Assembly: GCA_902603905.1 (NCBI GenBank) | Contig: CACKWM010000001.1 | Location: forward strand, 62,001 to 126,000 | Direction of reading: 5' to 3' | DNA from: an uncultured Pelagibacteraceae bacterium | GTDB lineage: Bacteria > Pseudomonadota > Alphaproteobacteria > Pelagibacterales > Pelagibacteraceae | Length of the DNA stretch: 64,000 nucleotides | Part shown: positions 1 to 64,000 of the stretch, in pieces | Layout of the letters: each line of letters begins with the position of its first letter | Numbering within the stretch: the first letter of the stretch is position 1 | Notes under the pieces: generated by a model | Database searches by the model: none | Seen by the model: only the letters and a program-made list of their open reading frames with translations | Told to the model about the DNA's origin: nothing | Translations under genes and position numbers: made by a program

Positions 1-1289
1 AATTTTCTATATCTTTTTTTTATAAATCCTTCTTCTCCAAAAGCAATCATTGCACCAACACTATTTGTTCCTTGAATGTGACTGTTATCATAAACTTCAA
101 TTAAACTAATATTATTTTTAATATTGAATTTTTGATTTATTCTTTCAAATAAATTTTTATTATTATTTGCTTCATAAATTTTTCTATTTAAAGATTCTTT
201 TGCATTTTTTTCTGCTAGCAAAATAACATTTAATTTGGATCTTTTTTTTGCAATTGTAATTGCAATATTTTTATCTTCTTTTGAACTTAATGTTTTTTCA
301 ATTAATTTTTTATCTTTGATATCATGATTTAAAATAACTAATTTTGGAACATTTTTATTTTCATAAAACTGCATTATAAATGAAGACATAATTTCAGAAA
401 TATTTTGATCAGGATCATGTTTAGGAAAATAAGATTGATTTCCCCAATTTTGTTTAGATCTGTAGAAAAATACTTGAACACAAGTTTTGCCAGATTCTTT
501 ATATGCCGCAATTACATCAGCATCTACTAAATTAGATTCATTAATTTTTTGAGAGGATTGAATGATATTTAATGATTTAATTTTATCTCTAAGAATTGAA
601 GCTTTTTCAAAATCTAGTTTTTCACTTGCTTCTTCCATCTGTTTGGATAAATTTTTTTGAATTTCTCTTGATTTTCCAGAAACAAATTTTATCGCATCTT
701 CAACAGAGTTTTTGTATTCAACTTCATCTACATATCCTACACATGGCGCAGAACACCTTTTGATTTGATATAAAATACATGGACGTTTTCTATTTTTAAA
801 TGTGCTTTCATCGCAAACTCTGATTTGAAATATTTTTTGAAGCATTTTGATTGTCCAATTTGCTGAACCAGCAGATGCAAATGGACCAAAATAAAACCCA
901 TCTTTATCTTTTTTTCCTCTATGCTTAATTAGTTGTGGCCACTTATCTTTCTTACCAATGTATATAAATGGAAATGATTTATCGTCTTTAAGTAAAATAT
1001 TGAACTTTGGTTTAAATTTTTTTATTAAATTTGCTTCCAAAAGCAAAGCTTCACTTTCATTAGAAGTTGTTGTAATTTCTATTTTATGAGTTTGAGCCAA
1101 CATTCTTTCTGTTCTAATTATATGGTTTTTTTCTGAAACATAGCTCTTAAGTCTGTTAGGTAAGTTTTTTGCCTTCCCAACATAATGAATGTCACCTTTG
1201 TGGTTTATCATTCTATAAACTCCTGGGCTTTTAGGTATTAAAGAGAGTTCTTTTTTTATTACTTCTTTGCCAAGATCAGAGCTTTTCAT
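1..1289 (-). CDS. uvrC: Excinuclease ABC subunit C (UvrC), 3' part cut by window edge
   Basis: UvrC makes the dual incisions around a lesion in nucleotide excision repair, after UvrA/UvrB damage recognition. Read from the ATG at 1289, the protein opens with a GIY-YIG nuclease domain (motif around [20 protein letters not shown]). It continues through the Cys-rich stretch ([20 protein letters not shown], then CSAPC) and a UVR motif ([14 protein letters not shown]), and enters the UvrC homology region ([11 protein letters not shown]). About 429 of roughly 600 residues are in the window; the remaining C-terminus lies beyond base 1. The start overlaps the end of folB by 14 bases. With uvrB just upstream on the same strand, this is a compact repair/folate run. 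Family assignment is firm. Confidence 0.95.
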
Positions 1290-1695
1290 AGTTTCTTTTT
1301 TTAGAAATTTTTATTCCAACTGACGAACAGTCTTTCATAATTTCTAATTTTTCTATTTGAAGATTTATTTTATCAATTCTTTTATCTTTAAATAATTCAT
1401 CAAAAACATCTTCTGCCAGTGTTTCAAGAAAATTGTAATGTTTATTTTTTACTAATTTTTTTATTAGTTTAACTATTTTGTCGTAATTAACTATTGATTT
1501 TAAATCCTTATCATTAGTTGGTTTTTTATCTTTGTAGTCAATTTCTAATGTAAACTTTACTTTCTGTGGTTTATTTTTTTCAAAATTGAAATAACCTAGC
1601 TTTAAATCTAAAGTTAGATCTTTTATGAGAATTTTTTTCTCATAATTAAATAAAACTTTTCCTATTTTAATAACTTTTAAATTACTTTTTTTCAC
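1276..1695 (-). CDS. folB: Dihydroneopterin aldolase-like protein (FolB)
   Basis: FolB-type enzymes convert dihydroneopterin to 6-hydroxymethyl-dihydropterin in folate synthesis. I place the start at the GTG at 1695 rather than the ATG at 1728. GTG overlaps the upstream SDR stop in a GTGA, and a good Shine-Dalgarno (GGAAGGAAAAGA) precedes it; the longer reading would overlap the SDR by 37 bases. The 139-residue product has the FolB-like segments [20 protein letters not shown] near the N-terminus, [15 protein letters not shown] in the middle and the C-terminal KISKKR. It is divergent, so the exact aldolase/epimerase activity is inferred. The neighbouring pteridine-reductase-like SDR supports a pterin role. 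Confidence 0.75.
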
Positions 1696-2447
1696 TCTTT
1701 TCCTTCCATTATATCTGGTGTTTGCCAATTCAAATTTTGCCCACTATCAACAGCCAGCACTTGTCCAGTAATTGATCTGTTTTTAATAAAAAAATCAACT
1801 GCATTACAAATTTCTGATACATTAACTTGTCTTTTTAAAGGAGTGGCTAAATATTGTTTTTTAAAATGTTTTTCACTTTGTCTTTTATTTTTAAGAGTTG
1901 GTCCTGGGGCAATCCCATTTACTCTTATTTTTGGAGCTAAGCTTATAGCGCTAGTTTTGGTCATAGTATAAAGGCCAGTCTTACTTATTGTGTATGAAAA
2001 GAAGAATGGTGTTAATTTAAAAACTCTCTGGTCAATAATATTGATAATATTGTTATTTTTACCTTTAACGTTTTTTGCAAACTCTTTTGATAATAATGCT
2101 GGCGCTCTTAAATTTGTTCTTAAATGTTTTCCCCAGCTATCAGTAGTAAAATTTTCTAATTTATCATTTTCAAAAAGCGAGGCATTGTTTATTAAACAGT
2201 CAAAATATTTTAATTTAATTTTACAAAATTTTACTATTTTTTTTAAATCAGTTTCTTTACTCAAGTCTCCTTTAATTAAATATACTTTTGTTAAATTTTT
2301 TGATAATTTTTTTTTTAATTTTTCAGCATTTAATTTTGATTTATTATAATGAATTACAATTTCCACCCCAGGACCAGATAGTTTATTTGCAATTGCGGCA
2401 CCAATTCTTGTAGCACCACCAGTTATAATTATTTTATTTGCTTCCAT
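1692..2447 (-). CDS. Short-chain dehydrogenase, pteridine reductase (FolM/PTR1)-like
   Basis: This is a classical short-chain dehydrogenase/reductase of 251 residues. The N-terminal cofactor motif reads TGGATRIG, with the NNAS motif near residue 88 and the catalytic YTISK (YxxxK) near 152. The TGG-x-RIG form of the glycine motif is typical of the pteridine reductase / dihydromonapterin reductase branch (PTR1, FolM). The position directly before folB supports reduction of a pterin. AAGGAA lies upstream of the ATG. It overlaps uvrB by 19 bases and folB by 4, so translation is probably coupled. A general 3-oxoacyl reductase is the alternative; substrate is inferred from context. Confidence 0.8.
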
Positions 2448-4600
2448 TTTTTCTTTCCTTTTTTTGCTCTTGTTCCTGGCATACCCATAGTTGATCTTCC
2501 TTTTGGATAAATTTTATTATTTAGACTGTGCTGTTTTACTTTAGGATTTAGTGTAATCTCTAATTCAGTACTTTCAAGTTTTCTAATTTCATCCCTTATC
2601 TTAGCGGCTTCTTCAAATTCTAGATTTGATGCAGATTCCTTCATTTTTTTGTTTAAAACTTTTAAATGTTTTTTAAGATTTCCTCCAATATTTTCATTGG
2701 TTCCAACTTTTATATAATCTTTTTCATAAACACTTTCTAAAACATCGCTTATCTCTTTTTTTATTGTTGTTGCGCTAATGTTATTTTTTTTATTGTATTT
2801 TACCTGAATAGTTCTTCTTCTATCTGTTTCTTCAATGGCTTTATTAATACTGTTAGTTTTTTTATCAGCATATAAAATAACTTTACCATCTAAATTTCTT
2901 GCAGCTCTTCCAATTGTTTGAATTAATGATCTTTCAGATCTTAAAAAACCTTCTTTATCAGCATCTAAAATTCCAACTAGCGCACATTCTGGAATATCCA
3001 ATCCTTCTCTTAAAAGATTAATACCAACAAGAACATCAAACACACCCATTCTTAAATCCCTCATAATTTCAATTCTTTCAAGAGTATCAATATCAGAGTG
3101 CATGTATCTAACTTTAATTCCATTTTCATGAAGATATTCAGTTAAGTCTTCAGCCATTCTCTTCGTTAAAGTTGTAACTAAGACCCTATAATTTTTTTCA
3201 ATAGTTTTTTTACATTCATGCATTAAATCATCTACTTGATTTTTTGCAGGTCTTACTTCAACGGGTGGATCAATTAGTCCTGTTGGTCTAATTACTTGAT
3301 CAATATGTTTCCCTTTTACTTGTTCTAGTTCCCATGGTCCTGGTGTGGCAGATACGAAAATTGTTTGAGTTCTCATCATATTCCATTCCTCAAATTTAAG
3401 TGGCCTATTATCCATACATGAAGGCAACCTAAATCCATATTCGGCAAGAGTACTTTTTCTTGATCTATCTCCTTTAAACATTCCATTTAATTGAGGAACA
3501 GTTACATGACACTCATCTACAAATACTAAAGTGTTATCTGGAAAATATTCAAACAGTGTAGGGGGTGGTTCACCAGGTTTTCTACCTGATAAAAATCTTG
3601 AGTAATTTTCAATTCCAGCACAAGATCCTGTTGCCTCAATCATTTCCAAGTCAAATTTAGTTCTTTCTTCTAAACGTTGTGCTTCAAGTAATTTATTTTG
3701 TTCTTTGTGTTTTTTGAGAGTAATTTCTAATTCTTTTTTAATATTTATTATTGCTTGCTCTATAGTGGGCTTTGGCGTGATATAATGACTGTTAGCATAT
3801 ATTTTAATTAATCTTAAATCTTTAATATGATCTCCGGTCAAAGGATCAAATTCTTCTATTTTTTCTAATTTGTCACCAAATAAACTTAACCTCCAAGCGC
3901 GATCTTCTAAATGTGAAGGGAAAATTTCTAAATATTCTCCTCTAGCTCTAAAAGTTCCTCTATAAAAATTTTGATCATTTCTCTTATATTGTAAGTTAAC
4001 CAACGATTTTATAATTTGTTCTCTATTATATTCAGAGTTTTTTTGAAGAGTTATGGTCATTTTGCTATAAGCCTCAACAGAGCCTAAACCATAAATACAT
4101 GATACACTTGCAACTATTAGAACATCATCCCTTTCTAATAGCGATCTCGTTGCCGAATGCCTCATACGATCAATTTGTTCATTTATAGAAGCTTCCTTTT
4201 CAATATAAGTATCTGACCTGGGCACATAAGCTTCTGGAGTATAATAATCATAATAAGAAACAAAGTACTCAACAGCATTATGTGGAAAAAAATTTTTCAT
4301 CTCCCCATAAAGTTGAGCAGCCAAAGTTTTATTAGGGGCCAAAATTAACGATGGTCTATTAGTTTTCTCAATAACTTTAGCCATTGTAAAAGTTTTACCG
4401 GAACCTGTAACCCCAAGTAGAACTTGATTAAATTCACCTTTATTTGCACTGTTAACTAATTTTTTTATTGCATCTGGCTGATCTCCTGCAGGCTTAAAGT
4501 CTGTTACAAGTTTAAATTTTTTACCCCCTTCAAGTTTTCCGCTTATTTCTGGGTTTTTACTTTGAATATCTGTAATTAAATCTTGATAAGTATTTTGCAT
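2429..4600 (-). CDS. uvrB: Excinuclease ABC subunit B (UvrB)
   Basis: UvrB is the damage-verifying helicase-like subunit that loads UvrC. The 723-residue protein has Walker [14 protein letters not shown] near residue 63, the beta-hairpin region after [20 protein letters not shown], a DECH Walker B ([11 protein letters not shown]), helicase motif [11 protein letters not shown], and a C-terminal UVR domain ([18 protein letters not shown]) that binds UvrC. Length is slightly above the usual ~670 because of a basic C-terminal tail rich in Gly and Lys. It is transcribed away from aspC across a 36-base gap. I see no recognisable LexA box in that gap. Confidence 0.97.
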
Positions 4601-4636
4601 ATATTAAACAAGGTATTAGAATATTAATATTTTTCA

Positions 4637-5824
4637 ATGAGCATAATATCCGACAGTTTAAAACGTATAAAGCCATCACCAACAATTGCGGTCACTCAAA
4701 AAGCTAGAGAATTAAGAGCTGCCGGTAAAGATGTAATCGGATTAGGAGCTGGTGAACCAGATTTTGATACACCTAACAATATTAAAAACGCCGCAATAAA
4801 AGCCATAAGAGTTGGTGACACAAAGTATACTGCTGTTGATGGAACTCCAGCTTTAAAAAATGCAATAATAAAAAAATTTAAAAAAGAAAATAATTTAAAG
4901 TACTCTGTTGAAGAAATAACTGTAGGGACAGGTGGCAAACAGGTTATTTATAATGCGTTTATGGCAACTTTGAATAAAGGTGATGAAGTAATTATTCCAG
5001 CACCTTTTTGGGTTTCTTACCCGGACATGGTTCTTTTAGCAGGAGGTAAGCCAAAAATTGTTAAGTGTAGTGAGGCAGACAATTTTAAAATAACTCCTAA
5101 TAAATTAAAAAAAGCTATTTCAAAAAAAACAAAATGGTTAATATTAAATTCACCATCAAATCCTACGGGTGTGAGTTATAGTAAGAATGAAATAATAAAA
5201 TTATCCAAAGTATTGGCTAAGCATAAAAAAATTCATATTTTAAGTGATGACATTTATGAGCATATTACGTATGACAAATCTAAATATTTTACTATTGCTC
5301 AAATTTCTTTTTTAAAAAATAGAACACTTACCATGAATGGTGTTAGTAAATCATATGCGATGACAGGATGGAGAATAGGGTATGCTGGAGGTTCCAAAGA
5401 AATTATTAAGGCAATTCGTAAAATTCAGTCGCAATCAACTTCTAATCCTTCATCTGTAAGTCAGGCAGCGGCAGTCGAAGCATTAAATGGAACTCAAAAA
5501 TTTATAAAAACAAGATCTAAAGAGTTTAAAAAAAGAAGAGATTTTGTAGTTAGCAGCTTAAATAAAATTAATGGAATAAATTGTTTATTACCCAATGGCG
5601 CTTTTTATGTTTTTCCAAGTTGTAAAAAATTATTAAGTAAAAAAACAAAACTAAAATCAGATTCTGAATTTGTTGAAAAACTTTTAGAGAAAGCAAACGT
5701 GGCAGTCGTTCAAGGATCTGCTTTTGGTTTGCCTGGTCATTTTAGAATTTCCTACGCTACATCGATGCAAAAATTAAAAATAGCAATGGAGAGAATAAAA
5801 TTTTTTTGCAAAAATTTAAACTAA
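4637..5824 (+). CDS. aspC: Class I aspartate aminotransferase
   Basis: This is a PLP-dependent fold-type I aminotransferase of 395 residues. The internal-aldimine lysine is in NGVSKSYAMTGWRIGYAGG near residue 235; the Asn of NSPSNPTG and the Asp of LSDDIYEH contact the cofactor, and the C-terminal FRISYA holds the carboxylate-binding Arg. Alphaproteobacterial members of this subgroup usually transaminate aspartate/oxaloacetate and sometimes prephenate; substrate range here is inferred. It stands alone on the plus strand, and its last 9 bases overlap the 3' end of the convergent SDR gene. Confidence 0.93.
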   Translation: MSIISDSLKRIKPSPTIAVTQKARELRAAGKDVIGLGAGEPDFDTPNNIKNAAIKAIRVGDTKYTAVDGTPALKNAIIKKFKKENNLKYSVEEITVGTGGKQVIYNAFMATLNKGDEVIIPAPFWVSYPDMVLLAGGKPKIVKCSEADNFKITPNKLKKAISKKTKWLILNSPSNPTGVSYSKNEIIKLSKVLAKHKKIHILSDDIYEHITYDKSKYFTIAQISFLKNRTLTMNGVSKSYAMTGWRIGYAGGSKEIIKAIRKIQSQSTSNPSSVSQAAAVEALNGTQKFIKTRSKEFKKRRDFVVSSLNKINGINCLLPNGAFYVFPSCKKLLSKKTKLKSDSEFVEKLLEKANVAVVQGSAFGLPGHFRISYATSMQKLKIAMERIKFFCKNLN

Positions 5825-6838
5825 TCCAAGTCTTACAACTGATTTTGCTGTATCAACTATAGCACCTTTTGCAGGTTTAAATTTAAAACCTAATAATTCT
5901 TCAGCATATGTTGTGTCAGTTTGCATTACAATTCCAAGGTCAGGTATCATTGTTTTAGCACTTGAGTCTAAATAACTAATTAATTTAACCATAAAATTTG
6001 GCAGTTCTTTTTTAGGAAGTTTTTTTTCATACTCAGGCATTGCTTCAGCCATTAATTGAGATAACTCAACCAGTTTTTTTACTTCTTTTCCAACAATTAA
6101 TCTTCTTCCGCCAACTTTATTATTTCCAATGCAGGCAACATGTGCTTTTGCTATATCTTTTACATCAGAAATTAAAACTGCAAATTTAGGTGCTCCTGGA
6201 AACTTACCCTTCATAAATTGTCTTACGTATTCGATAGATGTACCACCTTTTTTATCCAATGCATCACCAAATACCCCACCAGGATTAATTGCTGTTAATT
6301 TATTTTTTAATCCTTTGCTTTCCATAAAATCCCAAGCAGCTCTTTCAGCTTTTGTTTTCGATAAAAAGTAATCACCCACACCCTCAACCCAATTAACATC
6401 TGTCCAATCATTTTCTCCAAATGAATAAGGATTACTTCTATTAGGCTTTCTAAACATTGCTACGATTGAGGAAGTTATAATTATTTGCTCTACATCAGCA
6501 TTCAAACCAGCATTTAAAACCTTTAAAGTTCCATCTACAGCAACTGGCAATAAACTATTTCTATTATTTGAAACTTTCATAGGAAAAGGAGAAGCAACGT
6601 GCATGATATATTTACATCCTTTTGCTGCTTCAATCCATCCATCATCTTTTAAAAGATCTAATTCAACAAATGATAATTTATCTATAGAAGTGTATTTGCT
6701 TATAGTTTCTTTTGTTTGTTCAATTAAATTGTTATTTCTAACTGTTCCTAAAACTTCATAGCCTGAATTCAATAATTCTATTGCAGTATGCTTTGCAATC
6801 CATCCACTGATACCAGTTAATAAGACTTTATTATTCAT
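5816..6838 (-). CDS. NAD(P)-dependent epimerase/reductase, dihydroflavonol reductase-like extended SDR
   Basis: This extended SDR of 340 residues has TGISGWIA at the N-terminus for nucleotide binding, a catalytic Tyr-Lys pair in DYFLSKTKAE near residue 158, and INPGGVFGD after it, as in the dihydroflavonol-4-reductase/cinnamoyl-CoA reductase branch. In bacteria these reduce aldehydes or ketones; the substrate cannot be read from the sequence. It is monocistronic, and its 3' end overlaps aspC convergently. The ATG at 6838 is followed immediately by the Rossmann motif, so the start is secure. Confidence 0.82.
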   Translation of the reverse strand: MNNKVLLTGISGWIAKHTAIELLNSGYEVLGTVRNNNLIEQTKETISKYTSIDKLSFVELDLLKDDGWIEAAKGCKYIMHVASPFPMKVSNNRNSLLPVAVDGTLKVLNAGLNADVEQIIITSSIVAMFRKPNRSNPYSFGENDWTDVNWVEGVGDYFLSKTKAERAAWDFMESKGLKNKLTAINPGGVFGDALDKKGGTSIEYVRQFMKGKFPGAPKFAVLISDVKDIAKAHVACIGNNKVGGRRLIVGKEVKKLVELSQLMAEAMPEYEKKLPKKELPNFMVKLISYLDSSAKTMIPDLGIVMQTDTTYAEELLGFKFKPAKGAIVDTAKSVVRLGLV

Positions 6839-6906
6839 AATTTATTATTTAGCATTTAAGCTATATTAGCAAAGGTTAATATTGGATTTCAGCTATGCAT
6901 GATTTG

Positions 6907-7851
6907 CTAATGAGATAAAAATTTTTCAGCTTCAAGTGCAGCCATACACCCCATTCCTGCAGCAGTTACAGCTTGTCTAAATATCTTATCTTTAACATCT
7001 CCTGCGGCAAAAACTCCAGGTATATTAGTTTCAGTAGAGTCAGGTTTTGTTGTTAAATACCCTTCTTTGTCCATATCTAATTGATCTTTAAATAGTTGAG
7101 TTGCTGGATCATGTCCAATTGCAACAAACAATCCATCAACCTTTAATTCATCAATTTTGTTCGTTTTTACATTTTTGATTTTTAAACCTTTAACATTTTT
7201 AGGTTCATTTTCTCCAATAACTTCTTCAACAACACTATCCCAAATAATTTCAATTTTTTTGTTAGCCATTAATTTATTTTGAAGCATTTTTTCTGCTCGT
7301 AAAGAATCTCTTCTATGAATTAATTGCACTTTCGAAGCAAATTTTGTAAGAAACATTGCCTCTTCAACTGCGGCATTGCCACCACCTACAACTGCAACAG
7401 TTTTGTCTTTAAAGAAAAATCCATCACATGTTGCACAAGCTGAAACACCAAATCCTCTAAATTTTTGTTCGGACTCAATATTTAACCATCTTGCTTGAGC
7501 ACCTGTTGAAATAATAATGCTATCAGCTGTATATTTTTGACCACTATCACCAATTGCTTCGAAAGGAGATGATTTTAAATTAACCGAAGCTATATGATCC
7601 TCTATTAATTCTGTTCCAACCGTTTTTGCTTGATCTTTCATTTGTTCCATTAGCCAAGGGCCTTGAATTACATCAGCAAATCCTGGATAGTTTTCTACAT
7701 CAGTGGTAGTTGATAATTGTCCACCTGGTTCAATCCCATAAACAAGAATTGGCTTTAGCATTGCTCTTGCAGCATAAACTGCAGCAGTGTACCCAGCGGG
7801 TCCAGATCCAATTATTAACACTTTTGTGTGTTTAGTTGGATTTTGATTCAT
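6907..7851 (-). CDS. trxB: Thioredoxin reductase
   Basis: TrxB transfers electrons from NADPH via FAD to thioredoxin. The 314-residue protein has an N-terminal FAD motif (IIGSGPAGYTAAVYAARA), the redox-active CATC in SACATCDGFFF near residue 138, an NADPH-binding motif VVGGGNAAVEEA, and the C-terminal FAD motif GVFAAGDVKD. The length is typical of low-molecular-weight bacterial TrxB. It is transcribed divergently from the ELM1-like gene across only 21 bases, so the two promoters must overlap. Confidence 0.97.
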   Translation of the reverse strand: MNQNPTKHTKVLIIGSGPAGYTAAVYAARAMLKPILVYGIEPGGQLSTTTDVENYPGFADVIQGPWLMEQMKDQAKTVGTELIEDHIASVNLKSSPFEAIGDSGQKYTADSIIISTGAQARWLNIESEQKFRGFGVSACATCDGFFFKDKTVAVVGGGNAAVEEAMFLTKFASKVQLIHRRDSLRAEKMLQNKLMANKKIEIIWDSVVEEVIGENEPKNVKGLKIKNVKTNKIDELKVDGLFVAIGHDPATQLFKDQLDMDKEGYLTTKPDSTETNIPGVFAAGDVKDKIFRQAVTAAGMGCMAALEAEKFLSH

Positions 7852-7872
7852 ATCAAAGCTATATAGTAATTA

Positions 7873-8811
7873 ATGAGCAAATTAAAAGGGTTATTGTTAA
7901 CTGAAGGAATGCACGGAATGATAAGCCAAGCAGAAGGATTAGCTAAAGCTTTAGAATTAGATTATTTTCACGAGAAAATTGAATTAAATAACTTTTGGAA
8001 GCTCATTCCACCAAAATTTACTCCAGTAAAAAGATTTATATTTAAAAATTCTATAAAAGAAAATTTTGATGTGATTATTTCATGTGGAAGAAAAAGCGTA
8101 ATACCATCAATTTTTTTAAAACAAAAGAGTCAAAAAAAAATTTTTAATATCCATATTCAAGATCCTAAAGTTTCATTACAAAACTTTGATTTTATAGTAG
8201 TTCCAGAGCATGATGATCTTCAAGGAGAAAATGTAATTTCTACAAAGGGGGCAATACACTATTTAACCATGAAAGAGATTGATGAAAACAGATATTATTT
8301 GGAAAATAAAATTAATAAAAATAAAAATATTTTAACTTTAATTTTAGGAGGTCCCACAAAACACTACAAATATACAAAAGAAAATATCGAAAATATTTTT
8401 TTAAAAATAAACAACAACATAAATAAAAAAAACTTACAGCTTTTAGTAATACCCTCAATAAGAACACCATCTGAAACCATAAAATTAGCAAAAGAATATT
8501 TTGGATCAAATCATTTAATTATAGATAATGTTGACAAAAAAGCATATTTATCAGGGTTGTCTTTAGCCAAGTTTATTGTTGTAATGTGTGACTCAAGTTC
8601 TATGATTTCTGAAGCTGCTTTAACTGGCAAACCAATTTATGTAGCACAAATTCCCAGTCAAACAAATGATTACAGATTTAAAAAATTTAGAGATTTATTT
8701 AAGCAGCTTAATATTATTAAAGAATTAAATGATAATTTAGAAACATGGAACTATGAAAAATTAGATGAAACTAATAGAGTAGCTCAAACAATCAAAAAAA
8801 AATTAATTTAA
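7873..8811 (+). CDS. Mitochondrial fission ELM1-like (DUF1022) protein
   Basis: The 312 residues match the ELM1/DUF1022 family, found widely in alphaproteobacteria and in plant mitochondria. Visible hallmarks are an N-terminal LLLTEGMHGMISQAEGLAKA, the IISCGRKSV segment, IHIQDPK, ILGGPTKHY near the middle, and CDSSSMISEA plus the KPIY motif near the C-terminus. The layout resembles a GT-B glycosyltransferase fold. The bacterial function is not established. It is followed without a gap by the 2OG oxygenase (TAA then ATG), so the two are probably co-transcribed. Confidence 0.8.
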   Translation: MSKLKGLLLTEGMHGMISQAEGLAKALELDYFHEKIELNNFWKLIPPKFTPVKRFIFKNSIKENFDVIISCGRKSVIPSIFLKQKSQKKIFNIHIQDPKVSLQNFDFIVVPEHDDLQGENVISTKGAIHYLTMKEIDENRYYLENKINKNKNILTLILGGPTKHYKYTKENIENIFLKINNNINKKNLQLLVIPSIRTPSETIKLAKEYFGSNHLIIDNVDKKAYLSGLSLAKFIVVMCDSSSMISEAALTGKPIYVAQIPSQTNDYRFKKFRDLFKQLNIIKELNDNLETWNYEKLDETNRVAQTIKKKLI

Positions 8812-9474
8812 ATGTCATTTTTAAAATCAATATTAAATAATTCAAAAAAATTTAATGATCCATTTATTCACTGGGAATTAAATCAACCTCTCACTGATGC
8901 TGCAATCAAAGAAATAGCTAAAGCAGATATTGCAAATCCTATAGATTATAATCTTCGATATGACGGAACTCGAGCTATTGATGGAGGTGTAGGCAAATTT
9001 AGAGAAGGTATAGCATCTGGTGGACAAGCTCTAAAATTTAGATGTTTTGTAAATAAAGATAATTCAAATATTTTTCCTAATTTAACAAAGTTTATAAATG
9101 AACTCCAAAGCGAAAACACATATAAAAAAATTTCTGAATTAATAAAAAAAGATTTGTCAAAGTCTTATGTAAGAGTGGAGATTATTTGTGATAGGCAGGG
9201 CTTTTGGTTAAAACCTCATTGCGATATTAAAGAAAAATTAATGTCATGCTTGCTATTTATTAATAAATTTAATGAAGATGAAAGTTTAGGAACAGATTTT
9301 TATGATGAAAATTTAAACAAAATTAAAACTCTCCCTTATAAAGACAATTACGGATATTTCTTTTCTAGCGGACCTAATTCTTGGCATGGAATGGAAAAAA
9401 AAGATATAAAAAAAGAAAGACGATGTTTACAAGTAAATTATGTAACTTTTAAAACTGATTGGCCAGTTGATTAA
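8812..9474 (+). CDS. 2-oxoglutarate/Fe(II)-dependent oxygenase-like protein
   Basis: The 220-residue protein carries the HxD...H iron-binding triad of the double-stranded beta-helix oxygenases. The first pair is in LKPHCDIKEKL near residue 140 and the distal His is in SWHGMEKK near residue 193, followed by RRCLQVNYV with an Arg suited to 2-oxoglutarate binding. The substrate is unknown. It starts on the base after the ELM1-like stop codon and its stop shares TTAA with the convergent carB stop. No signal peptide is visible, so it is probably cytosolic. Confidence 0.72.
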   Translation: MSFLKSILNNSKKFNDPFIHWELNQPLTDAAIKEIAKADIANPIDYNLRYDGTRAIDGGVGKFREGIASGGQALKFRCFVNKDNSNIFPNLTKFINELQSENTYKKISELIKKDLSKSYVRVEIICDRQGFWLKPHCDIKEKLMSCLLFINKFNEDESLGTDFYDENLNKIKTLPYKDNYGYFFSSGPNSWHGMEKKDIKKERRCLQVNYVTFKTDWPVD

Positions 9475-11306
9475 CGAAAAATATTTTGTATTGCTTTAAC
9501 ACTTACTTTTTTTGATTTTAGAGATTTAATACCTTCTAAACAAGCATACGCCGTAGACATATTTGTACAATATGGAACTTTATTAATTAGCGCACCTCTC
9601 CTCAAAGCTCTTGCATCACTAATACGATGTTCACTATTTCCACCTCCGGTATTAATTACTAGAGAAATTTTTTTTGAATTTAGCACATCAACGATATGAG
9701 GTCTTCCACTACTTACTTTATTTATTTTTTTACATTTCATGCCATTATTTCTAATTGTGTTTGCAGTACCTTTAGTACCACATAAAGTAAATTCTAATTC
9801 TATTAATTTTTTTGCTAGATCAACTATTTCTTTCTTATGCGAGTCTTTTACAGATAAAAATGCCAAACCTTTTGTTGGTAATGAATTTCCAGCTGAAATT
9901 TGGCTTTTCGCATAAGCAAGACCAAAATTCTCATCTATTCCCATTACTTCTCCCGTAGATTTCATTTCAGGACCTAGCAACACATCAACATTTGGAAATT
10001 TATTAAACGGAAAAACAGCCTCTTTCACAGCAAACATCTTTTTGTTTTTATTTGTTAAATTAAATTTTGATAGTTTTTCACCCACCATTATTCTTGATGC
10101 GATTTTAGCTAAAGGAATTCCTTTTGCTTTTGAAACAAAGGGAACTGTTCTGCTTGCTCTTGGATTTACTTCGATTATATAAATTTCATCATTTTTGATT
10201 GCATATTGCACATTCATAAATCCTTTTACTTTTAATGCTAATGCTAATTTTTTTGTTTGTTTTTTTATTTCAACTATTAATTTTTCTTTGATAGCTATTG
10301 GAGGAAGACAACACGCTGAGTCACCTGAGTGAATGCCAGCTTCTTCAATGTGTTGCATTATTCCTGCAACAAAAACTTCATTTCCATCTGAAATAGCATC
10401 AACATCAACTTCCATTGCATTATTAATAAATTTATCAATCAATATTGGATTATTCTCTGCAGCTTTAAAAGCTTCTTCCACAAAATTTTTTAACTGATTT
10501 TTTTCGTGAACTATTTCCATTGCTCTACCCCCCAAAACATATGACGGTCGAACAACTAAAGGTAGACCAATTTTTTCAGAGATTTTAATTGCTTGGCTAT
10601 AAGACTTTGCGATACCACTGTCTGCTTGTTTTAATTTTAATTTAATTAAAAGTTTTCTGAATCTATCTCTATCTTCAGCAAGATCAATTGATGAATATTG
10701 AGTTCCTATAATTGGCAAAGAATTTTCATGAAGAAATTTAGCCAATTTAATGGGAGTTTGTCCACCAAATTGAGCAATTATACCTACTAAGTTACCTTTG
10801 GATTTTTCTTTTACAATTATGTTATGAACATATTCTTCAATCAAAGGTTCAAAATATAATCTATCGCTTGTGTCATAATCTGTGGAAACAGTCTCAGGAT
10901 TGCAGTTAATCATAATTGTTTCATATCCTGCTTCTTTTAAGGAGAAACTCGCTTGACAACAACAGTAATCAAATTCTATACCCTGTCCAATTCTGTTTGG
11001 TCCACCTCCCAAAATAATTACTTTATTTTTAGATGATGGGCTTGCTTCACATTCTGTGTTTATGTTGAAATTTCTTTGATAAGTTGAATACATATAAGGT
11101 GTAAAAGATTTAAATTCTGCAGCACATGTATCCACTTTCTTGAACACTGGTAAAATTTTTAAAGCCAATCTTTTACTTCTAACAATTTTTTCTTTTAAAT
11201 TAGTTAGTTCAGATAATTTTTTATCAGAAAATCCTATTGATTTAATTCTATTAAATTCATTAAAGTTTTTAGGCAGACCTTTTTTTGGAGATTTTATTTT
11301 CTTCAT
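9471..11306 (-). CDS. carB: Carbamoyl-phosphate synthase large chain, C-terminal part (separate frame)
   Basis: This frame encodes the C-terminal 611 residues of CarB. It begins in the oligomerisation domain ([11 protein letters not shown], then [19 protein letters not shown]), carries the complete second ATP-grasp/carbamate-kinase half ([43 protein letters not shown]), and ends in the MGS-like allosteric domain ([21 protein letters not shown]). It lies +1 relative to the N-terminal frame and overlaps it by 38 bases. The two frames together give a normal ~1075-residue CarB. The ATG at 11306 could be a re-initiation site, but the native protein may arise by slippage at the A7 tract (11280-11286 on the plus strand), or the split may be a sequence error. 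Confidence 0.9.
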
Positions 11307-12702
11307 CTACAATCTCTTTAATTTGTTCTAAGAACCAACGATCTACTTTTGATAATTTATATATTTTTTTTAAATTAATTCTTTTACGTATTGCTTCTGC
11401 TATTAATAAAATTTTGTTTGGGATATTGGTTTTTAATTTCTTTTCAATATCATTCTTTTTTAAATCAAAAATTCTGTCCAAGCCTGAAAAGCCAACTTCT
11501 AAAGATATCAAAGCTTTTTGAAGGGACTCCTTAAAGTTTCTTCCAATTGCCATTGCCTCGCCAACGGATTTCATTGAAGTTCCTAATATTGCTGGCGAGC
11601 TAGAAAACTTTTCAAAAGTAAATCTAGGAATTTTTGTAACCACATAATCTATAGTTGGTTCAAAAGATGCAGGAGTAACTTTAGTAATCTCATTTTTTAA
11701 TTCATCAAGCGTGTAACCAATGGCTAGTTTTGCTGCCACTTTTGCAATTGGAAAACCAGTTGCCTTCGATGCAAGCGCTGAAGACCTAGAAACTCTAGGA
11801 TTCATTTCTATAATTACCATTCGTCCATTTTTTGGATTAATGGCAAACTGAACGTTCGAACCTCCAGTTTCTACTCCAATTTTTCTTAAGCACGCAATGG
11901 AAGCATTTCTCATAACCTGATATTCCTTGTCTGTGAGAGTTAAAGCAGGCGCTATTGTAATGGAGTCTCCCGTGTGAATTCCCATTGGGTCTAAATTTTC
12001 AATAGAGCATATTATGATGCAGTTATCTTTTCTGTCTCTAACCACTTCCATTTCAAATTCTTTCCAGCCTTCCAAACATTCTTCTACTAGAACTTGATTT
12101 ACTGGCGATGCATCAAGACCTTCCTCAACACGTTTAAAAAAATCTTTTTTAGTTTTGGCTATACCGCTTCCAAGTCCACCAAGAGTAAATGCAGGTCTGA
12201 TTATTGCTGGCAATCCAACTTTACTTAAACATTTTTTAATTTGTTTAATATTGTTAACAATTTCTGATTTTGGAAGATTTAATCCAATATCACTCATATT
12301 TTTTCTAAATTTTTTTCTATCTTCTGCATTAGAAATAGCTTTTGAATTTGCTCCAATTAGTTCAATTTTATATTTTTTGAGCAATCCAATTTTTTCTGCT
12401 TTAATTGCTAAATTCAGCGCCGTTTGTCCTCCCATTGTTGGTAAAATTGCATCAGGCTTTTCTGCTACTAAAATTTTTTCTAAAATATCTATTGTTATTG
12501 GTTCTATGTAAGTTTTATCTGCAACACCAGGGTCAGTCATAATTGTTGCAGGATTTGAGTTTATTAATATTACTTTATAACCTTCATCTTTTAATGCTTT
12601 ACATGCCTGTGTACCAGAGTAGTCAAATTCACAGGCTTGGCCAATAATTATCGGACCAGCTCCTACAACTAAAATTTTTTTAATATCTTTTCTTTTTGGC
12701 AT
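11269..12702 (-). CDS. carB: Carbamoyl-phosphate synthase large chain, N-terminal part (separate frame)
   Basis: This frame gives the first 477 residues of CarB: the N-terminal ATP-grasp (carboxyphosphate) half with [44 protein letters not shown] and [19 protein letters not shown]. It then enters the oligomerisation domain ([16 protein letters not shown]) and stops prematurely after an A-rich stretch. The missing remainder continues in the +1 frame as the adjacent CDS. The enzyme uses ammonia from CarA, bicarbonate and two ATP to make carbamoyl phosphate for pyrimidines and arginine. The start overlaps carA by 23 bases, as expected for coupled translation. Confidence 0.9.
11280..11286 (-). 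other. A7 homopolymer at the carB frame junction
   Basis: Read on the coding (minus) strand, the run is seven A between TCC and GGT. With six A, the N-terminal frame would pass directly into the C-terminal frame; with seven it meets a TAA after four more codons. Such runs are classic sites of polymerase or ribosome slippage and of homopolymer sequencing error. Nothing in the sequence decides which. Confidence 0.6.
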
Positions 12703-13873
12703 TTTTTTTTACTAAATTAATAAATTGATTAAATAAATAATGACTATCTTGAGGACCAGGATTTGACTCTGGGTGATATTGAACAGAAAAAACAGGTTTA
12801 TTTTTTAACTTTATTCCTTCTATAGAATTATCGAATAAAGATTTATGAGTCATCTCAACATTTTTTGGTAAGCTTTCTTTAACTACTTCAAAACCATGAT
12901 TTTGACTCGTTATCTCAACTTTATTATTAATTAGATTTTTTACTGGATGATTTGCACCCCTGTGACCCAATTTCATTTTTTTTGTTTTTGCTTTAAGCGC
13001 CAAAGCTAACAATTGGTGTCCGAGACATATTCCAAATATTGGAATATTTGTTTTAATTAATTTTTGAATTATATTTATTGCATATTTTCCTGTTGCTGCA
13101 GGATCACCAGGACCATTTGATAAAAAAATACCATCAGGTTTCAATTTAATAATATCTTCAGATTCAAGGTTACAGGGAACAACAATTACTTGGCAATTAA
13201 AATTAGAAAAATATCTTAAAATATTTTTTTTAATTCCGTAATCAATTGCGATAATTTTATATTTCTTCTTTTTGTTTTTTTCAAAACCTCTTTCTTTTTT
13301 CCAAGTTTTGAAACCTTTCCATGTGTATTTTTTTTTGGTCGTAACTTTTTTTGCTAAATCAAGACCATTTAATCCAGGCCATTTAATAGAGCTATTAGTT
13401 AATTTTTTTAGATTAAAAATACCTTTATTATTATTAGAAATGGTACCCTTAGGTGCCCCTTCGTCTCTTATAAAATTAGTTAAACTTCTTGTATCTAATC
13501 CAGTAATTCCCACTATTTTATTTTTTTTTAACCAGATATCTAAGTTTCTCAATGATCTATAATTAGAAGGGTTAGTTATTTCTGAACTAAATATAACTCC
13601 TTTTGTCCAAATCTTATCAGATTCATGATCTTCATTATTAGTTCCTACATTTCCAATATGTGGAAAAGTAAAATTGATGATTTGTCCAGCATAAGATGGA
13701 TCAGATATAATTTCTTGGTAACCAGTTAAAGAAGTATTAAAACAAACTTCTCCAGTGGCCATTCCTTGGTAACCAATACCAATCCCTTTAAATATAGTTT
13801 TGTTTTCAAGAACTAAAACACCTGATGAAAAATGTGAAAATTTTTTTGAGTTTACTTTTTGCTTTTTGTTCAA
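12680..13873 (-). CDS. carA: Carbamoyl-phosphate synthase small chain
   Basis: CarA hydrolyses glutamine and channels ammonia to CarB. The 397 residues contain the N-terminal CPSase_sm domain ([33 protein letters not shown]) and a class I amidotransferase domain with nucleophile Cys in [14 protein letters not shown] and the His/Glu pair in [11 protein letters not shown]. The start is a TTG at 13873: an in-frame TAA lies immediately before it, and no ATG or GTG occurs before the conserved domain. The length is normal. It forms a carA-carB operon. Confidence 0.93.
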
Positions 13874-13894
13874 TTACAACTCATGAGTTAAAGG

Positions 13895-13923
13895 TTAATA
13901 CAATAAAACCTAAATTTCCGCAA
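13895..13923 (-). promoter_or_regulatory. Predicted carA promoter
   Basis: On the minus strand TTGCGG (13918-13923) and TATTAA (13895-13900) are separated by 17 bases. This would start transcription about 15 bases before the TTG start of carA. It is a pattern match in an AT-rich gap, so moderate confidence only. Confidence 0.4.
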
Positions 13924-13994
13924 CAGATCTAATGTATATTTAAAAAAAAAATTTTTTCTTTTGAACAAAATTATCTATACAGTAGATTATAAAA

Positions 13995-14456
13995 ATGTCC
14001 CTAAGAGATAAAATCGATACAGGCTACAAAAATGCTTTAAAATTAAAACATAAAATTCAAATATCAACTTATAGGCTAATTTTATCAGGTATAAAGGATT
14101 TAGATATATCCAACAGATCAGGTCCAAACAAGAAAGAGACAAATGATGAAGATATTAAAAAATTATTAAAAAAAATGATCAAACAACGGTCTGAATCTAT
14201 AGATATTTACAAAAAAAATAACAGAAAAGATTTGCTAGAAGTTGAAGAAAAAGAAACAGAAATATTATCAGGCTACCTGCCGAAGCAGCTTGGGGAAGAA
14301 GAAACTAAAAAAATTTGTGCCGAAACTGCAAGTAAATTAGGCGCTAGCTCTATTAAAGATATGGGAAAAGTTATGGGAGAATTAAAAAAACAATACGCAG
14401 ATAGTTTAGACTTTGCAAAAGCTGGCTCTGCATTAAAAGAATTATTAAACAAATAA
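13995..14456 (+). CDS. GatB/YqeY domain protein
   Basis: This 153-residue protein is a free-standing YqeY domain, related to the C-terminal tRNA-binding domain of GatB. Typical features are an N-terminal helical segment (SLRDKIDTGYKNALK, then STYRLILSGIKD), a central EKETEILSGYLPKQL and the C-terminal DMGKVMGELKKQYADSLD and AGSALKELL. Its role is unproven, possibly tRNA binding. It overlaps dnaG by one base (TAATG) and heads a yqeY-dnaG-rpoD unit, taking the place rpsU has in the enteric macromolecular-synthesis operon. Confidence 0.88.
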   Translation: MSLRDKIDTGYKNALKLKHKIQISTYRLILSGIKDLDISNRSGPNKKETNDEDIKKLLKKMIKQRSESIDIYKKNNRKDLLEVEEKETEILSGYLPKQLGEEETKKICAETASKLGASSIKDMGKVMGELKKQYADSLDFAKAGSALKELLNK

Positions 14457-16240
14457 TGAAATATCCAAAGGAATATTTAGACGAAATTAAAGCACGCCTG
14501 AAGGTTTCAACTGTTGTATCGAAAACTGTTAATCTAAAAAAAAGAGGAAAAGAATTTGTAGGCTTGTCACCTTTTAAAACAGAAAAGACTCCATCTTTTA
14601 CTGTAAATGATGAAAAAGGTTTTTATCATTGTTTTAGCACATCTGAACATGGAAATATTTTTGATTTTGTAATGAAAACTCAAAATTTAAAATTTGGTGA
14701 AGCAGTAAAATCATTGGCAAATTTAGCAGCAATGAGACCATACACATTTTCAAAACAAGATGAAGAAAGAGAAAAAAATTGGCAAGAGTATTGCTCTATA
14801 TACAATCAATATGTTCAATTTTATCATGATGAAATTTTAAAAAATGAACAAGCAGCAACAGCAAGAAATTATTTAAAAAAAAGAAACTTATCTAAAGAAG
14901 AAGTTAAAAAATTTAAGATTGGATACGTTAAAAAAAATTCAATTTTTTATGAAAAATTAAAAAAAGAATTTAGCGAAAAGATTTTAACTGAAAGTGGCTT
15001 ATTTTATTTAGATGAAAAGAAAAATACCTATGTTGAAAGATTTAGAAGTAGAGTTATTTTTCCAATTAATAATATTTCAGGTCAACCCATAGGATTAGGA
15101 GGAAGAATAATCGAAGAAAAAAATTATCTAGCAAAATATATTAATTCACCAGAGACTCTATTTTTTAAAAAAGGATCAAATTTGTATAATTTAGATCTTG
15201 CGAGGAAGCTATCTAATAAAATTGATCATGTTTATCTTGTTGAAGGTTATATGGATGTTATTGGATTAAACAAAAATGGAATAGAAAATGTTGTTGCTAA
15301 TCTCGGAACTTCATTGACAGATAAACAAATATTAATTTTGAATCAGTTTTTTGACGATATTATTATTTGTTTTGATGGTGATGAAAGTGGATACAAAGCA
15401 GCACTAAGAGCTGCAGAAAATTCAATAAAGGAACTGAAACCTGAAAAAAACATTTCATTTTTATTTTTACCAAATGGCGAAGATCCTGATAGTTTTGTAA
15501 ACAAAAATAGTAAAAATTATTTTATTGATTTTACTAAGAATAGTAAAATTTCAATACATCGATTCATATTTGATCATTATAAAAAACAGACAGATGGTAG
15601 CCCTTCGTCCATGGCCATTTTTGAAAAAAATTTAAGATCAATTGCTAACAGCATAAAAGATGATTTTATAAAAAAGTATGTACTAGAATACTTTTTAGAA
15701 CAAGTTTCAGTTTTAACACCTCACTCTAACGTAAACAAAAAACAATTTTACACTAAAAAGGTTAAATCATTAAAATTAACTCAAAAACATTTTAATGAAA
15801 CAAAGTCTTTAAGCCCAATTGAGTTAAAAGAATTTTCACTTTTATACTTAATAATGAATAATTTAGATATTTTTCAAAAAAATACTCATTTAATTGAAAA
15901 TATAAAATTTTTCTCTAATGAAAATAAACTAATTTTTGATGTTATTTTCTCTAAATTAAAATCTGAAAAAAAACTTACACTAAATAACCTTGAAATAGAT
16001 AGCCAACTTATTGATAGAATATTTAAATTTGCATCAATAAAGCATATATTAAACAATCATAAAAATGATCAACAAAAAATATTTGAGTTATTAGATGAAT
16101 ATTTGCACGATCTTAAAATTTATGGACTAGAGGTAAGAATAGAGGAGTTAGAATCAAAATTCTCTAAAGATTTAAGCGAAACCACATTTAATGAAATTAA
16201 AGATTTAAAAGAGCAAAAAAAAAAGCAAAATATCAATTAA
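14456..16240 (+). CDS. dnaG: DNA primase with degenerate zinc-binding domain
   Basis: DnaG lays RNA primers for replication. The 594 residues have an N-terminal CHC2-type domain, a TOPRIM catalytic core (VYLVEGYMDVIGL with the acidic Glu; IICFDGDESGYKA with the DxD-type pair) and a C-terminal helicase-binding region. In the CHC2 domain, the four ligand positions expected to be Cys-His-Cys-Cys read Ser38, Lys41, Cys59 and Thr62 (GLSPFKTEKTPSF and FYHCFSTSEHGN), so zinc can hardly be bound in the usual way. The fold-defining residues around them are kept. It is translated by one-base overlap with the YqeY gene, and a short gap with a hairpin precedes rpoD. Confidence 0.95.
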   Translation: MKYPKEYLDEIKARLKVSTVVSKTVNLKKRGKEFVGLSPFKTEKTPSFTVNDEKGFYHCFSTSEHGNIFDFVMKTQNLKFGEAVKSLANLAAMRPYTFSKQDEEREKNWQEYCSIYNQYVQFYHDEILKNEQAATARNYLKKRNLSKEEVKKFKIGYVKKNSIFYEKLKKEFSEKILTESGLFYLDEKKNTYVERFRSRVIFPINNISGQPIGLGGRIIEEKNYLAKYINSPETLFFKKGSNLYNLDLARKLSNKIDHVYLVEGYMDVIGLNKNGIENVVANLGTSLTDKQILILNQFFDDIIICFDGDESGYKAALRAAENSIKELKPEKNISFLFLPNGEDPDSFVNKNSKNYFIDFTKNSKISIHRFIFDHYKKQTDGSPSSMAIFEKNLRSIANSIKDDFIKKYVLEYFLEQVSVLTPHSNVNKKQFYTKKVKSLKLTQKHFNETKSLSPIELKEFSLLYLIMNNLDIFQKNTHLIENIKFFSNENKLIFDVIFSKLKSEKKLTLNNLEIDSQLIDRIFKFASIKHILNNHKNDQQKIFELLDEYLHDLKIYGLEVRIEELESKFSKDLSETTFNEIKDLKEQKKKQNIN

Positions 16241-16284
16241 ATCATCCAAATTAGACATGGATTTTTTTAAATTTAGCATTATAT

Positions 16285-16303
16285 AAGTCTTCCGGACTTT
16301 TTT
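16285..16303 (+). terminator. Hairpin plus T tract just upstream of rpoD
   Basis: The inverted repeat AAGTC / GACTT (16285-16289, 16295-16299) surrounds the 5-base loop TTCCG and runs into six T (16298-16303). It resembles a short intrinsic terminator or attenuator ending three bases before the GTG of rpoD. The stem is only 5 bp, so it may act weakly, tuning sigma factor relative to primase. Confidence 0.45.
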
Positions 16304-16306
16304 ATT

Positions 16307-18142
16307 GTGGAAAGAATAATTACAAAATCATTTGCAAGATTGATGGGCAGGGGTGTCCATAGAGGGTTTATTACACATGAAGAATTAAACAAATCTTTAG
16401 GAAAAAGAAACCTTTCAGGTGAAAATCTTGAGCAAGCTTTCATTCACATCTTTGATGAAAAAATTTCATTAGTAGAAAAAAAATCTGATTTTAAAGTTTT
16501 AAAAAAGAAAGATAGCGCTTCCAAAGAAGAAGGAAAAACTTTGGATAAAAGTGACGATCCTATACGAATGTATTTAAGAGAGATGGGTGGAGTGGAATTA
16601 TTATCTCGTGAAGGGGAAATTGCAATTGCAAAAAGAATAGAAGCAGGAAAAGATATAATGCTTAACGCATTATCTCAAAGCCCAATTACTGCACAACAAT
16701 TTTTTGAATGGAATGAAAAACTTCAAAAGAATGAGATTTTAGTTAGAGAAATTATCGATATTGATACAAACTATATGGAATACGAGAATGTAGATCAAAC
16801 TGTTAAATCAAAGGAATCGAATGAAGATAACAAAGAAAAATTAGAAGATAACAATGAAAATAGTGAAGAAGATGAATTCAATCCCACGCTTGCTGCTATG
16901 GAGACTGAAATTAAACCAAAAGTTTTGCAAACAATAAATACTTTAACCAAAGACTATAATAAATTAATCAAATATCAAAAAGAAAAATTAGATTCTGTTT
17001 TAAAATCAAATACATTTTCAAACTCAAAAGAAAAAAATTATCAAAAAATTGTTAGTGAAATATTAAAAAATATTAAAACACTTCAATTGTCACCATCAGT
17101 TTTAGAAGAATTGGTGCAAAAACATTATATTGAAAATAAAAAAATTATTTCTCTCGAAGGAAATCTTTTGAGGCTGGCAATAAATAACAAAATATCAAGA
17201 AATGAATTTATAAAATTTTATGTTGGAAATGAAATTAATCCAAACTTGAAAAATTTTTTAGATACAAATTCGGTTTGGAAACAATTTTTTCAAAAAAATA
17301 AAGATGAATTTAAAAATATTAGAGAAAGACTTGTTGAAATAAGTCATAAACTTGGAATAACTGTTACAGAATTTAAAAAATTGGTTAGCAGAGTACAAAA
17401 AGGAGAAAAAGAATCAAGAATTGCAAAAAAAGAAATGGTAGAGGCCAATTTAAGATTAGTTATTTCTATAGCTAAAAAATATACTAATAGAGGTTTGCAA
17501 TTTTTAGACCTTATTCAGGAGGGAAATATTGGATTAATGAAAGCTGTAGATAAATTTGAATATAGAAGAGGCTATAAATTTTCGACTTATGCAACATGGT
17601 GGATAAGACAAGCAATTACCAGATCAATTGCTGACCAAGCAAGAACTATTAGAATTCCAGTCCACATGATAGAAACAATCAATAAAATTGTTAGAACGCA
17701 AAGATTAATTTTAAGTGAATTTGGGCGAGAAGCTACTCCAGAAGAATTAGCAAAAAAATTAAGAATGCCTTTAGAAAAAGTTAGAAAAGTTCTTAAAATT
17801 TCAAAAGAACCAGTTTCATTAGAAAAACCCGTTGGAGATGAAGAAGACAGTAACCTTGGAGATTTTATTGAAGACACGAAAGCATTAGCGCCATTAGAGC
17901 AAGCAATAAAATCCAATTTAGGTGAAGCAACTACAAAAATATTATCCACACTTACTCCTAGAGAAGAAAGAGTTTTGAGAATGCGTTTTGGTGTTGGAAT
18001 GAATACTGACCATACTTTAGAAGAGGTTGGATTGCAGTTTTCAGTGACAAGAGAACGAATTAGACAGATTGAAGCCAAAGCTCTTAGAAAATTAAAACAT
18101 CCAAGTAGATCAAAACAATTAAAAAGTTTTTTAGAAAACTAA
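16307..18142 (+). CDS. rpoD: RNA polymerase primary sigma factor RpoD
   Basis: This is the housekeeping sigma-70. The 611-residue protein has region 1.1 ([20 protein letters not shown]), region 1.2 ([20 protein letters not shown]), an acidic linker, region 2 ([20 protein letters not shown], then [17 protein letters not shown]), region 3 ([12 protein letters not shown]) and region 4 with the -35 binding helix ([20 protein letters not shown]). The start is GTG at 16307; a later ATG at codon 13 would cut into region 1.1. No strong Shine-Dalgarno is present because the hairpin/T tract occupies the leader. Confidence 0.97.
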
Positions 18143-18160
18143 ATATTCGAATAAACTATA

Positions 18161-19417
18161 ATGATAAAAAATATCCACTTAAATCGGGATATATTTGGTA
18201 AATTTATAAATAACTATTTTATCACTTTATTTTCTTTAATTCCAATTTCAATTATTTTAGGTTCTACAGTTTCATTAATAAATATTTTATTAATAGATAT
18301 ATCCTTTTTATTTTTAATTTTTTATATTAGAGAATTTTATTTTTTAAAAAATAAAGCAGTGAAATATCTGTTCTTATTATATTTTTATTTATTATTTAAT
18401 TCTTTAATTTCTATAGATCCATCAGAAGGTATTTTTAGAAATTTTGGTTTTATTAGAATTATAATACTATTTGTTGCAGTAAATTATTTTTTTAATCAAA
18501 AATTTTTTTTTGAAAAAGTTTTTTTTGTATGGCTAATTGTAATATTTTTTGTTGCTATAGACATTTTATTAGAGAGTTACACAGGAAGAAATATGCTTGG
18601 CTATGGAGAAGCATACGGAAGAAGAGTTGTAAGCTTTTTTAAGGATGAGCCAATTGTTGGAGGTTATATTAACGCATTTTATTTGATTTTAATTGGTTTT
18701 TTATACAATAAGTTCAATTTACAGCATAAAAATAAAACTTTATTGTTATCTTTATTTTTTCTTTTTGCAATTTTTTTAACAGGAGAAAGATCAAATACAA
18801 TAAAAGCTTTTTTGGGTATTACATTTTTTTATATTTTTTTTAAAGAATATAAACTTAAATATAAAATAACGTTTATTATAACTGGATTAATTTTTTTTAT
18901 TTTTATAATCTTAAATTCAGAATACTTTAAGCTAAGATATGTAGATCAAGTTAAATCTTTGTTAACTAAAAATAAAATATATTTTAAACTTCAAAAATCT
19001 GGTTATCAAGTTTTCAAAAATAATATTTTTTTTGGAGTAGGTAATAAAAATTACCGAGTTGAAACATGTGCTAAACTAGATAAAACAAATACACTTAAAA
19101 ACAAATACATTTGCACTACTCATCCACATCAAATTTATATAGAATTATTGTCTGAGCATGGGTTATTTGGTTCAATTTTTATATTATTTATTTTCTATAA
19201 ATTGTTTCTTTCAAAACTTATAAGTAATTTAAATAAAATTAATTACATTCAATTTGGAAGCTTAATTTACATTTCTTTAATTTTTACACCTTTGATACCA
19301 AGTGGTGCTTTTTTTAATGATTATTCAATAACATTATTTGGGCTTAATCTTGCAATTTTTTATGCAGCCAGTCCAAAAATGAATATTTTTTCTATCAATA
19401 AAAATAAAATAGGTTAA
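18161..19417 (+). CDS. O-antigen ligase (Wzy/WaaL)-like membrane protein
   Basis: This 418-residue polytopic inner-membrane protein has about ten hydrophobic segments. A large periplasmic loop near residues 265-325 ends in the THPHQIYIELLSEHGLFGSI motif typical of Wzy_C/WaaL proteins, which transfer or polymerise O-antigen on lipid carriers. A polymerase versus ligase role cannot be separated by sequence alone. It follows rpoD by 18 bases, so read-through is likely, and it precedes the tRNA-Val gene. Confidence 0.75.
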   Translation: MIKNIHLNRDIFGKFINNYFITLFSLIPISIILGSTVSLINILLIDISFLFLIFYIREFYFLKNKAVKYLFLLYFYLLFNSLISIDPSEGIFRNFGFIRIIILFVAVNYFFNQKFFFEKVFFVWLIVIFFVAIDILLESYTGRNMLGYGEAYGRRVVSFFKDEPIVGGYINAFYLILIGFLYNKFNLQHKNKTLLLSLFFLFAIFLTGERSNTIKAFLGITFFYIFFKEYKLKYKITFIITGLIFFIFIILNSEYFKLRYVDQVKSLLTKNKIYFKLQKSGYQVFKNNIFFGVGNKNYRVETCAKLDKTNTLKNKYICTTHPHQIYIELLSEHGLFGSIFILFIFYKLFLSKLISNLNKINYIQFGSLIYISLIFTPLIPSGAFFNDYSITLFGLNLAIFYAASPKMNIFSINKNKIG

Positions 19418-19437
19418 ACCCTATAAAACAATTTAAT

Positions 19438-19512
19438 GGGCTGTTAGCTCAATAGTAGAGTACTGCATTGACATTGCAGGGGTAGTTGGAGCGTAACCAA
19501 CACAGCCCACCA
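19438..19512 (+). tRNA. tRNA-Val (GAC), with atypical D- and T-loops
   Basis: The cloverleaf folds completely. The acceptor is GGGCTGT/ACAGCCC plus A73 and an encoded CCA; the D-stem is GCTC/GAGT; the anticodon stem is CTGCA/TGCAG around loop TTGACAT with anticodon GAC; and the T-stem is GTTGG/CCAAC. The T-loop reads AGCGTAA instead of TTCRANY, and the D-loop AATAGTA has one G instead of the G18-G19 pair. All stems are intact, which argues for a functional molecule. Confidence 0.88.
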
Positions 19513-19594
19513 TTACTTGCAAAAATAAACAAAAACAAAAAAACATTCTTTCTTGATAAACTATTTTATTGATGTAAAACTTTTATTTATTGAA

Positions 19595-19671
19595 GGGCCT
19601 GTAGCTCAGTTGGTTAGAGCAGTACACTCATAATGTATTGGTCCCAGGTTCGAGTCCTGGCGGGCCCACCA
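19595..19671 (+). tRNA. tRNA with CAT anticodon, probably tRNA-Ile2 (lysidine type)
   Basis: This is a canonical cloverleaf: acceptor GGGCCTG/CGGGCCC, D-stem GCTC/GAGC, anticodon loop CTCATAA, T-arm CCAGG-TTCGAGT-CCTGG, and encoded CCA. The 1-72 pair is G-C, so it is not the initiator. The C4-G69 and C5-G68 pairs are those recognised by TilS in E. coli tRNA-Ile2, which favours an ATA-reading tRNA-Ile2. Elongator tRNA-Met is the alternative. Confidence 0.9.
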
Positions 19672-19674
19672 AAA

Positions 19675-20277
19675 CTATTTGTTTATAAACTCTTTTAAGC
19701 TTGCAATTAGAGCATTGATATCTCCATCATTGCTTTGAATAATTGAATTAAATTCTTCTTTTTGAACTTTTGCAAGACTTACACCCTCAATAACTACATC
19801 TATAATTAAAGGTTTACTTGGGTCTTTAGTAACAATTCTCCAATCAATTTTAACCTCAGGTTTATCCTTAGTTTCTAATAAAACGCTTGATACCATTGTA
19901 TATTTTTCATTGATCTTTTTTTGAGAATCAACTCTAATTTTAGGATCTGTATACTCAGCTAATCTGCTGGAAAAACTTTTTAAAAAATACTTTTTAAATA
20001 TATCAAGGTATTCTTTTTTTTTATCATCAGACAACCCTTTTCTATGAGATCCTAAAGAATAAAAACCTATACCTCTAATGTCGACTGTTTCATTTGCTAT
20101 AGATTTGAGTTTTTCGATTTTTTGTTCTTTTGTAGAATTTGTAGTTAAAATTGATGAAGCTTGGTCTACTACAGATTGAACAAAATCTTTAGGCTCTAAT
20201 GAAAAAGACTTTCCTGTGAATGCAGAAAAAACAATTAAAATCAAAGAAAACTTAAGTAAAAATTTTTTTAAACTCAT
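19675..20277 (-). CDS. mlaC: MlaC-like phospholipid-binding periplasmic protein
   Basis: MlaC (Ttg2D family) ferries phospholipids between the outer-membrane MlaA complex and the inner-membrane MlaFEDB transporter. The 200-residue protein begins with a signal peptide (FLLKFSLILIVFSAFTGKSFS) and has the family pattern: IKSIANE-type helices, RGIGFYSLGSHRKGLSDDKK, YLDIFKKYFLKSFSSRLAEY, and a beta-rich C-terminal half (KIDWRIVTKDPSKPLIIDVV, then EGVSLAKVQKEEFNSIIQ). It lies 19 bases after mlaA, in the same operon. Its stop is only 3 bases from the 3' end of the convergent tRNA. Confidence 0.88.
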   Translation of the reverse strand: MSLKKFLLKFSLILIVFSAFTGKSFSLEPKDFVQSVVDQASSILTTNSTKEQKIEKLKSIANETVDIRGIGFYSLGSHRKGLSDDKKKEYLDIFKKYFLKSFSSRLAEYTDPKIRVDSQKKINEKYTMVSSVLLETKDKPEVKIDWRIVTKDPSKPLIIDVVIEGVSLAKVQKEEFNSIIQSNDGDINALIASLKEFINK

Positions 20278-20296
20278 AAGAGATATTTGTATGAAT

Positions 20297-21088
20297 TTAA
20301 TTGTTTTCTATTTCTTCCCAGTCACCGTCATCCATAGTATCGATAACTTTTTTGGAATTTAAAATCTTTTGTTTTCTATCTTGTAAATATAAACTTTTTA
20401 CAGATGCATAAAAATCAATCGAATTTTGCTCTACATTTTCGAATGATTCAATATTTTTTGCTCTGAAATCTATTCCGGTAGCTGCTCTAGAAGAATAATA
20501 GTCAAAATCTGTGAAGTATTGAGTCTCATTCTTTACTGTTATATTATACCAAGGATCTCCTCCACCCATAGTGCCGCTAAACATGCCAATAGCATCTCTT
20601 GCTGTAGTTGGTCCTAGTACTGGTAGAACTAAATAACAACCTTCTCCAACCCCCCATTTTGCTAATGTTTGTCCATAGTCTTCTTTTTCTAAATTAGCAA
20701 AGCCTAAACCTGATGCAGGGTCAAATATTCCCAAAATACCTAGAGTTGTATTTACAGCAAACCTTAAAGTATTTTCACCTGCTTTTTTAAATTCTCCTTG
20801 CAAGATATTATTAGGTACTGTTATCAGAGTAGATAAATTATCTAATACATTGCCAGTGCCACGTCTTATTGGTACTGGAATTTTTCTGTAGCCTTTTGCC
20901 AATGGTTCAAAAACAACACCATCTAATGCTTGGTTGAAAGCAAAAACACCTCTATTTACTTTCTCAAAACAATCTTTAGTCTGCCCTGGATTTTTCTTTG
21001 ATATAGAATTTTCTTCATCAGTTCCAGCGCTTACATTGCCTATTCCAAGCAATATGATTGTAACTGTTATTATTAAAATTTTTTTCAT
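20297..21088 (-). CDS. mlaA: MlaA/VacJ-type outer-membrane lipid asymmetry protein, no lipobox
   Basis: MlaA removes mislocalised phospholipids from the outer leaflet. The 263 residues contain family landmarks: DCFEKVNRGVFAFNQALDG, PVPIRRGTGNVLDNLSTLIT, ILQGEFKKAGENTLRFAVNT, LGIFDPASGLGF, EDYGQTLAKWGVGEGCYLVL and a PVLGPTTARDAIG motif. The N-terminus is a cleavable-type signal (ITVTIILLGIGNVSAG) without the Cys expected of a lipoprotein; the only nearby Cys is at residue 39, outside any lipobox. It is thus either anchored otherwise or only by its amphipathic helices. Confidence 0.9.
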   Translation of the reverse strand: MKKILIITVTIILLGIGNVSAGTDEENSISKKNPGQTKDCFEKVNRGVFAFNQALDGVVFEPLAKGYRKIPVPIRRGTGNVLDNLSTLITVPNNILQGEFKKAGENTLRFAVNTTLGILGIFDPASGLGFANLEKEDYGQTLAKWGVGEGCYLVLPVLGPTTARDAIGMFSGTMGGGDPWYNITVKNETQYFTDFDYYSSRAATGIDFRAKNIESFENVEQNSIDFYASVKSLYLQDRKQKILNSKKVIDTMDDGDWEEIENN

Positions 21089-21154
21089 TTTTAATTGTAT
21101 ATAATTGTTTTATTAATAATGTAAATCCTGTAAAAAAAATAATAAAGGATTAAA

Positions 21155-21898
21155 ATGGCCTTTAAAACAACATTAAATTACTCTCCTAACTTTAATTCTA
21201 AAAAGAGACAAAAAAAAGATGTTCGATTCATAATTCTACACTATACTGGAATGAAAAATGAAAAGGCAGCAATAAACAAACTAACAAATATACAATCTAA
21301 GGTTGCAAGTCACTATTTAATATCTGAGAATGGAAAAATAATTAATTTTGTTCCTGATTTATATATTGCTTGGCATGCTGGAATTTCTTTTTGGAAAAAT
21401 TTTACTTCATTAAATAAAAACTCAATAGGAATTGAAATTACTAATCCAGGCCATCAATTTGGCTATAAAAAATTTTCCAATAAACAAATAAATTCTTTAG
21501 TTAATTTAATCAAATTTTTAATTAAAAAATATAAAATTAATAAAAAAAATATTATAGGACATTCAGATATTGCTCCAGAGCGAAAAAAAGACCCGGGTGA
21601 GAAATTTCCGTGGGAGCATTTAGCTAAAAAAAATATTAGTTTTTGGCATAATTTAGATAAACAAAAATTAAGAAAATTAAGAAAAAAAAAATGCAATAAA
21701 ATAATGAAAAGAATTTTTTTTAAAAATTTATTTAATATTGGCTATGCAAAAAAAAGTAAAAATAATGTAAAAAAAGATCAATATTTTGTATTTCTTGTAA
21801 AAGCTTTTCAAAGACGATTCAGACAAAAACTAGTTGATGGGAAAATTGATCAAGAATGCTTATTAATTAGTCAAAATTTAACACAAAATAGACCTTAA
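21155..21898 (+). CDS. N-acetylmuramoyl-L-alanine amidase (AmpD/AmiD, Amidase_2)
   Basis: This zinc amidase cleaves the lactyl-Ala bond of muropeptides. The 247 residues include the zinc His in IILHYTGMKNEKAAINKL near residue 28, the SHYLISENGKII and AWHAG segments, SIGIEITNPGH, and the C-terminal IGHSDIAPERKKDPGEKFPW with the second His and the Asp of the zinc site. A peptidoglycan-binding-like tail (residues ~190-245) follows. No signal peptide is obvious, suggesting a cytosolic recycling role. AAAGGA precedes the ATG. The position upstream of rnpB and mraZ fits wall metabolism. Confidence 0.9.
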   Translation: MAFKTTLNYSPNFNSKKRQKKDVRFIILHYTGMKNEKAAINKLTNIQSKVASHYLISENGKIINFVPDLYIAWHAGISFWKNFTSLNKNSIGIEITNPGHQFGYKKFSNKQINSLVNLIKFLIKKYKINKKNIIGHSDIAPERKKDPGEKFPWEHLAKKNISFWHNLDKQKLRKLRKKKCNKIMKRIFFKNLFNIGYAKKSKNNVKKDQYFVFLVKAFQRRFRQKLVDGKIDQECLLISQNLTQNRP

Positions 21899-21938
21899 TT
21901 TTTTCTTGAAAATTGAGAATTTAGTTATAAATTCCAAA

Positions 21939-22297
21939 TTGCCAGATAAACGACTTATCGCTTTAATTTTTTTAAAGAGGAAAGTCCGGGCTCTGCAAAG
22001 ACACAGTGCCAGGTAATGCCTGGCGGGGGAAACCCCAGGGATAGTGCCACAGAAAATAAACCGCCATATCAAGGCAAGGGTGAAAAGGTGTGGTAAGAGC
22101 ACACCGGCTATATTGGTAACAATTAGCGCATGGAAAACCCCACTGGGAGCAAGACTAAGTAGAGATGACATTGTTGAAAAACTAAAAGCAGTCTTTGGCT
22201 AGTCATCAGGGTTAGTTGCTTGAGCTTAAAAGTGATTTTAAGCCTAGATAAATGATAAGTTTAAAAGACAGAACCCGGCTTATAGTTTATCTGGCAA
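21939..22297 (+). ncRNA. rnpB: RNase P RNA (class A)
   Basis: This is the catalytic RNA of RNase P, which trims tRNA 5' ends. P1 pairs TTGCCAGATAAAC at the 5' end with GTTTATCTGGCAA at the 3' end. Conserved regions are present: GAGGAAAGTCCGGGCTC (CR-I), GTGCCAGG...CCTGGC and ACAGAAAATAAACCGCC, GGTAAGAGCACACCGG, and the 3' ACAGAACCCGGCTTAT (CR-V). Exact ends are set from the P1 helix and may be off by a few bases. An apparent minus-strand frame across this region is an artefact. Confidence 0.96.
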
Positions 22298-22342
22298 ACT
22301 TATACACATTGCTAAATTATTAATTTTAAATGTTCTTCTTTT

Positions 22343-22364
22343 GATTCATTCCTGAATCATTTTT
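22343..22364 (+). terminator. Intrinsic terminator after rnpB
   Basis: GATTCA (22343-22348) and TGAATC (22353-22358) pair around a TTCC tetraloop and are followed by ATTTTT. The distance to the rnpB 3' end (about 45 bases) fits a precursor trailer. The stem is perfect but A/T-rich. Confidence 0.6.
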
Positions 22365-22469
22365 GTTCTCTATTTTCTTTCATAGGTAGGCTCTAACTAA
22401 ATAAATAATTGACCACACATCATCTAGTAGATACTTAAATATTATTGTCAAATAGCCCAAAATTAGAGA

Positions 22470-22498
22470 TTGACGTATAAGTTGAAAACCCATAATAT
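22470..22498 (+). promoter_or_regulatory. Promoter of the mraZ-dcw operon
   Basis: TTGACG (22470-22475) and TATAAT-like TAATAT (22493-22498) are separated by exactly 17 bases, giving a near-consensus sigma-70 promoter. The predicted start is near 22505, about 36 bases before the mraZ ATG. The -10 element lies inside the MraZ repeats. Confidence 0.75.
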
Positions 22499-22512
22499 CC
22501 CATATATTCCCA
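22488..22512 (+). promoter_or_regulatory. MraZ operator (three pentamer repeats)
   Basis: ACCCA, TCCCA and TCCCA occur at 22488, 22498 and 22508, each separated by 5 bases. Read on the other strand they are TGGGA, TGGGA and TGGGT, matching the known MraZ site of TGGGN repeats with 5-base spacers upstream of mraZ. They overlap the -10 element, which predicts autorepression of the operon. Confidence 0.85.
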
Positions 22513-22540
22513 ATAATGGAGATATTGGAAATTATGAATT

Positions 22541-23002
22541 ATGTTTTTATCGACTTACGAGAACAAATTGGACAAAAAGGGAAGGGTGTCAGTGCCAGCT
22601 AACTTTAGATCATACCTTTCAAACTTAGGCTACAACGGAGTAGTTTGTTATCCATCATTTAATAATCAATCGATAGAGGCTTGGCCACAAGATAGAATAG
22701 AAAAAATTTCAGATGCAATTAATGCTTTAAATCCTTTTGAGGAGAAGAAAGATTACTTTGCAACATCAATACTATCAGAAAGTATTAATTTGCAATTTGA
22801 TAGTGAAGGAAGAATTTCTTTAACATCAAAATTATTAAAACATGCAAAGATTAAAAATAGCATGCTATTTGTTGGTCAAGGCAAAACATTTCAAATTTGG
22901 GAACCAATAATATTTGAAAAATTTAGGACACATGCAAGAAAAAAATCAAATCTAAATCGAGCAAGTCTTAAATGGGAACAAAAACTTAATAAACAACAAT
23001 AG
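22541..23002 (+). CDS. mraZ: MraZ transcriptional regulator of the dcw cluster
   Basis: MraZ is a ring-forming AbrB-fold DNA-binding protein that represses its own operon. The 153 residues hold two SpoVT/AbrB-like repeats: N-terminal YENKLDKKGRVSVPANFRSY, with the DKKGR hairpin used in DNA contact, and a second copy around NLQFDSEGRISLTSKLLKHA. Length is normal. It is first in the division operon and its operator is directly upstream. It is followed within 9 bases by ftsZ rather than by rsmH. Confidence 0.95.
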   Translation: MFLSTYENKLDKKGRVSVPANFRSYLSNLGYNGVVCYPSFNNQSIEAWPQDRIEKISDAINALNPFEEKKDYFATSILSESINLQFDSEGRISLTSKLLKHAKIKNSMLFVGQGKTFQIWEPIIFEKFRTHARKKSNLNRASLKWEQKLNKQQ

Positions 23003-23007
23003 AGGGG
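23001..23007 (+). promoter_or_regulatory. Strong Shine-Dalgarno of ftsZ
   Basis: AGAGGGG sits five bases before the ftsZ ATG at 23012. It is much stronger than most leaders in this window, which commonly show little or no Shine-Dalgarno, and fits high FtsZ production from the second gene of the operon. Confidence 0.7.
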
Positions 23008-23011
23008 AAAA

Positions 23012-24451
23012 ATGACAATTAACTTTAAACAACCGGAAATAAGAGAATTAAAACCAAGAATATTAGTTCTTGGGGTTGGAGGAGCTGGAGGAAATGCAAT
23101 CAATGGAATGATTGAGTCTGGACTTCAAGGTGTAGAATTTATTGCAGTAAATACTGATGCTCAAGATTTAAAACATAGTAAAGCAACACAAAAAATACAA
23201 ATTGGATTAAATCTAACAAAAGGTTTAGGAGCAGGATCTAAATTAGATATTGGTCAAGCTGCTGCAGATGAATCGCTAAATGACATTGTAAATACTTTAC
23301 AAGGTGCAAACATGGTTTTTATAACTGCTGGAATGGGTGGTGGAACTGGAACTGGATCAGCTCATGTAATTGCAAGAGCAGCAAAAGAACTAAATATATT
23401 AACAGTTGGAGTTGTGACATTGCCTTTCTTGTATGAAGGACCTTCAAGAATGAGAAGAGCACAACAAGGCCTTGAAGAATTAAGAAAACATGTTGATACA
23501 ATTATTGTAATTCCAAACCAAAATTTATTTAAAATTGCAAGTGAACAAACTACATTTGAAGAGTCTTTTGAACTTTCAAATGATGTATTATTGCATGGTG
23601 TCCAAAGTGTTACAGACTTAATGGTGAGACCAGGTTTGATAAATCTAGATTTTGCTGATGTTGAAACCGTTATGAGTTCCATGGGCAAAGCTATGATGGG
23701 AACTGGTCAAGCCGAAGGAGAAGGAAGAGCAGTTAAAGCAGCAGAAATGGCAATCAGCAATCCTTTAATAGACGATTATACTCTAAAAGGAGCCAAAGGT
23801 TTGTTAGTTAATATTACAGGCGGAAAAGATCTTAAACTTTTTGAAGTTGATGAAGCTGTAAATAAAGTAAGAGCTGAGGTTGATCCGGAAGCCGAATTAA
23901 TAATTGGTGCAATAACAGATTCTTCGCTTGATGGAAAAATGAGAGTTTCAATAGTTGCAACAGCTCTTGATGGTCAACAACCAGAAGCAAAATCGGTTAT
24001 AAACATGGTTCACAGAATACAAAATAGAAATCCAGGTTATTCAGATTTTTCTAACCTTGGGTCTGTGCAATCTTTTAACTTTTCAAACTCGATGTCTACA
24101 ACGGCAATAGATGGCGCTAATGCGTTAAAACTAGAAAATGAAATTGTGAATGAGGCAACGTCAGAGGTTTCTTCAACAGAAGAAATAAAAGATCTTAACC
24201 AAGAATATAATGAGCAAGTTTTAAACAATCAAGAAAGCAAAACAGAAGTAAATATTGAAGATAATCAAGAAGTGCAAAAACCTTCAAATGGTTTAGAAAA
24301 TTTTGCAATTGAAGATGATGAGGATCCAAAACTTTTTGATTCAGCAGATGACAGCTTTATTCAAGAACTTCCTTCATCTGATAAAGATAATAATAAATCT
24401 GAAGAAGATGATTTAGAAATACCAGCATTTTTGAGAAGACAGAAGAACTAA
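23012..24451 (+). CDS. ftsZ: Cell division protein FtsZ
   Basis: FtsZ is the tubulin-like GTPase that forms the Z-ring. In its 479 residues are the N-terminal [18 protein letters not shown], the tubulin signature [11 protein letters not shown] near residue 110, the T7 loop [13 protein letters not shown], and the core ending near residue 320 ([13 protein letters not shown]). A ~140-residue acidic, Asn/Glu-rich linker follows, then the conserved C-terminal peptide [11 protein letters not shown], which binds membrane anchors such as FtsA. All catalytic elements are intact. The location between mraZ and rsmH is unusual; normally it follows ftsA. Confidence 0.98.
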
Positions 24452-24469
24452 TGGTCTTCAAAAAAATAA

Positions 24470-25480
24470 ATGATTGCCACCATAATACCGAAAAGACAAA
24501 AACACTATTCGGTATTGCTAGATGAAATAATTAGCATTATTACCCCTCAATATGGTGGCACATTTATTGACTGCACATTAGGTCAAGGTGGATACACTAA
24601 AAAAATCCTTGAATTTTCAAATACAAAAATAATTGCTTTAGATAGAGACAGGGATACAAAAAAAATTGCACTAGAACTTGAAAAAAAATTTAAGAATAGG
24701 TTTATTTTTAAAAATAAAAAATTTAGTGAAATAAATGAGTTAGAATTAACAAAAGAAAAAATTAAAGCAGTAATTTTTGATCTTGGGTATTCATATACAC
24801 AAATAAAAGATCCCAAAAAGGGTTTGTCTTTTGATGCTTCGGGCGAACTTAACATGAAAATGGGTTTAAATAATTTTTCAGCAAAAGATGCTATTAATAA
24901 GTTAGATAAAAAATATTTAGAAAAAATATTTAAGTTTTTTGGTGAAGAAAGAGACAGTAAAAGAATTGCTTATAAAATTATTAAAGAAAGAAAAAAAAAA
25001 GAAATTGACACACAAAAATTGGTAAAAATCATAGAATCATCAAAAATAAAAAAAAACTATAAAATTCACAGTGCTACAAAGGTTTTTCAGGCTTTAAGAA
25101 TTTTTGTAAATAAAGAAATCAGTGAACTAATTTATGGATTAATTAATGCAGCTAGGGTTTTGGACGAAGGAGGAATTGTTGTAGTTGTAAGTTTTAATTC
25201 TTTAGAAGATAAAATAATTAAGTATTTTTTTAGAAGTTTGTCAGAAACAAAAAGCGTATCAAGATATATGCCTCAAGGAAAAAAAAAAAATAATCTATTT
25301 AAATTAACTAACAAAAAACCCATAACTCCGTCTACTAAAGAAATTGAGGAGAATAAACCCTCAAGATCAGCTAAACTAAGATTTGCTATTAAAGCAAAAA
25401 ATATTTCTAACTTTAAAACTGATATTTTAGATAAATTTAATTATTTAATTAAAATTGAAAATTATTCTGAAAAACTATGA
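24470..25480 (+). CDS. rsmH: 16S rRNA (cytosine-1402 N4) methyltransferase RsmH
   Basis: RsmH (MraW) methylates C1402 in the ribosomal P site using SAM. The 336 residues open with [14 protein letters not shown], then the SAM motif [22 protein letters not shown], and the substrate segment [14 protein letters not shown] near residue 118. The C-terminal part has [17 protein letters not shown] and [16 protein letters not shown]. Length is standard. It overlaps the start of ftsL by 4 bases. Confidence 0.95.
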
Positions 25481-25749
25481 AAAAATTTTTTTTAATTTTT
25501 TTTATTATTTTTTTAACAATAGTTACTACTGTCACAAAAAATTCCACGAAGAAACTAGAAAGTCAAATTTATATAGTTAAGGAAAATATAAGTATTTTAA
25601 AAAATAAATATGAATTAGTATTATTAGAGTATAATTATTTAACTACACCTAAAAAATTGATTGAATATCAATCTAAATATTTTGAGAACGACTTAATTCC
25701 TTTAGATATTAATAAAATTAAAAAGATCAAAGAAGAAAATAATGAATAA
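25477..25749 (+). CDS. ftsL: Cell division protein FtsL-like
   Basis: This small bitopic division protein has 90 residues: a short cytosolic start, one membrane helix (residues ~4-21), a coiled-coil stretch ([20 protein letters not shown]) and the FtsL-type C-terminal [14 protein letters not shown] segment. FtsL pairs with FtsB/FtsQ and activates FtsWI. Sequence conservation is low in the family, so the call rests on size, topology and position between rsmH and ftsI. Confidence 0.8.
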
Positions 25750-27430
25750 TGATAATAGCGAAATATTCGTTTTAGAAGATTATCAAAGTGAGTTTTCATA
25801 TAAAAAAAATAAATCTAATTTAAATATTACATTTAATAGAATTGCATTTATTTTTTTTTTATTTTTAATGGTTTCTGTAATTTATTCTATCAAAGTTTTT
25901 TATTTGGGTTCTTTAAATTCTAAAATAAAAATAGAAAAATTTTTACCAATAAAAAAAAATTATAGGGCTGACATATTAGATAATAATGGTGGTTTTATTG
26001 CTAAAGCCGTCAACACACAAATTATTGGAATAAATCCAAACTTAATTATTGATGAAAAAAAACTTTTAATAAGATTGAAAATATTGTTTCCAGATGAAGA
26101 TTATAAAAAAGTTAAAGAAAGAATTAAAAAAAAAAAATATTTTCGTTTTAAAAAAAAGCTCACATATAATCAAATTGAAGAAATTCGTCTTTTGGGAGAA
26201 AAATCTATAAGATTTGAAGAACAAATAACCAGATTATATCCACATGAAAATTTATTTAGCCATATCATTGGTCAGATAGATGATGACAATAATGGTATAT
26301 CAGGAATAGAAAAATATTTTGATTATGAATTAAAAACTAGAAAAAAACCATTACAATTAACTATAGATACGGACCTGCAATTTTTAATTAGACGAGAGTT
26401 AATAAAGTTTCAAGAAATTTTTCAATATATAGGAAGTGCAGCAATTCTCATGAATGTTAATAATGGAGAAATACTATCAATGGTTTCATTGCCTGATTTT
26501 AATCTTAACAAAAGAAAAGATATTAAAAATGTAAATTACATAAATAGAGTAACCAAAGGTGTTTATGAACTTGGCTCTGTTTTTAAAACTTTTACTATTG
26601 CCGCTGGATTAAATGAAGAATTAATCGAGCTGGATACTGAATTTATAGATTTACCAAAAAAAATTTATTGTGCTGGAAAACCTATAGGAGAATATGACAA
26701 TAAAATTCCATCAGATCTAACAGTTGAGCAAATTTTAATAAGATCAGGAAATATTGGTTCTGTTAGAATTGGGCAAAAAATAGGAAAAGAAAAATTTAAA
26801 TCTTTTTTAGAAAATATTGGAGTTTTGAATAAAATTGAATTCGATATTGAAGAAGTTGGCCAACCAATTACATCTAAATGGGGAAAATGTAAGCTCGTAA
26901 CATCATCTTATGGTCATGGTATAACAACTACACTTTTACAGTTAGTAAAAGGTTATTCAATTATAACAAATGGAGGTTATGACATTAAACCAACATTAAT
27001 CAAAAATAACTTAGAAAAAAAAGAAAATAAAAAAAGAATTTTAAAGGCAAATGTTTCTGAAAAAATAAATTCAATTTTAAGAAAAGTTGTATCAACCGAT
27101 GAAGGTACGGCAAGTTTTGCAAATGTAGCAGGTTATGAGGTTGGCGGAAAAACTGGTACAGCAGATAAGGTGAAAAATGGCAGATACACAACAGATAAAA
27201 TTAATACTTTTGTATCAATATTTCCTACATCTAAACCAAAGTATGTTTTATTAATTATGTTGGATGAGCCAAAACCTTCAAAGGAATATGTTTATTATTA
27301 TAGAGATGGCAGACAACCTTATAAGGGAAATTGGAGAAATACTGCGGGCTGGACATCAGTTGAAATTACAGGCAAAATTATAGAAAAAATTGGACCCATT
27401 TTAGCCACAAAATATATAGAAGTTAATTAA
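25742..27430 (+). CDS. ftsI: Peptidoglycan transpeptidase FtsI (PBP3)
   Basis: FtsI cross-links septal peptidoglycan. The 562-residue protein has one N-terminal membrane segment (~34-55), a pedestal domain (RADILDNNGGFIAKAV, RLYPHENLFSHIIGQ) and a transpeptidase domain with the active-site SVFK tetrad (YELGSVFKTFTIAAG), SGN in RSGNIGSVRIG, and KTG in VGGKTGTADK. All catalytic motifs are intact. It overlaps ftsL by 8 bases. Confidence 0.96.
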   Translation: MNNDNSEIFVLEDYQSEFSYKKNKSNLNITFNRIAFIFFLFLMVSVIYSIKVFYLGSLNSKIKIEKFLPIKKNYRADILDNNGGFIAKAVNTQIIGINPNLIIDEKKLLIRLKILFPDEDYKKVKERIKKKKYFRFKKKLTYNQIEEIRLLGEKSIRFEEQITRLYPHENLFSHIIGQIDDDNNGISGIEKYFDYELKTRKKPLQLTIDTDLQFLIRRELIKFQEIFQYIGSAAILMNVNNGEILSMVSLPDFNLNKRKDIKNVNYINRVTKGVYELGSVFKTFTIAAGLNEELIELDTEFIDLPKKIYCAGKPIGEYDNKIPSDLTVEQILIRSGNIGSVRIGQKIGKEKFKSFLENIGVLNKIEFDIEEVGQPITSKWGKCKLVTSSYGHGITTTLLQLVKGYSIITNGGYDIKPTLIKNNLEKKENKKRILKANVSEKINSILRKVVSTDEGTASFANVAGYEVGGKTGTADKVKNGRYTTDKINTFVSIFPTSKPKYVLLIMLDEPKPSKEYVYYYRDGRQPYKGNWRNTAGWTSVEITGKIIEKIGPILATKYIEVN

Positions 27431-27434
27431 CTTC

Positions 27435-30290
27435 ATGTTGATTGGTAGTTATTTTAAAAATCTTGATTCAAAATATAAGAATCATTTTTTTTCAGGTTTA
27501 AGCTTTAATAGTTTGACTTGTAAAAAAAATAATATTTTTTTTGCGATTATAGGAACAAAAATTGATGGTAAAAAATTTATTAAAAACGCAATAAAAAAGG
27601 GCGCAAGAACAATTGTATCAAATCAAAAATTTACAGGTTTAAAAAATAATATTCTTTATATAAGGGTTAAAAATGTCAGAAAAATACTTGCTGAAATTGC
27701 TTTTAATATTAATCAAAAAAAACCAAAAAATTTAATTGCTGTTACAGGAACTAATGGTAAATCATCAATAGTTGATTTTTATTTTCAGATATTAAAATTA
27801 AATAAAAAAAAGGTAGCCTCTATCGGAACTTTAGGAATTAAAACAATTTCAAGTAAAATAGGTGTGAATAACACAACATTAAATCCGATTGTACTTAGTT
27901 ACTATTTAAAAAAATTAAAAAAACAAAATATAGACAATGTTATTCTTGAAGCATCTAGTCATGGCCTCAAACAAAATCGTTTAGACGGATTAAATTTTAA
28001 AAGCGCTATTTTTACAAATCTATCTCACGATCATTTAGATTATCATAAAAATTTTAAAAATTACTTAAATGCAAAGTTATATCTTTTTAAAAAGTTGCTT
28101 AAGAAAAACTCAAATATTATTACAGATATAGCTATTCCAGAATATGAAAAAATTAAAAAAATTTCTTTAAAAAATAAATTAAATTTAAATACTATAGGTG
28201 CTAAAAAAGGTAACTTAAATATAATTAGTCATGAATATGAAAATGAAAAACAAATTATTAAAATTAAATATAAAAATAATTTTTTCATAATTAAAATAAA
28301 TTTAATAGGAAAAATTCAGATTAAAAATTTATTAATGGCAATGATTGCAGCAGAAAAAAGCAACATTAGTTTTAAAAATATTGTAAAAATTATTAACAAA
28401 GTAAAACCTGTTAATGGAAGATTGGAAAAAATTGGAAAAATTAGAAATAATTCTAGAGTTATTTTAGATTATGCTCATACACCAGATGCACTTAAAACAT
28501 GTCTTCAAAATTTAAAAAATCAATTTAAAAATAACAAAATTTCTATTGTTTTTGGATGTGGCGGAGATAGAGATAAATTTAAAAGGCCTTTAATGGGTAA
28601 AATTGTAAATAAATTTTGTAATAAAATTTATTTAACTGATGACAATCCAAGAAAAGAAAATCCAATAAAAATAAGAACAAGTATTAAAAGAAAAATTAAT
28701 AAATCAAAACTTTATGAAATACCTAGTAGAGAAAATGCAATTAAAGAAGCAATTAAAAATTTATTAACGGGAGAAATTTTAGTTGTAGCAGGAAAGGGAC
28801 ATGAAAATATTCAAGATTATGGAAACTTTAAAAATTTTTTTTCAGATAAAAAATGTATTTTAAAAAATATTAAACAAAAAAATAAATATTTATCAAAAGA
28901 CTTAAAATTAAATATTTTGAAAGAAGAAAGTGGTCAAAATCATATTTCGTTAAAAACAAAATTGAAGAATGCATCAATTAACTCAAAAGAAATAAAAAAA
29001 AATGATATTTTTTTTGCAATTAAAGGTAAAAAAAAAGATGGTAATCAATATTTAAGTGAAGTTTTTAAGAAAAAAGCATCGCTAGCAGTAGTACACAAAA
29101 TTAACAAACTAAAAAAAAAATCTAAACAAATAAAAGTAAAAAATACTTTGGACTTTCTAACAAAAACATCAAGCAAAATCCGAGAAAATTCATCAGCAAA
29201 AATAATTGCAATAACAGGCAGTTGTGGAAAAACATCACTGAAAGAATTAATTGGGATGGCACTTAGTAAAATTTGTAGTGTAACTTATTCACGTAAATCA
29301 TTTAATAATAAATTTGGAGTTCCATTAAGTTTGTTTAATTTGAAATTAAAGGATGATTATGGAGTTTTTGAAGTTGGTATGGATAAAAAGGGCGAAATAG
29401 ATAATCTAACAAAAATCATCAAACCAGAAGCTGGAGTAATTACAAATATTTCCTATGCACATGTAAAAAATTTTAAAAATTTAAAACAAATTGCACTCGC
29501 AAAGTCTGAAATAATGAACAACATTGTGAGTGGCGGTTCGATAGTTTTAAATGCTGATGATAGATTTTATAAATTTCATAGAAAAATTGCTTTAAGAAAA
29601 AAACTCAAAGTTTACTCATTTAGTGTGTTTAAAAAAAATACAACAGTTAATCTAATATCTATAAAAAAAGAAAAAACAAAATTTAAAGCTATTATAAATG
29701 TTAATAGTCAAAAAAAATATTTTTTTGTTTCATCTAATTTTGAAAATAAATTAAAAAATTTGCTTGCCGCCATAACAGTAATTTCAATTTTTAAGGATAT
29801 TAAAACTTTAAATAAAAATATTTTTTATAACTATCAAGTTCCACGCGGTCGTGGTGATTTTTCCAAGGTCAAGATAAATGGAAAGAATATTTTTCTTATT
29901 GATGAGAGTTATAATTCCAATCCTTTATCTTTAAAATCTTCCATTAATAATTTTGACTTAATCGATAGCAAAAATAATAAAAAACACTTAATTTTGGGCG
30001 ATATGCTAGAACTTGGTAGGTATTCAAAAAAATTGCACTTGGAAATGAGCACAATAATTAATTCTTCTTCAATCAATAACGTCCATGTTTTTGGCAAATA
30101 CATAAGAGAAACCTACAAAAATATTTACAACAAGAAAAAAGGATTAATTTTAAAAGAAATTTCACAAATAATTGATTTGATTAAAAACAATATAAATAAT
30201 AATGATTATTTAATGATTAAAGGGTCTAATGCTACAGGACTTCATAAATTAACTAGTAGTTTAAAAAAAGAAAGAAAAAATGTTTTATAA
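27435..30290 (+). CDS. murE-murF: Fused MurE-MurF peptidoglycan precursor ligase
   Basis: A single 951-residue frame contains two complete Mur ligases. Residues 1 to ~475 are MurE: P-loop VTGTNGKSS, LEASSHGLKQNRLDGL, the carbamylated-Lys region, FGCGGDRDKFKRP, and DDNPR, which specifies meso-diaminopimelate. Residues ~485-951 are MurF: P-loop ITGSCGKTSLKEL, FEVGMDKKGEID, NADD, DESYNSNPLSLKSS and LGDMLELG. The enzyme would add diaminopimelate and then D-Ala-D-Ala to UDP-MurNAc-dipeptide. The frame is clean with no internal restart needed. Such fusions exist in some other bacteria. Confidence 0.96.
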   Translation: MLIGSYFKNLDSKYKNHFFSGLSFNSLTCKKNNIFFAIIGTKIDGKKFIKNAIKKGARTIVSNQKFTGLKNNILYIRVKNVRKILAEIAFNINQKKPKNLIAVTGTNGKSSIVDFYFQILKLNKKKVASIGTLGIKTISSKIGVNNTTLNPIVLSYYLKKLKKQNIDNVILEASSHGLKQNRLDGLNFKSAIFTNLSHDHLDYHKNFKNYLNAKLYLFKKLLKKNSNIITDIAIPEYEKIKKISLKNKLNLNTIGAKKGNLNIISHEYENEKQIIKIKYKNNFFIIKINLIGKIQIKNLLMAMIAAEKSNISFKNIVKIINKVKPVNGRLEKIGKIRNNSRVILDYAHTPDALKTCLQNLKNQFKNNKISIVFGCGGDRDKFKRPLMGKIVNKFCNKIYLTDDNPRKENPIKIRTSIKRKINKSKLYEIPSRENAIKEAIKNLLTGEILVVAGKGHENIQDYGNFKNFFSDKKCILKNIKQKNKYLSKDLKLNILKEESGQNHISLKTKLKNASINSKEIKKNDIFFAIKGKKKDGNQYLSEVFKKKASLAVVHKINKLKKKSKQIKVKNTLDFLTKTSSKIRENSSAKIIAITGSCGKTSLKELIGMALSKICSVTYSRKSFNNKFGVPLSLFNLKLKDDYGVFEVGMDKKGEIDNLTKIIKPEAGVITNISYAHVKNFKNLKQIALAKSEIMNNIVSGGSIVLNADDRFYKFHRKIALRKKLKVYSFSVFKKNTTVNLISIKKEKTKFKAIINVNSQKKYFFVSSNFENKLKNLLAAITVISIFKDIKTLNKNIFYNYQVPRGRGDFSKVKINGKNIFLIDESYNSNPLSLKSSINNFDLIDSKNNKKHLILGDMLELGRYSKKLHLEMSTIINSSSINNVHVFGKYIRETYKNIYNKKKGLILKEISQIIDLIKNNINNNDYLMIKGSNATGLHKLTSSLKKERKNVL

Positions 30291-31365
30291 CTTAATTTTA
30301 AATTTTGTAGATAGTTTTACATTTTTAAATGTATTTAAATATCTTACAGTAAGAACTGGATTGTCAATGTTTACATCCATGTTTGTAGTATTTTTAATTG
30401 GAACACCTTTTATAAATTTTTTTTCCGCAAAACAAATAGTTAACCCAATTAGAGAAGATGGCCCTGGTGATCATATAATTAAAAAAATTGGTACACCAAC
30501 AATGGGAGGAGTTTTAATTTTAATTGGTCTGTTCTCAGGTGTTTTTTTATGGTGTAATTTATCTAATCCATATATATGGACACTAATATTTATTGTTGCT
30601 AGTTTTGGGTTGCTAGGAGCATATGATGATTATAAAAAAATTAGGCTTAACAACTCATCTGGTGTTTCTTTTAAATTTAAAATAATAATTCAAACTATAA
30701 TTGCAGTTTTAGGGACTCTTATATTAATGAATTTTTCAGATCATTCTGATTTAGAATATTTATATTTTCCTTTTTTTAAAAATTTATTAATAAATCTTGG
30801 TTGGTTTTTTATTCCTTTTGCGGCTTTTATAATTGTTGGATCTTCTAACGCAGTTAATTTAACTGATGGATTAGATGGCTTAGCTACTGTTCCGGTAATT
30901 CTAGTTGCGGCATGTTTTGCTTTTATAAGTTATGTTACCGGTAATATTGTTTTCTCAGAATATCTTCAAATTCCATATATTGAGGGAGTTGGCGAAGTTG
31001 CTGTTTTTTTGGGATCAGTAATTGGAGCATGTTTGGGATTTTTATGGTTTAATGCACCTCCTGCCAAAATATTCATGGGTGACACAGGCTCTTTAGCTTT
31101 AGGGGGATCTTTAGGTGCAGTTGGAATTATTACAAAACATGAAATAGTTCTAGCTATAACAGGAGGTTTATTTGTTCTTGAAGCTGTATCTGTAATTGTC
31201 CAAGTTTTTTCATACAAATTAACTGGTAAAAGAATTTTTAAAATGGCTCCGATACACCATCATTTTGAAAAAAAAGGTTGGCCAGAGTCAACTGTGGTTA
31301 TTAGGTTTTGGATTATTTCAATTATACTAGCAATGATTGGTTTGGCCACTTTAAAATTCAGATAA
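30280..31365 (+). CDS. mraY: Phospho-MurNAc-pentapeptide transferase MraY
   Basis: MraY makes lipid I at the inner membrane. The 361 residues have about ten membrane helices and the conserved cytosolic motifs: GTPTMGGVLIL, the DDYKK aspartates (LGAYDDYKKI), SNAVNLTDGLDGLAT with the catalytic Asp, FMGDTGSLALGG, and MAPIHHHFEKKGWPE near the C-terminus. It overlaps murE-murF by 11 bases and shares one base with murD. Confidence 0.97.
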   Translation: MFYNLILNFVDSFTFLNVFKYLTVRTGLSMFTSMFVVFLIGTPFINFFSAKQIVNPIREDGPGDHIIKKIGTPTMGGVLILIGLFSGVFLWCNLSNPYIWTLIFIVASFGLLGAYDDYKKIRLNNSSGVSFKFKIIIQTIIAVLGTLILMNFSDHSDLEYLYFPFFKNLLINLGWFFIPFAAFIIVGSSNAVNLTDGLDGLATVPVILVAACFAFISYVTGNIVFSEYLQIPYIEGVGEVAVFLGSVIGACLGFLWFNAPPAKIFMGDTGSLALGGSLGAVGIITKHEIVLAITGGLFVLEAVSVIVQVFSYKLTGKRIFKMAPIHHHFEKKGWPESTVVIRFWIISIILAMIGLATLKFR

Positions 31366-32690
31366 TGATAGTTAACAAAAATATTTTTGTTAAAAAAAAA
31401 ATTTTAATTTATGGATTAGGGAAAAGTGGTCTTTCTAGTTATTTTTTTTTGAAAAAAAATAATGATGTTTATTTGTATGATGATAAAAAAAATATTATTA
31501 AAAACAAAAAAATTAAAAAACAATTAATTAAATCAAATTATTTTAATAAGATTAATGTTGATTTTATTTTAGTTAGTCCTGGTATCAATATTAAAAAATG
31601 CCAATTAAAGAATTTTTTAAATAAAAATTTTAAAAAAATAATTACTGATTTAGATGTTTTTTACATTCATTACCCTGAAAATAAAAATATTACTATTACT
31701 GGCACGAATGGAAAATCTACAACAGCAAAAATTTTGTTTGATATTTTAAAAAAACAAAAAAAAGATGTAAGATTAACAGGAAATATTGGTAACCCAGTTT
31801 TAGACGAAAAAAAAGTTACTCCCAAAACTATTTTTGTAATAGAGGCATCTTCATATCAGATAGAATATAGTAAAAAATTTAAAGCAAATTATGCAACAAT
31901 ATTAAATATTACCCCAGATCATTTAGAACGTCATGGAACGTTCTCAAGTTATGTTAAAGCGAAATTTAAATTAGTTAGAAATCAGAATAGTAAAGATTAT
32001 TCATTTTTAGATTTAAAAAATAAATTTTTTAAAAAAGAAATTAATAAAAAAAAATTACATTCAAAAATAATTGATGTTAATACAAAAAAAATGAATCAAA
32101 ATTTGTTGAAGATGAAAAATCCATATTTTTTTACTGAAGGCAATAAACAAAATTTATTACATGTTTTTGCAATTGCTAAAAAATTTGGAATAAACAAAAG
32201 TATTTTATTTGAAACGCTCGCTAGTTTTAAAGGATTAAAATTTAGACAACAAACAATTTATAAATCTAAAAAACTTACACTAATTAATGATTCAAAAGCT
32301 ACAAGTTTTTCTTCTTCTATAAATATTCTTAAATCTCTAAAAAAAGTTTATTGGATTGTAGGTGGCATACCTAAAACTGGTGATAAATTTTTAATGCCCA
32401 AAGATCAATGTTTAAACATTAAAGCTTATATATTTGGTAGAAATAAAAATTCTTTTATTAAAGAATTAAAAAAAAAAATGAAATACGAACATTTTAATGA
32501 TTTAAAACAGGCTTTAAAAAAAATTATATTAGACATAAAAGCAAAAAAAATACAAAAAGAACATAAAACAATTTTGTTTAGTCCTTCCGCAGCTTCATTT
32601 GATAGTTTTAAAAATTTTGAAGATAGAGGAGAAAAATTTAACAAACTTATAAAAAAATTAAACTTTAAAAATATAATAAATGGAAAATAG
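31365..32690 (+). CDS. murD: UDP-MurNAc-L-alanine:D-glutamate ligase MurD
   Basis: MurD adds D-Glu to UDP-MurNAc-L-Ala. I choose the ATG at 31365, which overlaps the mraY stop as TAATG; the open frame extends further upstream into mraY but without homology. The 441 residues have IYGLGKSGLSSYFFLKK, P-loop ITGTNGKSTTAKIL, EASSYQIEY, NITPDHLERHG, INDSKATS and a C-terminal LFSPSAASFDSFKNFEDRGE. It is AT-rich and Lys/Asn-heavy, like its neighbours. It overlaps ftsW by 11 bases. Confidence 0.95.
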   Translation: MIVNKNIFVKKKILIYGLGKSGLSSYFFLKKNNDVYLYDDKKNIIKNKKIKKQLIKSNYFNKINVDFILVSPGINIKKCQLKNFLNKNFKKIITDLDVFYIHYPENKNITITGTNGKSTTAKILFDILKKQKKDVRLTGNIGNPVLDEKKVTPKTIFVIEASSYQIEYSKKFKANYATILNITPDHLERHGTFSSYVKAKFKLVRNQNSKDYSFLDLKNKFFKKEINKKKLHSKIIDVNTKKMNQNLLKMKNPYFFTEGNKQNLLHVFAIAKKFGINKSILFETLASFKGLKFRQQTIYKSKKLTLINDSKATSFSSSINILKSLKKVYWIVGGIPKTGDKFLMPKDQCLNIKAYIFGRNKNSFIKELKKKMKYEHFNDLKQALKKIILDIKAKKIQKEHKTILFSPSAASFDSFKNFEDRGEKFNKLIKKLNFKNIINGK

Positions 32691-33807
32691 TAGCTTTATT
32701 TATAAATTTTATTATGGATGGTGGAAAAATATTGATAAAACAATTTTTTTAATAATTATACTTTTGTTTACACTTGGTTTATTTTTTTCGCTTGCATCAA
32801 CATCATTAATTGCATCTGATAAGTTAGATACTAATAGTTATTTTTTTTTTTTTAAACATCTAGCCTATATATGTTTAGGTATATTTGTTATAATTTTTTT
32901 TTCATCTCTTAGTGAAAAAAATTTATTTAGAACCTCAATTTTATTATTTTTTGTTTTTTTATTTTTTTTAGCTTTGGTGCCTATTATTGGAGTTGAAGTT
33001 AATTTAGCAAAACGTTGGTTAGACTTGTTTTTATTACCAAGATTTCAACCTATAGAACTTTTAAAACCTTTTGTAATAATTTTACTTGCAACAATATTAA
33101 GTAGTAAAAAAAATTTTCATATTTACTTCAAGTATTTTTTAAGTTTTATTGTTATTTTGCCAATAGCACTTTTGTTAATTATACAACCAGATATTGGTCA
33201 AACGTTATTAGTTTTTTTGTCTTGGCTAACTTTAATTTTTATATCTGGGGTAAGTCTATTTGTTTTTTTTACTTTTTTTGGTGCGTCATTTGTTACATTA
33301 TTATGTTTAATCTTTTTTGTTCCAAGATTTGAATACATTAGAAATAGAATCGACTCATTTATAAATCCATCAACAGGCACACATACTGCACAACCAGAAA
33401 AAGCCATAGAATCTATAGTTAGTGGTGGTTTTTTTGGAAAAGGTATTGGAGAGGGAACATTAAAGAACAGAGTATCAGAAGCACATACAGATTTTATAGT
33501 TTCTGTAATATCTGAAGAATTTGGAGTTATAGTAATTATTTTATTGTTAATAATTTTTTTATTTTTTATTTATCAAGTATTTAAAAAATTATACTTGGAA
33601 AAAGACGATAAAATAAAATTAATTCTTGTAGGCTCAATTTCAATTATATTATTTCAAGCTTTAATTCATATCGGTGTTAACATAGGTTTATTTCCAACTA
33701 CAGGAATGACTTTGCCATTTTTAAGCTATGGTGGATCTTCAATATTAGGAACAGCAATTTTATCTGGTATTATATTAAATCTTACAAAAAGAAGAATTAA
33801 TCAATAA
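32680..33807 (+). CDS. ftsW: Septal peptidoglycan glycosyltransferase FtsW
   Basis: FtsW is a SEDS-family lipid II polymerase working with FtsI. The 375 residues form about ten membrane segments with the SEDS landmarks: RWLDLFLLPRFQPIELLK near residue 112, QPDIGQTLLVFLSW, the long periplasmic loop with GKGIGEGTLKNRVSEAHTDF and VISEEFGVI, and the C-terminal GMTLPFLSYGGSSIL. Length and order in the operon are typical. Confidence 0.96.
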   Translation: MENSSFIYKFYYGWWKNIDKTIFLIIILLFTLGLFFSLASTSLIASDKLDTNSYFFFFKHLAYICLGIFVIIFFSSLSEKNLFRTSILLFFVFLFFLALVPIIGVEVNLAKRWLDLFLLPRFQPIELLKPFVIILLATILSSKKNFHIYFKYFLSFIVILPIALLLIIQPDIGQTLLVFLSWLTLIFISGVSLFVFFTFFGASFVTLLCLIFFVPRFEYIRNRIDSFINPSTGTHTAQPEKAIESIVSGGFFGKGIGEGTLKNRVSEAHTDFIVSVISEEFGVIVIILLLIIFLFFIYQVFKKLYLEKDDKIKLILVGSISIILFQALIHIGVNIGLFPTTGMTLPFLSYGGSSILGTAILSGIILNLTKRRINQ

Positions 33808-34884
33808 ATGAAAAAAAAAATTTTAATTAGCACTGGTGGAACTGGAGGGCATGTTATTCCTGCTACAATATTTTATGAACAATTAAAGGATAAATTTGAT
33901 GTTTTTTTAGTTACAGACAAAAGAGGTTCTAGATTCTTAAATTTAGAAAAATACAAAGTTACTGTTATTAATACTCCAAAATTAGCAAGAAATTTATTTT
34001 TGTTACCATTAAATTTGATTGCTTTATTTTTTTTAACAATTAAATCATTATTTTTTTTAAAAAAAAATAAAATAAAAGTTTTAATTACTACAGGAGGCTA
34101 CATGTCATTGCCGATATGCATTGCAGCAAAAATTTTTGGCATAAAAATTTATTCTTTTGAACCAAATATGGTCTTAGGTAGAGTTAATAGTATTTTTTTA
34201 AGATATACAGAAAAAATTTTTTGTTATTCAGATAAAATTATAAATTTTCCAAAAAAATACTTAAACAAAATAGTATTGATCAATTCTTTGCTTAGAAAAG
34301 AATTTTATTCAGTTTCAACAAATGACAAAAATGTAATAAATAATGAAATTAATCTTTTAATCATAGGTGGTAGTCAAGGAGCGGAGTTATTTGATAATAA
34401 ACTAAAAAAACTAATTATTAGTTTATCAAAAAAATATAAAATTAATATTTGTCAACAAACTGGCCCTATAAATAAAAAAAAAATAGAGGATTTTTATAAT
34501 CAAAATAATATTTCTTATCAATTATTCAATTTTGAGGAAAACATTTTAAAATTTATTAGTAATACTAATTTGTGCATAACAAGAGCTGGAGCATCAACTT
34601 TATCAGAATTGACTTATTTAAATATACCATATTTAGCTATTCCGTATCCATTTGCTAAGGACGATCATCAATATCAAAATGCTTTATTTTATAAAAATAG
34701 GAATTGTTGCTGGATATTAAAACAAGATGATCTTACTGATGATACATTAGAAAATAATTTAATAAATATAATTCAGAATAAAGATGATTATTTATCAAAA
34801 AAAAATAGTATGAGAAATTTTAGTTATAAAAATACTTGGAATAATACAAATGAAAAACTTATAAGTGTGATTAATGAAAATTGA
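33808..34884 (+). CDS. murG: Lipid II synthase MurG
   Basis: MurG adds GlcNAc to lipid I. The 358-residue GT-B enzyme has the G-loop STGGTGGHVIPATIF at its N-terminus, TTGGYMSLPICIAAKIFGIK, SFEPNMVLGRVN, a third G-loop at LIIGGSQGAELFDN, and the sugar-nucleotide site around RAGASTLSELTYLNIPYLAI followed by DDHQYQNA. It starts on the base after the ftsW stop codon. Peripheral inner membrane. Confidence 0.96.
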   Translation: MKKKILISTGGTGGHVIPATIFYEQLKDKFDVFLVTDKRGSRFLNLEKYKVTVINTPKLARNLFLLPLNLIALFFLTIKSLFFLKKNKIKVLITTGGYMSLPICIAAKIFGIKIYSFEPNMVLGRVNSIFLRYTEKIFCYSDKIINFPKKYLNKIVLINSLLRKEFYSVSTNDKNVINNEINLLIIGGSQGAELFDNKLKKLIISLSKKYKINICQQTGPINKKKIEDFYNQNNISYQLFNFEENILKFISNTNLCITRAGASTLSELTYLNIPYLAIPYPFAKDDHQYQNALFYKNRNCCWILKQDDLTDDTLENNLINIIQNKDDYLSKKNSMRNFSYKNTWNNTNEKLISVINEN

Positions 34885-36268
34885 ATTAGCAAAAACTGAA
34901 ATTATCCATTTTGTAGGCATTGGTGGAATTGGAATGAGTGGACTTGCTTTAATAATGAAAGGTATGGGTTTTAGAATTCAAGGTAGTGACATTTCACTAA
35001 ATAAAAATATTGAAAGATTAAAAAAAAGTAAAATAAAAGTGACAATAGGACATCAAAAAAAAAATATTAATAAAGTAACAATTTTAGTAATTTCATCAGC
35101 TATAAAAAAAAATAATCCTGAAGTATTATCAGCAAAAAACAAACAACTTCCTATTTATAAAAGAGGTGATATGCTTGCGCATATTGTTTCATTAACAAAA
35201 AATATTGTAGTTGCTGGCTCACATGGCAAAACAACAACAACCTCGCTTGTTGCTAGTATTTTTTCAAAAACAAAATTAGATCCAACAATTATTAATGGAG
35301 GTGTATTAAATTCTTTTGATAATTCTGCAAGGTTAGGAAAAAGTAATTGGTGTATTTTAGAGTCTGATGAGTCAGACGGAAGTTTCATAAAAGTTCCTCC
35401 GACATATTCAATTATAACAAATATAGATCGAGAGCATATGGATTATTATAAATCTATGGACAAACTAAAAGAATTGTTTCAAAGTTTTATTGAAAAAGTT
35501 CCATCATTTGGAAAATCATTTATTTGTATAGATGATAAAAATAATAATCAAATAATTAAAAAAATTAAAAATAAAAATTATTATACATACGGTGTAAATA
35601 AAAATTCACAATTTCAAATAAAAAATATTTTTCAATCAAGAAATTTTTCTAGGTTTAATCTTGATATTCGACTGCCTGGAAAAAAACAAACATATATAAA
35701 AAATATAACAATTCCACTTCTAGGATTGCACAATATTAGAAATTCTACTGCCGCTGCCGCTGTAGCTATAACTATAGGGATACCAAAAGATACTATTAAA
35801 CAAGGCCTTAAAGAATTTAAAGGAGTACAAAGAAGATTTAATAAAATATTTAACTATAGAGAAACTGAATTTTATGATGATTATGCACATCACCCAACTG
35901 AAATTAAAGAAGTTTTAAATGGAGTTAAAAAAGCCTATAATAAAGAAGAGATAGTTTGCATTTTTCAACCTCACAGAATATCTAGATTAAAAGATCTTAG
36001 AAAAGAATTTAGCTTATCATTTAAAAAAGCAAATAGTGTAGTTTTATGTCCAGTGTATTCAGCTGGTGAAAAATTAAAACTTGGATTTAACTATTTTAAT
36101 TATGCAAAAGAAATAATTAATAATTCTAAAGTAAAAGTTTTTATAGTTAAAGACAAATATCAACTTGCCAGATTTATAAAACAAAATATTTATGGAAAAA
36201 AAATAGTTATAGGTATGGGGGCAGGTTCAATTTCAAATTGGATTAGAGAACTACCTAATTTGATATGA
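34874..36268 (+). CDS. murC: UDP-MurNAc:L-alanine ligase MurC
   Basis: MurC adds the first amino acid to UDP-MurNAc. The 464 residues have the N-terminal HFVGIGGIGMSGLALIMKGM, P-loop VAGSHGKTTTTSLVAS, LESDESDGSFIKVPPTYSII, NIDREHMDYY, YDDYAHHPTEIKEVL and FQPHRISRLKDL. All Mur ligase elements are present. It overlaps murG by 11 bases and murB by 4. Confidence 0.97.
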   Translation: MKIELAKTEIIHFVGIGGIGMSGLALIMKGMGFRIQGSDISLNKNIERLKKSKIKVTIGHQKKNINKVTILVISSAIKKNNPEVLSAKNKQLPIYKRGDMLAHIVSLTKNIVVAGSHGKTTTTSLVASIFSKTKLDPTIINGGVLNSFDNSARLGKSNWCILESDESDGSFIKVPPTYSIITNIDREHMDYYKSMDKLKELFQSFIEKVPSFGKSFICIDDKNNNQIIKKIKNKNYYTYGVNKNSQFQIKNIFQSRNFSRFNLDIRLPGKKQTYIKNITIPLLGLHNIRNSTAAAAVAITIGIPKDTIKQGLKEFKGVQRRFNKIFNYRETEFYDDYAHHPTEIKEVLNGVKKAYNKEEIVCIFQPHRISRLKDLRKEFSLSFKKANSVVLCPVYSAGEKLKLGFNYFNYAKEIINNSKVKVFIVKDKYQLARFIKQNIYGKKIVIGMGAGSISNWIRELPNLI

Positions 36269-37176
36269 TGCAAATTGACAAATTAGAAAATTTTTCAAAA
36301 AAAATTAAAGGAAAATTAGTTTTTAATTATGATTTAAAAAAAAGTAATTGGTTTAATATTGGTGGCAAAACAAAAGCATATTTTAAACCTGAAAGTTTAA
36401 ATGAACTTGTTTCTTTTTTAAGAGAATTTGGCAAAACAGAAAAATTTTTTATATTAGGAGCAGGATCTAATATTCTTATAAATGATGGAGTATTTAATGG
36501 AGTTGTTATAAAATTAGGAAAAAATTTTTCAAATATTTCACTACTACCTAGCAAAACAATTGTAGCAGGAAGTGCAACTAGTGATAAAAATTTATCAGCA
36601 TTTGCTTCAGAAAATAATATAGGTGGTTTGGAGTTTTTATCTTGTATTCCAGGAACTGTTGGAGGTGGATTAAGAATGAATTCTGGCTGCTTTAAAAAAG
36701 AATTCAAAGATATTTTGGTATCAGTGCAAGCAATTGATAGAACAGGAAAAATTACCACTATTCAAGCATCTAAAATTAATTTTTCTTATAGACAAAATGA
36801 TTTGGATAAAAATCTAATATTTTTGAGCGCATCATTTAAAGGTGAATTTAAAGAAAAAAATGAAATTCAAGAATACATAAAAGTTATAAAAAATAAAAAA
36901 GATTATACACAACCAACAAAAATAAAAACTGGAGGGAGCACATTTAAAAACCCTATAAAACAAACAGATAAAAAAGTTTGGGAATTAATTAAAAAATCTG
37001 TCCCATTGGATACTAAATTTGGAGATGCTGAAATTTCCAACAAACATTGTAATTTTTTTGTAAATAAAAATAATGCTACATTCAAAGATATGAAAAACTT
37101 AATTGATTTTGTTAAAGAAAACGTAAAATTAAAAACAGGCATCAATATAGAAACTGAAATAGAAATCATTCAATGA
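36265..37176 (+). CDS. murB: UDP-N-acetylenolpyruvoylglucosamine reductase MurB
   Basis: MurB reduces the enolpyruvyl ether to give UDP-MurNAc using NADPH and FAD. The 303 residues follow the shorter type: NWFNIGGKTKAYFKP, the FAD motif LGAGSNILINDGVFNGVVIK, FLSCIPGTVGGGLRMNSGCF, FSYRQNDL, and TGGSTFKNP with the catalytic Ser. The reading starts at tandem ATGs (36265/36268). It overlaps both neighbours by 4 bases. Confidence 0.95.
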   Translation: MMQIDKLENFSKKIKGKLVFNYDLKKSNWFNIGGKTKAYFKPESLNELVSFLREFGKTEKFFILGAGSNILINDGVFNGVVIKLGKNFSNISLLPSKTIVAGSATSDKNLSAFASENNIGGLEFLSCIPGTVGGGLRMNSGCFKKEFKDILVSVQAIDRTGKITTIQASKINFSYRQNDLDKNLIFLSASFKGEFKEKNEIQEYIKVIKNKKDYTQPTKIKTGGSTFKNPIKQTDKKVWELIKKSVPLDTKFGDAEISNKHCNFFVNKNNATFKDMKNLIDFVKENVKLKTGINIETEIEIIQ

Positions 37177-38093
37177 AAAAAAAAATTTTAATTTTAGGTG
37201 GCGGAATTTCTAAAGAAAGATTAATTAGTTTAGAAACAGCTAAAAGTGTATTTAAAGAATTAAAAAAAAAAAATTATAAAACTAAAATTTGTGAACCAGA
37301 TGGTAATTTAATAAAAAATATTAAAATTTTTAAACCAAACATTATTTTTAACGCTTTACACGGACAGTTTGGAGAAGATGGATATATCCAGGCAATACTA
37401 GAATCGCAAAAAATGAAATACACACATTCTGGAGTAATGGCATCATTTATTGCAATGAATAAGGAAATTTCAAAAAAACTTTATATAAAAAAAAAAATAC
37501 TTACACCAAAATATTTCAAATTTAAATTTAAAAATAATAAAATTGAAAAAAATATTATAAGCAAGACACAAAAAAAATTGAAATTCCCAGTTGTAATAAA
37601 GCCAATTAATGAAGGATCTAGTGTTAATGTTTTTATTTGTACTAAAAAAAATTTTATCAAAAACTTAAAAAAATTAGTCTTTTACAAAGAAATTTTGATT
37701 GAAGAATTTGTTCCAGGAAGAGAAATTCAGGTTGCAATCTTAGGTAAGAGAAAACTAGGGGCGATAGAACTAAAACCTAAAAGAAAATTTTATGATTATG
37801 AAGCCAAATATAATGAGAAGGCAAAAACTAAACATATTATTCCTGTTGATTTAAGTAAGAAAAATTTGCAAAAAGTCATGAATATAGCACGTAAAGCACA
37901 TAAGTTAATTGGTTGCAGAGGTGTTACAAGATCAGATTTTAAATTTTATAAAGATAAATTTTTTTTATTAGAAACAAATACACAGCCAGGTATGACAAAA
38001 CTTTCATTGGTGCCAGAGATAGCAAATTATAAGGGGATGAAATTTATTGATTTAATTGAATGGATTTTAAAAGATGCTTCAATCAATAGATAA
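37173..38093 (+). CDS. ddl: D-alanine-D-alanine ligase
   Basis: Ddl is an ATP-grasp enzyme making D-Ala-D-Ala. The 306 residues carry ILGGGISKERLISLETA, NALHGQFGEDGYIQAILE, YTHSGVMASFIAMNKEISK, VVIKPINEGSSVNVF, EILIEEFVPGREIQVAIL and the metal-binding FFLLETNTQPGMT near the C-terminus. It overlaps murB by 4 bases and ftsQ by 20. Confidence 0.95.
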   Translation: MKKKILILGGGISKERLISLETAKSVFKELKKKNYKTKICEPDGNLIKNIKIFKPNIIFNALHGQFGEDGYIQAILESQKMKYTHSGVMASFIAMNKEISKKLYIKKKILTPKYFKFKFKNNKIEKNIISKTQKKLKFPVVIKPINEGSSVNVFICTKKNFIKNLKKLVFYKEILIEEFVPGREIQVAILGKRKLGAIELKPKRKFYDYEAKYNEKAKTKHIIPVDLSKKNLQKVMNIARKAHKLIGCRGVTRSDFKFYKDKFFLLETNTQPGMTKLSLVPEIANYKGMKFIDLIEWILKDASINR

Positions 38094-38763
38094 AAAAAAA
38101 AAATTATTTATATATTTATTTTTCTTAGTTTTTTTAACTACAATTAACAATCTATCAATAAGTAATTCTGAATATTTAAAATTGAAAATTAATCAAATTA
38201 AAGTTTATGGGCTTAATGATGAAAGTAATTTTAATATTTCCGAAGAGTTTAATAGATTAATAAGTCAAAAAAATTTATTTTTTATAGATAAAGATTATTT
38301 TTTAAATGTTTTAAAAAAAAATAATTTAATTCATTCTTTCAAAGTTAAAAAAATTTACCCAAATACTATTGAGGTACAAATTCAAAAAACAAAATTCTTA
38401 GCGGTTACCAGGCATAAAGAAAAGAAATTCTTTATTGGATCTAATGGAAAGTTAATTAATTTTCAATCTTCTGATAAAAATTTACCTTATGTATACGGAA
38501 AAATTAAAGTTGAAGAATTTATTAAGTTTACAAAAATTGTTGTTAATTCTAAATTTAATTTTGAAGAAATTTCAGAGTTATTTTTTTTTCCATCTGGCAG
38601 ATGGGACGTTAAAACTAATAAAGACATATTAATTAAACTTCCTAAAAAAAATTTATTAAAAGCACTAAATTTTTCACATCATATGATTATTAATGAAAAT
38701 TTTAAAAATAGCAAAATTATTGATTTAAGAATTTATAACAATGTGATTTTAACCAATGAGTAA
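38074..38763 (+). CDS. ftsQ: Cell division protein FtsQ
   Basis: FtsQ is a bitopic scaffold linking FtsB/FtsL to the divisome. The 229 residues show a basic cytosolic start, one membrane segment (~10-28), a POTRA domain (KINQIKVYGLNDESNFN, NLFFIDKDYFLNVLKKNNL, KVKKIYPNTIEVQIQKTKFL) and the beta domain (FIGSNGKLINFQ). Conservation is weak as usual, but position between ddl and the FtsA-like gene and the POTRA pattern make it convincing. Confidence 0.88.
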   Translation: MLQSIDKKKKLFIYLFFLVFLTTINNLSISNSEYLKLKINQIKVYGLNDESNFNISEEFNRLISQKNLFFIDKDYFLNVLKKNNLIHSFKVKKIYPNTIEVQIQKTKFLAVTRHKEKKFFIGSNGKLINFQSSDKNLPYVYGKIKVEEFIKFTKIVVNSKFNFEEISELFFFPSGRWDVKTNKDILIKLPKKNLLKALNFSHHMIINENFKNSKIIDLRIYNNVILTNE

Positions 38764-39466
38764 AAAAAATTTTGACATTTATTTAGATTTAAGTTCTAAA
38801 AAATTAAGTATCGCTGCATTTAAAAAATTTGATAGTCATACAATTTTTTTTAAAGAATATGATTGTGAAACAAATTTAAATAAAAATAAATTAAATTTTG
38901 AAAATGTAAAAAAAACTTTAGAAAAAAATATTTTTGAAATAGAAAAAAAAACAGGTGAATTTTTAGAAGATATATATTTAATGGTAGAAACTCCAGAATC
39001 TATCTCAATTAACTTATCATTAATAAAAAATAATGAAGGAAAAAAAATTGAAAAGAAAAATGTTCAGTATTTAATTCAAGACGCGAGACAGCAAATTTTG
39101 AGAAACTATCATAACGAAAAAATTATTCATATTATTATTTCCAATTATCTTATTGATAATACTTCATATAATTATTTGCCTTTAAATTTAAATTGTAATA
39201 GATTTTCGATCGATATTAAATTTATTTGTTTTCCAAAAAATTTAATAAAAAAATTAGAAGAACTATTTAATAGTCATCAAATATTTATAAATAAAATCAT
39301 CTGCAGCCATTATGCTAAATCATTTAGCAAAAATGAACCTTATATGAATGTTTGTGAATCTGGATTGAAATTGATTAAAGGCACCAATAAACTAGAAGTT
39401 ACAATAGTTCCTAGAAAGCTAGAAAAGAAAGGCTTTTTTGAAAGACTTTTTCATTTTTTTAAATAA
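38756..39466 (+). CDS. Reduced FtsA-like protein lacking the ATPase domains
   Basis: This gene sits where ftsA belongs. The 236 residues align with FtsA in order. Residues ~5-25 (DIYLDLSSKKLSIAAF) match the first strands of domain 1A. Residues ~50-200 match the helix before domain 1C and the SHS2-like 1C domain itself (EDIYLMVETPESISINLSLI, KKNVQYLIQDARQQIL, KIIHIIISNYLIDN, then LIKKLEELFNSHQIFINKII). After residue ~205 a 30-residue linker leads to GFFERLFHFFK, an amphipathic helix like the FtsA membrane-targeting tail. Roughly 170-200 residues forming the rest of 1A, 2A and 2B are absent, and the DxGT phosphate motif is DLSS. The frame is intact and overlaps ftsQ by 8 bases, so decay is less likely than reduction. 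Function is inferred: a membrane anchor or divisome link without ATP-dependent polymerisation. Confidence 0.75.
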   Translation: MSKKNFDIYLDLSSKKLSIAAFKKFDSHTIFFKEYDCETNLNKNKLNFENVKKTLEKNIFEIEKKTGEFLEDIYLMVETPESISINLSLIKNNEGKKIEKKNVQYLIQDARQQILRNYHNEKIIHIIISNYLIDNTSYNYLPLNLNCNRFSIDIKFICFPKNLIKKLEELFNSHQIFINKIICSHYAKSFSKNEPYMNVCESGLKLIKGTNKLEVTIVPRKLEKKGFFERLFHFFK

Positions 39467-39531
39467 AATTAGTATTTTCTTGTAACATTTCTTGTTTTTT
39501 AAAGTTTACTTAAAAAAATTATAAGTGTTTT

Positions 39532-40452
39532 ATGTCAGTTTTGAATCAAAAAACACTTAATAAGACAATAGTATTTGATGGTGTTGGCCTTCATAGTGGA
39601 AAAAAAGTTCATCTTGAAATTAAACCTGCAAAACCTAACACAGGTATAGTTTTTAAAAGAATCGATATAACAAATAATAATCTTGTAATCCCCGGGGTTT
39701 TTAATGTGAGCAGTGCAGCTTATTGCACAACTATTTCAAATGATTCAGGAGTTATAGTTTCAACAATTGAGCATTTAATGGGTGCATTGTTTGGAATGGG
39801 AATCGACAATGTAATGATTGAAATTAATAGTGAAGAGGTTCCAATTTTAGATGGTTCAGCAAAAGAATATGTTAATGAAATTAATAGAGTTGGGATAAAA
39901 ACAAGCGAAACTCCAATTAAAATTATAAAGATTGAAAAAAAAATTAATTTTAAAGATGGAAAAAAAACAATTTCAATAGAACCAAATAAAATTAGTTTAG
40001 ATATAGATTTTGAAATTAAGTATGAAAATTCACTAATAGAAACACAAAGAAATTTAGTTAAAGTTTATGAAGACGATTTAACAGAAGTTTATAATTCAAG
40101 AACGTTTTGTCTTTTTGAAGATATAGAAAAATTAAAAAAAATGAATTTAGCGAAAGGTGGAACTTTAGAAAATGCCATTGTTGTAAAAGGAGACAAAATT
40201 TTAAACGAAAATGGCCTTAGAAATAAAAATGAGTTTGTAAATCATAAAATTTTAGACTGCATGGGAGATCTATATTTATCAGGATATAAAATTATTGGAA
40301 AATTAATATGTTCGCAGGGTGGACATAAGCTTACAAACCAACTATTAAGAAGAGTTTTTCAAGATAATGCTAACTTTTCAATTGTTGAAGTTAAAGAAAA
40401 AAATATCCCTCATTTCCTAATCAATAGAAATATTTTAAAATCAACAGCATAA
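39532..40452 (+). CDS. lpxC: UDP-3-O-acyl-N-acetylglucosamine deacetylase LpxC
   Basis: LpxC is the zinc deacetylase committing to lipid A synthesis. The 306 residues have NKTIVFDGVGLHSGKKVHLE at the start, the first zinc His and catalytic Glu region in STIEHLMGALFGMGIDN, the VPILDGSAKEYV stretch, and the zinc pair in VNHKILDCMGDLYLSG, followed by the catalytic His in SQGGHKLTNQLL. Complete and of normal length. A 65-base gap before it is the largest within the division block after mraZ and may hold a promoter I cannot define. Confidence 0.96.
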   Translation: MSVLNQKTLNKTIVFDGVGLHSGKKVHLEIKPAKPNTGIVFKRIDITNNNLVIPGVFNVSSAAYCTTISNDSGVIVSTIEHLMGALFGMGIDNVMIEINSEEVPILDGSAKEYVNEINRVGIKTSETPIKIIKIEKKINFKDGKKTISIEPNKISLDIDFEIKYENSLIETQRNLVKVYEDDLTEVYNSRTFCLFEDIEKLKKMNLAKGGTLENAIVVKGDKILNENGLRNKNEFVNHKILDCMGDLYLSGYKIIGKLICSQGGHKLTNQLLRRVFQDNANFSIVEVKEKNIPHFLINRNILKSTA

Positions 40453-40458
40453 AAGTTT

Positions 40459-40490
40459 AGGGTTTTTTGAATAATCTGATAAAAAACCTT
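40459..40490 (+). terminator. Long A/T hairpin between lpxC and bamD
   Basis: AGGGTTTTTT (40459-40468) pairs with AAAAAACCTT (40481-40490) with one G-T pair, around a 12-base loop. It ends two bases before the bamD ATG and occupies the place where a Shine-Dalgarno would be. It may act as an attenuator or mRNA-stability element; a T tract after the stem is lacking, so it is not a classical terminator. Confidence 0.35.
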
Positions 40491-40492
40491 AA

Positions 40493-41335
40493 ATGAAGAA
40501 TATTATAAAAATTTTATTATTAATTTTGAGCGTTCTATTAATTTCTTGTTCAAAAGGAGAAAAAATTTCAGTAATTGAAGAAAAAGATATTGAAGCTCAA
40601 ATGATTGAAGCTTTTAGAGAAGGATATGAAGAATTAGATAAAGGAGATGTATTGTATGCGGCAAAAAAATTTAATGAAGCTGAGCTTTTATATCCACAAT
40701 CTGTTTGGGCTCCTAAAGCTGCACTTATGGCAGCATATTCATATTATTCACAGAGTTATTATGGCGACACCATATCTGAAATTGAAAGATATTTAAAAAC
40801 ATATCCAAAACATAAAAATGTTGATTATGCTCATTTTATGTTGGCTATGTGTTACTATGAAATTGTTGTAGATGAAAAAAGAGATTTAGAACCATTACTT
40901 AAGGCAAAAAAACAATTCATATTTGTAATGAATAATTTTCCCAAAACAGATTTTGCAATGGATTCAAAATTTAAGTTAGACTTAATATATGACAGATTGG
41001 CAGGCAAAGAAATGTTTATTGGAAACCATTACTTAAAAAAAAGAAAATGGATTCCAGCTATTAACAGATATAAAAAAGTAGTTGAAGATTATAATACTAC
41101 TGTTTATGTTGAAGAAGCATTACATAGACTGGTTGAAGTACATTATAAAATTGGTCTAACACAAGAATCTAAAAAATATGCGAAAGTATTGGGATATAAC
41201 TATCAATCGAGTGAATGGTACAAACAATCTTATAAAGTTTTTAATAAAGATTATGATGATAAAAAAAAGGAAGTTAAAAAAAAGCGTAAAAAAGGTCTAA
41301 TTTGGAAAAAATTTAAATCTCTTTTTAAACAATGA
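40493..41335 (+). CDS. bamD: Outer-membrane assembly lipoprotein BamD
   Basis: BamD is an essential part of the BAM complex inserting outer-membrane beta-barrels. The 280 residues begin with a lipoprotein signal peptide ending in a lipobox (LLISCSKGE, Cys at ~19), followed by TPR-like repeats (YEELDKGDVLYAAKKFNEAE, YPQSVWAPKAALMAAYSYYS, and YAHFMLAMCYYEIVVDEKRD). The C-terminus is very basic. Positioned between lpxC and ligA as in other alphaproteobacteria. It overlaps ligA by 4 bases. Confidence 0.92.
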   Translation: MKNIIKILLLILSVLLISCSKGEKISVIEEKDIEAQMIEAFREGYEELDKGDVLYAAKKFNEAELLYPQSVWAPKAALMAAYSYYSQSYYGDTISEIERYLKTYPKHKNVDYAHFMLAMCYYEIVVDEKRDLEPLLKAKKQFIFVMNNFPKTDFAMDSKFKLDLIYDRLAGKEMFIGNHYLKKRKWIPAINRYKKVVEDYNTTVYVEEALHRLVEVHYKIGLTQESKKYAKVLGYNYQSSEWYKQSYKVFNKDYDDKKKEVKKKRKKGLIWKKFKSLFKQ

Positions 41336-43362
41336 AAAATACCTCAATTAAAAATGAATATTTAAAAAAAATTAAATTACTACACAAATATAATAAAGCA
41401 TATTTTGATGAAAGCAGTCCATTAATCACTGATCAAGAATTTGACATACTAAAAAAACAAATCTTTGAGTTAGAAAAAAAATATAAGTTTTTAGAACACA
41501 AAAACTCACCTTCGAGGACCATAGGTTTTAGCCCTTCTAAAAATTTTAAAAAAGTTAAACATCGTGTTCCAATGCTTTCATTATCTAATGCTTTTAACGA
41601 GAAAGATTTAATAAATTTTGAAAAAAAAATTATAAATTTTCTAAGTCTTTCAAAATTAGAAGAAATTGAATATAGCGCTGAACCAAAAATTGATGGAATA
41701 TCAACCTCACTAATATATAAAAATGGATGCTTTGTTCAAGGTCTTTCAAGAGGTGACGGCAAAGAAGGAGAAGATATTACAGAAAATTTGAAAACCATAA
41801 AAGATATACCAAAGGTAATTAAAGCAAAAAACTTTCCATTAGATGTTGATATACGAGGCGAAGTATTTATTCAAAATAATGATTTTAAAAATATAAGTGA
41901 AAAATTTGCAAACCCGAGAAATGCAGCCTCAGGATCTTTGAGACAGAAAGACCCTAAAGTTAGCAGTAAAATTCCACTAAAATTTATTGCATACAATTAT
42001 GGTTATGCAAAAAATATGGAAATTGACTCTCAATCAGTTTTTTTGAAATGTTTAGAATCTTGGGGGTTTAAAGTAAACAAATTTAATGCAGTTATTAAAG
42101 GTGTTAGTAATTTAATACTGAATCACAAAAATTTAGAAAAAAAAAGAAAAGAAATTGAATTTGATATCGATGGTATTGTTTATAAAGTTAACAATTTAGA
42201 TTTACAAAAAAGATTAGGTTTTGTTGCTAATGCCCCAAGGTGGGCTATTGCTCATAAATTTTCTGCAAATAATTCTGTGTCTAAAATATTAAATATTGAA
42301 ATTCAAATTGGAAGAACAGGCGCATTAACTCCTGTAGCTAAAATCAAACCAGTAAATATTGGTGGTGTACTAGTATCTAATGCCACACTTCACAATGAAG
42401 ATGAAATATTAAGAAAAGATATTAGGATTGGAGACACAGTTACCGTAGAAAGGGCAGGAGATGTCATACCTCATGTAATTTCGGTTGACATAAAAAAAAG
42501 AAAAAAAGATTCAAAAAAATTTATTTTTCCAAAAAATTGTCCGTCATGTAGATCATTAACTGTCAAGGATTTTAATGAAACCACAAAAAAGCAGGATGCC
42601 GTTAGAAGATGTACTAGCGAAGGATTTGAATGTGAAAAAGTTGCTATAGAAAAAATTAAGCATTTTGTTTCTAAGGAAGCATTTAACATAGATGGATTTG
42701 GAAAAAAAATTGTAGAAAATTTTTGGAAAATTAAATTAATAAAATTACCATATGATATTTTTAAGTTAAACTATGAAAAAATACAAAAACTAGAAGGATG
42801 GGGAAAGTTATCTGTATCAAATTTAAAATATTCTATAGATAGCAAAAAAAGTATTTCACTTGATAAATTTATTTATTCGTTGGGAATAAGATATATTGGC
42901 CTTGAAAATGCAAAACTTTTAGCAAAACATTTAAAATCTTCAGATAATTTTTTTAAATTATCTAAAGATAAAAATATGATCGAAATTTCAAATATTGATG
43001 GAATTGGCGAAACACAAACAAAATCAATAAAAAATTTTTTTTCAAACAAAGTTAACTTGGAAGTTTTATTAGAACTTAAAAAAATTATTAAAATAAATAA
43101 TGTTGTTTCAATTGATCAAACAGGTGTTTTAAAAAATAAGACTTTTATGTTAACTGGAAAATTGCAGGGTATTAGTAGGGCGGAAGCAAAATCAATTATT
43201 GAACAAAATTCAGGAAAAATAATAAGCAATGTAAATAAAAAACTTGATTATTTAATTATTGGAGAAAAGCCAACAATGAGAAAAGTTAATAATGCAAAAG
43301 AATTAAAAATTAAATTAATTACACAGGAAGAATGGGCAAAAATGCTAAATATGACCAGCTAA
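41332..43362 (+). CDS. ligA: NAD-dependent DNA ligase LigA
   Basis: LigA seals nicks using NAD+. The 676 residues have an N-terminal Ia region (YYDE-like AYFDESSPLITDQEFDIL), adenylation Lys in EPKIDGISTSLIY near residue 118, RGDGKEGEDITEN, an OB fold (GRTGALTPVAKIKPV), a four-Cys zinc finger (CPSC and RCTSEGFEC), HhH repeats, and a C-terminal BRCT domain (LTGKLQGISRAEAKSII). All motifs present. In many alphaproteobacteria recN separates bamD and ligA; here the two genes overlap. The stop end overlaps the convergent peptidase by 18 bases. Confidence 0.97.
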   Translation: MKNTSIKNEYLKKIKLLHKYNKAYFDESSPLITDQEFDILKKQIFELEKKYKFLEHKNSPSRTIGFSPSKNFKKVKHRVPMLSLSNAFNEKDLINFEKKIINFLSLSKLEEIEYSAEPKIDGISTSLIYKNGCFVQGLSRGDGKEGEDITENLKTIKDIPKVIKAKNFPLDVDIRGEVFIQNNDFKNISEKFANPRNAASGSLRQKDPKVSSKIPLKFIAYNYGYAKNMEIDSQSVFLKCLESWGFKVNKFNAVIKGVSNLILNHKNLEKKRKEIEFDIDGIVYKVNNLDLQKRLGFVANAPRWAIAHKFSANNSVSKILNIEIQIGRTGALTPVAKIKPVNIGGVLVSNATLHNEDEILRKDIRIGDTVTVERAGDVIPHVISVDIKKRKKDSKKFIFPKNCPSCRSLTVKDFNETTKKQDAVRRCTSEGFECEKVAIEKIKHFVSKEAFNIDGFGKKIVENFWKIKLIKLPYDIFKLNYEKIQKLEGWGKLSVSNLKYSIDSKKSISLDKFIYSLGIRYIGLENAKLLAKHLKSSDNFFKLSKDKNMIEISNIDGIGETQTKSIKNFFSNKVNLEVLLELKKIIKINNVVSIDQTGVLKNKTFMLTGKLQGISRAEAKSIIEQNSGKIISNVNKKLDYLIIGEKPTMRKVNNAKELKIKLITQEEWAKMLNMTS

Positions 43363-45057
43363 CCATTTTCTTTCTCTTTTATTTAAAAGTTTTGAATATT
43401 TAGCATAAATATTCAAATGATAATTAAATAGATATTCTTTTTCTTTTTTATTTAATAAATTATAACTAATTAAATCTTTTTCTATGGGTGCTAGTGTTAA
43501 ATTTTCAAATTGTAATTTTTTTTTATTTTTTTTAATATAAACTAAATTTTCTATTCTTATTCCATAAAAACCCTTTTTGTAATAACCTGGTTCATTGCTT
43601 AAAATCATGCCTTCTTTCAATTTAACTGTATTATATTTTGATATAGACTGAGGTCCTTCGTGCACATTTGAAAAAAAACCAACACCGTGACCTGTTCCAT
43701 GTGTGTAGTCAAGTCCATCTTTTTTTAAAAATTTTCTTGCTCTTAAATCAATCTGTTTTCCAGTTTTATATTTACTTATGTTTGTAGTTGCCACCGCTAT
43801 ATGTCCTTTTAAAACTTTTGTGAAAATATCTTTGATTGATTTTTTTTGTTTGGTAAAACAAATTGTTCTTGTTACGTCTGTTGTTCCATATTTATATTGT
43901 CCGCCAGAATCGCACAAAAAAATATCATTTTTTTTAATAACCTTATTTGATCTTTTAGAGGCTTTGTAATGAACAATTGCACCATTGGAAGCTGTTCCAG
44001 AAATTGTATTAAAACTAGGAAATAAATAATTTTTATTAATTTTTCTAAATTTTTCTAATTTATTTTTTGCATCTATTTCAGTTACTTTTTTTTTATTTAT
44101 ATTTTTTATCCAAAAGATAAATTTTGTTAATGCGAAACCATCTTCAATGTGTGCTTTTGCCATGCTTTTAATTTCTGTTGAATTTTTTACTGATTTCATG
44201 ATGTAACATGGATCAATATGACTCGTAATATTAAAAAATGATTTTATTATAAATTCATTTGAAACTGAGCATGTTGCGCTATCAATACAAAAATTTTTTC
44301 CATTTAATCTACTAATTATTTTTGAGAATTCTTTATATCTGTAATATTTAAAATTTTTATAAGTTTTATTTTTTTTTATTTTTTTTATTTTTTTAGGACA
44401 AGAAAAAAAAAATATATTTTTATTTTTTGTTAAAATAATTTTACAATTTGGTAAGGGGCTAAAAGGATTATCTTTACCTCTTAAATTTAGCAACCAAGCT
44501 ACATTTTCTGGAGCACTTATAAAAATATTATCAATGTTTTTAGATTTAATTTTTTTTATTAATCTATTAATTTTTGAACTTACACTTTCCCCAGCAATTT
44601 TGTTGTTTAGATTATAGAACAATTCAACTGAGTTTGTTGCTTTTTCTTTTTTAATTAGGTCTATAAAATTATTTTTTATTAAAGATGGTTTGCAATAATT
44701 GTTAAAATGTTTTTTTAAGATGTTGCTTGTAAATAATTGAGGATCAAATCCTAGTATTAGTTTTTTGTTGTATTTTTTTAAAACATCTTTAGGCCAAAAT
44801 TTTGGGATTTCTAAAATTTTAAAAAATTTTCCAGATTGAATTTTTGCTTGAATTGTATATCTCCCGTCAACAAACAAAAAATTTTCTTTTTTTAAAACTA
44901 TTGCAAATCCAGCTGATCCAGTGAAATTTGAGATTGTTTTTAATCGATCAGGTTTAGAAAATTCAGAAAAATAAGCATCATTTTTCGGAATAACGTAACC
45001 ATCCAAATTATGAAATTCAATTAGTTCTCTTAGCTTTTGAATTTTTTTTTTTATCAT
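43345..45057 (-). CDS. pepP: Aminopeptidase P family protein (M24B)
   Basis: This metallopeptidase removes N-terminal residues before proline. The 570 residues have two creatinase-like N-terminal domains and a C-terminal pita-bread catalytic domain with metal ligands in DSGGQYKYGTTDVTRTI (two Asp), HGTGHGVGFFSNVHEGP (His), LSNEPGYYKKGFYGIRIEN (two Glu). A short C-terminal extension follows. The length is characteristic of the Xaa-Pro aminopeptidase type. It overlaps uvrD by 4 bases in the same operon. Confidence 0.92.
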   Translation of the reverse strand: MIKKKIQKLRELIEFHNLDGYVIPKNDAYFSEFSKPDRLKTISNFTGSAGFAIVLKKENFLFVDGRYTIQAKIQSGKFFKILEIPKFWPKDVLKKYNKKLILGFDPQLFTSNILKKHFNNYCKPSLIKNNFIDLIKKEKATNSVELFYNLNNKIAGESVSSKINRLIKKIKSKNIDNIFISAPENVAWLLNLRGKDNPFSPLPNCKIILTKNKNIFFFSCPKKIKKIKKNKTYKNFKYYRYKEFSKIISRLNGKNFCIDSATCSVSNEFIIKSFFNITSHIDPCYIMKSVKNSTEIKSMAKAHIEDGFALTKFIFWIKNINKKKVTEIDAKNKLEKFRKINKNYLFPSFNTISGTASNGAIVHYKASKRSNKVIKKNDIFLCDSGGQYKYGTTDVTRTICFTKQKKSIKDIFTKVLKGHIAVATTNISKYKTGKQIDLRARKFLKKDGLDYTHGTGHGVGFFSNVHEGPQSISKYNTVKLKEGMILSNEPGYYKKGFYGIRIENLVYIKKNKKKLQFENLTLAPIEKDLISYNLLNKKEKEYLFNYHLNIYAKYSKLLNKRERKWLAGHI

Positions 45058-47090
45058 TTAATTTTTTTTTGATATCTTATCCACCCGGGACTACGTATTT
45101 CATTTTCACTTTCAAAGTCTTGATTAAATTCAAAATCTTCTTCCTGACTATTTTTTTCATCAAAGAAACTGTTTTTTTCAATATTTTTTTCAGGCAGCTC
45201 TTCTATAAATCTTGAAGCCATACTATCAATCCAATCACCTTGATAAAATCTATTCATTGAAAATGATATTAAAGCTATTTTTTTAGCTCTTGTAATCCCA
45301 ACGTAAGCAAGTCTTCTTTCTTCTTCAAGTCCACTTTGTCCTTTTTCTTCTATTGATTTTTGGTGAGGAAATAAGCCTTCTTCCCACCCTGGTAAAAAGA
45401 CAACTTCAAACTCTAATCCCTTTGCGCTATGCATTGTCATTAAATTAACTTTTTTCCCTTCCCAATCTTGATCAAGTGATGTTGCTAAAGCAACGTGCTC
45501 TAAAAAACTTTCTAGATTATCAAATTCTTTCATAGCACTTAATAATTCTTTAATATTTTCTAATCTACTTTCATTTTCAAGATCTTTTTTATTTTTAAGC
45601 ATTGCAGAATAACCAGATTCGTCAAGGACAATTTGTAGAAGTTTTATATGATTTATTTTTTTTGTTTTTAAGTCGCTTCTCCATTTCTGCATTAAATTTA
45701 AAAAAGAAATAAGTCCAATTTTAGCTTTAGGTTTAATTAAATTTAGTTCTATAAGTTTTTTTGAGGCGGTTTCTAAATTTATTATGTTTTTTTTTGAAAA
45801 TTCATGAATTTGTTTGGTGGTACTTTCGCCAATTGATCTTTTAGGATTATTTACTATACGATCAAAGGCCAAATCATCTTTATCTTGATATATTAATCTT
45901 AAATAAGCAACACAGTCTTTAATTTCAGCTCTTTCATAAAATTTAATTCCTCCAAGAATTCTATAAGGCAAACCTATTTTGAGAAAACGTTCTTCAAACT
46001 CTCTTGTTTGAAAAATAGCTCTAACTAAAATAGCTATATTGTTAAGAGAGTATTTCTTTTTTAATTTTTTTTCAATTTCATCCCCAACACCTATTGCCTC
46101 ATCTTTTCCATTTTTAAAACAATTAAGTTTTATTAAATCACCTTCTTCCTTTGTTGATTTTAGTGTTTTGCCAACTCTATTTTGATTATTTGCAATAAGA
46201 TTTGACGCTACTGATAAAATATTTTGAGTAGATCTATAATTCTCTTCTAGTCTAATTATTTTTGTTTTTTTATAAACTTGATCAAATTCCAGAAAATTTT
46301 TAATTTCAGCGCCACGCCAACTGTAAATAGACTGATCATCGTCACCTACACAACAAATATTTTGGTTTTTTTTTGCTAGAAGGTTAAGCCATTTACTTTG
46401 AATAAAATTTGTATCTTGATATTCATCTACTAAAATATATTTAAAATTTTTAGAGTAGATTTCATTAATATCTGAATTGTTTTCTAAAATATTTACACAA
46501 TGTAAAATTAAATCACCAAAGTCACATACATTTAAATCTAATAATTTTTGTTGGTAAATTTTGTAAATAGGAAGTATGTTTTTTTCATAAATGTCTTTTT
46601 TATTTAAAATAACTTTTTGTGGATAGTATCCTTTATTTTTCCATCTATCTATTATTGCCAAAATATATTTAGGAGCTAATTGTTTTATGTCTATATTCTC
46701 AGCTTTACATATGTTTTTAATTAATCTTTGCTGATCATCCTGATCAATAATAGAAAAATTTGAGTTTAATCCAGCGGCCGCAGCATGTTTTCTTAAAAGC
46801 TTGGCACAAATTGAATGAAATGTTCCAAGCCATGATAGACCAATAGCTTCAGTTTTTAGCATTGCACTTACTCTTTTTTGCATTTCTTTAGCAGCCTTAT
46901 TAGTAAAAGTTACAGATAGTATTTGGTTGGGATACGCTTTTTTTTCTTTTATAATATGAGTAATTCTTGATGTAAGTACTTTTGTTTTGCCAGATCCTGC
47001 TCCAGCAACAATTAAAAGAGGACCATTGAGATGTAAAACAGCCTCTTTTTGTGACTTATTTAAATTATTTAAATATTCAGAGTTTATCAT
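45054..47090 (-). CDS. uvrD: UvrD/PcrA-type superfamily 1 DNA helicase
   Basis: UvrD unwinds DNA in excision and mismatch repair. I start at the ATG at 47090 rather than at an upstream TTG two codons earlier. The 678 residues have LNKSQKEAVLHLNGPLLIVA, Walker A GAGSGKTKVLTSRI, motif II VDEYQDTN, motif III GDDDQSIYSWRGAE, motif IV RLEENYRST, and motif VI GITRAKKIALIS, followed by an acidic C-terminal region. Helicase motifs are intact. It probably forms an operon with the peptidase gene downstream. Confidence 0.95.
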   Translation of the reverse strand: MINSEYLNNLNKSQKEAVLHLNGPLLIVAGAGSGKTKVLTSRITHIIKEKKAYPNQILSVTFTNKAAKEMQKRVSAMLKTEAIGLSWLGTFHSICAKLLRKHAAAAGLNSNFSIIDQDDQQRLIKNICKAENIDIKQLAPKYILAIIDRWKNKGYYPQKVILNKKDIYEKNILPIYKIYQQKLLDLNVCDFGDLILHCVNILENNSDINEIYSKNFKYILVDEYQDTNFIQSKWLNLLAKKNQNICCVGDDDQSIYSWRGAEIKNFLEFDQVYKKTKIIRLEENYRSTQNILSVASNLIANNQNRVGKTLKSTKEEGDLIKLNCFKNGKDEAIGVGDEIEKKLKKKYSLNNIAILVRAIFQTREFEERFLKIGLPYRILGGIKFYERAEIKDCVAYLRLIYQDKDDLAFDRIVNNPKRSIGESTTKQIHEFSKKNIINLETASKKLIELNLIKPKAKIGLISFLNLMQKWRSDLKTKKINHIKLLQIVLDESGYSAMLKNKKDLENESRLENIKELLSAMKEFDNLESFLEHVALATSLDQDWEGKKVNLMTMHSAKGLEFEVVFLPGWEEGLFPHQKSIEEKGQSGLEEERRLAYVGITRAKKIALISFSMNRFYQGDWIDSMASRFIEELPEKNIEKNSFFDEKNSQEEDFEFNQDFESENEIRSPGWIRYQKKIK

Positions 47091-47125
47091 TTGCAAATTA
47101 TCATTATAAATAAAATAAATTTTTC

Positions 47126-48712
47126 ATGAAAAAAATTAAAATAAAATTTTCCAATGAACTCTTTAAACTAAAAAATTTCTTTATCGATAAATTTAAAAAA
47201 TTAAATAAATTTATAGAATCAAAAATTGTTAAATTTATCAATAAACACTTTCCTAGCAAATTAAACAAATATAAAAAATTTAAAAACATTAAATTTATTA
47301 ATATTAGTAATTTAAGCATGTCTATAATACTTTTTATTGCTATATTATTTGTATATTTATTTTATGTATCAATACCAACATTATATAATAAAGGAGTATT
47401 ACAAAAAGACATAACTGATAAGCTAATAAAAGAATTTAAAATTGATTTTAGCTTATCGTCAAAAATAAGATATTTTATTCTTCCATCTCCACATTTTTTG
47501 ATAGAAAATGTTAAGATTTTTGATAATAACTTAAAAGAACCAAAAGAACTAAGTCAGATAAAAAAATTAAAAATTTATATATCACAAAAAAATTTGTTTG
47601 ATCGAAATAACTTAAAAATAACTAAAATATTAATAGAAGATGCAAATTTTATCTTTCAAGAAAATCATACTAAATTTTATAATAATTATATAAAAAATCA
47701 ATTTTCAAAAAAAAAATTTATTATTAAAAATAGTAATTTTTTTTTAAAAGATAGCAATCATAATATAATTGCTCTGGTTCCAATCAAAAATATTAATCTG
47801 TTTTATCACGAAAAAAAATCAGCTAATCAAATTATTGCAAAAGGAAAAGTTTTTAAAATTCCATTTGATATAAATTGGTACAGAAATTTTGAAAATAAAA
47901 CCAAGTCAGTAACTTTGATAAAATTAAAAAAATTGGATTTAGAAATAATAAATAAATCTTTAATCAAAGATAAAAAATATATAGCAAAAAATAGTATTTT
48001 TTTTAGAAACGCCAAACTGCATTCCAATTTTCAAATTCAAAATAATATAATAAGATTTAAATCAGAGAATTCTAAAATTGTTAATAGCAATTTAGACTAT
48101 ACTGGACAGATTGATATTGATCCATCTCATATAAAATTAGAAATAAATTTAGATAATTTAAACTTAATTAAGTTTTTAATTTCAAGTTTTGATTTTATTA
48201 AATCTCTAAATGTAGATTTTTTGTTTAATAAAAATTTAAGCGCCAACATTGATATAAAATCAAACAATATTCATAACAAATTATTTGATTTTGCAAAAAT
48301 ATTGATAAATTTTGATAACGGAAAAATAAATTTTAATAATTCTATTTTAAAAAGCAAAAAGATAGGCTTTTTAAAATTAACTGAAAGCAATTTGGATTTT
48401 ATTGATGAAAAGTTAATATTTGAAGGTAGTTTTAATTTTAATGTGACTGATCAAAAAAAATTTTATACCGCTTTTCAAATTCCAAAAAAAAAAAGAAAAT
48501 TATTGAAAAATATTTTTTTTGATATTCAACTTGATTCATCTAGAAATAAATTAAATATTAATAATTTTAATATTAATAATAAAAAAAATATTGTAAATGA
48601 AAATACTATTAACATTTTAAATCAATACAATCATAACAAAGAAAATAAAATTCAAAACTGGATAAATTTAAAAAATTTTACTAGAGAAATTTTTAACAGT
48701 TATTTTGGATAG
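47126..48712 (+). CDS. AsmA-like envelope protein
   Basis: This 528-residue protein has a highly basic ~60-residue N-terminus, one membrane helix (residues ~66-86: [20 protein letters not shown]) and a long beta-rich periplasmic part. The section after the helix ([18 protein letters not shown]-like, then [17 protein letters not shown]) and repeated strand patterns resemble the AsmA/TamB group, thought to move phospholipids to the outer membrane. Similarity is by pattern, not a clear motif, so function is tentative. The sequence is extremely Lys/Asn/Ile-rich. It is divergent from uvrD and overlaps the fumC end by 13 bases. Confidence 0.6.
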
Positions 48713-50088
48713 ATCATTTTTTTTGGATCAACAATTTTATCGTATTCTTTTTCTTTTATTAGTTTTGATTTCAATGCCTCATGTTTAAGGGTCGTATTAT
48801 TTTTTAAAGCATTTTTTGCGATTCTTGCAGCATTATCATAACCTATATGTGGCGCTAAAGCAGTAACTAGCATTAGCGAATTATCTAATAATGTTTTAAT
48901 TCTTTTTTTATCAGCTTTTAAACCTTTAACACAATAATTTGCAAAACTTTTTGCAGAGTCAGCCATTATATGAATTGATTGTAAAATATTATGGATAATT
49001 AAAGGTTTAAAAACATTTAACTCAAAGTGACCGTGAGAACCTGCCATAGTAATTCCATTATGATTACCTATAACTTTTACACAAACCATAGTCACAGCCT
49101 CAGATTGAGTTGGGTTTATCTTACCAGGCATTATTGAAGATCCAGGTTCATTTGCCGGTAAAATTAATTCACCATATCCTGCCCTTGGACCTGATCCTAA
49201 AAATCTAATATCATTTGCAATTTTCATTAAGCAAACTGCTGTTGTGTTCATAGTTCCAGAAAAATTTACTATAGCATCATGAGATGCTAAAGCTGCAAAC
49301 TTATTTGGTGCTACTTTAAATGGGAGTTTAGTAATTTTTCTTAATTCATTTACTATTTTTTTATCAAAACCTTTTTTTGTATTTAGTCCTGTGCCTACTG
49401 CAGTCCCACCTTGTGCTAAAAAATATATTTCATCTAGAGATTTTTCTATTCTTTCAATACATTTACTTAATTGCGAATGATAACCTGAAAATTCTTGTCC
49501 CAATGTTATTGGTGTTGCGTCTTGAAGATGCGTTCTTCCAATTTTTATAATTTTATTAAATTCTTTTGTTTTTTTCTTTAACTCTAGATTGAGTATTTTA
49601 AGATTAGGTATTAATTTACCTTTTGCTCTTATGGCTATAGCCATATGCATTGCTGTTGGGAACACATCGTTTGTTGACTGTGATTTGTTTACATGGTCGT
49701 TGGGATGAACAGGTTTTTTAGTTCCTTTTTTTCCTCCAAGAATTTCGATTGCTCTATTAGATATTACTTCATTCACATTCATATTAGTTTGTGTACCAGA
49801 GCCAGTTTGCCAAACTTTAAGAGGAAAATGGTCGTTAAGTTTTCCTGATATAATTTCGTTTGCAGCTTTAATAATTGATGTGCTTATTTTTTTATCTATA
49901 TCTCCATTTTTTTGGTGCACTATTGCTGCAGCCTTTTTTATCATTGCGATAGATTTAATAACAATTGGCCTTACTAAAAAATCGCCAATATTAAAATGTT
50001 TATTTGACCTTTGAGTCGAAGCACCCCAATATTTATCTGCTGGGACCAAAATTTCTCCTAGGCTATCAAATTCTTTTCTAAACTTCAT
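48700..50088 (-). CDS. fumC: Fumarate hydratase, class II
   Basis: FumC interconverts fumarate and malate in the TCA cycle without an iron-sulfur cluster. The 462 residues carry [20 protein letters not shown], the [19 protein letters not shown] region, [20 protein letters not shown] with the catalytic His, and the family signature [15 protein letters not shown]. Complete, normal length, starts with [13 protein letters not shown]. Monocistronic on the minus strand; its 3' end overlaps the AsmA-like gene. Confidence 0.97.
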
Positions 50089-50173
50089 ATTTTAATTTGG
50101 ATACTATGTCTTAAATCTTATACATTAAATTAATTAAGAATCACGTTAAAAATATGTTCATTAAACTTGAAAT

Positions 50174-50179
50174 AGGAGG
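50174..50179 (+). promoter_or_regulatory. Consensus Shine-Dalgarno of the MazG-like gene
   Basis: A full AGGAGG lies three bases before the ATG at 50183. It is the best ribosome-binding site I see in the window, where most genes have only weak ones. Confidence 0.7.
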
Positions 50180-50182
50180 ACC

Positions 50183-50554
50183 ATGACAAACTTTGAAAAA
50201 GTAAAAATTTTTATGAAAACTTTTGGTCAAGAAGTTAAAGAAAAATCTTCATTTAGCTCAGATAAAATTAATCAATTAAGAGTTAATTTAATCAAGGAAG
50301 AGTTAGAAGAATTAAAAATAGCAATAGATAGTAAAAATCTTATTGAAGTTGCGGATGCATTAACGGATATTTTATATGTAACTTATGGTGCAGGACATGC
50401 TTTTGGTATTAATTTGGATAGATGTTTTGATGAAGTTCAACAATCTAATATGAGCAAATTAGATGATAATGGCAATCCAATATACAACGATTCAGGTAAA
50501 GTAATGAAAGGCCCCAAATATTTCAAGCCAGACTTAAGCAAATTTTTAAAATAA
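50183..50554 (+). CDS. MazG/PRA-PH-like nucleoside triphosphate pyrophosphohydrolase
   Basis: This 123-residue all-alpha protein has the acidic metal-binding pattern of the MazG superfamily: LRVNLIKEELEELKIAIDSK (ExxE) followed by LIEVADALTDILYVTYGAGH (ExxD), then FGINLDRCFDEVQQSNMSKL. Such enzymes hydrolyse NTPs or related nucleotides to monophosphates, often for house-cleaning. The substrate is unknown. It is followed after 5 bases by a sulfotransferase gene. Confidence 0.85.
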   Translation: MTNFEKVKIFMKTFGQEVKEKSSFSSDKINQLRVNLIKEELEELKIAIDSKNLIEVADALTDILYVTYGAGHAFGINLDRCFDEVQQSNMSKLDDNGNPIYNDSGKVMKGPKYFKPDLSKFLK

Positions 50555-50559
50555 AAATA

Positions 50560-51396
50560 ATGATTATTTGGTTATCATCATACCCTAAAAGTGGAAATAC
50601 TTGGGTTAGATCTCTACTTTCTTCTTACTATTTTTCTGATACTGGAAATTTTAATTTTGAGTTGTTAAAAAATATCAATGTATATCCACAACAAAAGTAT
50701 TTTGACGTAAAAATTAATAAACCTGGTGAAATAAGTTTACACTGGGATATTTCTCAAAAAAAAATTATTAGTGAAAAAAAAATAAAAATTTTAAAAACTC
50801 ATAATTCTCTACTCGCTCTTAATGGAAAAAATTTTACAAAACCTGAGTATACGCTTGGAATAATTTACGTAGTTCGAGATCCAAGAAATGTAATTACATC
50901 TTTAAAAAATCATTACGATTTAGATTATGAACAATCATTAGATTTTATGATGAATGAAAAAAAATATATTTATGATATTCAAGAAAAAAATGATTTTGCT
51001 GATTTTCATTTTTTAAGTTCTTGGTCAAATCATTATAAATCTTGGATTAATAATAACTTATTTAAAAAAATGATTATTAAATATGAAGATTTGGAAAATG
51101 ACACTTTTAAAACTTTAAAAAATTTAATCATTTATATAAACACTTTGAGTCAAACAAAAGATAAAGTTGATGAAAAAAAAATTAATAATTGCATTAAAAC
51201 AACTGATTTTGAAATTTTAAAAAATAAAGAAAAAAAAGAAGGTTTTTTAGAAAACGTATATTCAAAAAAAACAAATAAGAAAATTGATTTTTTTAACCTA
51301 GGACCTAAAAATAAGTGGAGAAAAATAATTCCAAAAGAATTTCATGAAAAAATAAATAATATTTTTAGGGAAGATTTAAAAAATCTAAAATATTAA
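50560..51396 (+). CDS. PAPS-dependent sulfotransferase domain protein
   Basis: The 278-residue protein shows the 5'-phosphosulfate-binding loop YPKSGNTWVRSLLSSYY near residue 8 and the 3'-phosphate-binding VVRDPRNVITSLKNHY near residue 108, both hallmarks of sulfotransferases. Later IKYEDLENDTFKTLKNLI and FFNLGPKNKWRKIIPKEF match the family C-terminus, including the KW-R contact. The acceptor, perhaps a polysaccharide or lipid, is unknown. No signal peptide. Confidence 0.88.
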   Translation: MIIWLSSYPKSGNTWVRSLLSSYYFSDTGNFNFELLKNINVYPQQKYFDVKINKPGEISLHWDISQKKIISEKKIKILKTHNSLLALNGKNFTKPEYTLGIIYVVRDPRNVITSLKNHYDLDYEQSLDFMMNEKKYIYDIQEKNDFADFHFLSSWSNHYKSWINNNLFKKMIIKYEDLENDTFKTLKNLIIYINTLSQTKDKVDEKKINNCIKTTDFEILKNKEKKEGFLENVYSKKTNKKIDFFNLGPKNKWRKIIPKEFHEKINNIFREDLKNLKY

Positions 51397-51406
51397 TTTT
51401 TTTATA

Positions 51407-52312
51407 TTAAACATTTTTAAGATTGGTATCTATCCAGTCAGGTTTCAAAATTTTTATTTTTGAATTATTAACTTTATAAATTGAATTAAAATCAAATTGA
51501 TTATTGGCAAATTTAATTATTGCAAAAGGATAATATTTATCAATTAAGATTTTACCAATATTTAAATCTTTATCAAAAACGGAGTCTCCTTCACTTATAT
51601 TTCCTTCAATTATTTTTATTGGCAACAATCTTTTAGATAATTTATTTTTTAATTTAATTCTTGAAGTATTTTCTTGTCCAACATAACATCCTTTTTTAAA
51701 GTCTATTCCATTTAGTTCACCAAAGTTACATTCAATACCAAATAATTTATTGCGTAACTTATCCATATTTTTTTGAGGAATCCCAAGTTTAAAACTAAAA
51801 TTATAATATTCTTCTGGTTCTGAACTTTTTAGATCAATTTTTTTTAAAGATAAGTAAAGTTTTTCTAGGTTTATTATTAATCTTCCCCCAAGCATTTTGT
51901 TTCTTGGATCTAACAAAATAGGATCTTCATCATATTTAAAAGTACTTCCAAGTTCATCTTTTGCTTCTTTAAAAGACATGAATTTTTCATAACTAAAAGC
52001 AGCAATTACAAATTCGTTACTTAAATTTGTAATCTCGATTTTTGATCTAAGTTTATAAACATTTAACTGTTTAAAAAGTTCCTCAGCTTGTTTTTTTTCA
52101 CAGTCAATAAAGTAACCATTTTTATGTTGAATTATTAAAAAATCAAAAAGAAACTTACCCTGGGGTGTTAAAAGTGACGCAAAGCAACTATTAGTCGCAT
52201 TAACTCTGTTGATATCATTTGTGATTAGATTTTGCAAAAATTCCTTTGTATCAGGTCCATTGATAAAAAGAATTCCTCGATCTTCTAAAATATATACATT
52301 TTTAATATTCAT
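51407..52312 (-). CDS. ygfZ: YgfZ/GcvT-like folate-binding Fe-S cluster protein
   Basis: YgfZ (IBA57-type) uses folate in the assembly or repair of certain iron-sulfur enzymes. The 301 residues have the GcvT-like N-terminal domain (ILFINGPDTKEFLQNLITND, FLFDFLII) and the family signature KGCYVGQENTSR near residue 207, with the conserved Cys. Complete. It is divergent from the dihydroorotase-like gene by 43 bases. Confidence 0.9.
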   Translation of the reverse strand: MNIKNVYILEDRGILFINGPDTKEFLQNLITNDINRVNATNSCFASLLTPQGKFLFDFLIIQHKNGYFIDCEKKQAEELFKQLNVYKLRSKIEITNLSNEFVIAAFSYEKFMSFKEAKDELGSTFKYDEDPILLDPRNKMLGGRLIINLEKLYLSLKKIDLKSSEPEEYYNFSFKLGIPQKNMDKLRNKLFGIECNFGELNGIDFKKGCYVGQENTSRIKLKNKLSKRLLPIKIIEGNISEGDSVFDKDLNIGKILIDKYYPFAIIKFANNQFDFNSIYKVNNSKIKILKPDWIDTNLKNV

Positions 52313-52355
52313 ATTTGATTAGTTTTAATTTTTAATATAATTACTTTTTTCTTAA

Positions 52356-53660
52356 ATGTTAGATCTTATAATTAAAAATGGAAAATGTTACATCAATGGA
52401 GAATTAAAAGATGTAGATGTAGCTGTTAAAGATGGAAAAATTCATAAAATTGGTCAAATTTCAGAAGAGGCTCAAGAAACATTAAATGCAGAAAGCCAAA
52501 CTGTTTTACCTGGATGTATAGATACCCAAACTCATTTTAGAGAACCAGGTTCAACAGATACAGAGGATCTTCATTCAGGAAGTAGAGCGGCAATTGTTGG
52601 AGGAATTACTAGCGTGTTTGAGATGCCAAATACCAATCCACCAACATCGAACAAGACAGAATTTCAAAAAAAATTAGATCTCGCAAAAAACAGAATGTAT
52701 TGCAATTATGCATTTTATTTTGGTGCAACAGCTGATAACGCAAGTGAGTTATCAGATTTAAGAGATTTGGAGGGTTGTTGTGGAATTAAGCTTTTTGCAG
52801 GATCTTCAACTGGTAATTTATTAGTTGCAGATGAAGCAGATATTGAGAAGGTGTTTCAAAGTAGTTCAAAAGTTGTTGCTGTTCACTCAGAAGATGAAGC
52901 AATTTTAAACGTTAATAAAAAATTAATTAATAAAGGTGATGTTCATACTCATCCAATTTGGAGAAGCGTGGAGTGCGCAATGTCATCTACAAGAAGGATT
53001 GTAAGAATTGCTGAGAAATACAAAAAAAAAGCACACATTCTTCATATTACAACAAAAGAAGAAATTGATTTTTTATCACAGCATAAAGGAAATATTACAT
53101 TTGAAATTACTCCGCAGCATTTAATGTTATATGCACCTGATTGTTATGACAAACTTGGAACTTATGCTCAGATGAACCCACCTATAAGAGACAAATCCCA
53201 TTATGATAGATTATGGTATGGAGTAAAAAATAATTTTAACGATACAATTGGATCTGATCATGCTCCACATTTAAAAGCAAATAAAGATAAAGAATATCCA
53301 AATTCACCATCAGGGATGCCAGGAGTACAAACTTTAATGCCGGTAATGTTAAACCATGTAAATGATGGAAAATTATCACTCAATCAACTAATTAATTTCG
53401 TTTGTGAAAATCCTGTTAAAATTTTTGGAATTAAAAATAAAGGATTTATTAAAGAAGGATATGATGCTGACTTTACAATTGTTGATATGAACCAAACAAT
53501 TGAGATTAAAAATGAAAAAATAGAAAGCAAATGTTGCTGGTCTCCATTTGATGGATATAGATTTAAAGGAACACCGGTAGCCACAATTGTTAATGGAAAA
53601 ATCAAAATGAAAAATGGAACAATATTAGGAGATCCAGGAGGTCAACCCATAATTTTTTAA
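52356..53660 (+). CDS. pyrC: Dihydroorotase-like amidohydrolase (class I), QxH metal motif
   Basis: This amidohydrolase of 434 residues resembles class I dihydroorotase, which cyclises carbamoyl-aspartate. It has LPGCIDTQTHFREPGSTDTE, VFEMPNTNPPTS, GIKLFAGSSTGN with the Lys usually carboxylated, HILHITTKEE, FEITPQHLM and the catalytic Asp in GSDHAPH. The first metal His of the usual HxH motif is Gln (DTQTHFREPG, codon CAA), a substitution I believe is found in one alphaproteobacterial subgroup. A pyrimidine role is likely, but another cyclic-amide hydrolase is possible. The stop shares TTAA with the convergent SMR gene. Confidence 0.85.
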   Translation: MLDLIIKNGKCYINGELKDVDVAVKDGKIHKIGQISEEAQETLNAESQTVLPGCIDTQTHFREPGSTDTEDLHSGSRAAIVGGITSVFEMPNTNPPTSNKTEFQKKLDLAKNRMYCNYAFYFGATADNASELSDLRDLEGCCGIKLFAGSSTGNLLVADEADIEKVFQSSSKVVAVHSEDEAILNVNKKLINKGDVHTHPIWRSVECAMSSTRRIVRIAEKYKKKAHILHITTKEEIDFLSQHKGNITFEITPQHLMLYAPDCYDKLGTYAQMNPPIRDKSHYDRLWYGVKNNFNDTIGSDHAPHLKANKDKEYPNSPSGMPGVQTLMPVMLNHVNDGKLSLNQLINFVCENPVKIFGIKNKGFIKEGYDADFTIVDMNQTIEIKNEKIESKCCWSPFDGYRFKGTPVATIVNGKIKMKNGTILGDPGGQPIIF

Positions 53661-53989
53661 ACAATTCTACTTGAAAAAGTATTAACCAAAACAACACCAG
53701 CGACTATAAGAAATAATCCCAGAATAACTTGCCAGCTAAGAGTTTGTTTAAAAAAGAAATATCCAAATATTGCTATTGTGAATATTCCTAATCCACTCCA
53801 AGTAGCATAAACAACAGCAATTGGAATTTTGTGTAACACGTGGGTAAGACAATATAAAGCTGATAGATAACAAATAGCAGCTATTGATGTTGGAATTAAT
53901 TTAGTAAAATTTTGAGTAGAAGGAAGAAGGAGTGTGCCTGTTACTTCAAAGAAAATTGCAACAAACATAAAAAAATAAGCTTTTGTCAT
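53657..53989 (-). CDS. Small multidrug resistance (SMR) family transporter
   Basis: This 110-residue protein has four membrane helices and the SMR signature: membrane-embedded Glu in FVAIFFEVTGTLLLPS near residue 14, then YCLTHVLHKIPIAVVYATWS and GLGIFTIAIFGYFFFKQ. SMR dimers exchange protons for cationic drugs or guanidinium-like metabolites; the substrate is unknown. It overlaps the propionyl-CoA synthetase gene by 4 bases, so the two are co-transcribed. Confidence 0.92.
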   Translation of the reverse strand: MTKAYFFMFVAIFFEVTGTLLLPSTQNFTKLIPTSIAAICYLSALYCLTHVLHKIPIAVVYATWSGLGIFTIAIFGYFFFKQTLSWQVILGLFLIVAGVVLVNTFSSRIV

Positions 53990-55884
53990 TTTTTTAAAAT
54001 ATTATTTTCTATTAAATCTTCTTTTATTTCATCTAAAATTGCAGGGTCGTCAATGGTTGCAGGCATTTTATATTCTTCACCGTCTGCTATTTTTCTAACT
54101 GTTCCTCTTAATATTTTTCCAGAACGTGTTTTAGGTAATCTTTTTACAACTATTGCAATTTTAAAAGCCACTACTGGACCAACTTTATTCCTAATCATTT
54201 GTATGCATTCCTTAGATATTGTTTCATTTTCTTTTTTAACGCCAGCTTTTAATGTAATTAAACCGATTGGTAATTGTCCTTTTAATTTATCAGCAATTCC
54301 AATTACCGCACATTCAGCAACAGATTGATGTTCAGATAATACTTCTTCAATTGCTCCTGTTGATAACCTATGTCCTGCAACATTAATGATGTCATCGGTT
54401 CTAGACATAATTGAAATATATCCATCTTCATCAATGTGTCCCGCATCGTAAGTTTGATAGTAACCCTGATAATTGGACATATAAGTTTCTTTATATCTTT
54501 TGTCAGCATTCCACAATGTTGGAAAAGTTCCTGGAGGCAGTGGAAGTTTAACAACAATATCCCCCATTTCGTTTGGTTTAGCTAAGGTTTGATTTGGTTT
54601 AATTATTTTTACCTCATAGCCTGGAACAGCTTTACACGCCGAACCATATTTTGTTTTCATCATTTCTATGCCCGTACAATTAGCACTTATTGCCCAACTA
54701 GTTTCAGTTTGCCACCAGTGATCAATTACTGGAACTTTTAACAATTTTTCAGCCCATTTAATGGTGTCAGGATCTGCTCTTTCACCTGCTAAGAATAAAC
54801 TTTTAAATGAACTTAAATCATATTTAGAAAAAAACTTTCCTTCAGGATCTTCTTTTTTAATTGCTCTAAAAGCCGTTGGAGCTGTAAAAAGTGATTTTAC
54901 CTTATAGTCAGAAATTATTTTCCAAAATGCTCCTGCATCTGGAGTGCCAACAGGTTTTCCTTCAAACAAAACAGTTGCACAGCCTTTAAACAGAGGTGCA
55001 TAAACAATATATGAATGACCTACAATCCACCCAATATCACTTGCTGACCACCAAATATCATCAGTTTCTATATTATAAATATTTTTCATTGTCCATTTAA
55101 GAGCAACTATGTGACCGCCGATATCTCTAACAATTCCTTTTGGTATACCAGTTGTTCCAGAAGTATATAAAATGTATGCAAAATCATTAGAATTCATTTC
55201 TACACAATCAACATTTTGAGCACCTGACAATGATTCATCCCAACTTAATTCTTTTGGAGCATTTAATTTTACTTCATGACCAGATCTTTGAAAAAGAATT
55301 AGTTTCTCAATTTTATGAGAAGATAATTTTAAAGCCTCATCAACCAATGGTTTGTATTCAACTGTTTTTCCTGGTTCAAATCCACAAGAGGCAGTAATTA
55401 ATATCTTTGCCTTACTGTCATCTATTCGACTTGCTAATTCATTCGAAGCAAATCCGCCAAAAACGACTGAATGAATAGCTCCAATTCTTCCACATGCGAG
55501 CATCGCAACTACCGCTTCAGGAATCATTGGCATATAAATTATTGCTCTGTCTCCTTTTTTAATACCTTGATTTGTTAAAGCTCCTGCAAATTTTGAAACT
55601 TTTTCTCTTAATTCTTTATAAGTAAATTGTTTTTTATTTCCTGTAGTTGGACTGTCATAGATTAGGCAAGTTTTATCACCTCTACCTCTATCTATGTGTA
55701 TATCCAAAGCATTATAACATGTGTTTGTTATTCCATCTTCAAACCATTTATAGAAAGGTGGGTTTGATTTGTTTAAAATTTTTTTAGGTTTTTTAAACCA
55801 AAAGATATCATTAGCGATCTCTCTCCAAAAATTCTCAGGTTCTTTAATTGAATTTTGATAAATTTGTTTAAAATTATTATTCAT
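53986..55884 (-). CDS. prpE: Propionyl-CoA synthetase-like acyl-CoA synthetase (PrpE)
   Basis: This AMP-forming ligase activates short carboxylic acids. The 632 residues carry the ACAS_N-type start (FWREIANDIFWFKKPKKILN), the phosphate loop YTSGTTGIPKGIVRD, the WWQTETSWAIS adenylate motif, YQTYDAGHIDEDGYISIMSR and the C-terminal Lys in RLPKTRSGKILRGTVR. The propionate-type rather than acetate-type call comes from overall pattern (VFGGFASNELASRIDDSKAK, ASCGFEPGKTVEYKPL). Substrate preference is not certain. Confidence 0.87.
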   Translation of the reverse strand: MNNNFKQIYQNSIKEPENFWREIANDIFWFKKPKKILNKSNPPFYKWFEDGITNTCYNALDIHIDRGRGDKTCLIYDSPTTGNKKQFTYKELREKVSKFAGALTNQGIKKGDRAIIYMPMIPEAVVAMLACGRIGAIHSVVFGGFASNELASRIDDSKAKILITASCGFEPGKTVEYKPLVDEALKLSSHKIEKLILFQRSGHEVKLNAPKELSWDESLSGAQNVDCVEMNSNDFAYILYTSGTTGIPKGIVRDIGGHIVALKWTMKNIYNIETDDIWWSASDIGWIVGHSYIVYAPLFKGCATVLFEGKPVGTPDAGAFWKIISDYKVKSLFTAPTAFRAIKKEDPEGKFFSKYDLSSFKSLFLAGERADPDTIKWAEKLLKVPVIDHWWQTETSWAISANCTGIEMMKTKYGSACKAVPGYEVKIIKPNQTLAKPNEMGDIVVKLPLPPGTFPTLWNADKRYKETYMSNYQGYYQTYDAGHIDEDGYISIMSRTDDIINVAGHRLSTGAIEEVLSEHQSVAECAVIGIADKLKGQLPIGLITLKAGVKKENETISKECIQMIRNKVGPVVAFKIAIVVKRLPKTRSGKILRGTVRKIADGEEYKMPATIDDPAILDEIKEDLIENNILKK

Positions 55885-55996
55885 TTAACTTGATTCTAAT
55901 ATTATTAATTATTTAAGATATGAGTTGTATTTAATTTTAAAAAACAAGTAAAATCAATATAAAATAGAGCTAAAAAATTTCCAATTTATTATAGTG

Positions 55997-56025
55997 ATAG
56001 TTTATACAAGTAACATCTAAACTAT
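55997..56025 (+). promoter_or_regulatory. Inverted repeat in the proteorhodopsin leader
   Basis: ATAGTTTA (55997-56004) and TAAACTAT (56018-56025) form a perfect 8-bp inverted repeat with a 13-base spacer, extendable by a G-T and a T-A pair. It ends 18 bases before the proteorhodopsin ATG. It could be an operator or an mRNA hairpin. A possible -10 (TATAGT, 55990-55995) lies beside it but no clear -35 does. Confidence 0.4.
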
Positions 56026-56043
56026 TAAAAAACCGAATTTTTT

Positions 56044-56814
56044 ATGAAAAATCTTAAACTTTTCACTTTATCTGCTGTAGTTTTGTTTTTTTTATCTAAC
56101 ACTGCAAATGCAAATTCAGCTTTATTATCTTCTGATGATTTAGTAGGAGCTTCATTTTGGATAACTTCTATGGGAATGTTAGCTGCTGCATTATTTTTTT
56201 TCTTCGAAAGAGGATCGGTTGTTCATAACTGGAGAACAATTTTAACAGTAGCTGGTATAATCACTGGTGTTTCATTTGTTAATTATGTTTACATAAGAAA
56301 TGTATGGGCAGTCACAGGAGATTTGCCAATATTATATAGATATATTGACTGGTTTATAACTGTACCGTTGCAAGTGACTCAGTTTTACTTAATTTTGTCT
56401 ACAGTTCGAAAGGTTCCTAAAAAACTTTTTTGGAAACTGTTAATAGGAAGTTTTACAATGCTGCTTGGAGGATATTTAGGAGAATTAAGGTATATTCCTG
56501 CTGTGGCTGGCTTTGTTATTGCTATAGCTGGATGGATTTACATATTATACGAAATATACTCTGGAGATGCTGGATTAGCAGCAGCAAAAAGTGGAAACAA
56601 ACCAATGGTTACTGCTTATAATTCAATGAAGAAAATTGTTGCAGTTGGTTGGGCAGTTTATCCATTAGGATATATATTTGCTTTTTTTTCTGGAGCTGTG
56701 GATCTCAACTCATTAAATATAATTTACAATATTGCAGATTTTGTTAACAAGATAGCATTTGTTCTAGTAATTTGGGTTGCTGCAATGCAAAATACTACAC
56801 AAAGGTATAGATAA
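56044..56814 (+). CDS. Proteorhodopsin (blue-type tuning, Gln at proton-donor site)
   Basis: This is a retinal-binding seven-helix protein of 256 residues with a cleavable-type N-terminal signal (residues 1-23). Asp102 (counterion/acceptor, equal to Asp97 of the reference green proteorhodopsin), Thr106, Arg99, Asp232 and the Schiff-base Lys236 (ADFVNKIAF) are present. Gln110 at the tuning site (reference 105) predicts blue absorption. Gln113 replaces the usual proton donor Glu108, and Asn80 replaces His75, which normally pairs with the counterion. Its motif is therefore DTQ rather than DTE. Pumping may be slow or absent; this is inferred. It is monocistronic, followed by a terminator. Confidence 0.95.
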   Translation: MKNLKLFTLSAVVLFFLSNTANANSALLSSDDLVGASFWITSMGMLAAALFFFFERGSVVHNWRTILTVAGIITGVSFVNYVYIRNVWAVTGDLPILYRYIDWFITVPLQVTQFYLILSTVRKVPKKLFWKLLIGSFTMLLGGYLGELRYIPAVAGFVIAIAGWIYILYEIYSGDAGLAAAKSGNKPMVTAYNSMKKIVAVGWAVYPLGYIFAFFSGAVDLNSLNIIYNIADFVNKIAFVLVIWVAAMQNTTQRYR

Positions 56815-56835
56815 TTTTTTATATTTTAAAATTTA

Positions 56836-56868
56836 GCAAGTATTAATTTACTTGCCCTGTTTTTTTTT
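56836..56868 (+). terminator. Intrinsic terminator after proteorhodopsin
   Basis: GCAAGTA (56836-56842) pairs with TACTTGC (56849-56855) around a 6-base loop; a CCTG spacer then leads to nine T. It separates the rhodopsin from the ferredoxin operon. Confidence 0.7.
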
Positions 56869-56885
56869 GTACCTATATAAATCCA

Positions 56886-57206
56886 ATGGCTAAAATCACT
56901 TATATTGAACATTCAGGCAAGTCTCATACAATTGAAGTTCAAAATGGTTTGACTGTTATGGAAGGAGCTATACAAAATAATATTCCAGGAATTGACGCTG
57001 ATTGCGGAGGATCAATGGCTTGTGCTACTTGCCATGTTTATGTCAAAGAAGAATGGTTTAATAAATTACCAAAAAAAGAAGATGGAGAAGAGGATATGCT
57101 AGATATGGCACATGAACCAAATAAATTTAGTAGATTAAGTTGTCAATTAACTGTATCTGATGAGCTAGAAGGCATTATTGTAAATCTTCCAGAGAAGCAA
57201 GCTTAA
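56886..57206 (+). CDS. [2Fe-2S] ferredoxin, adrenodoxin type
   Basis: This 106-residue ferredoxin has the four cluster cysteines in [17 protein letters not shown] and LSCQLTV, spaced C-x5-C-x2-C-...-C as in the vertebrate/bacterial adrenodoxin type. It carries single electrons to oxygenases, P450s or Fe-S assembly. Its stop overlaps the reductase start by one base (TAATG), making an obvious electron-transfer pair. TATATAAA lies just upstream as a likely -10. Confidence 0.95.
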
Positions 57207-58222
57207 TGATTGATACAGATGTTTTGGTTGTGGGTGCGGGTCCAGTAGGACTTTTTTGTGTTCATCAACTTGGCATTATTGGTTTAAAATGTGAAGTTGT
57301 TGATAACTTAGACAAAATTGGAGGTCAGTGCATTGAACTTTACCCCGACAAACCCATTTATGATATTCCAGCAATATCTGAATGTACTGGAGAAGAATTA
57401 ACAAATAATTTAATTAAACAAATAAAACCTTTCAAAACTAATTTTCATTTAAACGATAGAGTTGAAGAAATAAGTAAAAAAAATAAAAACTGGTTAATTA
57501 AAACTATTAAAGGAAAAGAGTTTAAAGCATCAAGTATTATCATTGCTGGCGGAGTAGGTTCTTTTGAGCCAAGAAAATTTTCAGTAAAAGAATGTGAAAA
57601 ATTTGAAGGAAAAGAAGTTTTTTATTCAGTTAAAGATAAAACAATTTTTAAGGATAAAACTGTTTCAATATTTGGAGGAGGAGACTCAGCATTAGATTGG
57701 GCAATCGAACTTTCAAATAATTCAAATGTTAAACTAATACATAGACGAGATGAGTTTAGAGGAGCAGAATCAAGCGTAAATAAAGTTAAACAATTGGAAA
57801 AAGAAGGCAAAGTTGAAATATTAACTAAATACCAATTAAGTTCTATAGAGGGAAAAAATAAAATTGAAAGCATAGATATTAAACACGATGACGGAAATAT
57901 TAAAAAAATTAAAACAAACTATGTCTTGGGTTTTTTTGGATTAATCATGCAATTAGGCCCAATTCTTAATTGGGGATTAAATTTAGACAAAAAACACATA
58001 CCAGTTAACACAGAAAGTTTTGAAACAAATCAAAAAGGAATATTTGCTATTGGAGATATTTGCACTTATCCAGGAAAAGTAAAATTAATTTTATCCGGTT
58101 TTCATGAAGGAGCTTTAGCCGCAAGAGGTTGTTTTAAATATGCAAGGCCAGATGAAAAATTAAGATTTGAATTTTCAACAACCTCAAAAAACATTCAGGA
58201 AAGACTAGGTGTTAAAAAGTGA
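57206..58222 (+). CDS. Ferredoxin-NADP reductase, thioredoxin-reductase-like type
   Basis: This 338-residue FAD protein has an N-terminal VLVVGAGPVGLFCVHQLGI, ELYPDKPIYDIP, the NADP motif VSIFGGGDSALDWAIEL and the C-terminal GIFAIGDICTYPGKVKLI. It lacks a CxxC disulfide, which distinguishes the FNR2 type (YumC-like) from thioredoxin reductase. It would exchange electrons between NADPH and the ferredoxin encoded directly before it. It overlaps the GST gene by 4 bases (GTGA). Confidence 0.92.
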   Translation: MIDTDVLVVGAGPVGLFCVHQLGIIGLKCEVVDNLDKIGGQCIELYPDKPIYDIPAISECTGEELTNNLIKQIKPFKTNFHLNDRVEEISKKNKNWLIKTIKGKEFKASSIIIAGGVGSFEPRKFSVKECEKFEGKEVFYSVKDKTIFKDKTVSIFGGGDSALDWAIELSNNSNVKLIHRRDEFRGAESSVNKVKQLEKEGKVEILTKYQLSSIEGKNKIESIDIKHDDGNIKKIKTNYVLGFFGLIMQLGPILNWGLNLDKKHIPVNTESFETNQKGIFAIGDICTYPGKVKLILSGFHEGALAARGCFKYARPDEKLRFEFSTTSKNIQERLGVKK

Positions 58223-58866
58223 TAGAACTTTTAACAGCGGATACCCCAAATGGCAAAAAAGTTTCAATTATGCTTGAAGAAATTGGTTTTGAATACAAAG
58301 TTAAAAAAATAAATATTAATCCTGGAGGAGAATTTTCAAAAGGTGAACAGTTTAATCCTGAATTTAGAAAAATTAGTCCTTTTAGTAAAATTCCTGTAAT
58401 TATTGATCATGAAAATAATAAAGAAACAGTTTTTGAATCTGGAGCTATACTTATGTATCTTGGAGAAAAAAGTAATAAATTTTATGAACAAAAAGATAGA
58501 ACAAAAATCAACCAATGGTTAATGGCTCAGATGGCTTATGTTGGTCCAATGCTAGGACAACACCATCAATTTCATTTTTATAATTCTGGAAAGGATAAAT
58601 GGGGCGAGGAAAGATATTTTAAAATAACAAAAACTATATATGGCGATTTAGATGAAAGATTAGCTCAATCAAAATATCTTGCTGGAGAAAATTACTCAAT
58701 TGCGGATATTGCAACCTTTCCTTGGATTGCAAGACACGATTGGCATGATATTGGTCTAAAAAATTTTAAAAGTTTAACGAGGTGGTATTTAGAAATTGCC
58801 AATAGGAAAGCAGTAATTAAAGGTTATGATCTTTTAAAAAATGGATCTAAAATACCAAATTCTTAG
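58219..58866 (+). CDS. Glutathione S-transferase family protein (YfcG-like)
   Basis: The 215 residues show a thioredoxin-fold N-terminal domain (ADTPNGKKVSIMLEEIGFEY), the cis-Pro and glutathione contacts in PFSKIPVIIDHE and FESGAILMYLGEK, and an all-alpha C-terminal domain (LAGENYSIADIATFPWIARH). The TPNGKK start resembles YfcG-type GSTs that act on disulfides. The start is GTG, in a 4-base overlap with the reductase gene. Grouping with ferredoxin and reductase suggests a redox role. Confidence 0.9.
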   Translation: MIELLTADTPNGKKVSIMLEEIGFEYKVKKININPGGEFSKGEQFNPEFRKISPFSKIPVIIDHENNKETVFESGAILMYLGEKSNKFYEQKDRTKINQWLMAQMAYVGPMLGQHHQFHFYNSGKDKWGEERYFKITKTIYGDLDERLAQSKYLAGENYSIADIATFPWIARHDWHDIGLKNFKSLTRWYLEIANRKAVIKGYDLLKNGSKIPNS

Positions 58867-59279
58867 TTGTCGGCGTATACTTTTTCTTCTTTTTCATGTT
58901 TTTCTTGAGCTGCAATACAAAGTTCAGCAACAGGTCTAGCTATTAATCTTTTGAGTCCTATAGGTTCACCAGTTTCTGCACAAAATCCATATGTGCCATC
59001 TTTAATTCTTTTTAAAGCTTGATCTATTTTTGAAATAAGTTTGATTTGTCTATTAATAGCTTTCATTTCAACTGTTTTATCAGTGTATGAACTTGCTTGA
59101 TCAACAATATCAGCTGATACGCTGTTATCATCCAAAGAACCATTATAAAGTGCTTCATTGTTAGTTTTAATTATTTCACTTTTCCATTCATTAAGTTTTT
59201 TTTTGAAATAAACCTTGTGTTTTTCACACATGTATTTTTCAGTTAACTTAGGCTCATATTTTTTAGAGATTTTTACCAT
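58863..59279 (-). CDS. dksA: DksA-type RNA polymerase-binding regulator
   Basis: DksA binds the RNA polymerase secondary channel and works with ppGpp. I start at the ATG at 59279: a longer reading would begin at a TTG inside the predicted promoter. The 138 residues have a coiled coil with acidic tip (residues ~40-90, including DDNSVSADIVDQASSYTDKT) and the C-terminal globular motif GTYGFCAETGEPIGLKRLIA, then RPVAELCIAAQEKHEKEE. Only two of the four zinc Cys remain, as in many alphaproteobacterial DksA proteins. It shares its stop region with the convergent GST gene. Confidence 0.9.
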   Translation of the reverse strand: MVKISKKYEPKLTEKYMCEKHKVYFKKKLNEWKSEIIKTNNEALYNGSLDDNSVSADIVDQASSYTDKTVEMKAINRQIKLISKIDQALKRIKDGTYGFCAETGEPIGLKRLIARPVAELCIAAQEKHEKEEKVYADN

Positions 59280-59301
59280 ATGTCTATTTTTAATTCGACG
59301 G

Positions 59302-59329
59302 AGTATATTCACCAATTAATTGGTGTCAA
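59302..59329 (-). promoter_or_regulatory. Predicted dksA promoter
   Basis: On the minus strand TTGACA (59324-59329) and TATACT (59302-59307) are separated by 16 bases, close to sigma-70 consensus. The start would lie near 59295, leaving a ~16-base leader before the dksA ATG. Confidence 0.65.
59310..59325. promoter_or_regulatory. 16-bp perfect palindrome between dksA and the GT39 gene
   Basis: CACCAATTAATTGGTG is a perfect palindrome. It fills the spacer of the dksA promoter and supplies TTGGTG, a possible -35 for the opposite gene (with TATAAA at 59344-59349 and an 18-base spacer). This is the layout of an operator for a dimeric repressor. The protein is unknown. Confidence 0.55.
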
Positions 59330-59358
59330 TATTGCTTTAATTGTATAAATTTAGATAA

Positions 59359-60675
59359 ATGACCTTTAATAAAAGAAATACAAATAGTTTATTTTATATT
59401 TTTATTACAACTCATTTAATTGTGTGGACTTTAGTTCCAACAATTACAAACAATAATTTGCCACTTGATACTATAGAAGCTTTAGCGTGGGGCAGCAATT
59501 TAGATTGGGGCTTTGAAAAGCACCCTCCTGCAAGTGCATTTTTTGTAGAAGTTTTTTATCAAATATTTGGAAGCAATGACTGGGCATATTATTTATTAAG
59601 TCAAATTTTTGTTGTTATATCTTTTTTTGTAGTTTGGAAATTTTCAGAAGAATTTTTTACCAATAAGACTTACAGTTTATTGTCTGTGCTATTGTTGGAA
59701 GGGATTTATTTTTATAATTTTACCAGTCCAGAATTTAATGTGAATGTTTGTCAACTCCCCTTTTGGACATTGTCAGTTTTATTTGCCTGGAAAGGGTTTA
59801 AAAGTAATAAAAATATTGATTGGTTGTTATTTGGTTTATTTGCAGGTCTAGGCGTTTTATCAAAATATTTATTTATCTATTTACTTATAGCTATGGATGT
59901 ATTTTTTTCTTATATGATTATAAAAAAAAAATTTAGATTAAAAAGTCTTATTTCTTTAATACCTTTTTTTCTAATAATATTACCACACTTAATTTGGCTT
60001 ACAGAAAATGATTATATTGCAATTTCTTATGGACTTCATAGAACAGGCGCAGAAAATCAATATTTTATAGATCATTTAACTTACCCAATAACATTTTTAG
60101 GAAAGCAAATAGGCATACTCATACCCTTTTTTATTATGGGTTTATTTGCTATTTCAAATTTTAAATTAAAACTTAATTTTAAAGATCAAAAATTATTATT
60201 TTTGTTAACCATCAATATTGTTCCAGTTTTATTAATGTTTTTAACTTCTATGGTTATGGGTGTTAAAATTAGAACAATGTGGATGACACCTTTTTATTTA
60301 TTTTTTGGAGTTTTGTTGATTTATATTTTTCAACATCAAATAAAATTAAATAAGTTGAAAAGATTTGTTTTGACTTTTTTAATCTTATTTATTTTTTCAC
60401 CATTTGCTTATGCTTATGTTTCAATTACCCAAACAGATAAGAGAACCGACTACAAAGGAAAAGAAATTGCAAAAGGATTGCATAAATTTTTGGAGAATAA
60501 TAATATTAGTTCAATTTTTTATGTTAGTGGAAATGAGTGGATAGCTGGAAATTTATGCTATCATCTAAAACCCAGACCAAAATGTATTATCCATTACGGA
60601 AAAGAAGATATCGAGGTAGTTGCAGGTGAAGCTATATTAGTATTTAAATCTCATGAATTAGAAAGTCTTAAGTGA
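59359..60675 (+). CDS. GT39-like (PMT/ArnT) membrane glycosyltransferase
   Basis: The 438-residue protein has ~10 membrane helices and the first-loop acidic motif of GT-C enzymes (NNLPLDTIEALAWG, then FEKHPPASAFFVEVFYQ). The family moves a sugar from a polyprenyl-phosphate donor to lipid A or protein; the acceptor is unknown. A basic KTYS-type loop and a soluble C-terminal ~90 residues follow. The predicted leader is nearly absent. It is first in a small sugar-transfer set with the two genes downstream. Confidence 0.82.
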   Translation: MTFNKRNTNSLFYIFITTHLIVWTLVPTITNNNLPLDTIEALAWGSNLDWGFEKHPPASAFFVEVFYQIFGSNDWAYYLLSQIFVVISFFVVWKFSEEFFTNKTYSLLSVLLLEGIYFYNFTSPEFNVNVCQLPFWTLSVLFAWKGFKSNKNIDWLLFGLFAGLGVLSKYLFIYLLIAMDVFFSYMIIKKKFRLKSLISLIPFFLIILPHLIWLTENDYIAISYGLHRTGAENQYFIDHLTYPITFLGKQIGILIPFFIMGLFAISNFKLKLNFKDQKLLFLLTINIVPVLLMFLTSMVMGVKIRTMWMTPFYLFFGVLLIYIFQHQIKLNKLKRFVLTFLILFIFSPFAYAYVSITQTDKRTDYKGKEIAKGLHKFLENNNISSIFYVSGNEWIAGNLCYHLKPRPKCIIHYGKEDIEVVAGEAILVFKSHELESLK

Positions 60676-60708
60676 AAAAAATAAAAAATATATTTATTTA
60701 AAAAATTA

Positions 60709-61665
60709 GTGAAAAATTTAGTTGCAATTATTGTAGGTGGAACAGGTCAATTCGGTATTATAACAAGTGAATTCTTATTAAAAAAAAATTATAAAGTAAT
60801 AGTCACAACCAGATCAATAAACAAAAAAAGAAAATTGTTTAAAAAACACAGAAATTTAAAGCTAAATAGACTTAATATTTATAATAAAAAAAAAATTAAC
60901 AAACTTTTATACAAGTATAAACCTAGTTTAATTTTTTATTATGCAGGACAAAGCTCACCAACAAAATCTTTTTTATACAAAAAAGAAACTCTTAGAAGTA
61001 ATTTTTTAGGTTGTAAAAATTTTTTAGATGTAATTTTAAAAAATAAATATAATTGTAAATTTGTTAATGCCTCATCTTGCGAAATGTATGGAAAAATAAA
61101 TAGTAAAATTAACGTTGATTCAATTAAAAAACCTGTCAGTCCATATGGATTATCAAAATTAAAATCTTTTGAGATCACAAAAAAATATCGAAAACTACAC
61201 AACATAAAGACATATAATGCTGTTATTTTTAATACTGAATCATTTTTTAGAAATAAGTCATATTTAATACCCAAAATTTGCCTTGCAGCTATCAAAGCAA
61301 AAAAATACAATTTAAAAACTGAATTTGGAAATTTGAAAATTTCTAGAGAATGGAATTGGTGCCCAGAACAAGTAAAATATCTTTTTAATTTTGTAAAAAA
61401 AAAACCTCAAGATTTCATTCTGTCTAATGGAAAAAATTATACAGGAATGCAAATGTTAAAATTTGCTTTTAAGTATTTTAATCTTAATTACAAACATTAT
61501 ATTTTAGTCAATAAAGAAAAATTTTTTAGAAAAAGAGATATATTGCAGAAAAAATCTGACTGGAAATCATGTTTGATAAGAAATAAAATTAATAGAAAAG
61601 TTTTAATTTATGGGAATAAATTGATTACCAAACTTATCAAACATTATTTAAAGAAAAGTTTTTAA
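60709..61665 (+). CDS. NAD-dependent epimerase/dehydratase, GDP-mannose dehydratase-like
   Basis: This extended SDR of 318 residues starts at GTG 60709, directly before the Rossmann motif IIVGGTGQFGIITSEFLLKK. It has the YYAGQSSP segment, SSCEMYGKINSK, and a catalytic YGLSKLKSFE (YxxxK) near residue 146. The N-terminal layout resembles GDP-mannose 4,6-dehydratase, but the sequence is divergent and Lys-rich, so the nucleotide sugar is uncertain. It belongs with the GT2 gene 4 bases downstream. Confidence 0.78.
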   Translation: MKNLVAIIVGGTGQFGIITSEFLLKKNYKVIVTTRSINKKRKLFKKHRNLKLNRLNIYNKKKINKLLYKYKPSLIFYYAGQSSPTKSFLYKKETLRSNFLGCKNFLDVILKNKYNCKFVNASSCEMYGKINSKINVDSIKKPVSPYGLSKLKSFEITKKYRKLHNIKTYNAVIFNTESFFRNKSYLIPKICLAAIKAKKYNLKTEFGNLKISREWNWCPEQVKYLFNFVKKKPQDFILSNGKNYTGMQMLKFAFKYFNLNYKHYILVNKEKFFRKRDILQKKSDWKSCLIRNKINRKVLIYGNKLITKLIKHYLKKSF

Positions 61666-61669
61666 TAAA

Positions 61670-62542
61670 ATGAAAAAAATTAAAATATTAATACCTATTT
61701 ATAATGATTGGAAATCAGTTTTTAAGCTTTTGGAAAATATTAATTCAGAAGTTTCTATTCTAGGTAATGAATTTTCAGTAATAATTATTAATGATGCGTC
61801 CAATGAAAAGAGACCTGAATTTTCTTTTAAGGTAGATAATATTAGATCAATTAAAGTTATTAATATGAAAAAAAATAGAGGACACGCAAGATGTAATGCT
61901 TCCGGATTAAAATATATAATTGATAATGAAGAGTTTGATTATGTTATTCCTATGGATGGCGATGGAGAAGATAGACCTGAAGAAATTAAAGAGTTTGTTG
62001 ATAATTTAAATTATTCGCCAAATATACCTACCGTTGGAGAAAGAACCAAAAGATCAGAAGGATTATTTTTTAAATTATGTTATCTGACTCATAAAATAAT
62101 AACGATAGTATTTACTGGACAATCTATAAAGTTTGGAAATTATACTTTACTTCCAAAATCTATTGTCGAAAAAATGGTTAATGAAAAAGCCACATGGAGT
62201 AGTTTTTCAGGCTCACTTGCTAAAGTTGCAAAAGATAGGGCAATAATTCCATCTGAAAGAGGAACTAGGTATTTTGGCCCTTCTAAAATGAGTTTTAAAA
62301 ATCTAATCACACACTCACTTTCTATTATTAGCGTTTTTAAAAAGAATGTTCTAATTAGATCTATATTATTTTTGTTAGTCTATATGTTTTTAATTCATCA
62401 AAATATTACAGTTATTATGTTAATACCAATCATATTAGTTTTGACATTAATAACTTCAGTATTTGTAGTGTCTGGAAGAGAAAATTTAGACGAACTGAAT
62501 AATTCTTTAGAAAATGTTAATAGTATAGAAAACCTTAAATAG
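61670..62542 (+). CDS. Family 2 glycosyltransferase with C-terminal membrane helices
   Basis: The 290-residue protein has a GT-A catalytic domain: [46 protein letters not shown] and the DxD-like [12 protein letters not shown] near residue 107. Two membrane helices follow at ~225-270. This plan fits polyprenyl-phosphate glycosyltransferases (DPM1/GtrB type) that would provide the donor used by the GT39 enzyme two genes upstream. Its end overlaps umuC by 8 bases. Confidence 0.85.
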
Positions 62543-63815
62543 CTTTTATTGTTGGTAGACAATAGAAGTCAGCTGTATCTATTTTTGAGTAATGCTGTCT
62601 TTTTGAGTTCCATCTTTTGTAAATTCCAACACTAGCAAGGCTTAAAGTTGATCTTCCATATCTGTAATTAGTTTTATCTATACATTTCATTAGTCTATTT
62701 ATCTTTTCATCTCTTTCAGAAGAAAATAAATTTTTATTATTAATGGACTCTGATAAGTGAGACAGCATCACCCCTGCTTTTTGATAACGATAACCATTTT
62801 TAAAAATACTTTCTAAACCATTTAGAGCCGCCTTCACTATTTCAATGCTATTATTTGTAGCTATTGGCAAATCAATTGTTTTTGAGTTTGAATAAAAACC
62901 ATAGCGACCTTGAAAAGGACTTGTTCTAATAAAAACAGTTATCGATTTTGTAAATAAAGACTCTGATCTAATTTTTTCTGAAGAATTTAAAGAGTAACCC
63001 GCGATTGCTTCTCTTAATTCTTGAAAATTTTCTATTTTTTGTCCAAATGAACGTGATACAACACAGCTTTTTCTCTTAGAGCTTTTTGTTTCTAAGTTGA
63101 TACAAGTAATACCTCTAAGTTCCATTGCTGTTCTTGAACTTAAAACATTAGAGCTTTTTTTAATCCATGTATTAGATTTATTTTTTAACTGTTTAGCATT
63201 GTAGATTCCATTTTGATGATAGAACTTTGTTAGTTGTTTGCCGACTCCCCACACATCATTAATTTCTACTTTTTCTAGTATTGGATCAATATTTTTAATT
63301 CCTATTAAGCTAACAACACCAGATTGTTTTTTTTTAGCGATATGATTTGCAACTTTGCTTAAAGTTTTAGTTTTGGCGATTCCGATACTTGTTGGTATTC
63401 CTGTCCATTTTAAAACCACAGTTCTAATTTCATTACCCACATTTTCAATTTCATCATCAGAAAAATTTGATAAATCTAAAAAAGCTTCATCAATTGAATA
63501 AATTTCTATATCTGAATTAAAACGCTTGAGAGTCCTCATTACTCTTCTTGATATATCGCCATACAAAGAATAATTTGATGAAAAAACTTGAACATTGTTT
63601 TTAATAATTATATCTTTTTCTTTAAAATAAGGCTCACCCATTTTAATTCCCAAAGCTTTTGCTTCATTAGATCTTGAAATAATACAGCCATCATTATTGG
63701 ATAGAACCACAACAGGTTTTTTTCTAATTTTAGGGTTGAATAATCTTTCACAAGATACGTAAAAAGAGTTACAATCTATTAAAGCTATTTTTTTAGTATA
63801 TTGAGTGGATGACAT
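62535..63815 (-). CDS. umuC: Y-family DNA polymerase V subunit UmuC
   Basis: UmuC copies damaged DNA with UmuD'. The 426 residues have the palm motifs [19 protein letters not shown] and [13 protein letters not shown] with the catalytic acids, [20 protein letters not shown], the helix-hairpin-helix [20 protein letters not shown] and a C-terminal little-finger and DUF4113-like tail ([16 protein letters not shown]). The length matches E. coli UmuC. It overlaps umuD by 23 bases in a umuDC operon. Confidence 0.95.
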
Positions 63816-64000
63816 AAGTTACAACTCCCCAAATAAATATATTTTCTTCTTCATTAATTAAAATTCGGTCCTCAAATTTCTTAGATCCAGATGTTAAAAA
63901 TTTTTTACCTTTTTCTTTAACAAAATTTTTAACAACCAATTCATCATGAACATTTGCAATTACTGTTGAAAAATTTTTAGGATTTAAACTTTTATCTACA
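63793..64000 (-). CDS. umuD: UmuD, C-terminal part cut by window edge
   Basis: The last 68 residues of an S24-family peptidase are present: [20 protein letters not shown], with VVKNFV holding the catalytic Lys position of UmuD/LexA, then [20 protein letters not shown], the typical UmuD C-terminus. The Ser of the self-cleavage pair lies beyond the window. The stop codon falls inside the umuC start region. Partner position and C-terminal pattern make the call reliable although the frame is truncated. Confidence 0.82.

What the first reader, a model, noticed from the sequence alone, without database searches (positions are those of the whole stretch)
38756..39466. A reduced FtsA without its ATP-binding half
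The gene at the ftsA position encodes only 236 residues. It keeps the first strands of domain 1A, a complete-looking 1C domain and a C-terminal amphipathic helix (GFFERLFHFFK), but domains 2A/2B and the rest of 1A are gone, and the phosphate-binding DxGT is DLSS. FtsZ in the same operon keeps its C-terminal peptide, which normally docks on FtsA domain 2B, a domain missing here. So the Z-ring must be anchored by another contact, or this protein acts only through 1C and the membrane helix. A clean frame and overlap with ftsQ suggest a functional, minimised divisome part.
Basis: partly seen in the sequence, partly recalled or inferred. Interest (0 to 1): 0.85.

Follow-up and report, generated by a model that had tools for sequence, protein, structure and literature searches.

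The report
Half-sized FtsA in SAR11 bacteria
In many of the ocean's SAR11 bacteria the cell-division protein FtsA has lost the half that binds ATP and holds the FtsZ ring, yet the remaining half is conserved, which suggests that bacterial division can run on a much simpler FtsA than textbooks assume.

Summary
Confirmed, and broader than reported. The 236-aa gene at 38756-39466 is an FtsA orthologue without domain II (IIA+IIB). A full-length relative of the same genus (L027, 378 aa) is 55% identical over the shared parts and differs by one internal block of about 142 residues. Domain I (IA, IC, C-terminal IA helix), the linker and the amphipathic membrane helix remain. The predicted fold is confident (pLDDT 88.9) and matches solved FtsA over 202 residues at 2.6 Å. 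Of 115 genomes of the genus, 65 have an intact short form (220-245 aa) and 30 an intact long form (370-401 aa). Short forms are under purifying selection (median dN/dS 0.20), have lost the ATP phosphate-1 motif that long forms keep, and keep the membrane helix. No second FtsA, ZipA or SepF was detected in near-complete genomes, yet FtsZ keeps its C-terminal peptide in 34 of 34 short-form regions read. Most likely it is a non-polymerising, ATP-free membrane adaptor for downstream division proteins, with FtsZ tethered another way; this mechanism is inferred. The short form probably arose once and moved between lineages. No paper on it turned up in the library searched.

The parts
38756..39466 (+). 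Domain-I-only FtsA (short FtsA), 236 aa
38756..39010 (+). N-terminal part of domain IA (residues 1-85), with the ATP phosphate-1 motif decayed (DLSS)
   Evidence: secondary structure; D11 in 3 of 46 short and 29 of 30 long forms, G13 in 4 of 46 and 30 of 30 (the window keeps D11 and has S13)
39011..39271 (+). Domain IC (SHS2), residues 86-172
   Evidence: Pfam SHS2_FTSA residues 86-157; AF2 model
39272..39322 (+). Second IA segment (residues 173-189: strand and start of the helix after IC)
39323..39349 (+). Junction where domain II (about 142 residues) is missing
   Evidence: alignment A1, pairwise alignment with L027, junction list
39350..39379 (+). C-terminal IA helix (residues 199-208), retained
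39380..39430 (+). Linker (residues 209-225)
39431..39463 (+). C-terminal amphipathic helix GFFERLFHFFK (residues 226-236), expected to bind the membrane
   Evidence: F228, F232, F235 97-100% conserved in short and long forms; hydrophobic moment 0.688 against a shuffle mean of 0.337
38074..38763 (+). ftsQ, overlapping the start of ftsA by 8 bases
   Evidence: Pfam POTRA_1 and FtsQ_DivIB_C
39532..40452 (+). lpxC, downstream neighbour
   Evidence: Pfam LpxC
23012..24451 (+). ftsZ, at the head of the same dcw cluster
   Evidence: Pfam Tubulin over cut-off; ORF
24410..24448 (+). FtsZ conserved C-terminal peptide [13 protein letters not shown]

Best explanation
This is a working, domain-II-less FtsA. 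SHOWN: it descends from full-length FtsA, sits in the ftsA position, keeps domain I (IA+IC) and the C-terminal amphipathic helix, has lost IIA/IIB and the ATP motif, and is under purifying selection in a large part of the genus, with no second FtsA detected in near-complete genomes. INFERRED: it binds the membrane by its C-terminal helix and acts as an ATP-free, non-polymerising adaptor, using the IA-IC half (the part that in other bacteria carries the FtsN-tail cleft and the IC-IC contact) to recruit or activate downstream division proteins such as FtsQLB and FtsWI. Because the IIA-IIB longitudinal contacts are gone it should not form FtsA filaments of the known kind, so it would resemble a permanently monomeric (FtsA*-like) adaptor. 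Because IIB is gone, the conserved FtsZ C-terminal peptide must dock elsewhere: on a new site of this protein or on an unknown tether.
For: Orthology: ftsQ-ftsA-lpxC order kept; P0001 and L027 have 129 of 235 aligned residues identical with one block missing; profile-profile probability 100, E 1.3e-44. Fold: pLDDT 88.9, pTM 0.82; Foldseek's first 19 matches are FtsA, best E 8.7e-13; VIA-align Z 14.8, rmsd 2.6 Å, 202 residues to 7q6i_D. Prevalence: 65 intact short, 30 intact long, 11 partial or broken, 9 unmatched among 115 genomes (recounted). Selection: dN/dS median 0.204, range 0.124-0.473, 62 non-independent pairs. Coupled decay: D11, G13 and R18 around phosphate-1 are in 29, 30 and 29 of 30 long forms and in 3, 4 and 0 of 46 short forms, while E63, S88, H125, F156, F228, F232 and F235 stay at 93-100% in both. 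No other FtsA, ZipA 0 of 16, SepF 0 of 18 over cut-off. FtsZ C-terminal peptide motif in 34 of 34 short-form regions read. In known FtsA the FtsN tail binds the IA-IC cleft and longitudinal contacts are IIA-IIB (PMC7613929, passages).
Against: No binding, localisation or expression data. A canonical FtsN was not found: the 8 SPOR-matching loci read are short lipoprotein-like proteins, so the main known partner of the IA-IC cleft may be missing. The paper that maps that cleft proposes that FtsN works by promoting FtsA double filaments (PMC7613929, passages), which a protein without IIA/IIB could not form in that way. Conservation of domain I is modest (mean majority-residue frequency 0.44-0.50), and 40 of 68 short forms do not match the Pfam 1C model at E<=0.01; L036 matches no NCBIfam family and L034 only weakly, so the more distant short forms are assigned by alignment and position. 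Two genomes show a broken ftsA frame (G012, closed; G725). dN/dS of the short form is slightly above that of the long form (0.204 against 0.163), near that of ftsQ (0.196) and well above lpxC (0.072). NCBIfam's FtsA model scores P0001 far below its cut-off (44.6 of 175.85).
Confidence: 0.65

Rival explanations
1. The short FtsA is still the FtsZ membrane tether: the FtsZ C-terminal peptide binds a new site on domain I, for example the IA face uncovered by loss of domain II, so the anchor survives while polymerisation and ATP binding are lost.
For: FtsZ C-terminal peptide motif kept in 34 of 34 short-form regions read; membrane helix kept; ZipA not found in 16 of 16 and SepF not over cut-off in 18 of 18 genomes.
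Against: Other proteins read that peptide in other bacteria (SlmA, ZipA, and lateral FtsZ contacts; MinC is likened to SlmA; PMC5832921, passages), so its conservation does not point to FtsA. Only a few residues are clearly more conserved in short than in long forms (among them K64, F69, I176, Y186, G209, N211, E214); whether they form a surface patch was not examined.
Confidence: 0.3
2. An evolutionary relic: after domain II was lost the remainder is kept only for a minor or structural role and is drifting towards loss.
For: Fast evolution compared with lpxC; frame breaks in G012 and G725.
Against: Median dN/dS 0.20 over 62 pairs; intact frame in 65 genomes; nearly invariant membrane-helix phenylalanines; confident fold.
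Confidence: 0.07
3. Assembly or gene-calling artefact, or a split gene whose second half lies elsewhere.
For: The own genome is a 61%-complete draft.
Against: The same short form occurs in the one-contig genomes G063, G077, G095 and G123. PF14450 hits in near-complete short-form genomes are one 344-366 aa ORF (the two read, L234 and L235, are MreB beside MreC) and DnaK-sized ORFs. Neighbours are intact.
Confidence: 0.01
4. Domain II was lost independently in several SAR11 lineages at nearly the same place.
For: On a 14-gene tree of the dcw cluster long and short forms are interleaved (at least 5 changes), and the short forms as one clade are rejected (p 5e-35). On the FtsA tree a clade of the window's group with its long relatives is not rejected (p 0.20), nor is the larger clade A+B (p 0.17).
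Against: On FtsA's shared columns all 46 short forms form one clade (SH-aLRT 100; 98 with 28 short forms and the ATP-loop columns removed); another species-tree clade is rejected (p 0.0023; groups were named after the trees had been seen); the junction stretch is 30 or 31 residues long in 29 and 17 of 46 short forms. One loss followed by exchange of the ftsA allele fits better, though parallel decay could also pull short forms together.
Confidence: 0.3

Closest known systems
FtsA (canonical; E. coli 7Q6D, V. maritimus 7Q6F/7Q6I, T. maritima 1E4F)
   Same: Domain I fold (IA+IC), C-terminal amphipathic helix, place after ftsQ in the dcw cluster
   Different: No IIA/IIB, ATP motif decayed, no longitudinal filament interface, no known FtsZ docking domain; 236 instead of about 420 residues
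Full-length FtsA of the same SAR11 genus (L027, L024, L030, L031; 368-378 aa)
   Same: Direct orthologue, up to 55% identical in shared parts, same neighbours, same membrane helix
   Different: Keeps domain II (PF14450) and the DxGSSK-like phosphate-1 motif
PilM and the cytoplasmic domain of GspL/EpsL (type IV pili, type II secretion)
   Same: Actin-like relatives that serve as membrane-platform adaptors (PMC4471445, passages); PilM best Z 12.4, cyto-EpsL best Z 11.0
   Different: Weaker match than FtsA; the EpsL score is tied with actin-fold kinases and reactivating factors (Z 11.2-11.4). Cyto-EpsL (229-238 residues in the entries) is another small actin-like protein, but that it is reduced in a different way is recalled, not tested
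FtsA* and other self-interaction-weak FtsA mutants of E. coli
   Same: Weaker self-assembly with division activity kept or raised (PMC5832921, passages)
   Different: Those are point mutants of a full-length protein; here the whole polymerising half is missing in nature

Membership tests
FtsA | SHS2/1C domain between two IA segments | tested here: met
   Pfam 28.4 bits over cut-off 25.4; model Z 14.8 to 7q6i_D and up to 16.2 to other FtsA. Only 28 of 68 short forms match the Pfam model at E<=0.01
FtsA | Actin-like domain II (IIA+IIB, PF14450) | tested here: not met
   0 of 68 short forms, against 46 of 48 long forms of the order
FtsA | ATP phosphate-1 motif (DxG..K) in IA | tested here: not met
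   DLSS in the window; D11 in 3 of 46 and G13 in 4 of 46 short forms, 29 and 30 of 30 long forms
FtsA | C-terminal amphipathic membrane-targeting helix | tested here: met
   by sequence and prediction; membrane binding itself not tested
FtsA | Position in the dcw cluster after ddl-ftsQ | tested here: met
FtsA | Score over NCBIfam TIGR01174 (ftsA equivalog) cut-off | tested here: not met
   44.6 bits, cut-off 175.85; L027 (103) and L009 (169.6), both full length, also fall short
FtsA | Binds the FtsZ C-terminal peptide through IIB | not testable with these tools
   IIB is absent, so the known mode is not available; any other mode needs a binding assay
FtsA | ATP-dependent polymerisation | not testable with these tools
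   The structural parts for it (IIA-IIB contact, ATP site) are absent
ZipA (as substitute tether) | ZipA_C domain PF04354 | tested here: not met
   0 of 16 genomes at E<=1
SepF (as substitute tether) | SepF domain PF04472 over cut-off | tested here: not met
   0 of 18 genomes over cut-off; 6 weak matches at E<=1, best E 0.06

The most novel reading that the evidence does not exclude
Much of SAR11 divides with an actin-like protein reduced to its domain I: an ATP-free, non-polymerising FtsA core that is enough to link the membrane to the septal wall machinery. The FtsZ ring is then held by a contact not yet described, and the reduced allele, once formed, has spread between SAR11 lineages by recombination.
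Probability: 0.5. Interest if true: 0.9.

Novelty: new variant of a known kind. Interest (0 to 1): 0.8.

Why it matters
FtsA is treated as an ATP-binding, polymerising actin relative whose IIB domain anchors FtsZ. Here a large and abundant group of free-living bacteria has removed exactly the half that does those things and kept the rest. If confirmed, it separates the functions of FtsA by a natural deletion: membrane adaptor and activator without filaments or ATP. It poses a direct, testable question about how FtsZ is tethered, and gives a small core for reconstitution and minimal-cell work. Long-form and short-form relatives within one genus provide a ready comparison.

Tried and rejected
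Rejected: a fragmented or mis-assembled gene (one-contig relatives carry the same form); a second FtsA or split domain II (the 344-366 aa hits are MreB in the two loci read, and the 642-652 aa hits were taken as DnaK from size only; G156, a draft, gave no PF14450 hit at all); ZipA and SepF as obvious replacements. Loss of ftsA in unmatched genomes: one search checked 11 handles with LpxC and 5 matched; G129 holds a long form cut by a contig end (read by eye from the DNA), G147 is cut by a contig end, G191's lpxC lies at a contig start; the 6 without lpxC (G178, G180, G188, G210, G161, G207) probably lack the locus in the assembly. G716, G723 and G329 (no match) were not checked.

Led nowhere: FtsN could not be found through the SPOR domain; 8 of 16 genomes matched at E<=0.1, 5 over cut-off, and the 8 loci read are lipoprotein-like proteins beside a lytic transglycosylase-like and a carboxypeptidase-like gene (labels from reading the sequences, not from a family search). 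MinC, ZapA, FzlA, FzlC and FtsEX were not searched.

Whether short forms exist outside this genus is not settled. The class survey used the Pfam 1C model, which itself misses many short forms (it missed G063 and G077, both short-form); 21 of 289 genomes had no match; only the best rows of 268 are listed, and these are 414 aa or longer except G629, G636 and G555, judged to be contig-edge pieces from their coordinates alone. In other genera of the family the matched frames listed are 357-764 aa except G079 (320) and G078 (216), both near a contig start and not checked further.

Print: searches gave no listing about a short FtsA in SAR11; others were aimed at FtsA or PilM mechanism, and 20, 52, 74 and 86 showed only part of their hits (15 of 16, 25 of 32, 8 of 16, 12 of 63). 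PMC7613929, PMC5832921, PMC5508204, PMC4471445, PMC10591338, PMC2877005, PMC13349992 and PMC7203096 were seen as passages; of PMC7203096 only the first 300,000 of 769,434 characters are held, and its 11 mentions of FtsA were not seen. No paper was read whole; the library holds open-licence papers only.

Rows dropped: FtsA tree without 6 far-genus rows (79 of 85); AU tests on 52 of 79 rows with 30 of 230 columns removed and on 45 of 59 rows; A3 holds 68 of 74 distinct short forms (6 near-duplicates left out); A4 holds 46 of 51 long forms plus 2 of the sister family; dN/dS pairs were kept only if dS was 0.05-1.2 and 4-mers overlapped; 14 of 80 named loci had no readable ftsQ-lpxC interval.

Full report
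WHAT IS THERE. The ORF at 38756-39466 (+) encodes 236 residues, overlaps the end of ftsQ by 8 bases and is followed by lpxC. It matches the FtsA 1C domain in Pfam over the curated cut-off (28.4 against 25.4 bits). FtsZ lies in the same gene cluster but 14 kb upstream between mraZ and mraW (23012-24451), not next to ftsA.

IT IS FtsA MINUS DOMAIN II. Relatives in the same genus include a long form of 367-401 residues. Aligned with the long relative L027 (378 aa), the window protein has 129 of 235 aligned residues identical: residues 1-189 pair with 1-189 and 197-236 with 339-378, with one block of about 142 residues absent (alignment A1). Profile comparison of 68 short with 48 long forms gives probability 100 and E 1.3e-44 over columns 5-192. 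In the long-form model (pLDDT 87.6) the absent block runs from just before the first strand after the IA/IC part to just before the helix that precedes the linker; that these mark IIA and the last IA helix is my reading. At E<=0.01 Pfam's FtsA domain PF14450 is found in 0 of 68 short and 46 of 48 long forms; the 1C domain in 28 of 68 and 30 of 48 (the 48 include other genera and two of the sister family).

FOLD. The short protein is predicted with mean pLDDT 88.9 and pTM 0.82. The first 19 Foldseek matches in the PDB are FtsA chains (best E 8.7e-13). The second aligner pairs residues 5-210 with residues 8-389 of V. maritimus FtsA, 202 aligned at 2.6 Å, Z 14.8; FtsA entries fill its first 11 rows (Z 13.9-16.2). 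PilM follows (best Z 12.4); cyto-EpsL (11.0) is tied with actin-fold kinases and reactivating factors. By sequence the short-form profile finds FtsA in the PDB (7q6d, E 5.3e-6).

HOW COMMON. In a survey of 115 genomes of the genus (114 at 90% completeness or more, plus the window's own at 61%), 106 match: 65 with an intact short frame (220-245 aa, stop to stop), 30 with an intact long frame (370-401), 11 partial, at contig ends or frame-broken; 9 have no match (tally recounted). A first survey of 299 genomes at 80% or more had 256 matches, not all listed. Among 80 named loci, 66 could be read: 37 short and 29 long, including Ca. Pelagibacter ubique HTCC9565 (long, 368) and single cells AAA795-E22, -M22 and -F16 (short, 232-236). 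In the sister family 21 of 24 genomes matched the 1C model, and all 21 have frames of 397-403 aa. In other genera of the family the matched frames are 357-764 aa except two near contig starts. In the class survey the listed rows are 414 aa or longer apart from three short or cut ones, but the Pfam model used there misses many short forms, so short forms elsewhere are not excluded.

ORDER OF GENES. In 59 regions fetched, the order mraZ-ftsZ-mraW-ftsL-ftsI-murE/F-mraY-murD-ftsW-murG-murC-murB-ddl-ftsQ-ftsA-lpxC-bamD is kept in most. Exceptions: in G340 (L181) and G397 (L204), both short-form, other genes lie upstream of murB (14.3 and 4.5 kb with none of the cluster genes detected); a few regions miss single genes by my search or are cut by contig ends; one extra weak murE/F match in L176 is an artefact of the search.

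SELECTION AND COUPLED CHANGE. Nei-Gojobori dN/dS for short ftsA has median 0.204 (62 non-independent pairs, range 0.124-0.473), long ftsA 0.163 (25), ftsQ 0.196 in short-form (48) and 0.241 in long-form (14) genomes, lpxC 0.072 (134). Around the ATP phosphate-1 motif D11, G13 and R18 are present in 29, 30 and 29 of 30 long forms and in 3, 4 and 0 of 46 short ones; K16 is less telling (24 of 30 and 31 of 46). E63, S88, H125, F156 and the helix residues F228, F232 and F235 stay at 93-100% in both. The helix GFFERLFHFFK has a hydrophobic moment of 0.688; 2.3% of shuffles reach it.

NO REPLACEMENT FOUND. In 11 near-complete short-form genomes PF14450 finds one 344-366 aa ORF in 10 (MreB in the two read, beside MreC) and DnaK-sized ORFs in some; G156 shows none. 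In the 3 long-form and 3 outgroup genomes of the same search it also finds the ftsA locus. ZipA: 0 of 16. SepF: 0 of 18 over cut-off. Yet the FtsZ C-terminal peptide motif is present in 34 of 34 short-form regions (one of them G012 with its broken ftsA), 8 of 8 long-form regions and 8 of 8 outgroup regions where FtsZ could be read.

ORIGIN. On trees of neighbouring genes (3 genes, 85 rows; 14 genes, 59 rows) long and short forms are interleaved, at least 5 changes, and a single short clade is rejected (difference 759 log units, p 5e-35). On the shared columns of FtsA itself the 46 short forms are one clade nested among long forms (SH-aLRT 100; 98 for a subset without the ATP-loop columns). One species-tree clade is rejected on FtsA (p 0.0023), two others are not (p 0.20 and 0.17). 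One loss followed by exchange of the ftsA gene between lineages fits best; a few independent losses are not excluded.

MECHANISM (INFERRED). In studied FtsA the FtsN tail binds the IA-IC cleft, lateral contacts are IC-IC and longitudinal contacts IIA-IIB (PMC7613929, passages). FtsA mutants with weaker self-interaction can gain activity (PMC5832921, passages). FtsA is proposed to act on FtsW, and its monomeric form to recruit downstream proteins (PMC10591338, passages). That FtsZ's tail docks on IIB is recalled; the solved complex 4A2A is listed. The retained half is therefore the recruiting half and the lost half the polymerising, ATP-binding and FtsZ-docking half. I propose a membrane-bound, ATP-free adaptor, with FtsZ tethered through another site or protein. 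The weak points are the missing FtsN, a published model in which FtsN acts through FtsA filaments (PMC7613929), and the absence of any experiment.

PRINT. Nothing on a short FtsA in SAR11 was found in nine paper searches of an open-licence library (some listings partial). NCBI's FtsA model scores the protein well below its cut-off, which may explain why it has not been noticed.

Noticed in passing
27435-30290 (+): murE and murF appear fused into one 951-aa ORF; frames of 853-965 aa occur in the same-genus regions that hold the whole gene, while some outgroup regions (L213-L215, L223) show separate frames of about 460-475 aa.
   Followed up: partly
22541-24470 (+): ftsZ sits between mraZ and mraW at the head of the dcw cluster instead of beside ftsA, in this genus and in outgroup regions read.
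   Followed up: partly
L181 (G340) upstream of 14315; L204 (G397) upstream of murB: In two short-form genomes the dcw cluster is broken just upstream of murB, with other genes in place of murC and the genes before it.
   Followed up: partly
L198 (G012, closed genome), ftsQ-lpxC interval; G725:C5:7426-8119: The ftsA frame is broken in two short-form genomes, by sequencing error or real decay.
   Followed up: partly
L241-L248: The SPOR-domain proteins found in the genus are lipoprotein-like proteins of about 250-280 aa encoded between a lytic transglycosylase-like and a carboxypeptidase-like gene; no FtsN-like SPOR protein was seen.
   Followed up: partly
47126-48712 (+): A 528-aa ORF with no Pfam match at E<=1.
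   Followed up: no
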